DNA of 64,000 nucleotides from the NCBI RefSeq assembly GCF_001761485.1, contig NC_090775.1, forward strand, positions 2,363,001 through 2,427,000. The letters run 5' to 3'. Positions within the stretch are counted from its first letter, which is position 1; every line of letters starts with the position of its first letter. Made by a program: the position numbers and the translations under genes. The DNA comes from Yarrowia lipolytica. Its lineage: Eukaryota; Ascomycota; Dipodascomycetes; Dipodascales. Shown in pieces: positions 1 through 64,000 of this stretch. Under the pieces are notes generated by a model that was given only the letters and a program-made list of their open reading frames with translations, was not told where the DNA came from and did not search any database.

Positions 1-63
1 GAGGGCTCGTCGTCAGGACGAAGGGATGATGGCTTTGAGCTGTCGCTTCTGCGAGGTAAATAA
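1..63 (+). CDS. Possible C-terminal end of a gene cut by the left edge
   Basis: The first frame is open from base 1 to a TAA at 61-63 and would encode about 20 residues ending FELSLLRGK. AT-rich sequence resembling a 3' UTR follows directly. No domain can be recognised from so little, and frame 2 is also open slightly further (to about base 80), so this is a weak call. The upstream sequence would settle it. Confidence 0.25.
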   Translation, partial: EGSSSGRRDDGFELSLLRGK

Positions 64-3000
64 TCAAATAAATATATAGATTTTGGACTTGTTGGGGGAA
101 GGCGCGTTGCTACAAGACATGGGGTACTTGTGATGCTGGGCTACCTTCATAATTGGCGCTGCCAGGGTCGCACTGGGTGTAGGCCTTTGACATATGATAC
201 ACCCCACCCTGTGCTCTTCCTGCTTATGCCCTAAATGATGTCTTGAGGACGGTATGCCTTTTACTTGGTAATGGAGTTATAGTGAGATCCTGATACATAT
301 TGTATCTACGAGGTGTCTACTACTGTAGTAGGTACTAGTATCTCTTAACCCCATGCATGTTCTTGTGCATTGATGTAAGACACTGGTGAACATGGGAAGC
401 ATGGTGGGGTGTCTTACTTGTGATTGGCACGCGCGATTGAGAAGATGCTTGTGAAGATGTTGGAGAGCTGTGTACAAGTAGTATAGGTACGGTGCTTTTA
501 GTACCAGTACACGTATTTTTTGTACTGTACTTGTACTTGTACTGGTATATGTATGTCCCTCGGTGGAGATCTCAGATACGCGACATCTAGGAATAGTTAT
601 GACCCTTGATTTGATGGAGTATACCGCTTGTGCAAGTGCACCAGACTTGTTTCACAAGGATGACATCACCAAATTCTCTCCGGCTTGTATTCTCGTACAA
701 GGTACTAGGAATCAACTACCGGTACTTCCGCTGTCGTTTCCTCGACATAGATAAAACTATTGCCGGCTAATAATGTCCTCCCTTTGAAGCGCCCTCTCGA
801 AACTCTCAAATGCCACCCTGGCTATCGACGGAACATCATTCTTCTAGCAGATCACGTGACGGGTGGGTCCCGCTGCTGGCCGGGATTCCTCTCACCGGAT
901 ACATGCCTTCTAATACGCAAGACGGATGTATACGTGGTGATTTTATCTTCTCCTGTGCCGGGCAGATGTACGCCTTGTGAGACTATTTAGAGTGGTAGTG
1001 TAAATGGGTTGATACGGTAGACAGTGGAGAGATACCGGCGCGTACAGGGTCGCAAAGAGTGTATTTGTATAGCCCCCATACATACGGCTATAGATTCAGC
1101 CCTGCGCAACCTTCTATAGCCGACGTATTACCGTCAAATCCGCCGATCCACCGTTTTTTTCCGTGCAGCAGGTTTTTAGCAGTAGCGAAACGTTCATGCT
1201 TTTCTGCAAAACTTTGTGGGCTCTTCCTAAAAATTCCGAGAGTTTAACTGGCACAGACACGACGATTGGCAGCGTTTAGGAAAAAAAAAATAGAAGCCAT
1301 TCAGGGGAGGCGGTTTGACTCTGTTTGCTACAGTGGCCCGTCTGTGGCGCCGGGCGGGCCGATATTGTGGCCCTAGAGTCCCACTGCCCCACATTAGCGA
1401 GAGTTTGACAGGTTCTTTGTGTGTTGATTTAGCCTGGATTTTTAGACCGATGTATATTGGATGGTGTCCAAATGTTACGCTACGTTGAAATTTCAAAAGT
1501 TTAGTTTTTTTTTTTTGATTTTTTTTTTTGATGCGGGTCGTTCCGAAATCAGTTTGGTGGTCTCTCTCTCTTTTTTTGTATTTCGCCAGTATATTACAAT
1601 TTAATTGTGAAGATTTTTTCACAGCGACGATCCCGTGGCTGGTGAGTGGCGTAGTCTTAACCCCGAAGTGGGGGGTCGTCTAACTCCGGCTATTGCTCTC
1701 TCACAGGGCCACACGAGCTGTCACTACGAGTACATACTGTAGGCCACCGCAGAGACAGTATGACACACCACCAAGAAGAGCCATGCCAGCCGGAATAAGT
1801 AAGGAGCGTCTCTGGGCAACTACGTCATCGCTCACAGCCGACGGAGGTCCGATGGACGCACGCGCACAAGTGACTTTCTTGGCCTTGCACACACTCCACT
1901 GAGCCGAAACTCTGCCGTGGAAAAATCCGTCCGGACATGCACAATGCGGAGGGAGTAAACGGAGTGAGCGGAGTAAATAAGTGTAGTTACGCGTAGCTAT
2001 CAGAATACGTTCTCTCCTGATCTTGGATAAACTCACCGGGGCAAGTACAGTTACGACAGACGAGCCTACCAATGTCAGAGCCAAATAATCTCGGTATACC
2101 CCGCTTGTTCCAAGAGCAGGGGGCTTGTACGTGACATAGTGTCTCTTGGGCTGACGTTGGGCGCCTGCCTCATCCTACTCTCCTCCGGGTCGTCTTTGTT
2201 CATGCGGGCGGATCTCATTGGGTGTCGAATGTGTTGATTATGCACTGGCGAAACACTGGATCTTTTCGCTCTTGTGCCTTTTTTCCCTTGATTGGCCTCC
2301 CTGCGGCGCGGTGTGCGGTGTTTACTGAGCCAAAGTCTGCCCGGTGCATAACGGCCGACTCGGCCGAGTAGAAATGAAATCACAAAAAAAGGGACAAGAT
2401 CGGAACAGACACACACTCTGAGATTGGCCAGGCCAATTGCACGGCTTTCTAGTGGCTAATTACGGAGCATCAATGCTGGCAAACGCCCCAGCACCACCCA
2501 AGGTATACAGCCATGATCAGATAAACGTAAAGCCAGCCAAGGGGCTAATCCCGTAGAGTTGGACTAAGTAGCGGGTGTCAGCGACGTCAGAGGGTTCCAG
2601 GCAACATTCTTCCGCCTAGACCGCGAGCTAGGAGACACTACCGGTACCGGCCGCTATGGCCTCTAATACTGCAGTTCGAGTACAACTGCTGTACCCATAC
2701 AATACGCACGCAAATTGGACTCGCCTAAGACACCACTTTAGGGACGAGCAGGCCCCGTGACCAGCCCTCGTGAGAGAGAGAGAGAGAGAGCCAGAGAGAA
2801 AAAGAGAAAAGAGAAAAGAGAAAAGAGATGGAGCTCATACGACTGAAATGCCGATACCGCACACGTTCCGGAGTATTAATCCGCCGATTGCGGGGTGCCA
2901 AACCCAAGAGGTGGTCTCCACACTCGCACAAACAAGCTCACAGGGGCGACTACCTCTAACCGCCAGCCACTAGTGACTGGGGACCGGTCGCTATCGGAGC

Positions 3001-3432
3001 TTGAATGTGGCGAACACCAATAATCTGCGTTGGACGGAACCTCCATATACCAAATAAGGTTCACAAAACCAAAATCTAGGTTCAACTCTAGAGCGTTGTG
3101 AGCTCCCATTGGCTGCAACGGCCCTGATAAGCATGCACCGGAGGCGTGAGCGCACAAAGGCGCATTGAGTCTATGCATTTTAGTGTTTCGTTATCTCAGC
3201 CAATGAGAGGTTCAGAACGGGGAATTTTTGGGTGTTTTGGGCCGAAAAACTGCCCTTGGGCCCTGCGAGGAGATACAGATGGATTATAGCTCTCTGTAGA
3301 GTCTCTTTCCGTCTCAATACGACCCCAATAGCTCATGTCACCCTCCATAGTTTGGCAAGCTCGGCGTTAGGGTTTTCTAGGCCTGCATGAAAAATTCATC
3401 TTCATGTGAGCACACTACAACCTCCGAGAAGG
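64..3432. other. Gene-poor 3.4-kb region upstream of GDH1
   Basis: No ORF here looks like a protein of any known family, and the short ORFs on both strands have low-complexity or random composition. The region contains a (GT)ACTTGTACTTG run near 525-546, several T/A homopolymers at 1270-1290 and 1500-1540, and a purine microsatellite (listed separately). I found no tRNA box A/box B pair. Two GATA-type motifs (GATAAG at 3126-3131; AGATAA on the minus strand around 3189-3194) lie about 300-370 bp before the GDH1 start and are candidate binding sites for nitrogen GATA factors. Confidence 0.5.
2772..2828. repeat. Purine microsatellite (GA)n then (AAAAGAG)n
   Basis: A run of about nine GA dinucleotides (2772-2790) is followed, after a short break, by tandem AAAAGAG-like units up to 2828. 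It is simple sequence with no coding meaning; the overlapping short ORFs encode only alternating Glu/Arg or Ser/Leu. Confidence 0.9.
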
Positions 3433-3440
3433 TATATATA
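3433..3440 (+). promoter_or_regulatory. TATA box of GDH1
   Basis: TATATATA lies 56-63 bp before the GDH1 ATG in a short pyrimidine-containing leader. The spacing resembles that of the MFS gene in this window (TATATATA at 40122-40129, ATG at 40178). Confidence 0.65.
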
Positions 3441-3495
3441 GAGGAGACAAGTCTGTAGCTTTGAATCTTTCTCCTCAGTAACACCGACAATCACA

Positions 3496-4872
3496 ATGAA
3501 CTACCCCGCTGAACCCGAATTCCAACAGGCTTACGACGAGCTCTACAACTCCATCCACGACTCGACTCTGTTCGACAAGCACCCCGAGTTCGAGAAGGTC
3601 ATCCCTGTGGTGTCTGTTCCTGAGCGAATCATCCAGTTCCGAGTTGTGTGGGAGGACGACCAGGGCAAGCTGCAGGTCAACCGTGGCTACCGAGTCCAGT
3701 TCAACTCCGCTCTGGGCCCTTACAAGGGAGGTCTCCGATTCCACCCTTCCGTCAACCTGTCCATTCTCAAGTTCCTCGGATACGAGCAGATCTTCAAGAA
3801 CGCCCTGACCGGCCTCAACATTGGAGGTGGTAAGGGAGGTGCTGACTTTGACCCCAAGGGCAAGTCCGACGCCGAGATTCGACGATTCTGCTACGCCTTC
3901 ATGGGCGAGCTCCACAGACACATTGGTGCTGACACTGATGTCCCTGCCGGTGATATCGGTGTTGGTGGTCGAGAGGTCGGTTTCCTCTTCGGCGCCTACA
4001 AGAAGTACAAGAACACCTGGGAGGGTGTTCTGACCGGTAAGGGTCTGACCTGGGGTGGATCTCTGATCCGACCTGAGGCTACCGGTTTCGGTCTCGTCTA
4101 CTACGTTGAGAAGATGATTGAGTACGCCACCTCCGGCAAGGAGTCCTTCAAGGGCAAGCGAGTCGCCATCTCTGGTTCCGGTAACGTTGCCCAGTACGCC
4201 GCTCTCAAGGTCATTGAGCTCGGCGGAAACGTTGTCTCCATGTCCGACTCTAAGGGCGCTCTGGTGCTGGTCTCCGACTTCACCGAGGGCTTCACCCCCG
4301 CCGAGATTGAGCAGATTGCCGATATCAAGCTCCAGCACAAGGAGCTGGCCTCTCTCTACCCCTCCGCCACTCTTCCCGAGACCAAGTTCAAGTACATTGA
4401 GGACGCTCGACCCTGGTGCCACGTTGGCAAGGTCGACGTTGCTCTTCCTTGTGCCACCCAGAACGAGGTTTCCGGTGAGGAGGCCAAGTCTCTGGTTGCT
4501 GCTGGCTGCAAGTTCATCGCCGAGGGCTCCAACATGGGCTGTGAGTCCGACGCCATTGAGGTCTTCGAGGCCGAGCGAATGGCCCGACCTAACGGTATCT
4601 GGTACGGTCCCGGTAAGGCTGCCAACGCTGGTGGTGTTGCCGTTTCCGGTCTGGAGATGGCCCAGAACTCTCAGCGAATCTCCTGGACCAAGGAGGAGGT
4701 TGACCAGAAGCTCAAGGATATCATGGTCGACTGCTTCAACACCTGCGTTGAGACTGCTTCTACTTACTCCTCCGAGAAGGTCGATGGCCTCCCCTCTCTC
4801 GTCAAGGGTGCCAACATTGCTGGTTTCCTCAAGGTCTCTGCTGCCATGAAGGACCACGGTGATTTCTGGTAA
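3496..4872 (+). CDS. GDH1: NADP-specific glutamate dehydrogenase
   Basis: This 458-residue cytosolic enzyme makes glutamate from 2-oxoglutarate, ammonium and NADPH, the main ammonium-assimilating step in yeasts. The length matches fungal NADP-GDH. The active-site motif [13 protein letters not shown] is visible, with the catalytic lysine at about residue 113. The substrate-binding segment [11 protein letters not shown] lies at 74-84 and the Rossmann turn SGSGNVAQ at 226-233, followed by SDSKG near 251-255, compatible with NADP use. The start is the first ATG, 56 bp after a TATA box, and the N-terminus aligns with the family from memory. There is no intron. The gene is convergent with DUG1. GATA motifs upstream suggest nitrogen regulation, which is an inference. 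A 492-aa antisense ORF over the same DNA is a codon-bias shadow. Confidence 0.97.
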
Positions 4873-6264
4873 ACTAACAATTAACGACTGTATGATAGAA
4901 TAATAATATTTATATGATGAAACAAGACCTGGTATCGTAGTAGTAGTTTCCATATTTCCAACTTCGCTCGCTCTAAATTCCCAAACTCGGTTTTCTATGG
5001 CGCCACTTTATCGTTCCCTCTTCAATCATGTTCGCCGCGCTCTCGTCTGTTTACCGACTAATTACCGGAGTAATTAAACTCGAATTTCACTTTAGGTTCA
5101 GGAAAAACTGTTGCTGGCAAACACAACCCCCTCTCTGCTCTTGGCACGCATGCCTCAGGTGGAGACGCATCATCAACCAAAAGTTTTTCCGAACACCAAT
5201 CAAAGGGGGAAGTTAGCGAGGCTTACGCGGGGTCTCTTCCGACGAGTTCCGGTGGCCCGCCGGTATGGAGCAAGAACACCTACTTGTAGTCTACGACGGT
5301 GTCAAGTACGGTTTTGTGAACGGCCATCATCTCCCATGGCTCGTGTACCAGAGTGGGTACCCTCAGTTCTAAAGCAAAAGCGTGTCTCAAGGAAGGAACG
5401 AAACGGCGGGGTTTGAGAGACGGCATTCCAGATTTTCAGGGATGAAACGCGGCCTTTCAAACAAGACGGATATCGACACGGCCCTGTTATTCAGAAGCAA
5501 GCATTGAGTGGATCTTTGCGTAGAAGGAGGCAACACATTGAGCAAAGCACTTCACAGCAAATACGACAAGTTCTGTAGCTACCCATTCCGATACACACTC
5601 TTGCCGAATACCTAATACGGGCGCCCTACTAGATCTTCTGTAGGTTGGTATGGTATATTGCCTCAGTCGTTTCTTGTTTGACACATGTTACCAATAATTT
5701 CCAATTGCCCCAAATCCTCCCATGCCCTTTTGTTGCAATAATCTACGTCCCTTCCTCAGCCACACCCAATGATGTGGTCCACAATAAATCCGACGCTCAA
5801 TTTTTAGGGTCACATCACACCTAAGGAAGGTAATCGAGAATGCACGTCTCTTCATTATACGGTCTACGGCGCCGGTGGGAGCCATATGCCTGGCTGATAT
5901 AGACTCAAAAAAAGACTGAACGAGGCAGGGGATGGTGCTTCCTATTTCTCCCGAGACCTGAGCGGCTCAATATGTGGGATAAAGGCATTATTCAGGAACA
6001 ACCGACAGACGAATGGTTCTTAAAAGCTTAACTAAATGACATACATACAAACAAGAATAATCAACCCCGCTTCAACAACAGTTCAACTAATATACAGAAC
6101 AATTAACAATTCATCGTCACAAGTAACTAAATATTGCCCATTCATCGGCAATAATCTTCAACCTATCTACAGCTACCGTAGAACACACCGATAAAGATGC
6201 TCTCACAACTCTCACTGAAGATCTTCAACCTTTACTTATATAAATAGCGGTATTTCCACCCCGC
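4873..6264. other. 1.4-kb convergent intergenic region (GDH1 / DUG1)
   Basis: Both flanking genes end here, so 3' UTRs and terminators are expected. AT-rich sequence follows the GDH1 stop at 4873-4925 and precedes the DUG1 stop at 6020-6245. I see no convincing ORF, tRNA or repeat. ACTTGTAG, the recurrent intergenic motif described in the findings, occurs at about 5282-5289. Confidence 0.5.
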
Positions 6265-7987
6265 TTACTCCTTCTTCTCCTCAGCAATGTAGTGGAGGTA
6301 GGCTCCGAGAGTCTTGACTCCTCCAATGTAGTTGGAGATGTTGAGCTTCTCGTTGATGGAGTGGGCTCCATCGTCTCCTCGGCCCATGGGCAGCAGCAGA
6401 ACATCAGATTTGGTGGCCTGCTCGAAAATGAGGGTGATAGGAATAGATCCACCCTCTCGGGTGAGATCGGGCTCGACTCCCCACACAGCCTTGGTGGCCT
6501 TCTTGGCGGCGGTGAAGTTCCAGTTGTTGGGGTCAGACACCCAGTAGTCACCGTCGTGGACAAGCTCGACGTTCAGCTTGCACTTAGAACCGAGCTTGGC
6601 AAACTCCTTCTCAACGTGGGCAAACACAAGCTCGTCCAGCATCTTGGAGTTGATGTTGGGGACAGTTCGGATGGAGAACTTACCGGAGACCTTGGCAGGA
6701 ATAACGGTCTTGGCTCCAGCACCAGAGAACGCGCCCTCAATACCGTGGATAGAGAGGGAGGGGTATCGCCATCGAGCCATGAGGGTGTCCTCCTTGGTAG
6801 AGTGCATGTTGATGTCGTTACCACCGGTAGCCTCGGTGAGCTCCTTGATGTCGTAGTGAATGTCGTCGTATCGAGATCGCTCCTCCTCGGTTACGGGAGC
6901 AACCATCTTGTCGACGCCCTCGATCTGGATCTTGCCCTTGCCGTCGACCAGGGTGGCCAGCACCTTGGAGAGATCAATCATGGGCTCGTTGACAATACCT
7001 CCAAAGACACCGGAGTGCAGATCAGCACCGGGGCCGGTGATGGTGATGGAATAGTAGTTGCAGCCTCGCAGACCGTAGGTAAGAACGGGGTGGGTGGTTC
7101 CCAGCCAGTAGTTGTCGGAGATGCACACGGCGTCAACACCCTTGAAGTACTTGTCGCCCTCGGCGAAGACGAGCTGTTCAAGACCGAGAGAGCCAGACTC
7201 CTCCATGCCCTCGAAACACATGACAAGGTTGACGGGGAAGTCGATGCCGGCCTTCTTGTAGGCCTCAATGGCGTTGAGCCAGCCAATGACGGGACCCTTA
7301 TCATCGGTGGAGCCTCGGCCGTACATGACGTCCTTCTCCTCGTCCACGGTCAGAACGAAGGGGTCGGTGTTCCAGCCGTCCTCCTTGAGAGCGGGCTGAA
7401 CATCTAGATGGCCGTAGATAAGGATGTTCTTCTTGTTGGCATCATTGCCGTACTTGGCAAGCACAACGGGGGGAAGCTGCAGATCCTCGGTGCCCTCCTG
7501 GACACCCAGCTCTCGGAGCTCAATGTCGTGAGCGCCCAGAGCCTTGAGCTGGTCAACGGTCCAATGGGCCATTTTGACCACCTCAGGTCGGTGCTCGGCG
7601 TCGGCAGACACGGAGGGGATAGCCACGGCGTCAGAGAGTCCTAGTGGTTAGTATGGTTGATTCGGTTATCGGTGTACTTGGGCGGTAACTAAAAAACGCC
7701 ACTGACACGTCACGAGTGGAGATGGAGAGACACAACTACTGGCACAAACGTTGAGACCACGACATTTCCACGGCCATGGCGCGTAATGACACACTCTCTG
7801 TGCTGGTCTGTGTCGTGTCTTTCGCCAGTGCCTGTGTCTGTGCAACTGTGGTTAGTCCCACAGACCCATAACCCCACTCCACACATGAGGGTGTTTTAGC
7901 CGCCAAATCCGCAGGCAGATACTCACGCTGGATGAATTCGGGCTTGAGAGAGTCGACGGTCTCGAAAAACTTGTTGAGATCAGCCAT
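6265..7987 (-). CDS. DUG1: Cys-Gly metallodipeptidase, two exons
   Basis: M20-family dipeptidase that cleaves Cys-Gly and other dipeptides during glutathione and peptide turnover. I predict exon 1 at 7927-7987 (61 nt, starting MADLNKFFETVDSLKPEFIQ) and exon 2 at 6265-7640. The 286-nt intron (7641-7926) begins GTGAGT and ends TACTAACCACTAG. Joining them restores the family N-terminus (R-LSDAVAIPSVSADAEHRPEV) and gives 478 aa, close to yeast Dug1. Without the intron the ORF lacks a true ATG. Metal ligands by family alignment are His98 and Asp100 (YGHLDVQ), Asp133 (GRGSTDDKG), Glu167/Glu168 (EGMEESGS), Asp196 (CISDNYW) and a C-terminal His in GAHSINEK. The gene is divergent from the eIF4E-like gene. 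Confidence 0.95.
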
Positions 7988-8960
7988 TGTGTGTTTAGAT
8001 GAGGAGAGAGAAGAAAGAAATTTCTGGTGGTGAAGAGTGGGCCCGCAGAGTCCATGCAGGTTGAGTGCCGTACGGTTAGCGTGCCCTAACCCCAGTTTGG
8101 AGCTGAGGCCACTTCGGCTAGTCGGAGTCCGTCGATCCGAGCCTCTGATTCCTGTGCGGCACGCTCGCGTCAGGCCGCTGAGGTGGTGGGCGAACGTCGC
8201 TTTGCTCATCTGTGTCACTCCTCGACGGCTTGTCTTACTGTTTCAGCCGTGCAATTCGGGCTGGTTTTGTTCAACTGGTGCTTTTGGTTAGACAGGAGGC
8301 TAAGTGCAAATAGCATCTGGGCCATTACGCAACCAGGGTTTTGATAGTGTTCAGTGGACCACTGAGGTGTCTACAAAATCTGGTGGAACAGGGATATATA
8401 TGTACACCCGAAAATACAGCGGTTACAACACCAGTGTGACAGCATGATGGCATAACAGACGCCATCTGGTTTACTCACTTAATTCACTATAGATAGACAC
8501 ACCATTTACTCAGCTATGGCGGGCTGATTTTTTCAGCGGTCACATGACAATGACGTCAGAAAAGAGAGCACGAATAATATCTGTCTTGCAGAGTAGTTGG
8601 AGACACAAAACCAAAGCGAATCACATATAACCGTGTCTGCGCGCCTAAAAACAGTCTTCTTATTGTACCCTGCTTTTGACACCGGCCTCCCAGCTCCTTC
8701 TATAATGTGTTCCTCCCCCACACATCTGATTGCGCGTTTTGAGTTTGGGTTGCAAAATCTGAAGACCTCACATCATACAATAGAAATCAAATCTATACCA
8801 CATTCCCCACAACATAGCAGCTTCTTGCGACCCGCATTTTTCTTTCGACACAGAAGCAAACCAGCGACATTCTAACTCACTCGCAGCAACACGCAACCCA
8901 CCAACTTTTAGCAATACCAACCACCCCAGAAAACAAGAACACAGTTGAACAGCAGAACTC
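7988..8960. other. Divergent promoter region DUG1 / eIF4E-like
   Basis: This 973-bp region drives DUG1 leftward and the eIF4E-like gene rightward. It holds no credible ORF. The last 150 bp before 8961 are C/A-rich, typical of a yeast 5' leader. A TGACGTCA palindrome lies at about 8551-8558 and could be a CRE/ATF-type site, but it is a single occurrence. Confidence 0.45.
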
Positions 8961-9956
8961 ATGTCAGACGTCTCTTCGATTTGGAACAAGAAACACAGCG
9001 ACTTTAGTTTCGGCACGGGATTCAAGGACTTCAAGGAAAACGGCGCTCTCAGCCCTGCATCGCCAATTGGATCGTCCATCGGAGGACCATGGCGACCTCG
9101 AGCAGGCAAGGACTCTTCGGCAGTAGGAGCTATCGGAGGGTCCAAACGGTTTGAACGGAAACACAACGGCTCTCACCATCACCACGGAGGAAACCAAGGT
9201 GGCGGAAGCGCTCCCAGAGTGCCGTATGATGACCCAAGCACGCCTCTGATGGACCCCAACACGGTGGTCAACGAAAACAACGAGGTGGTGGTGACCCCAC
9301 GGCTGGGCCAACGGATCCTGGAGTCCCAGTGGACCATCTGGTTTTTCTATCGGGCTCAGGGCGTGCGGATCTCCAACTACGAGGCGGCCACCAAGCGAGT
9401 ATGCACTTTTGCCACCGTGGAGGAGTTTTGGTCGTTCTACGGACATCTGAAACATGTCGACAAGCTGCCATACACCTCCGAGTTCCAGGTCTTTCGACGG
9501 GGAATCAAGCCCATGTGGGAAGACAGCCACAACGTGTGCGGAGGCAAATGGGTGTGCAGATTGAGACGACCTTCGAAGCAGTTTGCCAAACTGGACAACG
9601 ATGACGATATTGTTGTGCCCACTAGAGCCCCTCCCATGCAGATTGCCTCTCTCAGGCACCAGGCAGCAGTATACTGGGAAAAGCTATTGTTGGCCCTGGT
9701 TGGCGGTACTCTGTTGCCCGAGGGCCAGTACCAGGACGAGATTGTAGGAGCTGTCATCTCGGTACGAAAGGAGGAGGATATCATTTCCGTGTGGAACCGG
9801 ACTAGCAACGATCCCCAGGTGACTGAGGCTATTCGAGCAGGAATGCAGGCGGTTCTGGGAGTTCCTGAAAGTGTGACCTTTGAGTACAAGGTGCACTCGG
9901 ACAGTCTCAAGGAGGGAGTGGAGAAACAGGCTCTGTACGAGACCGAGGAGAAGTAG
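8961..9956 (+). CDS. eIF4E-family cap-binding protein, 4EHP-like
   Basis: A 331-residue protein whose C-terminal two thirds (about 115-320) is an eIF4E fold. LESQWTIWFF (121-130), ATVEEFWSFYGHL with the dorsal Trp157, and GIKPMWED with Trp186-Glu187 are clear. The first cap-sandwich residue, Trp in canonical eIF4E, is Tyr140 here (VRISNYEAA), as in class II eIF4E/4EHP. GGKWVCRLRR continues the fold. The N-terminal 110 residues are low-complexity Gly/Ser/His with a short poly-His run and look disordered. The family binds m7G-capped mRNA; class II members usually repress or specialise translation instead of serving as the general factor. This gene is therefore probably additional to the housekeeping eIF4E. 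No intron is needed. Confidence 0.9.
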   Translation: MSDVSSIWNKKHSDFSFGTGFKDFKENGALSPASPIGSSIGGPWRPRAGKDSSAVGAIGGSKRFERKHNGSHHHHGGNQGGGSAPRVPYDDPSTPLMDPNTVVNENNEVVVTPRLGQRILESQWTIWFFYRAQGVRISNYEAATKRVCTFATVEEFWSFYGHLKHVDKLPYTSEFQVFRRGIKPMWEDSHNVCGGKWVCRLRRPSKQFAKLDNDDDIVVPTRAPPMQIASLRHQAAVYWEKLLLALVGGTLLPEGQYQDEIVGAVISVRKEEDIISVWNRTSNDPQVTEAIRAGMQAVLGVPESVTFEYKVHSDSLKEGVEKQALYETEEK

Positions 9957-12900
9957 CGTGTTTGTCAGTATCGTACATGGCCACAGCATCATCACGGATG
10001 TTACCAGACGGAGAGTGTTCGATTCTCGTCTATATATAGCATAAACTGGATAATGTGATTCAAGAAAAAGATGTTGGAAAAGATGTTGGTAGGGCAGAAG
10101 TGTTGCTTACAAATCGTGAATGCCTAAGAATCATGGATGGGAAGAGATTTAGTGAAACCATGAAAGATGGAGGTGCGGCTGTTGAGGTATAGCTATAGCA
10201 CATGCCCATCTGTTTCCTACTGTCTGGCATTGTTTACATCCACATTCACGGCAACTCCTTTGATGTGCTTGTTCATGGGGGCACACACAGCAAATCATTA
10301 GCAATGTAATAATCGCCCTACTTGAGAGCTGTCAGAGGTCTTCTTCAACCGTTATTTTACTCTGTGAATACACATGCGACAGTATTGTAAGGATCCTTGC
10401 GAGTTGTGTGAAGGTACATTGATCGTCTGTCTTCTCCTGGTAGGTACTTTTGTATCTGATGCTCAACGAAGCTTGAGCTACAAGTACCAATGCCTGTAAA
10501 ACACTGGAGATCTTTATTAAAGCTCGTCAAGATCGAGACTGGACCCTGGTTTGTCTCATGTGTCTCATTATACACCATTCTTGAACAGGAATGTTCGAGA
10601 CGCGCGACTCAGATACATGGCCAGTTGTGGCTTTTCTGATTTCCATGTCCTATTCTGGGCAGAGTCAACAAACTGTCTTGAGTGACAGAATATCCTGAAT
10701 GTCAGAAACGGCAAAGGATCATTGCAACTCTTTAGTTCTTTTTACACTGTTCAATCTTTGGCCTTACTTGTACTATTCACACAGCATAACACTATGTACT
10801 ACCATAGTAGAGGGCCATCCTGTGGTCTCTGGTAAACTGCCCGTCTGGGGAATATGAACAATTGAAGGGAGTGCGTGGACGACATTGGCCATCTTCAAGC
10901 CATTGTCAGCCTGACATTCCAATCTTTAATATGTTCAGTCCAACTTCACGTCATGTTCTATGTTCATGTCTGTCAACGTTGATAATTGCCATGTACCAAG
11001 CTGTCAAAGGTAGATATGCATAATTCTGTCAACCGTGGATGGAAACGGACGTTGATATTTGACCATTGTAGGAGACAGTTCACCCCGCCACTCTTCGGGC
11101 TCGGGTTTCTATCGCTTTCTACTTAGCAATGCAGGGTACCTCTGACCTGCACGGAATCGAGCAGCGTATAACGTACGATCGTATTCGCTAGTTTGTATTC
11201 TCCATACATTTCGTACTTGTACTCGCACTTGACGTCAATTGCTTCCAAATATCGTATCAAACCAAACCATGGCTCCGAGAGCTATCTCAGAGCTTTGACA
11301 GTCTGGGTCAAGACCTTGTGCACTTAGACACGTCTCAGGCACCACAAATCTAACCAAGCCGTACCATGGTTACGAAGAAGGTCAGAGAGGAGAGTTTCGT
11401 CTTCACCCGAGTAGATTTGTACGCATTTGTAATTCCGTAGTTCCAAAAAAAGCGTGTTTACGACCCTATGAGGGTGTTTACGACGACCCTATCCACTCCT
11501 CTCTCATGAAGTTGATGATTGCTCTTGCTCTTGGCAGTTGCTTGGCAACAATGTGGGATTTGCAATACCATACGCTAAGTCAATAAGACAAGTGTTGCCA
11601 GACCATAGCTGTGGTTATTGAACAATGTAGTCCGCACCCATAACTCCCGCAGGCTATACGTGGACAGGGGATGGGGGTTTCTATCCATAAATGGCAGTTA
11701 TGCTCGCCATCGAACATTGTCTAATGGAATCGGTTAGCCGGAACATTAAACCCGGCAGTTTGCACCTGTGCAGACGAGTTCTGTGCGACATTAACAGCGG
11801 CTTCTTTGTCTAGGGAATTTGAGACAACCAGGCTTTGTAGTCACGTCTAGGACTCTGCGCTGTCCATCGACGGCCGCCAGGTGTATCTTGGTTTAGCTCC
11901 AATTACGACTTTGATCTGCAACCAACCGTGAAGGAGAGCGGGAATGCCCAGAGGTCGGTCCGAAGCCGTTTTTGGGGACTCAACCAGGTCTGTGCTTGCG
12001 ATATGAACCGAGGGCCAAGAGGTCGCATGGCCCGACAACCAACAGCCGTCAGTGCATACCCCGTACAACAAGTGTCTGAACATGCAACAAGAATGGCTTT
12101 AACCGCCCGCAAAGTTGCTCCTCAGAGGTTCTTTGGGAACCGCTACTTGTAGCACTCATGTCTCTCTTATTATGGCACGGGACCAAGTTTCTCAACTCTA
12201 CCCGGGTCGGGGACAGCTGAGTTTGGGCCAGGGAAAGAGCTGTAAGGAAGGAGACAACTGAGACGGCCCCGCAAGCAATCAACAGAGCGGCAGGGAGAGG
12301 TTGGTTGCGAAGCATCCTCCGTATGCGGCCTGAACAATAACTGCTGAAGTGCGCTTGCGCTTGTCACCCTACTGTAGTGTATGTACTTTGATGAGGGTAA
12401 ACTCGAGGTACTACATGAGCACAGCCTTCATTTACCGACCATCTGCAAGTTGGTGCAAGATGAGATGGGGTTTCACATTTCGCAGCGGCTCGAACGGAAG
12501 TGAGGAGGTCTTCAATTCGAGGGTGGAGAGAGCACAAAGCGCAGCTGTCGCCAATGCGGGCTTTAGCACTCTTTGGCCTGCCAAGTTGTGTTTATGGGAG
12601 GAGAAGCGAGAGTGGATCGAGCTTTCAAGATAGCCTCTCTTGTTGCACTTTCCCGTTTTCCGGAAAAGGCCGTTGTTGTCAAATTCTCTTTCTCGATGGT
12701 CCTCTCTTAAACTCGGTCAAGAGAGTGAAACAGAGGAGTCCGTCCCAGCAGAGGTACAGCAATAATGGCCAACCTAAGGCTAGCCGAGTGACTGAGTTTG
12801 GACTTTCAGTTTGTCGATACACTCTATTTATATGGTTGGTGCATTGTTTGAGGGGGGGCACGTGATGCTGAGGGGCTGTCAAATGGTTGATATTAATGGC

Positions 12901-15446
12901 CTAGGCCTGGAAAAAAGACACTAGCTGTAAATAGACCGGAATTGCGTCTGTTTCAAGGCCGGTTTCCAGGTTCCATCCTGCTTCCCACCGAAAACCAGAC
13001 CCTATGATTGCCAGTGTGGCCCAAAGTCTGAAGTTATTGATGTTTGCGCTTCCAGCGGTTCGATGTCTCACTTTGCCACTGTCTCAGAGCCAGTCTCTCA
13101 GACCATTTCTTGTTGCATTTGAGTTGAGTTTCGGTGGATCGTTGTTACCATGAGAAAAAACTGGGAAAAAATAAAATCCTTGGAGCCAACGTATGGTCAG
13201 AGACCGAGAAGCACAAGTGAGACTCAAGTGCAAGTGCAAGTGCAAGTGAGACCGTCAGTTTGGAAGCGAAGTTGCCAACTTCCCGCTGGCCGCTCTCGTA
13301 TTCGCTTGGATGGTGTGTCTGGTATTGGCCTCCCTTCACTCTTACACAGCTCGCCGTGCAGCCCTCAAGTATCATGGAGCCTACTACAGATGAACATGAA
13401 CCATGTTACACGGCACGGCTAGAAGGGGGAGATGCACCGCCTGAGACTTGGCGTTTTACCAGCTGCCGGCTCGTTACGACTTCTCTTAAACCCAGTCAGA
13501 CCCCATCAGTTGCCGGACATGATGGAGGCTCCTCCATCGGTTGCTCTCATGCACGGGTGCAGGTCCAAGAAGTACTCCGAAGAAATATTCGGTGATAATT
13601 ATACAAGAACAATGGATGTGCAGCAGAAGCACGAAAAAAACCCGGAGACAACTTAACAGCACCGGAGTTAAGCACTGTGCACCTCGCAGGCCTGGACATG
13701 TGCCAGGGACACTCAAGCTCAATGGTTGTGGGGAAGTGGGGGTCGTAGACCAGTTACCACACTTGTACTCTCGTACGAGTAGTGTGTCTGTATTCGGCTG
13801 ACCAGTTAGCTCGTGCCAAGGGTCTATTGTCAATACTTCGACTAAGCATGACTCCTTGGAAGACGTAAAACAAATGTCGTGTGTACAAGTGTCGGTACAT
13901 CGGATAAAGCAAGTATCTGGACGGAGCTGTGACGACGGAGAATTGGATACGTCACCGATGCCATTGGTCTACCTCCGACAGATGGACGGTCTAAAGTATC
14001 GTAACATGACCATGCCACTTCCCAAACTCGTTAGCAGCTGAAAAAGGAGTAGCAAGGCTAATTACACCGCTGATCAGCCTTGCCCACACTGACCCTTTTA
14101 CGCGCACGTACATACATCGTTACTCGTATATGCTCATGCTCACGCCCGCTGTGTGTGTCAATGGCTGCCGACATTGGATTCGCAAGTAGAGAGACGCTTT
14201 CTAGCTTTTCATTTTCACGCAAATCTTGGTTTAAAAACCGTTTGACTTTGAGCGACAGGCGGTCAAGTTCAACTCTACCCCAGCGATGTCGGACGGGTTG
14301 CAAAATTCCTCCAAAATCCTGGCTTTTGGATTTTCCCGTCTTTTCGGTCTCCCGCAAATAAAATTTGTGACCATCATGTCGACCACCTTGTACTATCGCA
14401 CAGAAACCACGCACTTCTCGCAGAATATTGACGTAGTCATCTGTACCACTCGCATGCAATCACGTCATTCTCAGCACTGAGTCACTGCGAAACGAGACCG
14501 TGCGCTGAACGTGTCAATAGCCAGCTATAGAGGAGCAGTGCTCCGTGCAAAGGTGGCTAATAGTTTGGTAGTGCACCTGCACCCGGACTATCATAATAAT
14601 ATACGCACAGTAGAACAAGGTGTGTTCGGTAGGTGTGTATCTTAAATTGCCAGATCCATAAACAAGCACCATGGACAAGCACTGACAAGAGCTCAGTCAC
14701 CGTGCAGCACAGACAGGACGGCGTGGTGAGACGGCAAGAGTCACGGAGCAGGACGGCCGGTCAACTGGTCGTCCGGGTCACGTGCTACACTCGCCCCCCG
14801 CCTGCCTTGTCGTCTCCATTTCTCGGTTGTTCCGCCACGTCCACAGCCACTTTGAAAATACGTGGTTTCCCCGTAGTTTGTCCGACTCGGGTGGCTAGGG
14901 GAACCTTCATGGCTCTCACAAGAGCTGTCACAAGGGCTGGGGGCGTACAGTGACAAAGGTGGTGTGTACAAGGTTCAAAAGGTTTTTGTCAAACGAGTTT
15001 TTTGTCGGTTTTTGCCCTTGGTACCCTCTCTACAAGGTTGGCGCACAACCTTGTCCATACAGCCAGAACGTGCAGCCGGACACAAGGTGCCATTTTAGGG
15101 CATATTTATAAGGGTTTCCTCCGAGTCTAAAAGCTTCTTTTGGCCACCCAGGGCATTTTGAGCTTTCCTCCCTACAGCACTTAATTTTTGGTAGTCCCAC
15201 ACAGCTGATCCTTTTTTTCGATTTTTTTTCTCTCCTCCTACACAACCAGCTTGGAGACTCCACCGTTCAAAAACACGACCGTTCGCGAGACAAGCAAACG
15301 TCTCTCCACCACCTACTCAGCGTGATACTCCTCAGGAACCCCGTGGGTGCGGAATAAAAGACACAAGAGCCAAAAGACAAAAGCGCCCCCACAAACCAAA
15401 CACCTCCTCTACCTCGACTCGCACTCCAGACAGCCACTTTCCCTCC
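9957..15446. other. 5.5-kb gene-free region upstream of the GATA factor gene
   Basis: No ORF longer than about 135 codons occurs, and none resembles a protein family. I looked for GTGAGT...CTAAC-AG intron pairs joining short ORFs and found none that were convincing. I saw no tRNA boxes. The region has a (CAAGTG)n run at 13225-13248 and a GCTAC-TT-GTAGC motif at 12142-12153. A TATTTATAAG element near 15103-15112 could serve the GATA gene with a leader of about 340 nt. Long upstream regions are common for regulatory genes, and a non-coding transcript cannot be excluded. Confidence 0.45.
13225..13248. repeat. Hexanucleotide run (CAAGTG)4
   Basis: Four near-perfect tandem CAAGTG units in the gene-free block. 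The hexamer is an E-box-like sequence (CANNTG), but nothing else marks it as regulatory. Confidence 0.8.
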
Positions 15447-17540
15447 ATGTTCGGAATCTCTGGCTACTCCGAGTCGGATGGCTTCAACGACTTTTTCCCC
15501 GAGGACAACGACATCTTCGACAAGTTCATCGACGTGGACGGCAACGCCAACGACTCGCAGAACCACGCAATCTCCCACAACACCCATGTCATCTCCGCCA
15601 CCAACAACAGCGCAAACAACAACACCGCGGCCATCAACGCCAACATAGCCGAGTCCTTCCAGCAGCCCGTTGACCTCATGGGCATGCTACTGTCCGGCCA
15701 AAAGAATGTCAACCAACAGACCCGCATGGACAACTCGCACTGGCGACGGCAGAACGTCCCCCAGCAGCAACAACAGCAGCAGAAGCCCCCCGCCCATTTC
15801 AGCCCCTCGGTGGCACCTACCGTGGCCACCTCCAGTGTGAATGTGGAGTTTGGGCTGCTCAGCCCCGATGATGGACTGGATTCGCAGTTTGGCTCGGTCA
15901 ACACCAACAGCTCGTCCTTCCAGCCAGTCTTCTCGAAGTCCAACTCCTTCTCCAACGAGGCCACACCGTCGGGACTGGATATGACCCCCCAGTCCATCGT
16001 TGACTCGCCCGAGGAGCCCAGCAATAACACCGGCAAGGGAGGCATGTTCCAGATTGGTTCGTATGACACCCCCAGCGGCATGGCCCAGAGCTTTGGAGCC
16101 TACAACAACGCCAGCGGCATGATGGGCGGAGCTAACAATAACGGAAATGCCAACAACTCGACGACAAACCTGGCCGACAACCTATTCACCAACAACCTGC
16201 ACAACTCACAACCGTTCGGCTCGTACAACCCCAGCGCATCGTCGTCCTCGCACCTACATAGCCAGCTCAGCAGTATACCCCAGGGACAGCAGCACAACAG
16301 CACCGGTGGAGGAACTGGAGGAGGAATGGGAGGAGGAATGGGAGGTATGGCAGCGTCTGCCCCCGCAGACAACTCGTTCCATTTCGCTCTGGACCCATTG
16401 GCTGTCGAGGGTATCGACTTCTACCAGGAAAACTCTATGCCTTCTCACCAGAGCCAAACGCATCTATCTGCACAGCAGAGATCTCGCTCCAACTCCATTC
16501 GAGGCGGTCCTATCCGACGAAACCGGTCGTCACACTTTTCCTCTCCCTACTCTGCATCTCCCAACGTCCAGTTCCAGACTTTTGCGTCCTCTGGCCACCA
16601 CACTCCAAATGCCAGTGTGCCATCATCGGGAGCTTCCACCCCCGTGGAAGAGCCTCTGTTCTTCGACCCCTTCCGAAGCAACAACAACAACGCTCTGACC
16701 AACCCTCACTCGCTGGCTAACTCGCTCAGCAGCACAGCCATTGCCCCTCCTCGAGAAGCGCGGTTTTCGGTTTCTTCCGCCTCGGCGATGGCCTCGGAGT
16801 CGCCCTCTCCCGAGCAGAGCACAGCTGCCACTTCATACCATTCGGGCGTAAATCTCTCGTCGCCACACAAGCAGCTGCTGCCTAAGGTGGCATCCTGCCG
16901 GTCAATGACCACCTCCATGGGCTCCAACCTGCGACCAATCAAGCGGCAAAACTCGTCGTCTACTAACCTCCGAAAGGTTTCCACCTCGGCCTCCTCCCAG
17001 ACGCTGTCTGCCATGTCTACATCGTGTCCCTCCAACAAGGAAGCGCTGCAGTGCTCCAACTGCAACACAACCACCACTCCTTTATGGCGACGGTCTCCTG
17101 AGGGAGAGTCGCTTTGCAACGCTTGTGGTCTGTTCCTCAAGCTGCACGGTGTTGTCCGGCCTCTTTCTCTCAAGACAGACGTGATCAAGAAGCGAAACCG
17201 AGCCTCTGGAACCGGCACCACCTCGGGCAACTCGTCGTTATCTTCTTCGCTGACCAACGACAAGTCTAACCCCATTGCTGTGCCTCGAATGACTCCCATT
17301 GCGTCTTCTGCGTCCTACGGCAAGAAGATTCTGCCTGCTGTGGCTCCCATGTCGGCCACCAAGTCCGTTCCTCTGGTGCCTATTGCGCCTCGACCAAAGC
17401 CCTCGCAGTCGCAGGCCCCTGTTCCCATTGCGCCTCTCTCTAAGGAGGCCTACATTCGCACCAAGAAGTCCAATCTGACGCGGTTGGTCAAGCAGGAGAA
17501 AGATGAATATGACTGGTTGAAGTTGAACCCCTCTACTTAG
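15447..17540 (+). CDS. GATA zinc-finger transcription factor, AreA/Gln3 type
   Basis: A 697-residue nuclear DNA-binding regulator. One GATA finger begins at Cys536 with C-X2-C-X17-C-X2-C spacing ([14 protein letters not shown], then [17 protein letters not shown]). The following basic tail, [12 protein letters not shown], is characteristic of fungal nitrogen GATA factors (AreA, Nit2, Gln3), which activate genes for secondary nitrogen sources at GATA sites. The N-terminus has an acidic aromatic stretch ([16 protein letters not shown]), a plausible activation segment. The middle is Asn/Ser/Gln-rich with short GGGM repeats, typical of disordered activators. The C-terminus ends [14 protein letters not shown], loosely like the AreA C-terminal tail. 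The single finger and CX17C loop exclude the two-finger SreA class. Orthology to a particular Yarrowia GATA gene was not established. Confidence 0.92.
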
Positions 17541-19062
17541 GCGCACTACAAAACGACACACAGCACACAACTAAAAGAACAAAAAAACAAACACACGGGA
17601 AGGGGAAGGTTGCATGGTGAAAACAGCTTTATAGCGATCATAACTTAATTTATTGTATATTAATGGAATACTAGTGGATAGAACAAGTATTTTTCCGAGT
17701 GAGAGTATGTACAGTACAAGCACAGATGTAGTTTCAGTTAGCTGGTCTTTCTCTCCGCAGATGCAATATACTGAATGAGTGACTGAGTGCAACGCAATAA
17801 TCGAAAGTAAAATTGAACTCCTTTTGGGGTGTGGAGATCATAGACGCTATTTCAAGTGTAAAAACTTGCTATTTTGATACGAGCGATAATACAGGTTTGG
17901 TACGGGTGCACAGGGCGTATTCTGTGGTTGTTTTTTTAGCACATTCGGGTACGTAATTATGCGGGCTTGTCTCACAATAGCAGCAGTCTTACGGTAATGT
18001 GATGTGATTCCCCAGCCCTTCTCTTCTGCTTTCACTCTCCTCTCTTTCTCAGTTGGTTGCAACGTTTCCACGGATCCCGATCTGTACGTTAACTCAGACT
18101 CTGTCCTGCGGTATGTAGGGTTGATAAATGGTCAGGTTTATAGGTTTGGTTTGATTGGTTTGAGGGACTATACTGGCGATTGGGGCTGCCTTGGATTTTA
18201 CTACTAGTACCACTACAAGTAGGGACCGCCTCACTTGTGCTGGTAATATGGGCTCAGCTACACGGTTGAATGAGAACAAGGTTGGCCCATAGTCTACGAG
18301 TAGTCTAGCCCAATAAAATATGGAAGAAAAAAAAAAAAGTTCGAGCCAGAGTATGACGAAGGTGAGCTTCCGAAGCGATATCGGCGTACGAGAATGATAC
18401 TCTATGGCAATTTAGCTGAGGAGAAACACAATTGAAGAGTAGATTGAGGGTGAAGCTAAGGGCGCGGTTACCCCATGAAAACCATGGGCACTACTGCACG
18501 AGTACATACATAGTCATAGTGGCACTTGTCCTTGTTATAATACATGATAATAAGTGTATTTCACGGAACGTGATGACAGGTGAGGGCGTTGTGACAATGA
18601 CAGCTGAAGAACATACCAAGAGCCCAAAAACGGACCATTGCTACTGTCAACTTATACAGTAGCTGCCGCCAAGGCTTCTTTGTGTCCGTCGCAGGTTCCG
18701 TAGTCTCGTCTGATCAGCCCAGATCCATCAGCATTACTCTGCATTACCACATCGCAAAGTGATTGGGCTAGGGACAGGTTAGAACATTCCACGGCAGGGT
18801 ATGAAGGTGTAGCCTTGAACTTGACACTTTCCACGGATGAAGACAATGTGTATGTACGAGTACAATACCAGTGTGTGACCCAGAGTGTACCCGCGTACAG
18901 TAGCCAGATCATAACGGCCGTGACATCTGAAGCGGCTGTAGACAGTTGTACCGGCACAATTATCTGTGAGACAGAATGTGTTTCAAGAGACCCCATGTTT
19001 CAAATGGGAATGACTGTCACTCCTGCTCTCACTTTCAACCGGCAACTATTGTACGAGTAGTG
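17541..19062. other. 1.5-kb convergent intergenic region
   Basis: It lies between the 3' ends of the GATA factor and GNAT genes. AT-rich sequence at 17600-17720 probably contains the GATA-gene terminator. The recurrent motif CTACAAGTAG occurs at 18213-18222, and a 12-nt A run sits near 18328-18339. No gene is recognised. Confidence 0.45.
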
Positions 19063-19494
19063 TCACTTTGTCCATTCAAGCATCAGCATATCGATAGCCC
19101 GAATGCCGTTTTCGAAAATGGGCTCGGGGTACTTGAGAAAAAAGTCTCGTCGAATGTCGCTGAACCGAAACCCGCACTTTTGGTAAAAGGCCAGGTTGTC
19201 GATAGACGAGTTTGCGGTGCCCACGACGAGCTTGGACACATGAGGTTGCTCCTGAAGCAGCTTTATGGCCTTCTTTCCCAGCCCCTGACCCTGATTGCCC
19301 GGAGCTATAGCCAGGTTTTTGATTTCGTCTCCAATCACTTGCACCACCCCCACCACCTCTCCATCGTCCATAGCAATCTTGTACATAGTTCCCTCGTCAA
19401 TATACGTCTGGACGATTTCCTCGCTTTCGTCAGCTATGAGAAGCAGCGGCAGCAGCGGCAGTCGGAGGCCTGGAGCGACGGCCTGGAGGTTCAT
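19063..19494 (-). CDS. Small GNAT-family N-acetyltransferase
   Basis: A 143-residue protein that is almost entirely one GNAT domain, the fold that transfers acetyl from acetyl-CoA to an amine. The acetyl-CoA loop is visible as APGNQGQGLGKKA (64-76, Q/R-x-x-G-x-G/A pattern). It is preceded by a beta strand (IKNLAI) and followed by NLAFYQKCGF (about 105-114), the usual motif B region. Substrate cannot be deduced; small-molecule or protein targets are equally possible. The first 20 residues (MNLQAVAPGLRLPLLPLLLI) are hydrophobic but probably form the first strand/helix and not a signal peptide. It is divergent from HPC2. Confidence 0.88.
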   Translation of the reverse strand: MNLQAVAPGLRLPLLPLLLIADESEEIVQTYIDEGTMYKIAMDDGEVVGVVQVIGDEIKNLAIAPGNQGQGLGKKAIKLLQEQPHVSKLVVGTANSSIDNLAFYQKCGFRFSDIRRDFFLKYPEPIFENGIRAIDMLMLEWTK

Positions 19495-20309
19495 GCTTGC
19501 AAAGTCTCGATCCCAATCAGATTAAGTGTGCGGTGTAGGCTCGCTTAACTAAAGGCGATAATTAAGGGGCACCGGTAGAGTTACATCGAAAGCCAAAAGA
19601 CAAAAAATGGGCTTTTTTTTGCGGGGCATGGGTGACTGTACCAGAACGCAGTGTGCCGGAACGTACAGTACATGCCGGTATGTACATCCAGCATAGCCAC
19701 GTAAACACAGCTATAGGTGTTGTTGAGCAAAGGCCAAGTGGGGGCGCTACAGACCACCTCCCCCCGCCCTCTGATCCACCCCCACCCATGTAACGCACGT
19801 GCATATGGACCCTAAATGAGCTGTTTCAGCCAAACGAGGCTCGGCGTAGACTAAAGTAGCCTGATTATGAGCACTCTTGAGGGGCCAAGGAGAGGTGGTG
19901 GGGGGGTTAAATAGCGACAGAGATTGTTTGTATTGATTGATCTATTCTCATTACACTGTCTCTGGCACTTTTACCACCCAAACCCCCTCCCGAGATGTCT
20001 CCATCTCACCCTGCATCAGCTTCCGATCTACTGGTAGGGATCGTGGTAATACGTAATACCCAGCCAAACGAGCCGTCCTCCCAACCCATGCATAAAGCTG
20101 GACAAGTGGACCAAGTGGTCCCAACATGAAAAGTGTGCTGTTATTACGACAGCAAAAAAGACAACTTGCACACTCGCCGATATATTCGCACCCCCATACA
20201 ACCTAAGCCCCGACACGACAAGAGGACTGGACACTGGACTCTGGAGGCATAACGACATCCAGGAGATAGCCAAAGCGACCCACAGAAAGAATCACATCCG
20301 ACAAGAACC
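19495..20309. other. Divergent promoter region GNAT / HPC2
   Basis: An 815-bp region serving two genes. It contains an ordinary yeast-like leader before HPC2 (20130-20309) and no convincing ORF or RNA gene. Confidence 0.45.
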
Positions 20310-21755
20310 ATGTCGGCCCCTCCCTCAGGCCATGCCCGCTCTCCAGGCATGTCCATCATGTCGCTGCTGTCAGATGATAACAACTCCACCAACCAGACAC
20401 CAGGAAGCCCATTAGCATACCAGCAATCGCCTCCCCAACATCCACATCCGCATCAGCAGCCGGGCCCTCCGCCCCAGTATGCCACCACCTTTAGCTACTC
20501 GCAGATTCAGCCCAGACAGGGCGACTACCCACTTCAGCAGCAGCAGCAGCAACAGCAGCAGCACTATCCGCCTCCACAACAGCAGCAGCAAACATATCAG
20601 ACCCAATACCAACAACCGCCATCGCAAGTGTCTCCTCCCGTCCAGGCGCAGCAACCACCTCAGCCTGCGGCTCCTGCCCCTCCGTCCAAAACAGCTTCTA
20701 GTCCGGCTACCCCTGCTACACCTGCCACACCGGCAGCGGCACCAACTACGGCGGGGGGGAAGAAGGCGGGCAAGGCGGCATCCACAGCAGCGACAGCAGC
20801 GGCAAAACCGACAGCTACCACGGCAGCAGGGAAACGGAAGAAGGCTGACGACCCAGCAGCGCCAAAGAAGGGAAAGAAGAAGCAAAAGAAGGATGATCAG
20901 ACACAGCAGTCGGTGGGATCCATTCCTATTGTCACTGGCTCCGACGACAAGGTGACGGCAAGGCCCAAGGAAAATATTCCTCCTCCTCCTTCAGTGCCCA
21001 TGTCGCCAGGCAAGAAACAGGCCCAGGGACTGGATGCCATTGGGCAGAACAAGGACGCCAGTCGAGGCTCCAAGCCGGAGGTGACTCTGCGACTCCGAAT
21101 CCGTCTGGCTGGAGGAAACGTCAAGGTCAAACCCTCACAGTCTGTTCTCAAGAAGGCCGACAAGTCTGCTGCGTTGCCTGAACCCAAACAGTACGTGATT
21201 GATAACGAGGAGTACGACTTTTACTCCACTCCAGACAAGGCCAATGACTGGACCGCATCAGCTGATGATACCACTGTGCTCAACTTCACCCGATTGGCTG
21301 AGGACAAGTACGGATACGATCATGTGCACCCCAACCAGGCTCTTGATCTCGTGGACGACGATGGAGAGGTGGAGGACGACGACGAAGAGGAAGAGGACAA
21401 GGACAAGGAAAAGGAAGAGAAGGAAATGAAACGGCGACAGCGAGTGGAGGGTAAATACGATCTTAACGATCCCTTCATTGACGACACAGAGACTGCATGG
21501 GAAGAACAACAAGCATCAACTCAAGACGGCTTCTTCGTGTACTCCGGGCCACTAATTGAAGAAGCTCCCAAGCCGGTGGAGACCAAGAAGCCTGCCAAGA
21601 AGCCTGGTCCCAAAAAGAAGACTCTGGCGGCAAAGGAAACTGAATCCAAGAAGAAAACCACCCCTCTCGCCTCAGCTACTACATCATCCACAACCTCAAC
21701 AACAGCTAGCGCTACAACCACTACCACCCCAGCAACAGTTGAGAAGAAAGCATAA
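20310..21755 (+). CDS. HPC2: HPC2/ubinuclein-like subunit of the HIR histone chaperone complex
   Basis: A 481-residue protein identified by the Hpc2-related domain near 383-416: YDLNDPFIDDTETAWEEQ followed by DGFFVYSGPL. In yeast and humans (UBN1) this segment contacts histone H3 inside the HIR/HIRA complex, which deposits H3-H4 outside S phase and represses histone genes. N-terminal MSIMSLLSDD, a Gln-rich tract around 70-100, Ala/Pro/Thr-rich linkers and two Lys-rich nuclear-localisation-like stretches (about 150-200 and 425-450) surround it. A strongly acidic Asp/Glu stretch precedes the domain, as expected for a histone chaperone. A second conserved patch, VTLRLRIRLAGGNVKVKPS (about 255-273), probably belongs to the family core. 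No intron is needed. Confidence 0.9.
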   Translation: MSAPPSGHARSPGMSIMSLLSDDNNSTNQTPGSPLAYQQSPPQHPHPHQQPGPPPQYATTFSYSQIQPRQGDYPLQQQQQQQQQHYPPPQQQQQTYQTQYQQPPSQVSPPVQAQQPPQPAAPAPPSKTASSPATPATPATPAAAPTTAGGKKAGKAASTAATAAAKPTATTAAGKRKKADDPAAPKKGKKKQKKDDQTQQSVGSIPIVTGSDDKVTARPKENIPPPPSVPMSPGKKQAQGLDAIGQNKDASRGSKPEVTLRLRIRLAGGNVKVKPSQSVLKKADKSAALPEPKQYVIDNEEYDFYSTPDKANDWTASADDTTVLNFTRLAEDKYGYDHVHPNQALDLVDDDGEVEDDDEEEEDKDKEKEEKEMKRRQRVEGKYDLNDPFIDDTETAWEEQQASTQDGFFVYSGPLIEEAPKPVETKKPAKKPGPKKKTLAAKETESKKKTTPLASATTSSTTSTTASATTTTTPATVEKKA

Positions 21756-21941
21756 CCAAGTATTATATCTTTAATATGTAAAGAAAATTTTATTCTCAAG
21801 AAACATTTGTAAAAACACCCGATCATAACCCATTGCCCAGTTTTAACGGCTTTTTGCGACAGAATTAAGCTTTTTTCTCTGGGTCACGTGAGTTTAATGG
21901 CCCAAGAAAACGGAACACGTTCCAAAAACGTCACTATCGGA

Positions 21942-22027
21942 GGCCCGATGGTTTAGTGGTATAATTCTCGCTTAGGGTGTCCTAGGCAATTTGCGAGAGG
22001 TCCCGGGTTCAATTCCCGGTTGGGCCC
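21942..22027 (+). tRNA. tP(AGG): tRNA-Pro (AGG) with a 14-nt intron
   Basis: The cloverleaf is complete: acceptor GGCCCGA/TTGGGCC with discriminator C, D-arm ATGGTTTAGTGGTATAAT, anticodon stem CTCGC/GCGAG with loop TTAGGGT and anticodon AGG at 21974-21976, and T-arm CCGGG-TTCAATT-CCCGG. A 14-nt intron (21978-21991) sits one base 3' of the anticodon, the canonical position. It contains CCTA, which can pair with the anticodon region as pre-tRNA introns usually do. The mature tRNA is 72 nt before CCA addition. The run of T shortly downstream (about 22029-22036, interrupted by C) is a likely Pol III stop. Confidence 0.97.
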
Positions 22028-22324
22028 CTTCTTTTTGCTTGCTTTACATGTCTATCCTTTTCTTTTTCAACTCATAGAGCTTTGCACCGCATGGCGTGTC
22101 GCTCCAATCAAGGGATATGTTCGCGTCCAGGTTGATTAGGTTAAGCTTCTTATACGAACTTTATTTGGCACAGATGATTATTTTGATCGATCTTTCGTAT
22201 CTGATGACTGTATCGAAAATGTAATTATCTCCATCTTTATATATTAACTACAATTGTATTGGGTACGCCGAATTACGTCCTTGTTTGATATCATATCATC
22301 ATTATTCGTGCATAAATACTAGAC

Positions 22325-23797
22325 TTAGAGTCGGGCGAGAGCTCCCATGGGATCCCACAGAGGCAGAACCTTGGGCTCCTGCTTGAGAATCTCAAGAACC
22401 TCGGGCTCAACGTACTTGTCGGTGGTGACCACCTGGAAGACATACTCATCGAACCAAGCATCGGACATCTGGTAATAGCCGTCCTTACCGTTGTCCTTAC
22501 CCCAAGAGTTTTCAATTCGCCATCGAACGGGCTTTCCGCTCTCATCAAGATGAACGGCAGTGATGGCCATTGCGTGGGTCATCATGGAAGAACCTGTCTG
22601 GAGGCGCTGCTTCTTGTTCAGTTTCATGCTGGTGTTGAAACCCAGGTTGTAGTCCCAGGCCTGAGTGTCGAGCACACCGGACTTTCGGTCTCCAAACTTG
22701 CCAACGTCAGAACCGAAGAAAACAGCCTCGTTGTTCTGGATGGCCTTAATGGCGGCCTTCTTGAGCTCGGAAATATCCGTGTTGACGTAGTCAACGTGGG
22801 CCTTCGCTCCACCAGCAACATTGTTGAGTCGGTCAACGGTGTATCGCTTGTTGTACTCGTTTCGGGGGTCGTTGATGAGAGAAAAGTACTTCTTGAAGTC
22901 GATTCCAATGAGCTCGTAAAGCTCCTTGGGGGTCAGCTGCAGAGTCTCCACCTTCTTGGCGGAGATCTCGAGCTCCTTGTCATCAGACACCTTGTCTCGG
23001 GTCTGGAAGTCCCAGGTGAACTTCTCGTCCACGGCAGGAGGAGTGCCCAGAGTGATGCACAGAATGGTGTGGATCTCCTGGAGGAAGTCGGCCTTCATTG
23101 CAAGAGCCTCGTCCTTCTTGCCAGCCTTGACCAGCTCACGCAGGGTCAGAGCGTACTCTCGCAGCTTCTCGGTGATGAGGTAGCACATGTTTCGGGAGTT
23201 CTCCGAGTTCCACGAGTCGGGGAACACGTCGAGAGGCACGAGGCCGTACTTCTCCACTAGGTTGATGATCATATCAAACTGGCCTCCGTCGTTGACGGGC
23301 TCCTTGAGCAGCTCCTGCACGAGCCGCGAGTCGAGCTCCTCGTCGGCGGTGTCAATGACATTATCCAGGAACCAGTTGGACTTCTCCAGCTTGTCGTAGA
23401 AGAAGAGATAGGTCTGGGAGAACTGGAACGAGGGGATCTTGAGCTTTTGCTGCAGGGCGATCCGCAGCACATTGAGCGAGGCGAAGATCCAGCATCGGCC
23501 CGAGGACCGCTGGTACGTGATGGGGGTGCCCTCGAGCTGGATCTGGGTGTTGAAGACGCCAATGTTCTTGTTGAGGGCGGACCGGTCAATGATCATGTCC
23601 TGGAAGTTACCTCGCGAGATGGCGGCCTGCGCGAGTCGGTTCTTGTCCGACTTGAAGGCCTGGGTCTTCCAGGCATCGAGAGAGGCGGTGTTGACGGGGT
23701 TGGGCGACATTGTGGAGTACCGGCGGGAGGAGGTAAGGTGTTGGGCTAGAAGTGGGGTTGTCTTGGACGGGGCTCTGGCTCTATATATACTTCTCAT
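22325..23797 (-). CDS. BLH1: Bleomycin hydrolase (papain-family aminopeptidase)
   Basis: Cytosolic cysteine aminopeptidase C1B (yeast Lap3/Gal6) that inactivates bleomycin and homocysteine thiolactone, working as a hexameric barrel. Catalytic residues are visible: Cys102 in QRSSGRCWIFASLN, His408 in MMTHAMAITAVH and Asn430 in RIENSWG. The C-terminus PMGALARL matches the tail that sits in the active site and trims itself in the yeast enzyme. The longest ORF gives 490 aa with an Arg/Ser-rich start resembling a mitochondrial presequence. Met30 (23710) would give a 461-aa cytosolic form, and a TATATATA at 23782-23789 inside the long N-terminal coding stretch fits a promoter for that shorter form. 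Which start dominates is unresolved. Confidence 0.96.
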   Translation of the reverse strand: MRSIYRARAPSKTTPLLAQHLTSSRRYSTMSPNPVNTASLDAWKTQAFKSDKNRLAQAAISRGNFQDMIIDRSALNKNIGVFNTQIQLEGTPITYQRSSGRCWIFASLNVLRIALQQKLKIPSFQFSQTYLFFYDKLEKSNWFLDNVIDTADEELDSRLVQELLKEPVNDGGQFDMIINLVEKYGLVPLDVFPDSWNSENSRNMCYLITEKLREYALTLRELVKAGKKDEALAMKADFLQEIHTILCITLGTPPAVDEKFTWDFQTRDKVSDDKELEISAKKVETLQLTPKELYELIGIDFKKYFSLINDPRNEYNKRYTVDRLNNVAGGAKAHVDYVNTDISELKKAAIKAIQNNEAVFFGSDVGKFGDRKSGVLDTQAWDYNLGFNTSMKLNKKQRLQTGSSMMTHAMAITAVHLDESGKPVRWRIENSWGKDNGKDGYYQMSDAWFDEYVFQVVTTDKYVEPEVLEILKQEPKVLPLWDPMGALARL

Positions 23798-24693
23798 TGT
23801 GGTGTGGTGGGATAACTAACAAGGTTGGGACAAGTGGATATGGCACGGAAGCCGTTCATCTCAAAAGAACTCCAAGTTAAGTTTGTGTGGAGAGAGCTCA
23901 TGAGAGGTGCGGTTCCTTCAATGTGGTCATGTGACCAGATAATTTGCCACGGTGTCCTCCAAGGTCTGCAAGAACCCCCGTCAATCTCAATCCACTACAA
24001 TTACGATACTTGTAGTGCTGTCTCCATCGCAATTGAACGCCACCGGCCCTCAACAGTTCCTCTGAGTCGTGCCTTGTATACGAAGGTTATGCGGCTCAAG
24101 TGACAGTGTCAGATCTTATCAAGAATCACTCTAGATACCCTACGGAGCGACAGGGAGTGATAAGGTGCTTTATGAGGGAGTTTGATCGTATACACAAGTC
24201 CAATGTATCCGAAAAAATCTCCAATATGACCTTTTCACGGCTCAATCTCCCTAGTGTCGTCTTCTATACTGCATTTCCGTGTGCCGTTTCTTCGGACTCC
24301 GTAGTGCCGTCCACTACTCATATTACATGCCACCTGCAGGCGGAGTTACAACAGAACATCAGAAGCAAGCCAATTGGGGCATAGGGGTGGTGAAATGAGT
24401 AATATATTGAGTCAGAGAAACAGGTTGAGATGTGCCGTGTGTTTTTTTTTGGTGCACATCTAGCGACAACATCCGGACACTTCCAGTAGATATCCTACTT
24501 CTGTACGAATAAAGTAGAAGTACTGTTCCAACTTTTTGCACTGTCCTCATGACCACTTAGTACAAGTACGTAACTTTCTAGATCACTTTACTAAAACCAA
24601 CTACAAGTATTTTTTTTAATAAATCAATCTCAATGTATCATTCTATAGTGTCAATAAACAGTTTTGTGTGTGAATCCTCCGCAAATCCTCCAT
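23798..24693. other. 900-bp region between BLH1 and the ABC transporter gene
   Basis: It holds the upstream region of BLH1 and the 3' end of the ABC transporter gene. A T-rich run occurs at 24610-24618 and ACTTGTAG-like motifs near 24010 and 24597. No gene is recognised. Confidence 0.4.
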
Positions 24694-27600
24694 CTAGGCC
24701 TTCTCGCTGGAAGCAGCCTTCTTCTTGTTGGCTCGCTTAGCCTTCCAGTCAGCAATGGCAGCACCAGTTCGCCACACTCGAACACGGGCCAGGTAGTAGC
24801 AAAGAACCATGGCACAGATGTTGAAGATGATGTAGGCGCAGATGAAACCAACGTTTCGCCATCGGTAGTGGTACTTGATGCCCACAGTGGCAATGAACTC
24901 GTCAGCCACAGAGTAAGGGCAGTAACCACACTGGGTAGTGGCGTTGGGGTCCTCAAGGTAGCCGGTGGCCTGGCTCAGGAACTTACCAGCATACTCCTGA
25001 CAAGTCTGCCCACTGGGAGGGTTGAATCGAGAGAACTCTCGGGGCAGACAGGTAATCTTTCGGTCATGCATAACATCTCCAACATAGGCCTGAATAATGT
25101 AGGTGAAGGGAGACAGCTTGTACATGAAGGTCCAGAAACCAGGCATGAGAGAAGCGGGTTGCATAACACCACAGAAGGCAATGACGAAGGAGAACATGAG
25201 CGAGGTAATGATGGAAGCCGAGGGCACATCAGGCGAAAAGTAGAGAATCCACAGACCGAAGGACAGGTAGTACAGGTTGAACAGAATGGCGTAGATGAAG
25301 TAGAAGTATCCGGCCACTCGAGCAGAAGTACCTAGCTTGGTGGGGAAGTAGACACAGCAGTAAAAGATGGTTCCACCAATCAGAGCGTAAGGCAGCTCAG
25401 AAATGAACTGAGAGAAGAGCAGACAAGACCAGTGGAAGGTGTTGGATGACGACTCTCGAACCTCAAACAACTCTCGGGACTGGAAGGCAAACGACTGGAT
25501 CTGGTTGATAAGAGGCACAGACAGAGTGGTGATCATGAAGACAGCGAAAATGGCATTCTGCATTCCAGACAGGGTGAACTTGATGTCCCAGAAAGAGAAA
25601 CCAATGAAGAGACCACCAACGATAAGAAGCATGAACTTGGCCATAATGTAGCCGGGAGACCGCCAGAACTGAATCTGGGTTCGTCGAAGAACCCATCGCA
25701 GCTGAGTCATGTAAGGAGCAGCGTACTTTCGCTGAAGAGAGGGGTCCAGTTCCTTCTGGGGTCGCTGAGCAAGCTCCTGTTGGAGCTTGGCAATCTCATC
25801 GGTGGTCTGTCGGTACTCCTCAGAGTTCTTCCACTTATCGTGCCAGTCTCCATCGGCAGTAGCAGTAGCACCGGCACCGATACACTCGAGAATGTATTCG
25901 GCAGGGTTCTCATCGGGAGCACACTTTCGACCACCCTGTCGCTCAAAGTAAGAGACCAGGGTGTTGGAGTTCTTACCAATATCACCGAAGTAGACGGTCT
26001 GGCCACCCTTCTTCAGAAGCAGAAGACGGTCAAACTCCTCAAACAGAGTAGCAGAAGGCTGATGGATGGTACACAGAATGGCCTGGCCGGCAGCAGCAAG
26101 GTTCTTGAGGAACTGGACAATAGCCCAAGCAGACTGAGAGTCAAGACCAGAAGTAGGCTCATCCAAGAACAGCAGCAAAGAAGGCTTGGCGACAAGCTCG
26201 ACACCGATAGACAGCTTCTTTCGTTGCTCCACGTTGAGACCTCGACCAGTCTCTCCAACAAGAGACTCTGCGTAAGCTTCCATACCAAGCAGCTTGATGA
26301 TCTTGTCACAGTAGTCAATCTTCTCCTGGTCGGGGACAAAAGAGGGCTGTCGAAGACGGGCAGAGAAAATCAGAGATTCACGAACAGTGGACTCAGCAAG
26401 ATGCAGATCCTGCTGCTGGACATAACCGGTTCGTCGCTGGAAAGTTCGATCCAGAGGTCGGCCGTTGACAAGCATGTCACCAGTGATGACACCAAAGTTG
26501 ATTCGCTGAGACAGAACGTTGAGTAGAGTGGTCTTACCAGCACCAGACTCTCCCATAAGAGCAGTGATAGTACCGGGCTTGACGTAACCCTGCACGTTAT
26601 CTAGCAGCTTTCGAGTACCGCCAGCAATAGGAATGACATAGTCGACATTTTGCCAGGTGAAGACGTCTCGCTCTTCATCGAGGGAGAGGAGGCGGTCCAT
26701 CTTCTTCTCGGAATCGTCAGCCTGGGCCTTGTCAGCAATCACCTCGTCAATATCAGCACCCTCCTTCTGCAGCTCCTCGGGAATATGGCCTCGCTTAAAC
26801 AGCAGAACGTCACCAGAAGAGGAGTGGTATTGGATGTACTCGGAGAAGGTGACGTTGAAGAAAACGAAGCCCATCCAGAAAGCAAACAGAATACCCAGGT
26901 TTCTCCACATGTGCGAGAAAGAGTAGTTGTACGAGTTCTTGATGTAGTTGTCACCAGTGACGACCAGAGAACCGGGTGTGGAACCAGAGAAGGAGCAGAC
27001 CTTGTTGGATTCGGGCATGCCGGAGTAGTCTGGACCAGCGGGCACAATCTGCTCACAGGTCATGACTCGGTTGTGAAACTCGTTGGCCATCAGGGCCTCG
27101 AAACCGTAAGCCACAGGGTTGGCTCGGTTCAGCCACTTGAACCACACATGCATGGTAGGGGTGGGGATCATATAACCAGAGTAGACGACGATAATCAGAA
27201 TACCAATACCAGCCAGCGAATTGGCAACTTCAACGGAAGGAGTGGCAGAGGCCAGCACTTGGAAAAAGGCCGTCATACACTGGGTTGTGACGAACAAAAT
27301 GAACAGATGGGCAAAGAACTGGCCGGCCGTTCGGTTCAGGTGGGTCAAGAAATAAACAATGAGGGTGAAACAGATCATGGTAACAAGCTTACCGGGGATA
27401 TCGGTCAGCAGGGCCTGGAGGGCCTCGCCGGCAGGGTGGTAGAACGAGTAACTTTTTTGCTTCACAATAATAGGTCGCTGGGAGAAGGAGTGGGAAATCT
27501 CGGCCATAGAGGCGAGAGCATTAAACAGAAGAGTAAAGAAAAGAACACCACCTCGAGAGAATGCTCCAGCGGTGGACTCAGTAATGTTGTAGAAAAGCGA

Positions 27601-29220
27601 ACCAATGACGAGGGCCTGGATGATGTTGGCACACACGTTGATGGTCTGGTAGGCCATGTCTCCCTTGAGACGCTCGAAACCTCGCTGGGTGAGGAGTCGC
27701 ATCTGCATGGCAAAGGAGATGAGGTAGGGCGACTTCTTTCGCTGTCGCTTCATCTTATCCTTGGACAGCGAGTCCTGCATGTTCTGGAATGTCTCCTCGG
27801 CGTTATGGGAACCCACATAGTCGTCGTACTCGGCTTGGACCACTCGGAACTCGGGGGAGGCCAGCCAGTACTTCTCGAACTCGTCAGCGGTGGTGGGCAC
27901 CTTGCCGACCATCTCAGGGTAGGGCTCTCGGCCAAGGGGGTCGGTAACAGCTGTGAGGAACTCGGCGGTAGTCTGTCGAGGAGGGCACTCGTAACCCATT
28001 CGCTGGAAGTAGTCCTTGGCGTGATCGGCGGGTCCGTAGTAAATCTGTCGACCAGAGTAGAGCACAGTGACCTTGTCAAAGAGGTTGTAGATGTGCTCTC
28101 CGGCCTGGTAGATGGCAACAAACGACGCATTGTTGAGAATGTTAGTGGTGGCTCGGATGGCCTGAGAGTATTCCAGAGCAGTGGAGGCATCGAGACCTCG
28201 AGTAGCGTTATCCCAAGCAAAAATGGAAGCTCGGGTAGCCAGGGCCTCTGCAATAGAGACTCGCTTTCGCTCTCCTCCAGACACACCTCGAACGAAATCG
28301 TTTCCAACCTTGGTGTTGTAGGTGTGACGCAGACCGAAGACGGTTGCCAGCAGCTGGACGTAGTTTTTGATGTACTGGTCTCGAGTGAGTCCGTCCAGAC
28401 GCTGTCGTGGGGTTCGGCATCCGACAGCAAAGTTAAGAGTCTCTTCGACGGTGAGATGGGGGAAATGCACGTCCAGCTCTCCATTGTAGATAATGTCCGA
28501 CTTAAAGTACTCCAGCATGTCCTTCTGGCTGAGACCGTCGTATGAAATGTCTCCCTCCACGCCAGTGTAGCCTCCGACCTGTCCGGTAATGGTCTTGAGG
28601 AAGGTGGAGCATCCAGATCCAGGTCGGCCGAGCACCAGGCACATCTCTCCGGCCTTGAGCACTCCGTTGTTGTTCTGGATAATGTGTCGAGTCTGCTTCT
28701 TCTTGAAAGCCTTAGCGATTTGGACTGGCAGGGTGGCCAGGGCTCGCAGCAGCTCGTCGACCGAAGGAACAAAGACGGTGGACTGGTCGATACCGTCGGT
28801 GGTCAGGTTTCTCCAGCCCACGCCTGCAGAACGCATGTGCACGCCTTGCTCGTGGGACTTTTGCACAAAGCCGTCGAGAATTCGGGCCAGGTCAAAGGTG
28901 TCTTCGTTGTTCTTGAGAGACTCTCGCTCATCTTGGGTCATTCGACGAGAAATCTGCTCTGTGTATGACTGCAGCTTGTGCAGCGACTCGGGGTTGGACA
29001 GCACCCGCTGCAGATCGTTCACGTCCCGGGAATCGGGGTCCATGTTCTCGACATCGGTGAGAGGCACCGGGGTCGCCGTGTAAGTGTTATCTTCCGAGGT
29101 TTCCGACATCTGCGTTAGAGGAGCTCCGGAGGAGGAAGATTCGTGCTTCTCGGTGTGGTCGACTTGCACCGGGTGTTCTTGCTCCACGTCCCGATTGGGA
29201 TCGATAGGGCCGTTGTCCAT
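24694..29220 (-). CDS. PDR-type full-size ABC drug/lipid exporter
   Basis: A 1508-residue plasma-membrane transporter with (NBD-TMD)x2 order, the ABCG/PDR layout of Pdr5, Snq2 and Cdr1. NBD1 has GRPGSGCST (198-206), where the Walker A lysine is Cys204, the signature VSGGERKRVS (313-322) and FAWDNATRGLD, where the catalytic Glu is Asn. NBD2 has an intact Walker A (GESGAGKTT) and Walker B (LLFLDEPTSGLDS) but a degenerate signature (LNVEQRKKLS). This gives one functional and one degenerate ATP site, as in all PDR proteins. Two six-helix membrane domains follow the NBDs, and the PDR motif region before the second membrane domain is present. The substrate is unknown; azoles, weak acids and lipids are exported by relatives. 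Length is usual and no break is seen. Confidence 0.96.
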   Translation of the reverse strand: MDNGPIDPNRDVEQEHPVQVDHTEKHESSSSGAPLTQMSETSEDNTYTATPVPLTDVENMDPDSRDVNDLQRVLSNPESLHKLQSYTEQISRRMTQDERESLKNNEDTFDLARILDGFVQKSHEQGVHMRSAGVGWRNLTTDGIDQSTVFVPSVDELLRALATLPVQIAKAFKKKQTRHIIQNNNGVLKAGEMCLVLGRPGSGCSTFLKTITGQVGGYTGVEGDISYDGLSQKDMLEYFKSDIIYNGELDVHFPHLTVEETLNFAVGCRTPRQRLDGLTRDQYIKNYVQLLATVFGLRHTYNTKVGNDFVRGVSGGERKRVSIAEALATRASIFAWDNATRGLDASTALEYSQAIRATTNILNNASFVAIYQAGEHIYNLFDKVTVLYSGRQIYYGPADHAKDYFQRMGYECPPRQTTAEFLTAVTDPLGREPYPEMVGKVPTTADEFEKYWLASPEFRVVQAEYDDYVGSHNAEETFQNMQDSLSKDKMKRQRKKSPYLISFAMQMRLLTQRGFERLKGDMAYQTINVCANIIQALVIGSLFYNITESTAGAFSRGGVLFFTLLFNALASMAEISHSFSQRPIIVKQKSYSFYHPAGEALQALLTDIPGKLVTMICFTLIVYFLTHLNRTAGQFFAHLFILFVTTQCMTAFFQVLASATPSVEVANSLAGIGILIIVVYSGYMIPTPTMHVWFKWLNRANPVAYGFEALMANEFHNRVMTCEQIVPAGPDYSGMPESNKVCSFSGSTPGSLVVTGDNYIKNSYNYSFSHMWRNLGILFAFWMGFVFFNVTFSEYIQYHSSSGDVLLFKRGHIPEELQKEGADIDEVIADKAQADDSEKKMDRLLSLDEERDVFTWQNVDYVIPIAGGTRKLLDNVQGYVKPGTITALMGESGAGKTTLLNVLSQRINFGVITGDMLVNGRPLDRTFQRRTGYVQQQDLHLAESTVRESLIFSARLRQPSFVPDQEKIDYCDKIIKLLGMEAYAESLVGETGRGLNVEQRKKLSIGVELVAKPSLLLFLDEPTSGLDSQSAWAIVQFLKNLAAAGQAILCTIHQPSATLFEEFDRLLLLKKGGQTVYFGDIGKNSNTLVSYFERQGGRKCAPDENPAEYILECIGAGATATADGDWHDKWKNSEEYRQTTDEIAKLQQELAQRPQKELDPSLQRKYAAPYMTQLRWVLRRTQIQFWRSPGYIMAKFMLLIVGGLFIGFSFWDIKFTLSGMQNAIFAVFMITTLSVPLINQIQSFAFQSRELFEVRESSSNTFHWSCLLFSQFISELPYALIGGTIFYCCVYFPTKLGTSARVAGYFYFIYAILFNLYYLSFGLWILYFSPDVPSASIITSLMFSFVIAFCGVMQPASLMPGFWTFMYKLSPFTYIIQAYVGDVMHDRKITCLPREFSRFNPPSGQTCQEYAGKFLSQATGYLEDPNATTQCGYCPYSVADEFIATVGIKYHYRWRNVGFICAYIIFNICAMVLCYYLARVRVWRTGAAIADWKAKRANKKKAASSEKA

Positions 29221-32096
29221 GGTGCTTGGAGTGGTGATATGTGTGAGGAAGAAAAAAGTTGGATCCTTTTCCGTCTAGACTTTGGAACCTCTTCCAAGCA
29301 GCAAGGCTAGAACGGTTAACCCTTCCAGCAAGGTTGGTTGGGCTACTCTCTCCATTCAAGTAAAATCAGCAGATAGCAGCGGCACCAGGCCCGCTAAGAC
29401 GCCATGGTATACTCACATTGATCGAGACACGTTCGTCAGGTAGCTTAGAGTTGCTACAGTGGGCTACACTCTTGTATTTATTTGATCTTGCTGAGCTACT
29501 GGAAGCTGGCCTCGCACTTTGTTATGCATATCAGCCCGATCCGAAAAGGGAACTTTCAGATGCATCTAATTCAAAACATACAATCGCCAAACCCAAACGA
29601 AAGCTGTTATGGAAGCTTGTCCGACTATGACAATCGGACGAACCGTGCAATGGCGAAGCTGTGTGAAGCAGCCGGTGAGAGCTGTCAGATTTGTCCTGTA
29701 CACATGTGCCAATGCCTCGGTTGGCCCATCGCCCAGCCTGTCAAACTTAGACCCTCTGCCACCGTCGCAATGGTTTGTCAGTCCAAGTCGCCTGCATCGG
29801 AAGGAAGCAACCAGTTTCTAGCACCTTTCCGTTCCGCTCAGCCGTGCAAGAAAAGCAAAAAGCCAAAGGTATGTTCTGGAGGAGATGTGGAAGCCAAAAA
29901 ACCTTGGGTGGCTTTTAAATCATACAGTCATCGCAGCTATCGCTTGGTACATTGTCGTTTAGCAATACGCCATGTGCTTGGCTGGCGGCGTACATTGTAG
30001 AGTCCGGCGTGTGACGGTCGCAGATGGATCACCGTGCCGTGAGCCGCCAGGGCAGCCAGCGTCGCACATTTCAACCAATTAGTCGAGATATAAATGCAAC
30101 GTTATACAAGTATATCCCTTAAACAGGTGGGGTAGGTATGAGGGTGCCGCTACGCTTGGTGTTGTATCGCTACACTACGTAGTGCAAGCACCAAGGTGGG
30201 TGGCTCTACCTGATGAGAATGAGGGATATTTTTTCAATGGCTCCGATAGTGGCAAGTCGACGTTGGCAGCACACACTCTGTAACTTCCACTTGGGGCTAT
30301 TATTTCCCCAACATGGCCATCATCCCCTCCGGAACATGTCCCTCTTTTTATCTCACTTTCCGACCCGATCCCAAATAGCAGCAGCGTGGATACTTTTTGA
30401 TGCTTCTCAGATGCCTATTTGTAAGCGGGCCTCCAAGGTCAAGGTTTTTTGCCGTTGAGAGCTTAGGTACACCGAGAGGTTGACGTTTCGCCCAGCCTTT
30501 GTGTTCGCCACCGTCAGGGTGGCCCCTTCTTATCGCTCCGGTCACCGGGCTGGGGCCTCTCTTCGCTTGCTGGGCCCTTGTTCCAGCTGCTCGGTATCTC
30601 TACTGACGTCAAACTCAGCCGTTGATCGGTTTCTCTTCCCAAAGTCTACTTTCTGACTGGCTCCACTGGGTGCTTGTGTGAGAGATGAAGGGTGGGCTTG
30701 TCTCACCACAGTTCCTCCGGTTGGGGTGCAGTTGTGCATGGAACGATTGGCGCATGGGGGCTTTATCGATCCATCGATATTGCTCCACCACCTCTCCTAT
30801 AAGTACGTACTCGTACCGTACGAGCACCAGTACTCGTTCGCTGACCGCCTCAAGACAGGTCTCGGTTGCCCGAGCTTGACTTAAAAATAAAAAACAACCA
30901 AGACGTGGCATGACAGTCAAGCTCAATAAAAGACAGACGACCGACGCCTTCGGCACATGGATCAAGGTACTAGTTAGCAGACCCTACATGGCGAGAATAA
31001 GACACGGTTGCCCCGAATACCGCGCCCTTCCTGGGTCCTCAGACTGGCCCCTATCCGTAGCTACAAGTAGCTAAGAGTAACTACTCGTATCACTACCTAA
31101 AATCCAACCATTGTGATAATAATAGGTCTCAAGATGAAAGGAGACCAAACATTGTCGCATTACTTGACGGACTCACATTTCTACTGCCCTTCAACCTCTT
31201 CAAAGTATCTTCTCTACCTTAGAACGTCGAGATCCAAAACCTGCTGTAGCTACTTGTTATCACGCTCATTTATTTATCCGATCTATTTTTGTCTCGACTC
31301 TTGGCTATCATTGGTTTTGGCCGACTCCTATCCAACCCAACATCTCTCCTGATTGAAAAAAAGCTTCATCGCATAAATTACTGCTCCAAAGTTAGCCTCC
31401 AGTTGCCTAACCTACAGCTGTTGGACCAACTTGTTTACTTTTTTTACACCGAAACTTGTCCACGGAAGCGCCACCAACAGACCCTCCCGTAACTCTGAAC
31501 CTGAGCCCACTCAACTGAGCCTGTGCACACACAAACTGTATTCCCCTTTGTACTGTAATTAGTCATCTCTGAAGGGGCACAGCTTTGATCCTTGTAGCAA
31601 CTATAGTTTGGTGGCCCTTAAACCCGGCACTAGCGACTGAACGCCTAAAAAAAAGGACATTTCGGACTTGACAAGCTCGCTATAGCGCGGAAGTTGGTCT
31701 GCTTTCCTGCCAATTCTTCATTCAATCAGCTCACCCGAAATATTGGTGACCCGAAAAGCTCGCATTATCGGACTCGTACAAGTACCCCGATCTGCTTGCT
31801 GCAGAACACCCCTATCTCGGCAGTAACCGAGAAACCAAACGCCGACATTAAAAAAAAGTCACTTCATATGAGTCCGGCATTGGTTCGGTACAAGTAATTA
31901 ACCACCTTCCGCCAAGCCTTCCCGTTTCATCTTTGCACAGCGATCAGCAAGGTGCATCCATCTATCGCTTAGTAATCTAAGAGTAGACCAGACCAGTTCG
32001 TCGGAGTCCGAATGCAGCTCCAGCAATCTATTTACCTATTTTCTTCGGTGCAACAATGCAGCCCTCAAGGTACAGTATGTACACTTTGTCCCCTCA
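29221..32096. other. 2.9-kb gene-free region upstream of the ABC transporter gene
   Basis: No ORF here (longest 172 codons at 29482-30000) resembles a known protein or has the codon use of the real genes. A GTGAGT on the minus strand near 29412-29417, with a TTAAC...TAG further down, could be a leader intron of the ABC gene, but support is thin. GCTACAAGTAGC occurs at 31060-31071. I see no tRNA or repeat array. Confidence 0.4.
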
Positions 32097-33204
32097 TCAT
32101 CCGAGCCGCTTCATCTTTTTGGCCTTGGGCTTCTCAACTCGTCCCACTGTGTTAGCTTCGATATCGTAACAGACAGTTTCGGTACGCTGTTGGACTGTAC
32201 TTGGCATCTACCTTGCGGAGCTTGGCAACCAGTTATCCAACCGAGGTTCCGGCATGAAGAATGCTTGACAAAAGACCTCCTATTCCTTCGCCACCATATG
32301 GACTGCACCAAAACTGCATTCCGGTGATGAAAAAAAATAGTGAGCCGCAGCAAAATTCTTGTTGAGGGTGGGTAGCAACACGTGCGTCCGCACAATGAAT
32401 GTTGCTGCAGCGAAAGCAAACTTCTTTCACAGAAGCACTTGCGGCTGATGGCTGAGCTCGTGTGCAACGTAATCTCCCTTCCGTGTCGGAAAATCAACTT
32501 ATCTTATTCCGCTGCCGCTGTCTTTGACACAGCAAAGTGATGCACACTTTTAGCCGCATTTAGACCAGTAGTAGTCCATCGTAACCGTATCTTCCATAAT
32601 CTCAAATGTAATACTCACCTCTACCGGATGCGTCAGACGGACTCTGAAACATACTGGCCCGTCCCGCATTGGCCTTTTGGCTGAACTTTTGCCACTTGTT
32701 CTTCGTGGCATCTAGTGCCTCCTCCTGCTTCTCCCACTTGCTCTTTTTCTTCTTGGGAGCCAGAGCGTTCTGAGACTGCAGAGCAGGTCGGTCGCTTGCA
32801 CGTGACTCAGCTGGTGGAGCTGAGGGAGGGGGAGTCGGCGATGCACTGGATGCGCTTCTTGGAGGCGGCTTTGGAGCGCACACTGGTTTAGGAGGAGCTG
32901 GTGATTTGGGAACACTTGCTGGGGGCGGAGGGACAGCCAAAGTGGGCTTGACAGGTGCACTTCCACCTGTAGCAGAATCTTTTGCTCCCTTCTCGTTGCC
33001 GTCCTCACCCTCCACCACATCCTTTTCGTCACCACAGGCCTCCTCCTTTTGATCATCATCTGCATTAGTATCATCTTGTAACAGCTGAATTAGCTCGAGC
33101 AACTCATCCCTCAGGGTTGCCAGGTCGGCGTTTTCTGGGTCATCCAGAAGTTCGGTTTGCACTGTTTCCAGCTGATCTAGGTACTCTTGGAGATCGTCAG
33201 ACAT
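32097..33204 (-). CDS. SPF30: SPF30/SMNDC1-like splicing factor lacking the Tudor domain, two exons
   Basis: Exon 1 is 32619-33204 and exon 2 is 32097-32146. The 472-nt intron starts GTGAGT and ends GCTAACACAG. The join gives 211 aa ending GRVGRVEKPKAKKMKRLG. The N-terminus (MSDDLQEYLDQLETVQ, then DPENADLATLRDELLELIQL) matches the helical start of human SMNDC1 and S. pombe Spf30. The C-terminal block, KNKWQKFSQKANAG followed by SMFQSPSDASGRVGRV, matches the family's KWQQF...SIFASPE...GKVGVG tail. These proteins help recruit the tri-snRNP during spliceosome assembly. The central Tudor domain of relatives is replaced by about 90 residues rich in Pro, Ala, Ser and Glu. Without splicing the ORF would read into the intron and end EYYI. 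Confidence 0.8.
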
Positions 33205-33398
33205 GATGTCCTGAGTGTGATGTGTTGTGTAGTGGTGATGTTCAAAAAAAAATCTGGCGTGGATAATGTATATGCATGTTCGAACTTTGTTACACGATAG
33301 ACGATACATACCCATGGCTCACTCATTAATCATTAATTAGTATAAATAAGTACGGAAATGTCTGTGGTTCGTGACTTTTGGAGGCTTGCGCGAGCGCA

Positions 33399-35837
33399 TT
33401 AAATGAAGATGACGTTGACAATTGTGGAAATGGTCCAGATACTGATGATGGTCACTCCAATTGTCTTGGTCATGTGCCATCGAGCCAAGGGAACCATCAC
33501 CATGGTGATGACCAGCGTCAGAAACAGCGTGGCAGCAGAAATAATAAGAGTCCCGCTGATCTCAATGTGGTAGCTGCCGTTTTTGACTGCATTACCAGGA
33601 GAGCTGGTAACAATGAGACCAGACACTCCGACTCCCACAAGAACGTTTAGAAGAGGGCCACCGAAGCAAGCAGAGAGAGCCATCATTGGGAATCCCATCT
33701 TGGCAATGGTGGTGTTGGCAATCAGATCTCCCAGTGAGTTACCAAAGGCAAACACAGTGAGACCCAGAACGGGGTCAGAAATGCCCAGAATGGCACCCAA
33801 AGCCTTGAGAACACCAACCACAACATCCGCGATATGAGACACCCACGCAATGGAAGTCAGGAAGCCGAAGAACGCGAGGAAGCGGTACTGGCCAGACTGC
33901 ACCATTCTGTCGTAGTTAGTGGCTGCCAGCCACATTAGCGTCATGGAACAGATAATGCAGAAAATAGTTCCCCATACTCCGGGGACCTCATCTAGCATGA
34001 GAATGTTGATGACGGGAGGAGCCAGCATGGCCTGCACAATCACAAGAATCTTGTTTCGTCGAGCCATATTATAAAGTACCTTGTTTTCGCTCTCAGCAGC
34101 CAACAAAGGGTTCGTTGTAGCAGTGTTATTGGACACAAACGAAGCATCATCAGAATAAGCAGACACGGGCTCGGAAGCATTGGGAACCTGAGGCTCTTCA
34201 ACCACAGACTCCACAACTGGGATAGTGATGGATAGGAGGAAGACAGGGAGAGCCGTGATGACACTGGACACCATTCCCATGAACGACTTGGACCAGAAAT
34301 CAGTCAGGGTAGGGAACAGAGCCACGACCCAAGCACTCTCAGTCACCTCCTTGACGTTGGACCACATGGGTTCGATGGAGGAGGGAACGGGTGAGAGTTC
34401 AGTGTCTAATCGACGAGTCAGAGGTGAGTGAATCAAATCTGAATGGTTGTGAGCATGATGATCCTCACCGTCATTAAGATTGTTGATTCGGTCTCTAAAG
34501 TCGAGGGCACCATACAGAGACGGTCTGATAGGCGCAGAATCGTGAACTCGATGGGTTGTGTGCAGGGGAGTAGGCAGACGCATAGAGGACGTTAGTCCCG
34601 TATATCTGTCTTCTTCCTCGTCCTCATCGAGATCCAAATTATGAGTAACGATACGGGGCACGTTTCGATGACTGTGGGAAGAAGGATGAGAGTGGACAGG
34701 GGTGATAATAGGGCTGGATCTGTTATCCAAAGGTGAATAGCTTCTAGACTGGGCGTGCTCGGTTCTAAGACGTTCCACGGCCAGAGGGGACCGTCCACGA
34801 TCAGGCAGACGACCGTGGGGAGACAAAGAACGTCCATGAGGAGCATGGGGATTAGGGTGGGGCGATAGGTTATTTGCTGTAGGTGTCTGGGGACTCTTGA
34901 CGGGAGATCTGGAGGTTCTGGAAGCGTCGTCTGAGTTTGTCAGAGACAAGAATCCCTCTCTATCGAAACCGTCTTGCAGAACCGAGTTTGAAGATTCTCC
35001 AACCTCTTCATCTTCAATCACATTAGCCTCTTGTCCAGCATCAAGAAAGAACTCTCGCGCTCGAATCTCAGAAAGGTATGCCTGGCGCTTCTTGGTGTAG
35101 TGATAATGCCAGGAAACAACAGTGGCGACGTAGATCATGTAGATGATGAGCATGAGAATGCATTCGGACCGACGTAGTTTTCCATCCGAAATAAACGCCA
35201 TAGTGCACAGCACAGCGGCAGTAAAGAAGCCAATGTCTCGAACAAACGACTTTCGAGCGACCTTGAACGGCCGGGCAAGTGCCATGGCTCCCACGACAAC
35301 AGCGCTGATGAAACTGGCAGCACCAATGAGTTCTCCGATGGCAAGCGAACCTGATCCAATCTTCATGGACGAGTAGGTAGAGAATAAGTCAGGGGATCCG
35401 TTTCCAAAGGCCAGGAATGTGACTCCCGCCAACGACTCGCTCATGCCCAGCAGTGAGGAGATGGTGCCCAAATTGGGACACAGAAAGTCGCTGGCGGCGA
35501 TTCCGAGTGTCATAAACAATGTCAGCAGCCACAGAAGCAGCATGATCAGCAGGAAGGGTCGTTGTCCATAAGGCGAGCAGTAGTAGACCTGCATGTAATC
35601 GATGAAGGTGTTTTCGTCTTCTGAGCAGTGCAGCTTGACGAACTCGCACTGGTCAGCTCGTGGAATGTGTCGCACGTTGGAGCATTCATCTTCCGGGAGA
35701 ACGTCTCTTTTGTTAAGCAGTCTGTTGGCGCCCGAGATGGAATGGGATCGAGGAATGGCCAGAACACAGAGCACAAAGACAGACAGGGCTGCCAGAGACA
35801 CCAGTGCCTTCCGCAACTTGCCTCGTATTTGCGCCAT
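33399..35837 (-). CDS. NCLX-type sodium(cation)/calcium exchanger
   Basis: An 812-residue membrane exchanger of the CaCA superfamily. An N-terminal hydrophobic segment (about 10-28) resembles a signal anchor. It is followed by the family Cys-rich head (ECSNVRHIPRADQCEFVKLHC), typical of SLC8B1/NCLX and yeast YDL206W. The two inverted alpha-repeats are clear: AFGNGSPDLFS with GNGSPD at 145-150, and AFGNSLGDLIAN near 695-705, each within membrane helices. A hydrophilic loop of roughly 300 residues (about 260-540), rich in Ser, His and acidic residues, separates the halves and may be regulatory. It exchanges Ca2+ (or other cations) for Na+, Li+ or H+ in mitochondria or an endomembrane; the compartment cannot be told from the sequence. 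Confidence 0.92.
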   Translation of the reverse strand: MAQIRGKLRKALVSLAALSVFVLCVLAIPRSHSISGANRLLNKRDVLPEDECSNVRHIPRADQCEFVKLHCSEDENTFIDYMQVYYCSPYGQRPFLLIMLLLWLLTLFMTLGIAASDFLCPNLGTISSLLGMSESLAGVTFLAFGNGSPDLFSTYSSMKIGSGSLAIGELIGAASFISAVVVGAMALARPFKVARKSFVRDIGFFTAAVLCTMAFISDGKLRRSECILMLIIYMIYVATVVSWHYHYTKKRQAYLSEIRAREFFLDAGQEANVIEDEEVGESSNSVLQDGFDREGFLSLTNSDDASRTSRSPVKSPQTPTANNLSPHPNPHAPHGRSLSPHGRLPDRGRSPLAVERLRTEHAQSRSYSPLDNRSSPIITPVHSHPSSHSHRNVPRIVTHNLDLDEDEEEDRYTGLTSSMRLPTPLHTTHRVHDSAPIRPSLYGALDFRDRINNLNDGEDHHAHNHSDLIHSPLTRRLDTELSPVPSSIEPMWSNVKEVTESAWVVALFPTLTDFWSKSFMGMVSSVITALPVFLLSITIPVVESVVEEPQVPNASEPVSAYSDDASFVSNNTATTNPLLAAESENKVLYNMARRNKILVIVQAMLAPPVINILMLDEVPGVWGTIFCIICSMTLMWLAATNYDRMVQSGQYRFLAFFGFLTSIAWVSHIADVVVGVLKALGAILGISDPVLGLTVFAFGNSLGDLIANTTIAKMGFPMMALSACFGGPLLNVLVGVGVSGLIVTSSPGNAVKNGSYHIEISGTLIISAATLFLTLVITMVMVPLARWHMTKTIGVTIISIWTISTIVNVIFI

Positions 35838-36794
35838 GATGAGGTTGCCGGTATGTGAGTAGAGCGAGGTGTTGTTGGGAGAGTGCTACCACTTGCAATG
35901 TACGACGTGCTGTTGACCAGTGACTTATGCTCGAGATATCTGATAGAGTGGCAGATAGAGTTCAGCTGTGGAAGACGTTGGCTTAGTGGATGTGAGTGTG
36001 ATTATGGGACTCGTGGGTACGCATGTCGGTGCTTGAATGGTTTGCAATCATAGCAACTGGTTGGCTGTTCAAATCCAGCGTCTTTTTTTTGCAAGTTTTG
36101 AGCCCCCAAGCCTACTCTATGGGTCGTATGTCTTGCTGCTAACAGGCGCACTCTCTACACACCCAAAACTCATGCAGTGGGCCCTTTATTCGGTAATCAG
36201 AGTAGTTGTATAATTTACAGTACCGTGCCGTTTAGGATATGGTTTGGGCGGGCAGTGCAAAATTTGAGGATGTGTGGAGAGGTTGCTATTTTGCTTATCG
36301 ACACAAGTTGGACCACTTTTCGGCCTCATTCCTTCCCTTGTCGTCGCCTGATGCCGCTAGTGGCGTCATCTATAGCCCCGCAGCTTGAAAGTGCTATGAA
36401 TTGTGCCTTCCAGCAACTATCGCCAAAGTACAAGTAACTACCAATAATACGCTTGTCCAAGCTCAAATTCAACCTCGACGTATTTACGCATTTTCCGTAC
36501 CAAATAGGCAGCCGGGTTGACTTGTTTTGGTTATTGTGTGTGCATAGAGTTGTTCTCTCACATGCACATGGCCTACGAGGTGCAGCATTTTGAGCAGCAG
36601 CATGTCGAGATTGTAAACAACCGTCCTAACAGTATGAGTAGTAATTCATGGATTTTACTTGGGATATCAAACTAGCTCATAAGGTATATAATAATATTAA
36701 AAAAGTAAAAAAGGTATACCAACAAGACATGTGAGAGGAACCTTGAACATTACTGTAGTATGTATGTACATACTGTACTCATAAAAAATCAAAA
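35838..36794. other. 1-kb intergenic region before the 5S/tRNA-Gly dicistron
   Basis: It carries the promoter side of the exchanger gene and the 3' side of the dicistron. A T8 run at 36085-36092 follows a TGTTCAAATCC sequence that mimics a tRNA B box, but no tRNA can be folded (see rejected items). A-rich sequence near 36690-36710 is unremarkable. Confidence 0.4.
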
Positions 36795-36795
36795 A

Positions 36796-36924
36796 GATTA
36801 CAGCACCCCAGGATTCTCGTATGGTCTCCCCACTACAATTACTAAACTAGGCTCTCCTGGTGCTTGGACTATGGGCCTGATCGGACCGGGAAGCCGTATT
36901 TTCACCAGGATATGGGCCGTAACC
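36796..36924 (-). rRNA. 5S rRNA sequence fused downstream of tRNA-Gly (diverged, possibly a pseudogene)
   Basis: Read on the minus strand it starts GGTTACGGCC five bases after the tRNA-Gly and ends GGTGCTGTAATC before T-rich terminator sequence (36780-36795). GGTCCGATCA, AAGC, AGAGCCT, TAGTGGG and GACCATACG follow the order of fungal 5S rRNA, so identity is clear. At about 129 nt it is longer than the usual 119-121. The A-box-like segment reads AGTCCAAGC where yeast 5S has AGTTAAGC. Yarrowia is known to have tRNA-5S dicistronic genes transcribed from the tRNA promoter, which would free this copy from needing its own TFIIIA sites. It may be a variant gene or a decayed one. Confidence 0.75.
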
Positions 36925-36929
36925 AAAAC

Positions 36930-37000
36930 TGCGCCCGACCCGAATCGAACCGGGGGCCCATCGATGGCAACGATGGATTTTACCACTAAACCATCGGCGC
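36930..37000 (-). tRNA. tG(GCC): tRNA-Gly (GCC), first half of a tRNA-5S dicistron, with unusual stems
   Basis: Minus-strand sequence GCGCCGATGGTTTAGTGG begins a 71-nt tRNA close to yeast tRNA-Gly(GCC), with anticodon stem CATCG/CGATG, loop TTGCCAT and anticodon GCC. Box A (TGGTTTAGTGG) and box B (GGTTCGATTC) are intact, so Pol III should transcribe it. The T-arm reads CCCGG-TTCGATT-CGGGT and the acceptor GCGCCGA/CGGGCGC. Relative to a perfect cloverleaf, one C is missing after the T-loop and one extra G is in the 3' acceptor strand. This leaves about four non-pairs in a standard fold, or a 4-bp T-stem with an 8-nt loop plus a bulged acceptor. The unit may function mainly as a promoter for the attached 5S. 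Confidence 0.85.
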
Positions 37001-40000
37001 GGGTAAGTTGCAAATTTTGAAATGCTGGCATCTACTTTCATATATATGCTTAGTAAAAGCGCGAAATAAAATGATCGGTCATTTGATAGTACTGGTATTA
37101 TTATTTAGGATTGTATATATTTCATGTATCAAAAGTATATAGTCTTTGGATCGGGACTGTTGAGCACTATCAGATTACCCCACACAACACAACAACACTG
37201 GTTGTGGAGATGTCAGCGAAAAGAAGATGGAGGTTTCGGCGATCGTTTCTCCACTCAATAGGATTTATACTAGTAAGTGTAACCATCATAGCCGGAACAA
37301 TTCCTCGATGTGGGGTGGGTATAAAACAAACTAGTCATGGATGTGTAAGCACTGGTTGGTTCGTTTAGACTAAGAAAGCATACGGCACTTCCTTCCAAGT
37401 GTCAGTATTTGTATAAGCACTTGCTTGTGTCTCACTCCGTTAATCAGATGTCGAATGACTAGGTGAGAAATCCTTCAAGGTGCGATAATGGACGGTACGT
37501 TGGCTAATTGAGGGCCAGGTGTGTCTCATGAGGTGATGTCTCCATCTTTTTTGCGTCCTACAGTAGTGGATTTGTAATCCAAAAGTAGACGGTTCAGGAA
37601 CAGGACCCACATCCTGTGGAGGCAAAAGGTGTTTTAGTATGCATGATGAGGGGATGTTGGAAGCGCTGGGCACGGATAAAAAATGCGACTGAGGGAAATT
37701 CGGTTGAACCACCCGCCAATAAGACAGCTTTTCGGGGCTTCATCAGATTTCCGACCACCAATAACACTATCTGACTTACCCCTCCTCCATCTCTCTATTG
37801 CTAGTGGCTGTTAAACCCCGTCAGGTCTAGCTACTTTCGGGTTGAAGTAGAGCCTAGGTGTATAGATCTGGTTTGTGCAGATATTACCGCCACATATCCC
37901 AATTTCTCTGTTCCCGTTCAACGAAACCGTTCTTTTGAATCTGAGCATGTTACATTTCTGTCATGGCAGACCCCCACATCGGAAGACAAAGGCGAATACG
38001 GTGGCTTTATTTGTTCTTTGTTTCATGTCTATCGAATACGTAAAACTGCTTTATGAACTCCCCTCCAACCTTGAGCATGTCTCCAATGAATGTATTCCAA
38101 GTAGCACGGACACAGCCGATGTGGACAGATTAAGGAGATGAAATCTTTCCCCAATGGGAAAACATAGCGTCGCGTGGTGCAATGAAACGGGGCTTTCGGA
38201 AGTTGAAACAAGGCTTTCGGAAGTTGAAACAATGCTTTCGGAAGTTCCATGTAGTACTTACCGGTACAAACTGTGCATGCTTATTCCTGGCAGCATAAAC
38301 TTGCAGCCTGACAAAACTGACAGAATAAGTCGACTATAATTCCACGGGTATCGAGGCTTATCGCTCAGCCTAGCCGTCACGAGAACACGGCGTGTCGCAA
38401 GGCTGGGGCTCTTTGTGAGCAAAATTCAAAATACCAGCTGCGTCTTTGGGTTCTAACTTGCCTCAAGGGCTAATGGGTAACATGTAGGGAGACTATCAAT
38501 GTCTACTCAAGGGCACACAACGTAGGTCTTCCAACAACTATACGGTACATGCCTCAACCAAATGGCCCTTCCAGACCTCGCTACTCCTTCCTTTAGTTCC
38601 CTTTGATGGCTCCAGGCGAGGCACCCCGCGAACCTCTCAACTTTACGCGGCCGATGGCATGCGATCTACACACCATAATGTAGCCGCAGGGAGACTCGGA
38701 AGATCGGTAGCCCGCGTTTTTCCGACAGGAACAGCCGCGCCGAGATACGCTATGCAACGGTCATACGAGAAAACCAGAGGATTTCGGCACATGAAGCTGC
38801 CCGCGGACGGCCATGGCTCTCGCGGACGGCCCAGGGCTCCCTCCGTTATCCGTGTGGGGTATACCGCTGTTGCAGTGCATTCTCAAATTGCAGAAATAAG
38901 TCTGAGTTAGAGAAGAGAAAGAAAGGCAGCAACTTTAAGTGACGTAATCATCTCCAGCCAAGAGTGAGTCTGCCAAGGGCTTTCAAAGCTTAGACTTGTC
39001 GCTATTATGTTTCCTTGGCGTTTAAGAGCAACCTGCGACAAGCCCGCTTGTTTTGGGCGGGGTGTAGAGCTCGCCAAATGCACGAGATGATGACGCAGGA
39101 GCAATCTTGGGCGCATGTTGCCAAGACGTGTTGTGTACACTCTCCACGCGGCCCCCATAGGGAGGGAGACCTTCTCCGTGCTGGCGGCATAACAGACGCT
39201 AGACATGGTAGCACACGAGTGTGTTTCGGAACCCTTTTCGGGTGGTGCCGCTCGTCCTCTTGTCTGTTCCTGGAAAGAAGGGGGGAGAAATCAGGCCGAA
39301 CTTTACCAACTCTAAGCATGTCAAAGTCGACACGAGACACAAGTATGCGTCTCCACCATGTGAATAGATGCCACCCCTGGTCGGCAAAAAATAGCAACCT
39401 CCCAGACCCTCTATAGCTGCCTGTTTATGCGCGGTGACGTAGCGCCGTCGGAGTTGCCAACTCATGGACCTACCTCGACGTTCTGGACTACTGTAGCTGC
39501 TTGTGTTTGTAGTAAGGCCTGCTTTTGAAATCACCTGTCTCGGAACATCCTTTTTCCTCCCCACACAACACGAAGGGACGGCTACACCGAACTCAACCTA
39601 AAGAGCCACATGCACCCCGGACGACCTTGGAAATGGGTTGTAAGGGATGACATACGGAGATCAACAGACACAAAACCAACATTTGATGGACACACGCTGA
39701 TAAACAATAAATCCACTTGTCATTTAGCATGTCTTTTTTCCCCATGTTTGGTGCCCTTCGACATTATCTGACCCAGTAGGTTCATGCCAAACCCACCTAA
39801 GTCTGCAGCTCATTGCGTATTGTATCTACACTTCCCCGCGCTAGCTATCTCAAAGCCTCCCATTTTAGCGCAAAGGGGCATGTCGAGGACCTCAGTAAGA
39901 CGATAACACAAAGAGACCCACTGCAACGGACACGTATTATCTTCCTACCACAGATGGAGTAGTCCTCGAGCAGATCATTAGAGTTGCGAGTAGGTAGAGT

Positions 40001-40121
40001 TGGCCGGCTTCCTTATTTTGGAGGGTAAGTCTTGTCTGGTTGAGACTTCGGGCCTACTTTGCATGCAGTTGCCGGGTCTCGTAGCTGCAGCTGGTTATTC
40101 CGTTGCTATGTTTCTGACAAC
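37001..40121. other. 3.1-kb gene-free region
   Basis: No ORF resembles a real protein. The region includes a 21-bp tandem repeat (listed separately) and two nearby CGCGGACGGCC copies around 38803-38830. The last part is the promoter of the MFS transporter gene. I found no RNA gene. Confidence 0.4.
38192..38248. repeat. 21-bp tandem repeat, 2.7 copies
   Basis: GCTTTCGGAAGTTGAAACAA(G/T) occurs twice exactly except for the last base (38192-38212, 38213-38233). A third copy diverges after 13 bases (38234-38248). Each unit contains an imperfect palindrome, CTTTCGGAAG. No gene lies within 1.9 kb to the right. Confidence 0.9.
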
Positions 40122-40129
40122 TATATATA
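40122..40129 (+). promoter_or_regulatory. TATA box of the MFS transporter gene
   Basis: TATATATA ends 48 bp before the ATG at 40178, the same geometry as GDH1. It supports 40178 as the start, since the ATG at 40131 opens a different frame. Confidence 0.6.
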
Positions 40130-40177
40130 GATGGCGATCTCTCTCTCTAGAATGGCATACTCGATACGTCGTTCGCC

Positions 40178-42157
40178 ATGTCTTCCTATCCATCCGAGAA
40201 GGGCGGTACCGAGGGGATCGACAGGGTCCCCAGCGAGACTAACGACGCTTCAGACAACACTTCCGATAACAACGGTCTCCATGAGAAGCCCTCCAACGAG
40301 CACGCCGAAGGGCTACCTCCTGGGAACGCTCTGAACGCTGATCTCGACCCCGAAAACCCGCTGTCTCGATACACCCGCGATGAGCTGCTGGAAATCGCGT
40401 CTGGGTTTGCTAAGGAAAACGGAATGGGCGACAAGGAGGACATTTTCCGAAAGGGCGCTCTAGTGGCCCAAGACCCGGCCAACTTTGACAACATTGACAT
40501 TCTCGACGACAATGACCGATACTGGCTGAGACGAGAAATCACCCACAAGTGGGACCACCCCATGAAGGTCTACTACATTGTCATCTGCTGCTCTTTGGCT
40601 GCGGCCGTCCAGGGTATGGACGAGACTGTCATCAACGGAGCCAACATCATCTTCCCTGCTCAGTTTGGCATCAAGGAGGAGGCCGGTGTGGTGTCTCAGA
40701 AGACCTGGCTTCTTGGTCTGGTCAACTCGGCCCCCTACCTCTGTTGTGCCGTGGTTTCCTGTTGGCTCACCGACCCCATTAATAGACTGCTGGGCCGAAA
40801 ATGGACCATTTTCTGGACCTGTTTCTGGTCTGGAGCTACGTGCTTCTGGTCCGGTTTCGTCAACAACTGGTGGCACCTGTTCATTGCCCGATTCTTCCTT
40901 GGATTCGGTATTGGACCCAAGTCTGCCACTGTTCCCGTCTACGCCGCCGAATGCGCTCCCCCCACCATTCGAGGAGCCATGGTCATGATGTGGCAGATGT
41001 GGACCGCCTTTGGAATCATGATGGGATACGTCATGGACCTGGCCTTCTACTATGTGCCTGATCACGGCATTGAGGGTCTCAACTGGCGTCTGATGCTGGG
41101 CTCTGCTCTGATCCCTGCCCTGCTCGTCTGTGTCCAGGTCATTTGGTGTCCCGAGTCTCCTAGATGGCACCTTGCTCGAGGAGAAATCTCCAAGGCCTAC
41201 GAGTGCATGCGAGTCATTCGAAACTCGGAAGTCCAGGCCGCTCGCGACCTGTTTTACGCACACGTGCTGCTGCTTGAAGAGGAGGAGCTGAAGCGCGGCA
41301 AGAACCGATTTTTCGAGCTCTTTACCGTGCCTCGAAACCGACGAGCTTCCTGGGCCTCCTTCATCGTCATGTTCATGCAGCAGTTCTGCGGTATTAACGT
41401 GATTGCCTACTACTCGTCCAACATTTTCATGGAGTCCGGTTTCGGCGAAATCCAGGCTCTTCTTGCCTCCTTTGGTTTCGGCGCCATCAACTTTGTGTTT
41501 GCACTTCCAGCTGTTTACACCATTGATACGTTTGGTCGACGAGCGCTTCTGTTAGTTACCTTCCCGCTCATGGCCATCTTCTTGCTATTTGCAGGCTTTT
41601 GTTTCTGGATCGACCAGGACGACCCCACCAACTCCCCAGCTCGAGTCGGTTGTATTGCTCTGGGTATTTATCTCTTCTCAGCCGTCTACTCTTGCGGAGA
41701 GGGTCCAGTTCCCTTCACCTACTCTGCCGAGGCCTTCCCTCTCTACATTCGAGATCTAGGTATGTCCTTTGCTACTGCCACCTGTTGGCTCTTCAACTTT
41801 GTGCTGGCTGTCACCTGGCCTTCTCTTCTAGCTGCCTTCACTCCACAGGGAGCCTTTGGATGGTACGCTGCCTGGAACGTGGTTGGTTTCTTCCTCGTGC
41901 TCTGTTTCTTGCCTGAAACCAAGAACCTGACTCTTGAGGAGCTGGACAAGGTCTTTGGTGTGCCCACTCGAGTGCACATGAAGTACCAGTTCAACGCTTT
42001 CAAGGTGAATATCCAGCGACACCTCTTCCGACAGGACATTCCCAAGCCCCCTCCTCTCTACGCCCACGAGGTTGGAGTTGGCGGCACTTCTCACTACCAG
42101 CACAAGCCCCACCACACCGCCAACCTCACTCCCCTTCACACGGCGGAGCTTGCTTAA
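40178..42157 (+). CDS. MFS sugar/inositol-family transporter
   Basis: A 659-residue plasma-membrane permease of the major facilitator superfamily, sugar porter branch. A hydrophilic N-terminus of about 130 residues precedes 12 predicted membrane segments. The first segment runs into QGMDETVINGAN, where GMDETVINGA is a hallmark of the fungal inositol/sugar-like subgroup. Family signatures include LLGRKWTIF between helices 2 and 3, PESPRW after helix 6 and GRRALLL between helices 8 and 9, with YSAEAFPLYIRDLGM in the C-terminal half. The long N-terminal domain (TRDELLEIASGFAKENG..., KWDHP) recurs in annotated fungal 'myo-inositol transporter' homologues. The actual substrate is not predictable, so polyol, inositol and hexose remain open. 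There is no intron. Confidence 0.92.
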   Translation: MSSYPSEKGGTEGIDRVPSETNDASDNTSDNNGLHEKPSNEHAEGLPPGNALNADLDPENPLSRYTRDELLEIASGFAKENGMGDKEDIFRKGALVAQDPANFDNIDILDDNDRYWLRREITHKWDHPMKVYYIVICCSLAAAVQGMDETVINGANIIFPAQFGIKEEAGVVSQKTWLLGLVNSAPYLCCAVVSCWLTDPINRLLGRKWTIFWTCFWSGATCFWSGFVNNWWHLFIARFFLGFGIGPKSATVPVYAAECAPPTIRGAMVMMWQMWTAFGIMMGYVMDLAFYYVPDHGIEGLNWRLMLGSALIPALLVCVQVIWCPESPRWHLARGEISKAYECMRVIRNSEVQAARDLFYAHVLLLEEEELKRGKNRFFELFTVPRNRRASWASFIVMFMQQFCGINVIAYYSSNIFMESGFGEIQALLASFGFGAINFVFALPAVYTIDTFGRRALLLVTFPLMAIFLLFAGFCFWIDQDDPTNSPARVGCIALGIYLFSAVYSCGEGPVPFTYSAEAFPLYIRDLGMSFATATCWLFNFVLAVTWPSLLAAFTPQGAFGWYAAWNVVGFFLVLCFLPETKNLTLEELDKVFGVPTRVHMKYQFNAFKVNIQRHLFRQDIPKPPPLYAHEVGVGGTSHYQHKPHHTANLTPLHTAELA

Positions 42158-42895
42158 ATTATTCTGTGTTACTCATTTAGTTAATTGTATTCATTTTACC
42201 GGCAAGTCCAAGTACTGTGCTGTGCTTATAGACGTCCGTTTGTATCGTATGGCATAGTCGTATCTTGGTCAGTGATCAGTAGCAATATGCAGCTCAAACT
42301 CTTGGGGGGTAGAGAAGTCCAGAGGACAGTGAGGACACTTCATTCGAGGATGCTTGGGACGTGTGGACTGGCGAGGAGACATTCGGGAGAGATGACGCGC
42401 AACATACGACTCCCCAGACCTATATAAATACACACCCACACATACACAAACAAAAGGAGCTACTGCTGGTAGCCCCTTGCTAGGTCAGCTGCATGGTATG
42501 TACTGTACCCCACATTTTGTTGATATGCGCATCTTTTGGCGGGATGGTGTTTAATCTCAGATTTTAGCCTTGTGATGTCACAGGCACGTTAGATTGCCAA
42601 CTAATACAAGCCGTAAACAAAGAAAAGACCGCGTTCATGGAATCGACTAGCTACAAGTAGTTGCTCATGTAAACACATGTAGCAAGCAGGAGCCCAAGAA
42701 GGGACTCCTAAGAGGAGACAGATCCCTCAATTGAGGGCATCGAGTGTTCGCATACCTGTATACTGTTGTCCATGTGCGTTGGGCGGTAGCAGTACAACAC
42801 AATCAGGCACATGTAGCTAACTACTTGTACTAGTATATCACATCCTTGCACTTGCCTTTTAAATATAATATTGCTTGGTTATGTTACGTAGCTAG
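42158..42895. other. 740-bp convergent intergenic region
   Basis: It lies between the 3' ends of the MFS and Rab-GAP genes. It contains the recurrent motif GCTACAAGTAGT at 42650-42661 and CTACTTGTAC at 42821-42830. No gene is recognised. Confidence 0.4.
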
Positions 42896-45085
42896 CTATT
42901 CCTGGGGCATGGCATCCAAAAGCTTGCGCATGTCGCCCCATTTGGATTTGAGATTGGTGTGCTGGGCATCAAGCTCGCCATGCTTTCCCCGAATCTCGTC
43001 GAGCTCCTGCTTCATCTCCGTCATTTGCGACTGCAGCTGCTCATTCTCAGCAACCAGACGCTCGTTGTCCTGTCTGAGATCCATCAGAGCCTCAAGATCC
43101 TCGTCACCAGTGATTCGTCTCATCTCGCTCACCTGCATGTTCAGAGTCTCATTCTCGTCTTGCAGAGATGCAAGCTTGACCTTGCCCTGTACCATTTCGT
43201 TAGCAACCTCAATATGCTCCTTCTCGAGAGCCACCAGAGTCGACTCGATTCGTCGCACCTGCAGAGTCAGTTGACCGTTGGCAAGTCGCAGAGCCTCAAC
43301 CTCCTCCAATCGCTCCCGCTCAAGACGGTTGATCTCGAGATACTCCTCCTGGTACTTGTGTAGCAACAGAGGGTGTATTTTCACGTCCATGGCATCCCGC
43401 ACAAACTCGTTGACTCGGAACACATCTCCAGCCCCCTCTCTATAGACGTCGAAAATAGACTCCTTGAGGAAGGGCAGCAGATGGTCGAATTTGAGAGCCA
43501 AAATTGTGTCGGCGTTCTTCCGGATCAAAGCCACTCCAAATTTGAGAATGGCCTCGATACCCTCGGTCATGATGATGTCAAAGATTCGTAGCACCATTGA
43601 TAGAGGGAACTTGTATGCAAACAGCGTAAGGAACCACTGAGAGGCGTACATGGACGACTTGACTCCCTGGCGGGTCAAATGGATATGCACAGACGGGACC
43701 TGGTCTTCCAACAGCCTGTCAAACTGGTACAGCTTCAGATGCAGTCCGGGCATTTCCTGCAGGAACATTGTTCTGAGCTCGTAGTCCTTGAGCAGCCGCA
43801 CTAGCAGGCAGAAAGCGTCCACCTCGTTGAGGGTCAGCAGCAGAGGGGTCGTGACAAACGCCATGCCCTGTGTGTATCCCACCTCGGGGTCAAACAGACT
43901 GTATGCCTTGATGACGTTGTATAGAGAGTCGGGAGAGGTCTCCATGACAAACGACGTTCGAGACAGATCTCGTCGGATGGCCTTCTCGTGGGGAGTGCTC
44001 TCCTTGAGGATTTCAGTGTAGAAGTCTTGCAGAGCAGCGTTCTTAGAGCTTGTGATAATCTGCCAGATGATAGACCGTAATTCTGTGGGGAATCCGGCGC
44101 TAATAGCCTCCTTGAGCTGTTTAGGGTGCTCCTTAGCCACGGTTGCGTAGTCCTCAATGACCCGACTCCAAAAGTCCCAGTCAATGAAGGGATTTTCCAG
44201 CGACTCCTTCTGTCGCAACTGTCGGAAGTCCTCCTGCAGTAGCTCGCCAGCCTGCAACACCGCCTGTCGCTCCCGTTCCTCCTTTTCACTCAGGCTGTCC
44301 TGGTTCTGTTGCATTCGGCTGTACATGAGACCGTAGCCCTCGGCCACAATCTTCTCATCGACCTTGGCGGGCTGGGCGTTGGCACGGTGGCTGTTGGCCA
44401 GTGCCGTGATGTTGTCCTCGCTCTTGAGACTGGTCTGGCTCTTGTTGCCCAGGAACCACGAGAAGGCTGACCGCTTTCGTGGTGGCAGACTGGGAGCTCC
44501 CTGCCGAGGAGGAAGTGTGGGGGGAGTTTCTCCTCGAGCAGAGGCTGCTCCACCGTCGCCGTGGGTGGCGGGCCGATGGGGTAGCGGAGGAGGAGGAGCC
44601 GATGATACGGGTGAGGGGGTCTGGTCATATGTGGCATCGGGGAAAGTGCCAGGTGTTAGCGATTCTCCGTCGGAGTTGAGAACGTTAGCAGAGGGCGACG
44701 TGGCCGAGGGCGTGGTGGTGGAGTCCTCATCTGCCCCCGCAGCTCCAGGGAAAGATCCAGGTGTCACTTTCAGTGACGTGGGCGAAGTTGGCTTGGGAGT
44801 GGCGGGAAGTTCATCGTCGTCGGCTTTGGCAGTGCCAATGGAGATGGTCGATGTGTTTCCAGCAACTTCTTCGGCTGCTGCACTAGTAGGGGCATCCTCT
44901 GAGCCCAAAAGAACATCTTCAGTGTCCTCGTATCTGTGGTCGTCTTCAGATTCCGTTTCGGATACAAGTTCAGGTTTCTGGGTTAGTGTGTGAAGTCAGA
45001 GGCTCGGTGGCGAGAGGCGGACCTTCGGGGGCGTGCGCAATTGCGTTGGCTGCGCCTGTTTGTGTTCCTTACTCACTTCACTCAT
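42896..45085 (-). CDS. TBC-domain Rab GTPase-activating protein, Gyp5/EVI5 type, with a 9-nt first coding exon
   Basis: Exon 1 is only ATG AGT GAA (45077-45085), then a 99-nt intron (44978-45076) beginning GTGAGT and ending CACTAACCCAG, then exon 2 (42896-44977). The product is 696 aa; without the intron the ORF has no in-frame ATG near the N-terminus. Residues 1-150 are acidic and Ser/Pro-rich. The TBC domain covers about 300-510 with GFPTELRSIIW, the arginine-finger motif IRRDLSRT and the glutamine-finger motif GYTQGM, both catalytic features intact. A long coiled coil (about 545-680, EYLEINRLERERLEEVEALR...) follows. TBC plus C-terminal coiled coil is the layout of Gyp5/Gyl1 and EVI5, which act on secretory Rabs such as Ypt1/Sec4. 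Confidence 0.9.
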
Positions 45086-45786
45086 GGTCGGGGGGTGGTG
45101 TGCGGTGTGCTCCGTCTTTGTAGTGAGGTTGATGGTACCTCCTGCATGGTCACGCTGGACAGTGTGAGTCCCGTTGCCTGAGGGATTACCCAAACCTTAA
45201 TTTATTGTCTCAGGTGCGGTGATGGTGGTATCCTATGTACCAGCCGGTGAAGTTCGGAGATGGAGTCCCAAACTGAACAGACTATAGTTGCCCAGACCAT
45301 GGCAAGGGTGTTAAGTCCGAGTGCGACTAATTGAATTGGTCGGAAATTGATTTATTTCGCGTGTCGAAGATAAAGGCGGTGTACTTGTAATTGCTTGCTG
45401 TTAAACCAGAGGTTCAGGTACAAGTTCAGGGACCTTGTTTGGTGATACTTGCTTAAAAAAAAAAACTCGTGATTCCAATCGCTCACTAATGACACACCAG
45501 ACGTGTGATTTGTGGCAATGGGTCGGTGACATAAAGTGCTAAATTATCTTGGACCAAAAAGACGGTACCCACATTAGCTCCAGTTAATTTCTGTACAGTC
45601 TTTTACATTCAGATACCTGAATGGCGCACAGTATGTTCCGAGTGTGAAGCTGCGGAGATAAGTTAATACGGTCCATCAGCGATAGAAGAACTGTATGTAC
45701 TGTATGTACTGTACCGGTGATGACAGTATATGGCTGAGACTACTGCACTACAGTATCGATTAAATCATTCGTAATCCTTTCATTAG
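45086..45786. other. 700-bp intergenic region upstream of the Rab-GAP gene
   Basis: It holds the promoter of the Rab-GAP gene and the 3' end of the next minus-strand gene. It has an A10 run near 45453-45462 and a GTATGTACTGTATGTACTGTAC repeat-like patch around 45692-45713. No gene is seen. Confidence 0.4.
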
Positions 45787-46986
45787 TTAATAAATACTGA
45801 CAATCTCAACAGAAGAGTCCATGTGAGTGTTCTCCTGGGAGCTTTCATTGCTCAGAGAGTAAGAAGAAGCACTGGACGGGGACTCGGACAGCGAGGGAGG
45901 TGTCGAACACAGGTCCGAAACAGAAATGGCCTCAGTTCGAGCCTGCACAGCAGGCTGCAGACGAGAGCCCTCCAGAAACTCGTTCCAGTTGGTTTCCACG
46001 ACGCTGGCAGACATGAGCGACTCGGAAGAAGAGTCACTGGACTCCTCCTCGGTGATGACTCCTCGGGTCACGCCAATGTCCTTGAGCATAATGTTGACCT
46101 TTTCAGCATCAGCATTAGGAAAGTGAACACGAACGTTGTTTTTGTTGACAGTTACGGGCAGCTCTCCAAGAGAGGCGCACACTGTCTTGATGTCTTTGAG
46201 AAGCACCTTGGTCTCCTGGACAAAGGCCTGCAAGTCTCGCTCCAGTTGGTCCAGGGATTCTGTGGTCAGCTGTTCCGCCTCCAGAGAGAGCTGGGGAGCA
46301 AAGTTGAAGTCCACAAATGTGCCTGTGGAAGTAGGCTCCAGACAGGCGACCCAGGAAGAAGACTGGAAGAGGGACTCTTCCTCGGTGACAGACTCAACCT
46401 CGACGGGAAGAAAATATCGGGGGAAGTACTCCTGGGCAGCGGAGCACAGATCTAGCTCCCGCACTCTCAGCTGGGAGGTGACCTCCACGATGCTCTTTCC
46501 TCCAAAGGCCGTCTTTTGTAGCTTATGGATGCCCTTACAGGGCATGGCCATTGTAGCGTACAATCTTCGGCCGAAGTTGCATGTAGTATCTTTGCGTTCG
46601 AACGCCGAACTAAAGGCTCTTCGAATCGCGTAGCCTGCCAGGGGGTAGGTGATTCGCCTTCGGCAGCCCGGTGCTCGCTGGTAGTTGTAGCCGTTCTCGA
46701 ATACACGGCTAATGTGACGCGCACAATTGTTTGAGCTGAAGTGTCGGGTGTGCATTCGACGGGCATGTTGGCGATGTTTGCTGAACATGTCAAACTTCTG
46801 ACGGAACGTCAATGGACGGCCAGCCCGGGCATAGGACAGCACCTCACGATGTGCCTGGAGTCGGGCCTCACATCTCAGTGAGATGTTGAAAGCCAGGCTC
46901 TCGTACGTCTCGTGGACGGTGCGGGAAAAGTCCCGGGTGACGTCGCGAGTAAATCGGACGAGATTCTTGAAAAATGGCATGGCCAA
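45787..46986 (-). CDS. Uncharacterised 399-aa protein with basic N-terminus and conserved-looking C-terminal block
   Basis: I do not recognise this protein with certainty. Codon use matches the real genes nearby and the ORF is intact. Residues 1-150 are rich in Arg, His, Phe and Ser (for example RRMHTRHFSS and RRAFSSAFERK), compatible with mitochondrial targeting or RNA binding, though no cleavage site is clear. Residues about 225-335 look like a folded unit: VDFNFAPQLSL, a helical Leu/Glu segment, SLGELPVTV, VRVHFPNADAEKVNIML and DIGVTRGVITEEE. I have an impression that a similar C-terminal block occurs in uncharacterised filamentous-fungal proteins, but I cannot name the family. The tail is Ser-rich. 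No membrane segment is evident. The second Met (residue 3) is an equally possible start. Confidence 0.75.
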   Translation of the reverse strand: MAMPFFKNLVRFTRDVTRDFSRTVHETYESLAFNISLRCEARLQAHREVLSYARAGRPLTFRQKFDMFSKHRQHARRMHTRHFSSNNCARHISRVFENGYNYQRAPGCRRRITYPLAGYAIRRAFSSAFERKDTTCNFGRRLYATMAMPCKGIHKLQKTAFGGKSIVEVTSQLRVRELDLCSAAQEYFPRYFLPVEVESVTEEESLFQSSSWVACLEPTSTGTFVDFNFAPQLSLEAEQLTTESLDQLERDLQAFVQETKVLLKDIKTVCASLGELPVTVNKNNVRVHFPNADAEKVNIMLKDIGVTRGVITEEESSDSSSESLMSASVVETNWNEFLEGSRLQPAVQARTEAISVSDLCSTPPSLSESPSSASSYSLSNESSQENTHMDSSVEIVSIY

Positions 46987-48577
46987 CAGACTGTGGTGCC
47001 GTTATCCACCTATGGCACGGTGTACAGGGTGGTTGGGTTTATCTGTAAATATTTCTTGTCGCTTAATATGCGGCCGGGTAACCTGAGCTGGAGTAGATGT
47101 GTTAAGCTCTTCGGGACATCGGAGCCGACTTTTCCGACCGCCCGAAACACGACGAAATCTCGTCTTTTTTCCTCGCTCTCGGGCTACTCCGCATTTCCAT
47201 GTCATTTGCATCGACCAGCGACTTTCCTCTCTCTCATGTACTCTCCAGCTATGGCAGTGCAGCTGGTCCAAGCGGGGACTTGAGAAACCCAAATGTTGGT
47301 GGCAAAACAAAACATGCGTCATCGCTTGTTGAAAAGGGTTTCATTCCGCAGGTACTGTACTGTATGATGTACCTGGTGCATGTGAAGAGGATGGGAAAGG
47401 GCGTACGAGTACGATGGGGTGTCGACAAGTCGGGGGCCGTGTAGGTGGAGTAATGTAGGATGTCTGTTACACGTACTTGTGCAAGTACACTTTCAACACG
47501 TCATTAGTGTGCTCAAGTACCTGTACTTGTATTTGTACTTGTACTGTCGCCATTTTCCAGCCAGGGGGGGTATGCTCAGTCAACTTAGCCATCGTTGCGT
47601 GTGGAATAGTTGTACAAGTACAAGTACAAGTAACGGTATACCCACAAAGTTGATCCATGAACGCCCAGATTTCCCCGAAACGAGACACTTGCACATGGAC
47701 AACACGGAAACACCCCGATACTTGTAGCTCTCCAGCTCTCTCTCCCTCGCGTTTCAGGAACCTCGCGATAGAGGACCTTTGATCAACTAAAAGTCTAACT
47801 GGAGCTGTGGTCATAACAGGATCGGAAGCAGCGACCGCTGAGGTCGGAGCCCATGAAAGGGATCGTTTACTGACCCATAATAAAACAATACCAAAATATA
47901 CAATATATATGCCGCTCTATAATATGAAACATCGTGATGCGTTTTTTAAACACGGATGTGAAAATATATACATCCCAGATAGACATGTTCGTCAACAAAC
48001 CCTCAACTACTTGTACCAAGATGTATAATGGTGGATGTCACAGCAAGCATCTTCTCCTTATTATTATAAAAAAAAAAAAAAAAAAAACATAAAACATAAA
48101 ACATAAAACATAAAACATAAAACATAAAAATAAAAAAAAAAAAAAAAAAAAAAAAAGGAAGTAACACTCGAAGGAGATTACTCACGCCCTAGATCCTACC
48201 TACAAGGTGCCTGACGTTTCAAGATGCGTTCACAGCCCCCATTATCCGTTTACGGCACTTCTTACTCATTCGCCTGTGCGTTCAGTACGGCTACAAGTAC
48301 CCCCATGCACCCGCCTTAGTGGGTCACGTGCAGAATATTGCACGAACTACAGCAGTGTGTTATGAGGGGACAAGACAGTGATAAATCTCCAGTAAAAACT
48401 TCGAAATCCATTAGCATACTGAATAGAACTCACACAGCTCCTGCCTTACCAAGTGCCCTAACCTCAGACTTTGGAGCGTTCCACGCCTTAGATATCATCC
48501 CCAAGGCACGATATGTTGCTCAAGGTTTTCCAAGCATCCTAACCGTTCACTAATCACACACACCAAATCACACCAAC
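46987..48577. other. 1.6-kb divergent intergenic region
   Basis: It separates the 399-aa protein gene from the 80-aa spliced gene. It contains oppositely oriented GTACTTGTACTTG-type runs (47516-47545) and TACAAGTACAAGTACAAGTA (47611-47631), which could form an imperfect stem, and the poly(A)/AAAACAT tract at 48068-48156. No gene is recognised. Confidence 0.4.
48068..48156. repeat. Poly(A) with (AAAACAT)n microsatellite
   Basis: An A20 run is followed by about six AAAACAT units (48084-48126) and a second long A run to 48156. It is pure low complexity. I looked for a retroposon body upstream that would make it a 3' tail and saw none. Confidence 0.9.
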
Positions 48578-48962
48578 ATGACCGCCTGGAGCAAGTACAG
48601 CGTGCCTGTGGTGGCTTCTGTCATTATGGCATCGACCAGTGAGTAACTCGACCTTGATTCTCAGCTTTTCACCCACTAACACAGCCTACTTTTGGTTCAA
48701 GCCAATCATCATGTGAGTATAGGAACTACGAACCGGCTGCTCGAAAAAGAAACAGCTACAACAAGCGCGTCAGCTACCAATAACCATCTCAATCAACAGC
48801 TAACCAAGTGAACAGCTGGCAATCGACGGAAACCTCAAGCCCGGCGTCAAGATCGATCCTGAGATTGCTGAGAGCATAGAGGCTCGAAAAGCTGCTCTGG
48901 CGAACGCCCAGAAAGTTGAGATTCCTAAGGGCGGTCCTCTCCCCAAGGATGGAAAGGAGTAA
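48578..48962 (+). CDS. Small single-pass membrane protein, three exons (80 aa)
   Basis: Exons 48578-48638, 48685-48712 and 48809-48962 join to 243 nt encoding 80 aa. Intron 1 is 46 nt (GTGAGT...CACTAACACAG) and intron 2 is 96 nt (GTGAGT...GCTAACCAAG). Using the CAG five bases further at intron 2 would shift frame and stop early, so the AAG acceptor is preferred. The N-terminus MTAWSKYSVPVVASVIMAS continues into TYFWFKPII, giving one membrane helix (about 8-30). The remaining 50 residues are hydrophilic and helical (IDPEIAESIEARKAALANAQ) and end PLPKDGKE. This resembles small inner-mitochondrial-membrane subunits or assembly factors in size and topology, but I cannot assign a family. Each exon is too short to appear as a long ORF. 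Confidence 0.8.
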
Positions 48963-49291
48963 TTGTGCATATAGACAATTGATATGTTAACTGAGTGGAC
49001 TACCCATGATCCGAGGACGTGGTGAGTTGACAAGGGGTATGAATCTGATGTAGTGATCTGGGGTAGATGATCCACAAAACAGATGCAGCAGTTAGATATC
49101 TGAAGCCATAGAGCTCATGTCCGTCCTCTATGATATATATACAAGTTGTATTCAAAACATACTGTTTATGTAGGTGCCTATCTCGTCTCGCTACCAGCCT
49201 CCACAACCCTACACTCTTCTTTCACCAACCAACCAAAAAACATATATACATCATATTTACATGAGACTGGGCAGACTTATGCCGGATCTGA
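48963..49291. other. 330-bp convergent spacer
   Basis: It lies between the 3' ends of the 80-aa gene and the mL54 gene. Contents are AT-rich with a TATATATACA near 49134-49143; terminators are expected. Nothing else is seen. Confidence 0.4.
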
Positions 49292-49612
49292 TTATTTGTT
49301 CATCTTGGAGACGAAGTTGTTCTCCTGCATAATGGCCTTGGCTCGAGCCTTCTGGGCCTTTCGGGCCGCTCGCACGGGGTCGGCAGCAAGCTTGGCTTTC
49401 TGGGCCGCGGGATCAAGAATGTCCCACAGCCACTGGGGGTATTCTGAGTCCTCCAGGGCCACGGGGTCCTGGCCGTTCTTTCGCACGTTGCAACCCTTGA
49501 GAACGGTTCCTGCGGCGACGCTGGAGGGCACCTTGGGCTGCGAGGGGGTGGAGTATGCACGCGAGATCACACGGAGGGGGGTGGCCCGCGATCTGGTCAG
49601 GAGTCGAAGCAT
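49292..49612 (-). CDS. MRPL37: Mitochondrial large-subunit ribosomal protein mL54
   Basis: A 106-residue protein. The first 20 residues (MLRLLTRSRATPLRVISRAY) form a typical Arg-rich mitochondrial presequence. The conserved core follows: GTVLKGCNVRKNGQDPVALE and EYPQWLWDILDP, matching yeast Mrpl37 and human MRPL54. The C-terminus is a basic helix (AARKAQKARAKAIMQENNF). It is a structural protein of the mitoribosome large subunit. The start at 49612 is chosen because the presequence begins exactly there, although a predicted leader intron upstream would leave an in-frame ATG further 5' (see the leader-intron entry). Confidence 0.95.
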   Translation of the reverse strand: MLRLLTRSRATPLRVISRAYSTPSQPKVPSSVAAGTVLKGCNVRKNGQDPVALEDSEYPQWLWDILDPAAQKAKLAADPVRAARKAQKARAKAIMQENNFVSKMNK

Positions 49613-49686
49613 GTTGTGTGTAGTTGTGTGTAGTGACGTTTTTGTCGTTTTCGATATGCTAAGTTTTTCAGTTGACGAGGACCATG

Positions 49687-49870
49687 CTGAGGGTTAGGGA
49701 TATGAGGGAAGCACTACTTGTGGTAGCCGGCAATAAAGAAGTGGCTAAAATGGATATATGAAGGGCTGCAAGAAACACAAATACCCGCGAGTGGTTTTTC
49801 CGACGTGTTTTGGAATAGTTTCTCACCAAAAAACAAAAACAAACACAAAAAAACATATCGTAATACTCAC
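49687..49870 (-). other. Predicted 184-nt intron in the mL54 5' leader
   Basis: On the minus strand GTGAGT starts at 49870 and CTAACCCTCAG ends at 49687, the same splice signals as the coding introns in this window. The acceptor is 74 nt before the mL54 ATG. If spliced, an ATG at 49892 would be in frame with mL54 and give a 32-residue N-terminal extension (starting MECKRNMAWSSS), unlike a presequence. The simplest reading is a 5'-UTR intron with upstream ATGs. Confidence 0.55.
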
Positions 49871-50007
49871 CCATATTCCTCTTACACTCCATCGCTGAAT
49901 AAGCACCTTAGAGACGCACGAGTTTAAAAAATTGTGAAGTTGGTGCAGAGTGAGAAATCAAAGAACTTCATAGACATCCTTAAGAACACACAAAACCACG
50001 AAACACA

Positions 50008-51924
50008 ATGGCAAAAATCAAGCGAAAAGCCAAGCACACCAAGCGAGACAACCCCATCGCCCGAAAGGCGTCCCAGGCCGCCAAGGACGACCGCAAGGAT
50101 GAAAACACACGAACCACCAAGATTCTGCCTCTGCTAGAAAAGCTCAACGGCGGCAAGCCCGCAGACAAGTGCACTGCCATTGGAATGATCACAGCTATGG
50201 TCGAGGATCCTAAGCTGCGACAGATGCTTCTCAAGGAGTCGCTCATCCAGACTGTGATCGACAAGCTGCTTCCTGACGCTTCCGAGGAGGTTGTCATGGA
50301 GTCGTACGGCCTGCTGCGAAACATTGTCCTGGAGGAGGGCTACGACGTGGCCGTGTTCATGTTCCGAAAGAACGTCATCAAGATTGCATCCGACTCTCTG
50401 GAGAAGATTGTTTCCACCTGCCAGAACATTGCCAACGGCTCCCAGCAGATCCCCAAAGGAGATCAATTCACTCTACTGTGCGAGTTTGCCGAAAACATTC
50501 TGTCTCTGCTCACCAACATGGGCGTGACTTCCGATGACATTTTCGACGCCATCGCCTCTTCGCCAGCTGGCGTCCAGACCGTGGCTGCTCTTCTGGAGCT
50601 GCGAAAGACCAAGGCTGAGTTGAATCCCAAGTTCCCCTCTGCTGTGCTCTCTGCTGCCTTTGAGTATCTCTACACCTTTTCCGAGTCTAACCCCGAATTT
50701 TACAAAACCATTCCTTTCGACTATAAGATCTACCTCGAGGATACCACTCTACCCATCGCTGCCCAGGTGTTTGTGTGGGGTCTGCACTACAACATCTGTG
50801 TCGAGAGCCAGGGAGTAGGCTCTAAGGGCCGAGACGCCTCTCTGTCCGAGATTCTGTCGCGACTGCTCATCATTTTCAACTCTAACTCTGCATTTGCCGA
50901 CCTGCAAGCCAAGCAGGATGCTGGCTCCAAGGACGGAACTGTGGTTGCCACGGACAAGAAGGACATGGACGCCATTGAGGCCCGTTCCACCGTGAACGCC
51001 CTCCAGGTCATTCTCGAGCTCATTACGGACATTGCCGAACAGGTCACCTGGTCAGGCGTGACCGAGGAGCCCGAGGACGTCGACGAAGATATGGAGGTTG
51101 ACATCCCCCAGGACATTGACTTTGGCCATGGAGACAAGAACGGCGCTGAGGGAACTGCCGCTACTTCTACCATCAACTTGCTTCTCAACGAGGCCTCTGC
51201 TGTCATTGAGAAGGCTCTCACTTATGCCCCTCTCGAGTCGCGAGCCATGGCTGCTCTCAACAATCTGGCATGGACTATGGCATCTCACGAGCCCACAAAG
51301 GACTCTGAGCAGTGGCAGGGAGCCGCCCAGCAGCTCTGGATCAATGTGTTCCCCATGCTCGAGAAGTACGAGGGCGAGCTTGCTATTGACTCCCTCACAT
51401 CTGCTGTTGGTGTTCTTTGGGCTGTAGCAGCTGCTCTGGACTCCAAGATCAACTCTCTGACTGTTTCCCAGTCCGACTTCATTCTGGCACAGATTGAGCG
51501 AGTCACCAAGGCCACGGAGACTCTCACTGCCGACGAGATTGCCGACTATCACCAGCGAGCTGTTGCTCTGGTTGGTCTTCTAGCAATGGCTACCGGCAAG
51601 AGTGGCTCTCAAGAATCCATTGCCCTGGTTGAGAAGGTTGGAGAGTACCTTCTCCAGCTTCTGGAGGCTCTTCCGCAGACCCAAACCCAGGTTGCTCTAC
51701 AGGCCGTGGACAAGATCTTTGACATCTTTGGCGACAAGTACCCCTACGATGGGCCCGTATTTGTCAACAAGGGCTACCTGAAGCGACTGGAGCCTCTGCT
51801 GCCCAAGGTTCGACACATGGCCAAGAAAATTAACAAGAAGCAGAACCCCAGTTTGCGGGAGGACGCTGATGCTGCCTCTCAGAACCTGATGCGTTTCATC
51901 AAGTACAAGGCTGACGGCAACTAG
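50008..51924 (+). CDS. SYO1: SYO1-like symportin, ARM/HEAT-repeat ribosomal-protein import chaperone
   Basis: A 638-residue protein with the Lys/Arg-rich start MAKIKRKAKHTKRDNPIARK, which in Syo1 serves as the importin-binding signal. An all-helical body follows (KILPLLEKL..., LLRNIVLEEGYDVAVFMFRK, ALNNLAWTMA...) consistent with ARM/HEAT repeats. An acidic loop near 350-375 (EEPEDVDEDMEVDIPQD) interrupts the repeats, as in Syo1, where it helps hold ribosomal proteins. Syo1 co-imports uL18 and uL5 with Kap104 and delivers them to 5S rRNA to form the 5S RNP. The assignment rests on N-terminal pattern, length and architecture rather than a single motif. SSU72 follows in tandem 233 bp downstream. 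Confidence 0.82.
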   Translation: MAKIKRKAKHTKRDNPIARKASQAAKDDRKDENTRTTKILPLLEKLNGGKPADKCTAIGMITAMVEDPKLRQMLLKESLIQTVIDKLLPDASEEVVMESYGLLRNIVLEEGYDVAVFMFRKNVIKIASDSLEKIVSTCQNIANGSQQIPKGDQFTLLCEFAENILSLLTNMGVTSDDIFDAIASSPAGVQTVAALLELRKTKAELNPKFPSAVLSAAFEYLYTFSESNPEFYKTIPFDYKIYLEDTTLPIAAQVFVWGLHYNICVESQGVGSKGRDASLSEILSRLLIIFNSNSAFADLQAKQDAGSKDGTVVATDKKDMDAIEARSTVNALQVILELITDIAEQVTWSGVTEEPEDVDEDMEVDIPQDIDFGHGDKNGAEGTAATSTINLLLNEASAVIEKALTYAPLESRAMAALNNLAWTMASHEPTKDSEQWQGAAQQLWINVFPMLEKYEGELAIDSLTSAVGVLWAVAAALDSKINSLTVSQSDFILAQIERVTKATETLTADEIADYHQRAVALVGLLAMATGKSGSQESIALVEKVGEYLLQLLEALPQTQTQVALQAVDKIFDIFGDKYPYDGPVFVNKGYLKRLEPLLPKVRHMAKKINKKQNPSLREDADAASQNLMRFIKYKADGN

Positions 51925-52157
51925 ACAGGTTATCTAGTGTATTGAATAAATAGATTAATGACGATGTTGTAATGATAGTGACTGAGTGAGTAGATATAAC
52001 CCGACCTTTGTATCGTACCTGTACATGTACTTGTATCGTGCTGGGTTCCCTGGATGTACTGTAACCTAATTTTGAATATTATCTCCATGCATGATATTTT
52101 CGAACACTCATTTCGATCTCACACGAACACACACTAACACACACAATCACCACAATC

Positions 52158-52739
52158 ATGACGGAGCTTAAGATGTGCACCGTGTGTGCCTCAAATCAGA
52201 ATCGATCAATGGAGGCCCACAAGGTTCTCAAGGAGGCCGGGTTCGACGTGGAGAGTTACGGAACGGGAAGCGCGGTCAGACTGCCAGGTCCAGCGTACGA
52301 CAAGCCCAACATCTACGCCTTCGGAACGCCATACGATGATATTTATAACGAGCTCAGTGCACAAGACGAGCGATTGTACACAGCTAACGGACTGCTGACC
52401 ATGTTGGATCGAAATCGAAAGATCAAGACGGCTCCTGAGCGATGGGTGGAACACAAGAACGTCTTTGACGTGGTCTTCACCTGCGAGGAGCGGTGCTTCG
52501 AAGCTGTTTGCGACGACCTGATGGACCGGGGGGAAAAGTTGCAGCGACCTGTGCATGTTATCAACGTGGATATCCGTGATAACCATGAGGACTCTGTGAT
52601 TGGAGCCCAAGGCATCTTGAAGCTGGCCCGGAGTCTAGCTGACAGCAAAGACCTCGACGCACAAATCATGGGTATCATGGACTCGTGGCAGGAGCAGCAT
52701 CCCAAGCTGCCTCTGATGCATGCTGTTGGCTACTTTTAG
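52158..52739 (+). CDS. SSU72: RNA polymerase II CTD phosphatase Ssu72
   Basis: A 193-residue nuclear phosphatase that removes phosphate from Ser5 and Ser7 of the Pol II CTD and is part of the cleavage/polyadenylation factor. The active-site loop CASNQNRS is at 10-17 (Cys10, Arg16 of CX5R). It is followed by family-typical [38 protein letters not shown] and the C-terminal [13 protein letters not shown]. The length equals that of other Ssu72 proteins (about 190-206). It is convergent with DEG1, with only 99 bp between the two stop codons. Confidence 0.98.
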
Positions 52740-52838
52740 ACAGGACCAGAAGGACGTGTATCTCACTATTGTATAAATTATATATTTAAAAATGCTTCAT
52801 TATTAGATTATGTTGATGGTGACGATGATGGATGGGGT

Positions 52839-54170
52839 TTATTGTGTAGCCTCCTTTCGCTTTCTCCACTTTTCATTAGTCACATCGGGAGTGTCAAGCA
52901 TCTTTCGCTTACTGATGGGAACGTAGGGGATCTTCCGAGAGAAGCTTCCAGAGCCGTTGACCACCGCCACTCTGTCGCTGTCGCCGTCTTCAGCACGGGG
53001 GAAAGTCCGTTCGCTTCCAGTTCGCTCAGCAATGTGCTTCATCATAGCTAGACTGAGGGTGCTCTGGAGCATGACGTCGTGCCAGTGCTTGAAATTGGAG
53101 TTTTCCATTCGCTCCTGGGGCATGGCGTTGGGAGTGATCCATTCGATGGGCTCCTTGAATGTACAGTCATAAAGAACCAGAGGAACATCGTGAGCCATGT
53201 CGTACACGGGGCGTCCAGGATACTTTTCGGGGTTCAGCAGATCGGTTATCACGCTTGGTTTCTCGAGTTTCTGGCCCACCAGGAAGAGAATAGCCATCAT
53301 GCATCGAACCTGGTGCCACAGGAAGGCTCGTCCCTTGAGGTTGAAGTAGTAGATGTCGTCCGAGAGCTGCTCGATCTCGGCCTCTAACATGACTCGGTTG
53401 TGGTGTGCCAACTGCTTGGATCCATCCACCTTGCAGAAGTTTCTGTAGTCGTGTTCACCCAGGTACAGTTTGGCAGCCTGTCTCATTAGATCAATGTCCA
53501 GATCGCCCTTGTGGAAAAAGTATCTATAGTGCCGGTATTCACAAGAGAATCTGGAGTCGAATCCCTCGGGCAGTCTGAGAGCCACAGAGTAGATTCGGAT
53601 ATCTGGTGGCAGCAGCTGGTTTAGAATGTGAATGTAGTTGAGCTCCTTGTTGTCGTTAGCGGCGTCCTGCTGCTCCTCGGGAGACAGCTTGGATCGCACC
53701 TTAAGAGCAATGACCTGAGAGAAGGCGGACACGCCTCGGTCTGTCCTTCCGCATCTGCTAAAGTCGAGATCGAATAGACTGGCCGACTCGGGGATCAGTC
53801 TGCACCGTTGCATGGCAGACAGAATGGTTCCTTCGATAGTGGGCAGAGGGGTGTCTTCATGCTGGACAGCCAAACCTCCATAATTCCAGCCGAGATAGGA
53901 AAAGCGGATCGCGATTTTTCGAACGGGGTGCCGACTAATGTCGTAGCTCTCGTTTCGCTTGGCCTTGGAGGCCTTGACCGGCGGGTCTGGCACGGCTCCC
54001 TGGGCGGTACTAGGGTCCTTGCCCTCCAGCTCGAAAATGCGATTGATGAGGTCCGCTCGAGTCCATTTCTGATACTCGGCCATTCTGGAAACTTGGTGTG
54101 GCGTGAACTTTAGCTGTCGTGTCGCTTTCGGAGCGGAAATCAGCCGTTTTAGTGCAGCTATCAGAGCCAT
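52839..54170 (-). CDS. DEG1: tRNA pseudouridine synthase (positions 38/39)
   Basis: A 443-residue TruA-family enzyme that isomerises U38 and U39 in the tRNA anticodon stem-loop (yeast Deg1/Pus3). The catalytic aspartate is Asp144 in DFSRCGRTDRGVSAFSQ. Other core motifs are FSYLGWNYGGLAVQ (about 90-103), SCEYRHYRYFF and KGRAFLWHQVRCMMAILFLVGQ. The first 29 residues (MALIAALKRLISAPKATRQLKF) are basic and could target mitochondria, and a second Met at 30 would start a form without them, so dual targeting is possible. It is divergent from SPB4 across a 141-bp promoter. Confidence 0.96.
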   Translation of the reverse strand: MALIAALKRLISAPKATRQLKFTPHQVSRMAEYQKWTRADLINRIFELEGKDPSTAQGAVPDPPVKASKAKRNESYDISRHPVRKIAIRFSYLGWNYGGLAVQHEDTPLPTIEGTILSAMQRCRLIPESASLFDLDFSRCGRTDRGVSAFSQVIALKVRSKLSPEEQQDAANDNKELNYIHILNQLLPPDIRIYSVALRLPEGFDSRFSCEYRHYRYFFHKGDLDIDLMRQAAKLYLGEHDYRNFCKVDGSKQLAHHNRVMLEAEIEQLSDDIYYFNLKGRAFLWHQVRCMMAILFLVGQKLEKPSVITDLLNPEKYPGRPVYDMAHDVPLVLYDCTFKEPIEWITPNAMPQERMENSNFKHWHDVMLQSTLSLAMMKHIAERTGSERTFPRAEDGDSDRVAVVNGSGSFSRKIPYVPISKRKMLDTPDVTNEKWRKRKEATQ

Positions 54171-54311
54171 GACAAGATTCGAGCTGGGAATTTTTCATCA
54201 CTAAGTTGGGAGTGTCGGCCTGCATGTAAGCTGCACAGAGTACGAGGCTAATGGAAATAATTTGGCGGTGAGAAAAAAAAGACCAAGCACACTCACACAA
54301 CACAAAACATA

Positions 54312-56192
54312 ATGTCTACCGACTGGAAAGACTTGCCCGTTGCGCCATGGCTGATCGACACCATGGAGCAGTTCGGATTCACCGATATGACCCCTGTCCA
54401 AGCTTCAGTCATCCCCATGTTTGCAGGAAACAAGGACGTGATTGTCGAGGCAGTCACTGGCTCAGGAAAGACCATTGCCTTCCTAGTTCCTCTGATCCAG
54501 CGAATGCTGAATCTGCTGAAGGAAGGACCGGCTGTTTCTGGCCGAGTCTACTCTGTGGTCGTCTCTCCTACCCGGGAACTTGCCCGACAGACATATGAAG
54601 TGCTGCAGTCCATTCTGGAGATGGGATGTCCTGAAGCCGATGCTAGCGACAAAATCACCCTGGAGAAGAAGAAGAAGGGAAAGGCCGCCCCCACCATGCC
54701 CAAGAAGATCCGAGGCCAGCTGATCATGGGTGGAGATCTTCCATCTCATATGGATCTGAAGAACTTCCTTAGAGACAAGCCTCAGATCATTGTTGCCACT
54801 CCTGGCCGATTGCTCGAGCTGCTGCGTGCTCCCCAAATCAAGACATCCGCATTTGACTCTCTGGTCCTGGACGAGGCCGACCGGCTTCTCGACCTCGGCT
54901 TTGGACGAGACATTACATCCATCATCAACATTCTCCCCAAACAGCGAAGAACAGGACTTTTCTCTGCTACAATCACAGACGCCATCCAGAACCTGGTCAA
55001 AATTGGTCTACGAAATCCCGTCAAGATTGTCGTCAAGGTTGGCGGTAAGAAGGAACAGAAGACCCCGCTTTCGCTGGGTCTCTCTTACGTTGTTCTGGAG
55101 CCTCGCGAGAAGCTGGCCTACGCTCTCAATTTGCTCAGTATCTACCCCTACAGAAAGGCCATTGTTTACTTGCCCACATGTGCAGCTGTGACATACTACC
55201 AGCAAATGTTTTCACATCTCAACGAGGGCAGGGAAGAACCCTATGAGATCTACGGTCTTCATGGAAAGCTGCCATCATCTACTCGAATCAAGATTCTCAA
55301 CAAGTACCAAAAGACTGGAGCGCAAGCCATCTTGATGACTACAGATATCGCTGCCAGAGGTCTTGATATTCCCGAGGTTGATCTTGTTGTCCAGCTTGAT
55401 CCTCCTTCTGATGCTGACACCTTCCAGCATCGATGTGGACGAGCCGGTCGAGCTGGAAGACAGGGCCAGGCTATTGTACTTTTGCATAAGGGACGAGAGG
55501 AGGAATACGTGGACCTCATGAGAGTCCGAAAGGTGAAGCTGCGACCATACACCGGACCTGGGTCGGAGCTGGAAGGAGAGAAACTGGATCAGGAGGCTAC
55601 GGAACTGTACACCAAGCTGAGAAAGTGGGTGCTCGAAGACAGACAACGCCATGACCAGGCTCTTCTTTCGTTTGTGTCCTTTGTCCGGTTCTACTCCAAG
55701 CATGTTGCCCAGTCCATTTTCCGAATCCAGTCACTGGATCTGCCTGGGCTGGCAGCCTCTTACGGCCTGTTGCGTCTGCCTAAGATGCCTGAGCTGCGAA
55801 CCAAGGACAACGAGAGACCTGAAAACACATGGCTGGGCGAGGTGATTGACTTCGACACATACTCGTACAAGAACCCCGCCAAGGAGGAGGCCCGACTCAA
55901 GGAGCTGGAGGCACACAAGGAAGCCATGAAGAACAAGGTCAAGATCCACAAGACCAAGAACGACGTCCAGAAGGCCAACCGAGCCTGGTCCTCCACGCTT
56001 CAGAAGAAGGAGGAGAAGTCTGAGCGTCACCAGAAGAAGCAGACACGTATCAACGAGAAAATCAAGCGGGACTTTGAGGAGGCCAAAGATCTCAAGCAGG
56101 AGGAGTCCAAGGAGGTTGTTAACGACTGGAAGGACATGGTCAAGAAGAGCAAGAAGCGCAAGGTCGATCTGCCTACCTTTGACGACCTGTAA
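54312..56192 (+). CDS. SPB4: DEAD-box ATP-dependent RNA helicase Spb4
   Basis: A 626-residue nucleolar helicase needed for 60S pre-ribosome maturation. Motifs in order are the Q-motif region FTDMTPVQASVIP (23-35), Walker A AVTGSGKT (47-54), PTREL (86-90), ATPGR (162-166), DEAD (187-190), SAT (218-220) and HRCGRAGRAGR near 375. The start WKDLPVAPWLIDTM and the C-terminal extension (FVSFVRFYSKH, then a Lys/Glu-rich basic coiled tail) are typical of Spb4/DDX55. An insertion of about 30 residues rich in Lys follows motif Ia (about 105-135). Length agrees with yeast Spb4 (606). Confidence 0.97.
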   Translation: MSTDWKDLPVAPWLIDTMEQFGFTDMTPVQASVIPMFAGNKDVIVEAVTGSGKTIAFLVPLIQRMLNLLKEGPAVSGRVYSVVVSPTRELARQTYEVLQSILEMGCPEADASDKITLEKKKKGKAAPTMPKKIRGQLIMGGDLPSHMDLKNFLRDKPQIIVATPGRLLELLRAPQIKTSAFDSLVLDEADRLLDLGFGRDITSIINILPKQRRTGLFSATITDAIQNLVKIGLRNPVKIVVKVGGKKEQKTPLSLGLSYVVLEPREKLAYALNLLSIYPYRKAIVYLPTCAAVTYYQQMFSHLNEGREEPYEIYGLHGKLPSSTRIKILNKYQKTGAQAILMTTDIAARGLDIPEVDLVVQLDPPSDADTFQHRCGRAGRAGRQGQAIVLLHKGREEEYVDLMRVRKVKLRPYTGPGSELEGEKLDQEATELYTKLRKWVLEDRQRHDQALLSFVSFVRFYSKHVAQSIFRIQSLDLPGLAASYGLLRLPKMPELRTKDNERPENTWLGEVIDFDTYSYKNPAKEEARLKELEAHKEAMKNKVKIHKTKNDVQKANRAWSSTLQKKEEKSERHQKKQTRINEKIKRDFEEAKDLKQEESKEVVNDWKDMVKKSKKRKVDLPTFDDL

Positions 56193-56721
56193 GGTATATA
56201 GACAATTATTTATGCTACGTTGTACCGTATGTACGGGTATATCCTGCCTGAAAGAACCGAGGCAAACCTTTTGATAATATCAAACTACAGCACAAGTACA
56301 CCACCAGAACGGGTAGAACATTCCGCAAGTACACTTGTACATCGTGATAGTCAAATGTGCAGCACTTCTGTACCATTCTAAAGTATCGAATACTTCACAG
56401 ATTCATCTACAATTACAGTAACACACTACGGGTCAAAAATTATGGGGATGGGACTGAATAGTCCAATCGTATTAGCCCCGGAGGTTCGGCGTTCCAGCCT
56501 ACGTCCTCCAAAATACTATGTAATCCGACAGGCAACGGCTCTTATAATCCCTCTGTGAGATTTCCACGGGTCTTGCTCCAAGGGTCATCGGCACTAACTT
56601 TTGCTCTGGCTCTTTCGGCGGCCTCGGTTGCGGTTCCATCTTCACCATGATCCAAAGGATCAGGTTGCACTGCGCGTATCCAACTTAATCCATCAACTTT
56701 CCGTCCGGTCCACTCCATACT
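56193..56721. other. SPB4 3' flank and gap before the palindrome array
   Basis: It holds the SPB4 terminator region and an isolated 58-codon ORF on the minus strand (listed separately). No other feature is seen. Confidence 0.4.
56542..56718 (-). CDS. Doubtful 58-codon ORF next to the palindrome array
   Basis: On the minus strand an ATG at 56718 opens a 58-aa ORF (MEWTGRKVDGLSWIRAV ... DPWSKTRGNLTEGL) ending at 56542. Composition is protein-like (Trp, Asp, Ala, Glu mixed; TATEAAERARAKVSADDPW), unlike the surrounding DNA. I recognise no family. Its start lies three bases from the first palindromic unit, so the array would be its upstream leader if this strand is transcribed. It may be a genuine small gene, a relic exon or chance. 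Confidence 0.25.
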   Translation of the reverse strand: MEWTGRKVDGLSWIRAVQPDPLDHGEDGTATEAAERARAKVSADDPWSKTRGNLTEGL

Positions 56722-57125
56722 TCGAGAACACGGGCTCGAGACGAGACACGAGCTCGTCAAAGTCAAGAACACGAGCTTGATATGAGATCACGGGCTCATA
56801 CTGTAGAAGGCGAGAACACGGGCTCGCGATGAGAACACGAGCTCATCTAGCGGACAAATTCGAGAACACGAGCTCGAAGTGAGAACACGAGCTCACTAGG
56901 GACGATGCGAGAACACGGGCTCGCCATGAGAACACGGGCTCATAGGAAAGAGTCGAGATCACGGGCTCGAATATGAGAACACGGGCTCATCACAGGAATC
57001 CAAAGTCGAGAACACGGGCTCGATATGAGAACACGGGCTCATACTGGAATTATTGCGAGACACGGGCTCTGAAGACGAGGCACGGGCTCAATCTTCTCTC
57101 ATGGTGCGTCGAGACACGAGCTCGA
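56722..57125. repeat. Array of 17 palindromic units with covarying arms, arranged as pairs
   Basis: Seventeen 17-20 bp units share an asymmetric core (A)ACACGGG or (A)ACACGAG (ATCACGGG in two) flanked by complementary arms: TCGAG/CTCGA (56722, 56953, 57006, 57109), ACGAG/CTCGT (56741), TCAAG/CTTGA (56763), TATGAG/CTCATA (56781, 57024), GCGAG/CTCGC (56810, 56907), GATGAG/CTCATC (56828), TTCGAG/CTCGAA (56859), GTGAG/CTCAC (56879), ATGAG/CTCAT (56926, 56973). Units near 57055 and 57074 are degenerate. From 56763 they alternate C-type (CGAG or CAAG) and T-type (TGAG), two abutting units per pair, with unrelated 9-15 bp spacers and a pair pitch of about 46-53 bp. Every frame through the array contains stops, so it is not a coding repeat. 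Confidence 0.92.
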
Positions 57126-57300
57126 GGCGGGGTCGGTCGGTGGCGCCTTGGCTCTGTAGCTCACGGGGCTGCAGGCTTTTATGGCTCTTTGCTGTATAGT
57201 CAATTGCGAAATCTTCTGCACTAGCGGCTGCTCAGCAGCTCTTTACCGTCTTGTTTCCGTAGTATTTCTGGGGCTGGGGTGATTGAACTGTGATATTTTT

Positions 57301-57346
57301 CCGTTTTCTTTTTCCGTTTTCTTTTCCGTTTTCTTTTTCCGTTTTC
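57301..57346. repeat. CCGTTTTCTTTTT tandem repeat, about four copies
   Basis: Twelve- to thirteen-base units of CCGTTTTCTTTT(T) repeat with small length changes. TCCGTA-based units follow to about 57393. It is simple sequence lying 175 bp right of the palindrome array. Confidence 0.85.
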
Positions 57347-58653
57347 CGTAGTATCCGTAATGGTTCCGTAATAATTCCGTAATGATGACGATCCGAATGA
57401 TGCCGAAGTATCCACATGATGATAATGTTCCGATGAATCACAACCGGCATGGGGCCGGAGGGAGAAGATATCGCTCCATCATGCGATGAAGAGTTTCTGA
57501 AGAAGGAAGAGAGAAGTGGTTGATGACGACCCCTTATATACCTTTGGAGAGCAGCAACTCATGCACGAGGTTGTGGGGAACTGGCGCAACTGAAGGCTTA
57601 TTGACGATAGAATTTGGGTCCCATATCACGTTGTGCTTTGACAAGTGGGCAGTGGTCCCATGACCCAGGCAGCAGCAGCAGGCGTAGCAAGCAATTACAG
57701 GCGGCAATCAAGGGGACTGGTGGATGGATATGTCGGCCGAAATGCCCAAAACCGTCGTCATTGGCACCCGATTTGCCCTCCATCACGCGCCATGAAAAGC
57801 TCTAAACTTGGGCTTAAATGGCTGGCTCGAGACCGAGATGATGGGGGACCAACATGTGACGTAACCCCAAACTAAGAAGCTAACCCGACGCATGGTTTGA
57901 GGGGTTGGGCGGCTATGACACGTTAGGCAGTATTGTAGCACATGGTGTGTTTATTGGTGAGAGATCGGCTGTTACAGGTGTAGTGGTCTGGATGGTTGTC
58001 TCGGCCAGCCATCTGATTATCCACTGATTATCCAGTCTCGTGCTTGATCGGTGGAGTTGCGCTTCAGGCTGATGTCGTAGCTACGAGTATGAGTATGAGT
58101 ATGACTCTGAAGTGACAGTTCTATAACCTACGCACGTACTTGTTGTTAGCAAGTACGAGCACAGTATGTATTGGTAAATACACCCGTTACTCGCTCGTAC
58201 TGAGTGTCTATTCTTAGACCGTCTCAGGTCTCGACATGACTCCACGGACTTGTGTCATAGTGCAGTGCAGACGTGCCGTGTGTCCGGAGAGGGACATTCT
58301 ATACACGATGAGAATGTACTCGTACTCGTACTCATACACACATGTACTGTAGTTCCCTGATGAGACAATAGCCTGTACAGTACTTGACAATGTCGTCACC
58401 TCCAATGCTCACAATCACCTCAAATAACCACTACACTGTCAATATCCCTCTTGCAACGTCGTGGACAGTGCTCAAATCTCTCCAACATAATAAGCGCGGA
58501 GAGTGTCGATTATGCACGCCCCTGTGAGTCAGTCTATCATCTGCCCTCATCGGGTGATTGAGGTACTTGTAGGTGGGCCTGGGATATCTCTTGAAAATGT
58601 GATTTGGTGGCGAGTCGAAAATCAGCTTGTGACACGATATCGAACCGTTGTCC

Positions 58654-58690
58654 CCATTCTCCATTCTCCATTCTCCATTCTCCATTCTCC
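58654..58690. repeat. (CCATTCT)5 heptanucleotide tandem repeat
   Basis: Five perfect CCATTCT units plus two further bases. Because 7 is not a multiple of 3, all frames stay open, which creates misleading ORFs (MENGEWRMENG on the minus strand). No gene is implied. Confidence 0.92.
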
Positions 58691-59819
58691 AATCAATCGC
58701 GACACTTCCGACCCCTTTGTTCTGCATCGTATCATTCCATGGTCGGTATTGGAAGGCTCGCTTCACACAACCGAATCTGTTGGGACCAAAGTGGAGGTCC
58801 GCACAAACAAGAGAAGACAAACAACTGACCAAGGCTACAGTACATACTGTACTTATTGTACGAGTAGGATCGGTTCCGCACCACACTAAAGAGCTGAAAA
58901 ACGAAATTACGTGCCGTACTCATACCGACATATAGACACTCGTATCAGGTATGCCATTAATAAAGTCTCACGAGCACGCCATACTTGTCTACTACTTGTA
59001 GCTCTTTCCAGCTCCAGCTCGTACAAAAAACCCCCCCTTCCCACAACCCTCCCCCCAATCCTCTTCGACCCCTATTGCGAGATTACTTGTACTTAATGGA
59101 GAGGCAATTTCGGCATTGTGCCGTGTTTGTTTGGCGGGCTTGTTAACATGTCTTGTCTTGTTTTGTTTATCAGGGTTGCAACAGAGACGGGCCCGGGCTC
59201 TCATTGGTCCAAACGGCGCATGTCATACCGGCTCCGTTAGTTGAAGATTGTTGACGCAACTCTAATGTGTCAAAACAAACCACCGCTCCGTCTGTCTACA
59301 GGCACTAATCACACCCCGTTAGTTTAGGGGTCGCTTCATGATCCTACCAGGCCCCACAAAACACGAGCCCTACGCGCAGTGGCTTTGGTGGAGCAGGGTA
59401 TAGCTTGAACAGTTCTACTGCTGGTGGGTGGTGCCGGTTGGGAGACGCGTTGATGGTTGGTGGGCCGTGAAAGATGCAGATAAACAGGTCTGTCGCGTGA
59501 CCCACGGTAGGGTCTTGTATAGACAGTGGGGCCCGAAAAAAAACCACATGGGCACACTCGCGAAATACCGCCTGCCCTCTTGGTTCAATGTACCGTATCA
59601 CCTGCCCTGGAAAGTGTTGGCCCAATCCCCCCCCTCCTCCCTCTCTCCCTTTCCAGCCTTCCCCATGCCCCCGAAACTTTAGTTTGAGCACGCATCCAAC
59701 TAACTTTGCTTCACATTCTTCAGCATTCTTTAGCCCGTCAACTAGTCAAACTGTATCCCCCCTGTTGTTGTTGACCCAACTCTTCCACCTACGCGTCACT
59801 GCTTCGTCAACTCCACACC

Positions 59820-60605
59820 ATGGCTAAATCAAAAATCTACTACACGCCCAGCGACATCACTAACACAAAAACCCTGCACGATAACGCCGCCACGGTGCAA
59901 TTCCTCACCTCGGAGCTCACCGAGAGCGCAAAGGTTGCCGCTCTTGTGGCCACTGAGAGCTGGCAGCGACTGGTCGAATGTGTCGCCCACACCCGGGGCC
60001 TCGACAACAAGGAAACCAAGGCGTTTGTCGAAAAGTGGAGCCCCGACAACGTGGACATCACTCTCAGCGAGGAATTGTCCAACGGCAAGCGGTTCCGAGA
60101 TGAGGTGGAGCTCACCCCCACCGGCCGTATCAAGAAGAAGCGTGTGGTGGACCCCAACATGCCCAAGAAGCCCATGACCGTCTTCCTGGCCTTCTCCACC
60201 AAAAAGCGGGCCGAGATTCGAGCCGCTCGACTGGCCCGAGGCGAGCCACCTCTCCAGAACTCGGAGATGGCCAACGAGGTGGCCGAACTCTGGGGAAAGC
60301 TGTCTGACGCTGAGAAGGAACCTTACCAGATTGAGTACCGGAAGAAGCTGATCGACTACCAGAGCCGAAAGAACAAGTACATTGAGAGTAAGGCTGTCAA
60401 CGTGGCGGCCGCTGCCCTGGCCGAGGAGGCCGAGGAAGAGGCCGAGGAAGAGGCCGTTGAGGAAGCCGTTGAGGAGGAAGAGGAGGAGGAGGAAGATGAG
60501 GAGGAGGAGGAGGAAGAGGAGCCCGAACCCATCAAGTCTCCCAAGAAGAACAAGAAGTCCAAGGACAAGAAGAACAGACGCTCCTCCAAGTCTAGCAAGG
60601 AGTAG
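59820..60605 (+). CDS. HMO1: HMO1-like HMG-box protein
   Basis: A 261-residue chromatin protein. One clear HMG box spans about 115-190 (MPKKPMTVFLAFSTKKRAEI, EVAELWGKLSDAEKEPYQIEYRKK), bending DNA with little sequence specificity. Residues 1-95 form a helical N-terminal domain that could be the diverged box A of Hmo1. Residues 201-236 are almost entirely Glu/Ala, and the last 25 residues are Lys/Ser-rich (KKNKKSKDKKNRRSSKSSKE), giving an acidic-then-basic tail. Yeast Hmo1 sits on rDNA and ribosomal-protein promoters and ends in a Lys tail, and this architecture agrees. NHP6 is excluded by size. An HMGB-like general factor remains possible, so the symbol is tentative. Confidence 0.85.
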   Translation: MAKSKIYYTPSDITNTKTLHDNAATVQFLTSELTESAKVAALVATESWQRLVECVAHTRGLDNKETKAFVEKWSPDNVDITLSEELSNGKRFRDEVELTPTGRIKKKRVVDPNMPKKPMTVFLAFSTKKRAEIRAARLARGEPPLQNSEMANEVAELWGKLSDAEKEPYQIEYRKKLIDYQSRKNKYIESKAVNVAAAALAEEAEEEAEEEAVEEAVEEEEEEEEDEEEEEEEEPEPIKSPKKNKKSKDKKNRRSSKSSKE

Positions 60606-60999
60606 ACTGGAGTCCGCACGAGGAATATGTAATATTAATGTATTAGTATAATGATTGTGGTTGACAAGTGTTTGGCCCTGTTTGAGCGGTTCTATCGCGT
60701 CGAAACGCGTGAAACACAATGGAGATAGACATGGTACGTACCCGTACATACAGTACAAAATGTTGGCTCACGAGAATGGGAGAACTTTCATGGAGTAATG
60801 TGTGGACCAGCATTTGAACATGTTCATGCGCTTCTATTGGTGTTGGACGCTGTACAATCGGGGCTACAAGTAGCTACTGTATGGACTCATACTGTAGTCC
60901 GTTTACCAACACATTACAGCCTGGTTTGAAGTCGTACTTTGAGTACCATTTACAAGTTTATTAGGATATCATGATCAGTAAGTATACATCACACCAAGC
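60606..60999. other. 390-bp convergent spacer
   Basis: It lies between the 3' ends of the HMO1-like and cell-wall protein genes. It contains the perfect 12-bp motif GCTACAAGTAGC at 60863-60874. Nothing else is recognised. Confidence 0.4.
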
Positions 61000-61704
61000 T
61001 TAGAAAAGCATGGCAGCGGCAACAACACCGGCAGCAGCGGCAGAGACACCGAGGGCAGCGGCACCGTTGGCCTGCTCGGGAGCAGCGGAAGGAGGAGCCT
61101 GGATCTGGCCGTCACCGATCTGGGAGACAACGGCACCGTTGTTGGAGCCGGGGGCAGGGGCGGCGGTGGGCTTGTGGCACTTGTCGTCCTCGCAAGAGGT
61201 GATGGTGACGAGCTGGGTGGACTGGGCAGTGACGACACCGGTCTTGGTGACGGCGGTACCGTTAGCGGCAGCAGACTCGGAGCTGTTGTCGTCCTCGTAG
61301 ATGACACGGGCAGCGAAGGGGGTAGCACCCTGCTTGCAGTCATCGGAAGAGGTGACGGTGTACTTGTAGGCTCGGCCCTGGGCAGCGCAAGCGGTGAAGG
61401 AGTAGTTGGGGACGTAAAGGTGGTCCTGGCCGTCAACGGTGACGCCGTCGGTTCCCTGACCCTCACCATCCTCAATGGTGGCTCCGTTGCCGAACTGGAC
61501 GGCCTTGTCGTTGGCGTAAAGGACACCGTCCTTCACCTCGTAGGTGGTGGGGATACCGCCCTCACCGCCGAGAACGAGCTTCTTACCGTCGGAGACAACG
61601 GGGGTGTTCTGGATGTCGGATCCGGATCGGATGGCGACGATGGTGAACTTCTTGGCGGAGACAAGAGCGGCGGCAGAGGCGAGGAGAACAGCGGAGAACT
61701 TCAT
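61000..61704 (-). CDS. GPI-anchored cell-wall protein with one PIR motif (Cwp1-like)
   Basis: A 234-residue secreted wall mannoprotein. A signal peptide (1-17, MKFSAVLLASAAALVSA) precedes a folded domain with four cysteines (106, 123, 171, 176). A Thr/Ser/Pro/Ala linker carries one PIR-like motif, SQIGDGQIQA (194-203), which in PIR proteins and S. cerevisiae Cwp1 forms an alkali-sensitive ester link to beta-1,3-glucan through a Gln. The hydrophobic C-terminus (AAALGVSAAAAGVVAAAMLF) after a small-residue site is a GPI-attachment signal. The protein therefore has two possible wall anchors. TATAAA lies 73-78 bp before the ATG. The strong codon bias suggests high expression. A 186-aa antisense ORF is a shadow. 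Confidence 0.92.
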   Translation of the reverse strand: MKFSAVLLASAAALVSAKKFTIVAIRSGSDIQNTPVVSDGKKLVLGGEGGIPTTYEVKDGVLYANDKAVQFGNGATIEDGEGQGTDGVTVDGQDHLYVPNYSFTACAAQGRAYKYTVTSSDDCKQGATPFAARVIYEDDNSSESAAANGTAVTKTGVVTAQSTQLVTITSCEDDKCHKPTAAPAPGSNNGAVVSQIGDGQIQAPPSAAPEQANGAAALGVSAAAAGVVAAAMLF

Positions 61705-61776
61705 TGTGGATGTTTAAACGAGTGTGTTGATTGATCAAGGGATAAAGAACAAGAATAGCAGGCGACAGAGCGGCAC

Positions 61777-61782
61777 TTTATA
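61777..61782 (-). promoter_or_regulatory. TATA box of the GPI cell-wall protein gene
   Basis: TATAAA on the minus strand, 73-78 bp upstream of the ATG at 61704, consistent with the spacing at other genes in this window. Confidence 0.55.
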
Positions 61783-63788
61783 GTCCTCGGGCTCCTCTCC
61801 CGTCAGCAACGAAACCCTGCATCCGCTGCATGTTTCTTCGTGTCGTGACAACGTTCAGCACTAAACACTAGGTCCTGCATTCCAAAAGACAGATCGGCGA
61901 TGTATAACTCTGAGCTTGTCGGATGGCCACATTTCCGTTTCGGGTCCACTTGAGGTGGGTGTAATCGTTTGATATCGAGCAAAGAATCCGCACCTTTTAT
62001 CGATACAAGTCCATGTTGCGCTTGAGCAGTGCGTTCTACGCTACCAAAGGCTCCAATTTGGCACACCAGATTCATCTCGCTTATGCATGCCAAGGGACTA
62101 GCGAAGGCCAAGGGATGGAGCTGGGAATGCATGTATGCACCTATAGGGGAAATATTTTGATCAAAGACAGCGAGAGGCAAAGCTGGAAGGCACGTTGGTC
62201 CATCTAATGTAACATTGATCTATTTTGGATTGAGAGATCCGAGACGAGGAATCTGAGACCCGAACTCTGCGCGGTTGTGCTCGCCTGTTTTGGCGCTTGG
62301 CGGCCTCCACTCGAACGTGTCTCAGAACCTTACCAGTCACGAACAACGGACTCGGACAAAACTCTCGTGCGGTCTATGTCTCAACGTGTTCTCTCCCCTC
62401 ACCTCCGCATTCTGCAAGCACAGTGTGTGTTGATAGAGCCATTCATGGGCCCGATATAGCTCTTGGCCATGCAATGAGGCATTAAAACTACGAACACTTG
62501 TAACCCCCGCGAAAGATAGGCATACTGTTGGCATGTCTGTTTGACGGCTCGATGATACAAGTGCCGCTACTACTTGTAACACACCTGTAACCCATATCGT
62601 TCTACCCCTGCGGAACCAACCCGAACTATACAAGCGGCCATAGCGCCTCGTGTTGTTATTTCTCACACCACCCCTGTGCAAGTGTAAAAGTTACCCGTCA
62701 CCTTAGCCACTCGTTGTGGTTTTTCAATTTGAACCTTGAGCCACGTCCAATATCGTACATTCTTTCGCTCCTTCGTTATGAGGGAGAGACAGAGAGAGAC
62801 ACACAAACATTCTAGAAAGCCGCATAGCGTGACAAGCGCGTACAATAAGACTACCGACAGCCTGAGTCTACACTTTTTGCCTACACCGTCTGCACACTGG
62901 CTGAGATGTCACACATACAAGATGACACTACTTGTAGCCCATCTTTTGGATCTGTCAAACTAGCCACAGTCTCTAGCCAGGGGTCATCGGGATGTGCATT
63001 CAGTAGCACCATATGAGCCTTACCAACGTCTGGGTTCGACCGTGCGTAACTTTACCAGCGTCTCTTTTTCGCGTGCTGTAGTTATAGATCCACGGCTCCC
63101 CATGGAGATGTACAAGAACAGTAAAGAAGCAACGTGTAATCGATTTGACATGGTGCTATCCGGCGGATTCGCTTGCATTACTACAAGCATGCGAAACCTC
63201 CGTGCGCATGGGTTGCTGGCAGGAACGACGCGCAGTCCAGAGGCGTGCTGGAGAGAGACCAATCCATTCTTGACATTGGAGTATGTTACATAGAGCAATA
63301 GACCCCATCTATAGACTCTAATAAATGTTTGTAACATGTGCAGATTGATGAATAAACATCATAACAAACCAACGGGTGACTGCAGACACAACCCAGCTGG
63401 CTATTTTTTCTACTTGAACCAGGTACTTGTGCAAAAAGTGGAGGGTGCATCTATCTCATCGAAGCCGAGAGTTTCAAGTCTCCCCAGGTATGCGTGTTTG
63501 AGGGATTTAGAGAGAGTATTGCGAAAATATCGACGGATATATATGCGGTCAAGTGATTGAAGGGACTGACACACACACAGGTGTGATACACATCGAACAG
63601 GTACTGTACTTGTAGCAGTTGAGTCGATCGCTGTGATGCAGAATGCCACTGGTGTAATTGTATTTGTATGGAGCAAGAAATTTCAATGTCTCATGTTATA
63701 CAGGTTAATCTGGAAGCGTATGTATTGAGAGGTATAATGTAAAATAATAGCCTGATCGGAATGTTAAATCGAAGTCACGACGGCCTAA
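61783..63788. other. 2-kb gene-free region
   Basis: It contains the upstream region of the cell-wall gene and the 3' flank of the Cys-rich gene. CTACTTGTAG occurs at 62928-62937 and related ACTACTTGTAA near 62568. Short ORFs on both strands lack any recognisable family. No RNA gene is seen. Confidence 0.4.
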
Positions 63789-64000
63789 TTAGCAACCGTT
63801 CTTACCGCACTTCTGCTGGGGGGTCTGGCAGTGGTTCTTGGCCTGGGCGGTCTTGGTGACGGTCTTGTTCACAGTCTTGGTAACGGTGACGCACTTGGGA
63901 GAGGGAGGAGGGCACTTGTGGGCCACCTTGGCACACTTCTTTGCGTGGATCATCTCCTTGAGCTTGTGGATGTCAGCAGGGTTCTCAGCCTCGGCAGTGG
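63789..64000 (-). CDS. C-terminal part of a Cys-rich, probably secreted protein (cut by the right edge)
   Basis: An open frame enters from the right edge and ends with TAA at 63789-63791, giving the last 69 residues plus a partial codon. The sequence is Lys/Thr/Val/Pro-rich with regularly placed cysteines: AEAENPADIHKLKEMIHAKK, then CAKVAHKCPPPSPKC, VTVTKTVNKTVTKTAQAKNH, and the end CQTPQQKCGKNGC. The KxVTVTKTV-type strand is common in fungal secreted wall or cuticle-like proteins. Codon use is as biased as in the neighbouring wall protein gene, so this is probably a real, well-expressed gene. No function can be assigned; the N-terminus, where a signal peptide would be, is outside the window. 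Confidence 0.75.
   Translation of the reverse strand, partial: TAEAENPADIHKLKEMIHAKKCAKVAHKCPPPSPKCVTVTKTVNKTVTKTAQAKNHCQTPQQKCGKNGC

Follow-up and report, generated by a model that had tools for sequence, protein, structure and literature searches.

Paired short palindromes in non-coding DNA are familiar from the REP/BIME sequences of bacteria, which are dispersed in many prokaryotic copies. In mitochondria, repetitive hairpin-forming elements have been reported to include the double hairpin elements of Allomyces and of sponges (PMC2800124). In yeast, template switching has been reported to extend inverted repeats into longer, perfect palindromes, even from arms of 4 bp (PMC3820800), and it was proposed as a source of multibase compensatory changes and of hairpin maintenance (PMC8794818). 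For Y. lipolytica itself, the centromeres were described as GC-poor regions that may have palindromes of 17-21 bp (PMC7263194).

The array described here lies in a 64-kb stretch of the Yarrowia lipolytica genome (the window; positions 2363001-2427000 of contig 6, plus strand), contig 6 having 4,002,965 bases and the genome comprising 20.5 Mb in six contigs. Counted from the first base of the window, the array occupies positions 56722..57125 of the plus strand (404 bp) and consists of 17 hairpin units, arranged as 8 double hairpins and 1 single unit. It is hosted by a 3.6-kb intergenic gap. Upstream is an SPB4-like DEAD-box helicase gene (54312-56192, plus strand), whose stop codon precedes the array by 530 bp, and downstream, 2.7 kb away, is an HMG-box gene (59820-60605, plus strand).

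An initial annotation of this DNA had proposed 17 units at 56722-57125, all in one orientation, each with a fixed core flanked by arms of 5-6 bp; the listing of the units bore out their number, position and orientation. Each unit, 17-18 bp long, has two 5-bp arms around a loop, which measures 8 nt in 13 units and 7 nt in 4. The loop was AACACGGG in 7 units, AACACGAG in 4, ATCACGGG in 2, ACACGAG in 2, ACACGGG in 1 and GCACGGG in 1. The core is fixed in part: an exact AACACGGG or AACACGAG was present in only 11 of the 17 units (7 + 4), the other six being the two with ATCACGGG and the four with 7-nt loops, whereas CACGRG was found in 17 of 17. The core was taken as the 14 bases GAG-loop-CTC with CACGRG, and the centre of the unit is not symmetric. 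Perfectly complementary 5-bp arms were found in 15 of the 17 units. The exceptions are units 15 and 16, which make up a dimer close to the right end of the array; in them the inner 3 bp alone still pair. At offsets 6 to 12 the numbers of pairing units were 7, 4, 6, 6, 2, 3 and 3 of 17; since pairing drops past 5 bp, the stem was taken to be 5 bp. The sixth base, which pairs in 7 of 17 units where chance would give about 4 (an excess that is not clear), did not hold up as part of the arm. The perfect arms are of six distinct kinds (TCGAG five times, ATGAG five times, GCGAG twice, and ACGAG, TCAAG and GTGAG), fewer than the at least eight pairs originally counted, a number that would require the sixth base. 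The TCAAG/CTTGA double change was indeed present, in unit 3.

The better repeat unit of the array is the double hairpin, or dimer, rather than the single hairpin. Within dimers the two units are separated by 1 nt in six of the eight cases and by 2 and 3 nt in the remaining two; the gaps between dimers measure 5-17 nt. Likeness between units was 0.901 in the 14-base core and 0.518 at the outer four positions, and the gaps between dimers were alike at 0.438, which is near chance (0.420 ± 0.013 for shuffled gaps). Taken together, the tight gaps within dimers, the likeness of the cores and the near-chance likeness of the gaps between dimers show that the double hairpin is conserved and the filler is nearly free. 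In the array Tandem Repeats Finder (TRF) detected periods of 47 and 97, the former with 7.3 copies and 75% matches.

All dimers were read on the plus strand. Double hairpin 1 (units 1-2, 56722..56757) has TCGAG and ACGAG arms, and the loop of unit 2 is 7 nt long. Double hairpin 2 (units 3-4, 56763..56799) has TCAAG and ATGAG arms, unit 3 carrying the double change in its inner arm. GCGAG and ATGAG arms were found in double hairpins 3 (units 5-6, 56810..56846) and 5 (units 9-10, 56907..56943), and TCGAG and ATGAG arms in double hairpins 6 (units 11-12, 56953..56990, with a 2-nt inner gap) and 7 (units 13-14, 57006..57042). Double hairpin 4 (units 7-8, 56860..56896) combines TCGAG and GTGAG arms, and an alternative fold was predicted for it under every setting. 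The single unit 17 (57109..57125) has TCGAG arms and a 7-nt loop. Double hairpin 8 (units 15-16, 57055..57091) is degenerate: at 57061-57091 the broken arms coincide with 7-nt loops in both units and an inner gap of 3 nt, which indicates that stem, loop and gap decay jointly.

The central claim, that the arms differ between units yet stay complementary, was examined statistically. Pair cells were Watson-Crick in 81 of 85 cases (17 units x 5). When the right arms were permuted as blocks among all units, none of 200,000 trials attained this pairing (mean 63.1). With permutation confined to the odd or to the even units, which allows for an inherited two-unit periodicity, it was reached in 16 of 200,000 trials (mean 72.8), and 15 perfect units were reached in 0 of 200,000 (mean 7.1). 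Perfect inverted repeats with 5-bp arms and loops of 7-8 nt numbered 15 in the array, compared with a mean of 1.08 and a maximum of 6 when the rest of the 64 kb was divided into 620 overlapping stretches of 404 bp. Among the off-array one-mismatch matches to the core that were listed, both outer positions were paired in 2 of 16 (by chance, about 1); within the array this holds for 15 of 17 units. These permutations, the off-array control and the both-sided changes described below lend good support to the view that the arms were kept complementary rather than left to drift.

Changes were scored in the 13 units with 8-nt loops, a cell being called changed if it differed from the commonest pair. 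Of the 65 cells, 15 had changed on both sides and none on one side only, and none was unpaired. The count was limited to these 13 of the 17 units because a MAFFT alignment of all 17 misplaced gaps in the units with 7-nt loops; as the four omitted units include both broken ones, the 100% pairing is flattering, and the figure for all 17 units is the 81 of 85 given above. For the same 13 units the covariation score, calculated among repeat units and not among orthologues, was 0.559 as against 0.196 ± 0.049 after shuffling, and sliding the arms by 1-3 columns left 12-48% of the cells paired. Only three of the five pair positions vary in these units. Two other measures, the number of pairs altered on both sides (3) and the number of further pair types (4), were matched by 30 and 496 of 500 shuffles, respectively; being so common in shuffles, they add little or nothing.

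Counted by hand, the independent double changes amount to about six, a small number: the differences between the two arm classes (two positions), the G-C arms of units 5 and 9, and the changes in units 8, 3 and 2. The G-C arms of units 5 and 9, which lie 97 bp apart, probably represent one event. In some double changes both sides have undergone transversion (T-A to A-T, T-A to G-C), and for these there is no route via a G-U intermediate. Among the four broken cells of units 15-16 there is one, C/A, that would become a G-U pair on the minus strand. When the window was scanned with a covariance model of the single unit, 9 matches fell in the array, 7 being full-strength and those to units 17 and 3 weak; 8 array units were unlisted, and 3 matches outside the array were at chance level.

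Searches of the genome placed the element at one locus. A DNA search with the whole array matched only the array itself. When up to 2 mismatches were allowed, the 14-base core was matched 199 + 182 times, the copies in the array included, and its reversed pattern 166 + 168 times. The tandem GAG-N8-CTC pattern with any loop gave 20 matches, 10 in the array and 10 scattered (reversed pattern, 25), and the pattern of two neighbouring cores was found at 15 places, one of them in the array (reversed pattern, 26), an uninformative outcome. Judged by the core and whole-array DNA searches with this inner arm and loop length, the array is single in the genome, and a dispersed element was accordingly rejected. 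At the gathering threshold Rfam gave 3 matches in the window, none of them in the array; the search of 56190-58500 up to an E-value of 5 gave 3 weak matches, all at 57378-57552 and none in the array, so that a known RNA family was rejected as well. Neither the array nor Yarrowia non-coding or palindromic repeats like it were found in the freely accessible literature searched. For the array itself the suggestion of an undescribed element is therefore fair; as a kind, hairpin repeats are already known.

The 3.6-kb gap has a single box of the TATAWAW type, TATATAAG (57533..57540, minus strand), which, judged from its sequence, would direct putative minus-strand transcription through the array; we offer this as a lead only. 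The stretch at 57232-57545 (minus strand) is promoter-like for such a candidate transcript, with a pyrimidine-rich leader and short ORFs after the TATATAAG box; an ORF within it had no Pfam match. On the minus strand of the gap both GTGAGT and GTAAGT were absent in a scan for splice signals, and on the plus strand one GTGAGT was found, at 58524. A second, simpler repeat with TTTTCCGTTTTC-type and TCCGTAATGAT-type units occupies 57296-57386, with 170 bp between it and the right end of the array, and presents many minus-strand CGGAA motifs between the TATA box and the array. CCATTCT is repeated perfectly in tandem at 58654-58691 (7 bp, 5.4 copies). Elsewhere in the window, at 36795-37000 on the minus strand, a tRNA-Gly gene is directly followed by a 5S rRNA gene; tRNA-5S gene pairs are typical of Yarrowia.

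Folding was calculated with RNA and with DNA energies. As RNA, the plus strand of the array was more stable than 60 dinucleotide shuffles (z -3.78; minus strand, z -1.76), and the flanks were not more stable than their shuffles; the plus-strand value is compatible with an RNA role too. With DNA energies, five of the eight dimers on the plus strand and six on the minus strand had the double hairpin with both stems as their minimum-energy fold; with RNA energies two and one did, since CGGG and GCUC segments then cross-pair via G-U. Stem probabilities summed over 16 units were, for the plus and minus strands, 4.27 and 1.67 as RNA, 9.82 and 7.91 as RNA without G-U pairs, and 8.48 and 8.55 as DNA. 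Without G-U, RNA about equals DNA, and the contrast between the two thus comes largely from G-U cross-pairing. Over the whole array the corresponding sums, out of 17, were 6.00 and 4.38 as RNA and 7.10 and 7.83 as DNA. For dimers 4 and 8 no double-hairpin fold was obtained under any setting (RNA, RNA without G-U, DNA), and single units as DNA, with a 5-bp stem and an 8-nt loop, were weak (-1.5 to -3.6 kcal/mol). The strict Watson-Crick pairing and the predicted folds lean towards DNA rather than RNA pairing, weakly and not decisively, since the energies are small and six events are few.

The order of the arms had a limited effect on the predicted folding. The local pairing of the plus strand (6.0 of 17 units) was reached by 6 of 200 full re-orderings of the arms, and that of the minus strand (4.38) by 14 of 200. 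Re-ordering within the arm classes had no effect (37 of 200 on the plus strand, 112 of 200 on the minus strand), which means that the alternation of two arm classes alone explains the result. Arm order as a selected trait was rejected on this ground.

The explanation we prefer, possible rather than probable when taken as a whole, is a single non-coding array of tandem double hairpins with a protein-read core, in which arm changes arise by template switching and pairing takes place at the DNA level. In all but one dimer the outer two arm positions change only as complementary pairs. The core would be under selection because a putative protein recognizes it, probably in DNA whose single-stranded or strained state allows the short stem to form. 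Arm changes would enter as template-switch (quasi-palindrome) events, one arm being rewritten from the other; as such a switch alters both sides together, the stem would never be lost. Pairing at the level of DNA would be preferred over pairing in RNA. Our best guess is that the array is a putative cis-acting binding platform between the SPB4-like and HMG-box genes. A selected hairpin and an inverted-copy mechanism had been put forward as alternatives, and both may be true. The likeness of the cores (0.90) against that of the gaps (0.438) was counted for selection on the core, although the divergence of the gaps could have other causes, for example new filler at each duplication. The lack of one-sided cells among the 13 units, together with the transversion double changes and the template switching reported in yeast (PMC3820800), was counted for inverted copying, and the paired arm changes were probably supplied by template switching. 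A nuclear cis element that is read as folded DNA, with a conserved loop, paired stems of free sequence and template switching as a built-in repair, is a rather doubtful reading.

In the direct alternative, with selection alone at work, the hairpins would form in RNA, either a non-coding RNA or a long leader, with a protein binding the loops AACACGRG (CYCGUGUU on the other strand). RNA ligands are classically marked by a conserved loop on a covarying stem; the plus strand folds better than its shuffles, the alternating arms aid local folding, and a transcript of the minus strand, started from the gap's single TATA box, would run across the array. However, re-ordering within the classes was without effect, no G-U variant occurred in the 13 units (0 of 65 one-sided cells), the RNA folds chose other pairings in 6 of 8 dimers on the plus strand and 7 of 8 on the minus strand, Rfam has no family matching the array, and the strands disagree, folding favouring plus and the TATA box minus. 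We regard RNA hairpins as a serious but on balance unlikely candidate. The exclusively double-sided changes in the 13 units could also belong to a neutral satellite, grown by duplication, in which the arms are perfect solely through template switching and no function is served. The tandem organisation with periods of 47 and 97, the degenerate end dimer (units 15-16), the confinement to a single locus and a mechanism known from yeast (PMC3820800) agree with this, but template switching in the arms fails to explain why loops and inner arms are 0.90 alike while the gaps are near chance, and a satellite of this kind appears quite improbable to us.

Regulatory arrays are often located in long intergenic gaps, and such a gap is where the array resides; this, and CACGRG in one orientation in 17 of 17 units, would suit double-stranded binding sites of a dimeric regulator, where several related homodimers would use the complementary arms as half-sites. 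Relaxed outer positions would need no mutual match in such sites, yet 15 of 17 units match, and the centre of the unit is not symmetric; we consider this explanation very unlikely. The length of the units with 5-bp arms, 17-18 bp, is within the published 17-21 bp range of palindromes and could recall a centromere element of Y. lipolytica. But GC content is not low (0.54 in the array, 0.496 in the gap and 0.508 in the window), the 1-kb profile has no trough at the array, and the core has no second array among the six contigs, although every chromosome needs a centromere and others might use other sequences. With the GC profile and the literature speaking against it, the centromere was rejected as a highly improbable identity. 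Finally, some frames read repeated residues, as a protein-coding repeat would, but the array looks non-coding: there is no open frame across it, each of the six frames having 3-7 stops, the unit spacings are not multiples of three, and three ORFs tested gave 0 Pfam families at E <= 1. Stops in every frame refute a continuous coding frame, and the chance that the repeat is coding is next to negligible.

Within one 404-bp stretch the array combines about six paired changes with no one-sided change in the units with 8-nt loops. It is thus a compact natural record for two questions: do compensatory changes come about by a single template switch or one side at a time, and does selection act on DNA hairpins in a nuclear genome? 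A comparison between strains of Y. lipolytica would answer much about both.

With the REP/BIME sequences the array shares paired short palindromes in non-coding DNA, and it differs from them in being a single locus in a yeast. It resembles minisatellites in its tandem arrangement with periods of 47 and 97; it differs by the covarying arms of its units and by the freely varying gaps between dimers. The centromere palindromes of Y. lipolytica, as they have been described (PMC7263194), belong to the same length class as the units; unlike them, the array is not GC-poor and its core is found at one locus in six contigs. The template switches reported at quasi-palindromes (PMC3820800, PMC8794818) have in common with the array short inverted-repeat arms made complementary in one event, but they are a mutational process and not an element, and they leave the conservation of the core across units unexplained. 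The double hairpin elements of mitochondria (PMC2800124) also consist of two adjacent short hairpins repeated in intergenic DNA; those elements are reported as dispersed and possibly mobile, whereas the array is one tandem locus on a 4.0-Mb contig. The array is a real, odd feature, most like a tandem form of the double hairpin elements, in nuclear DNA.
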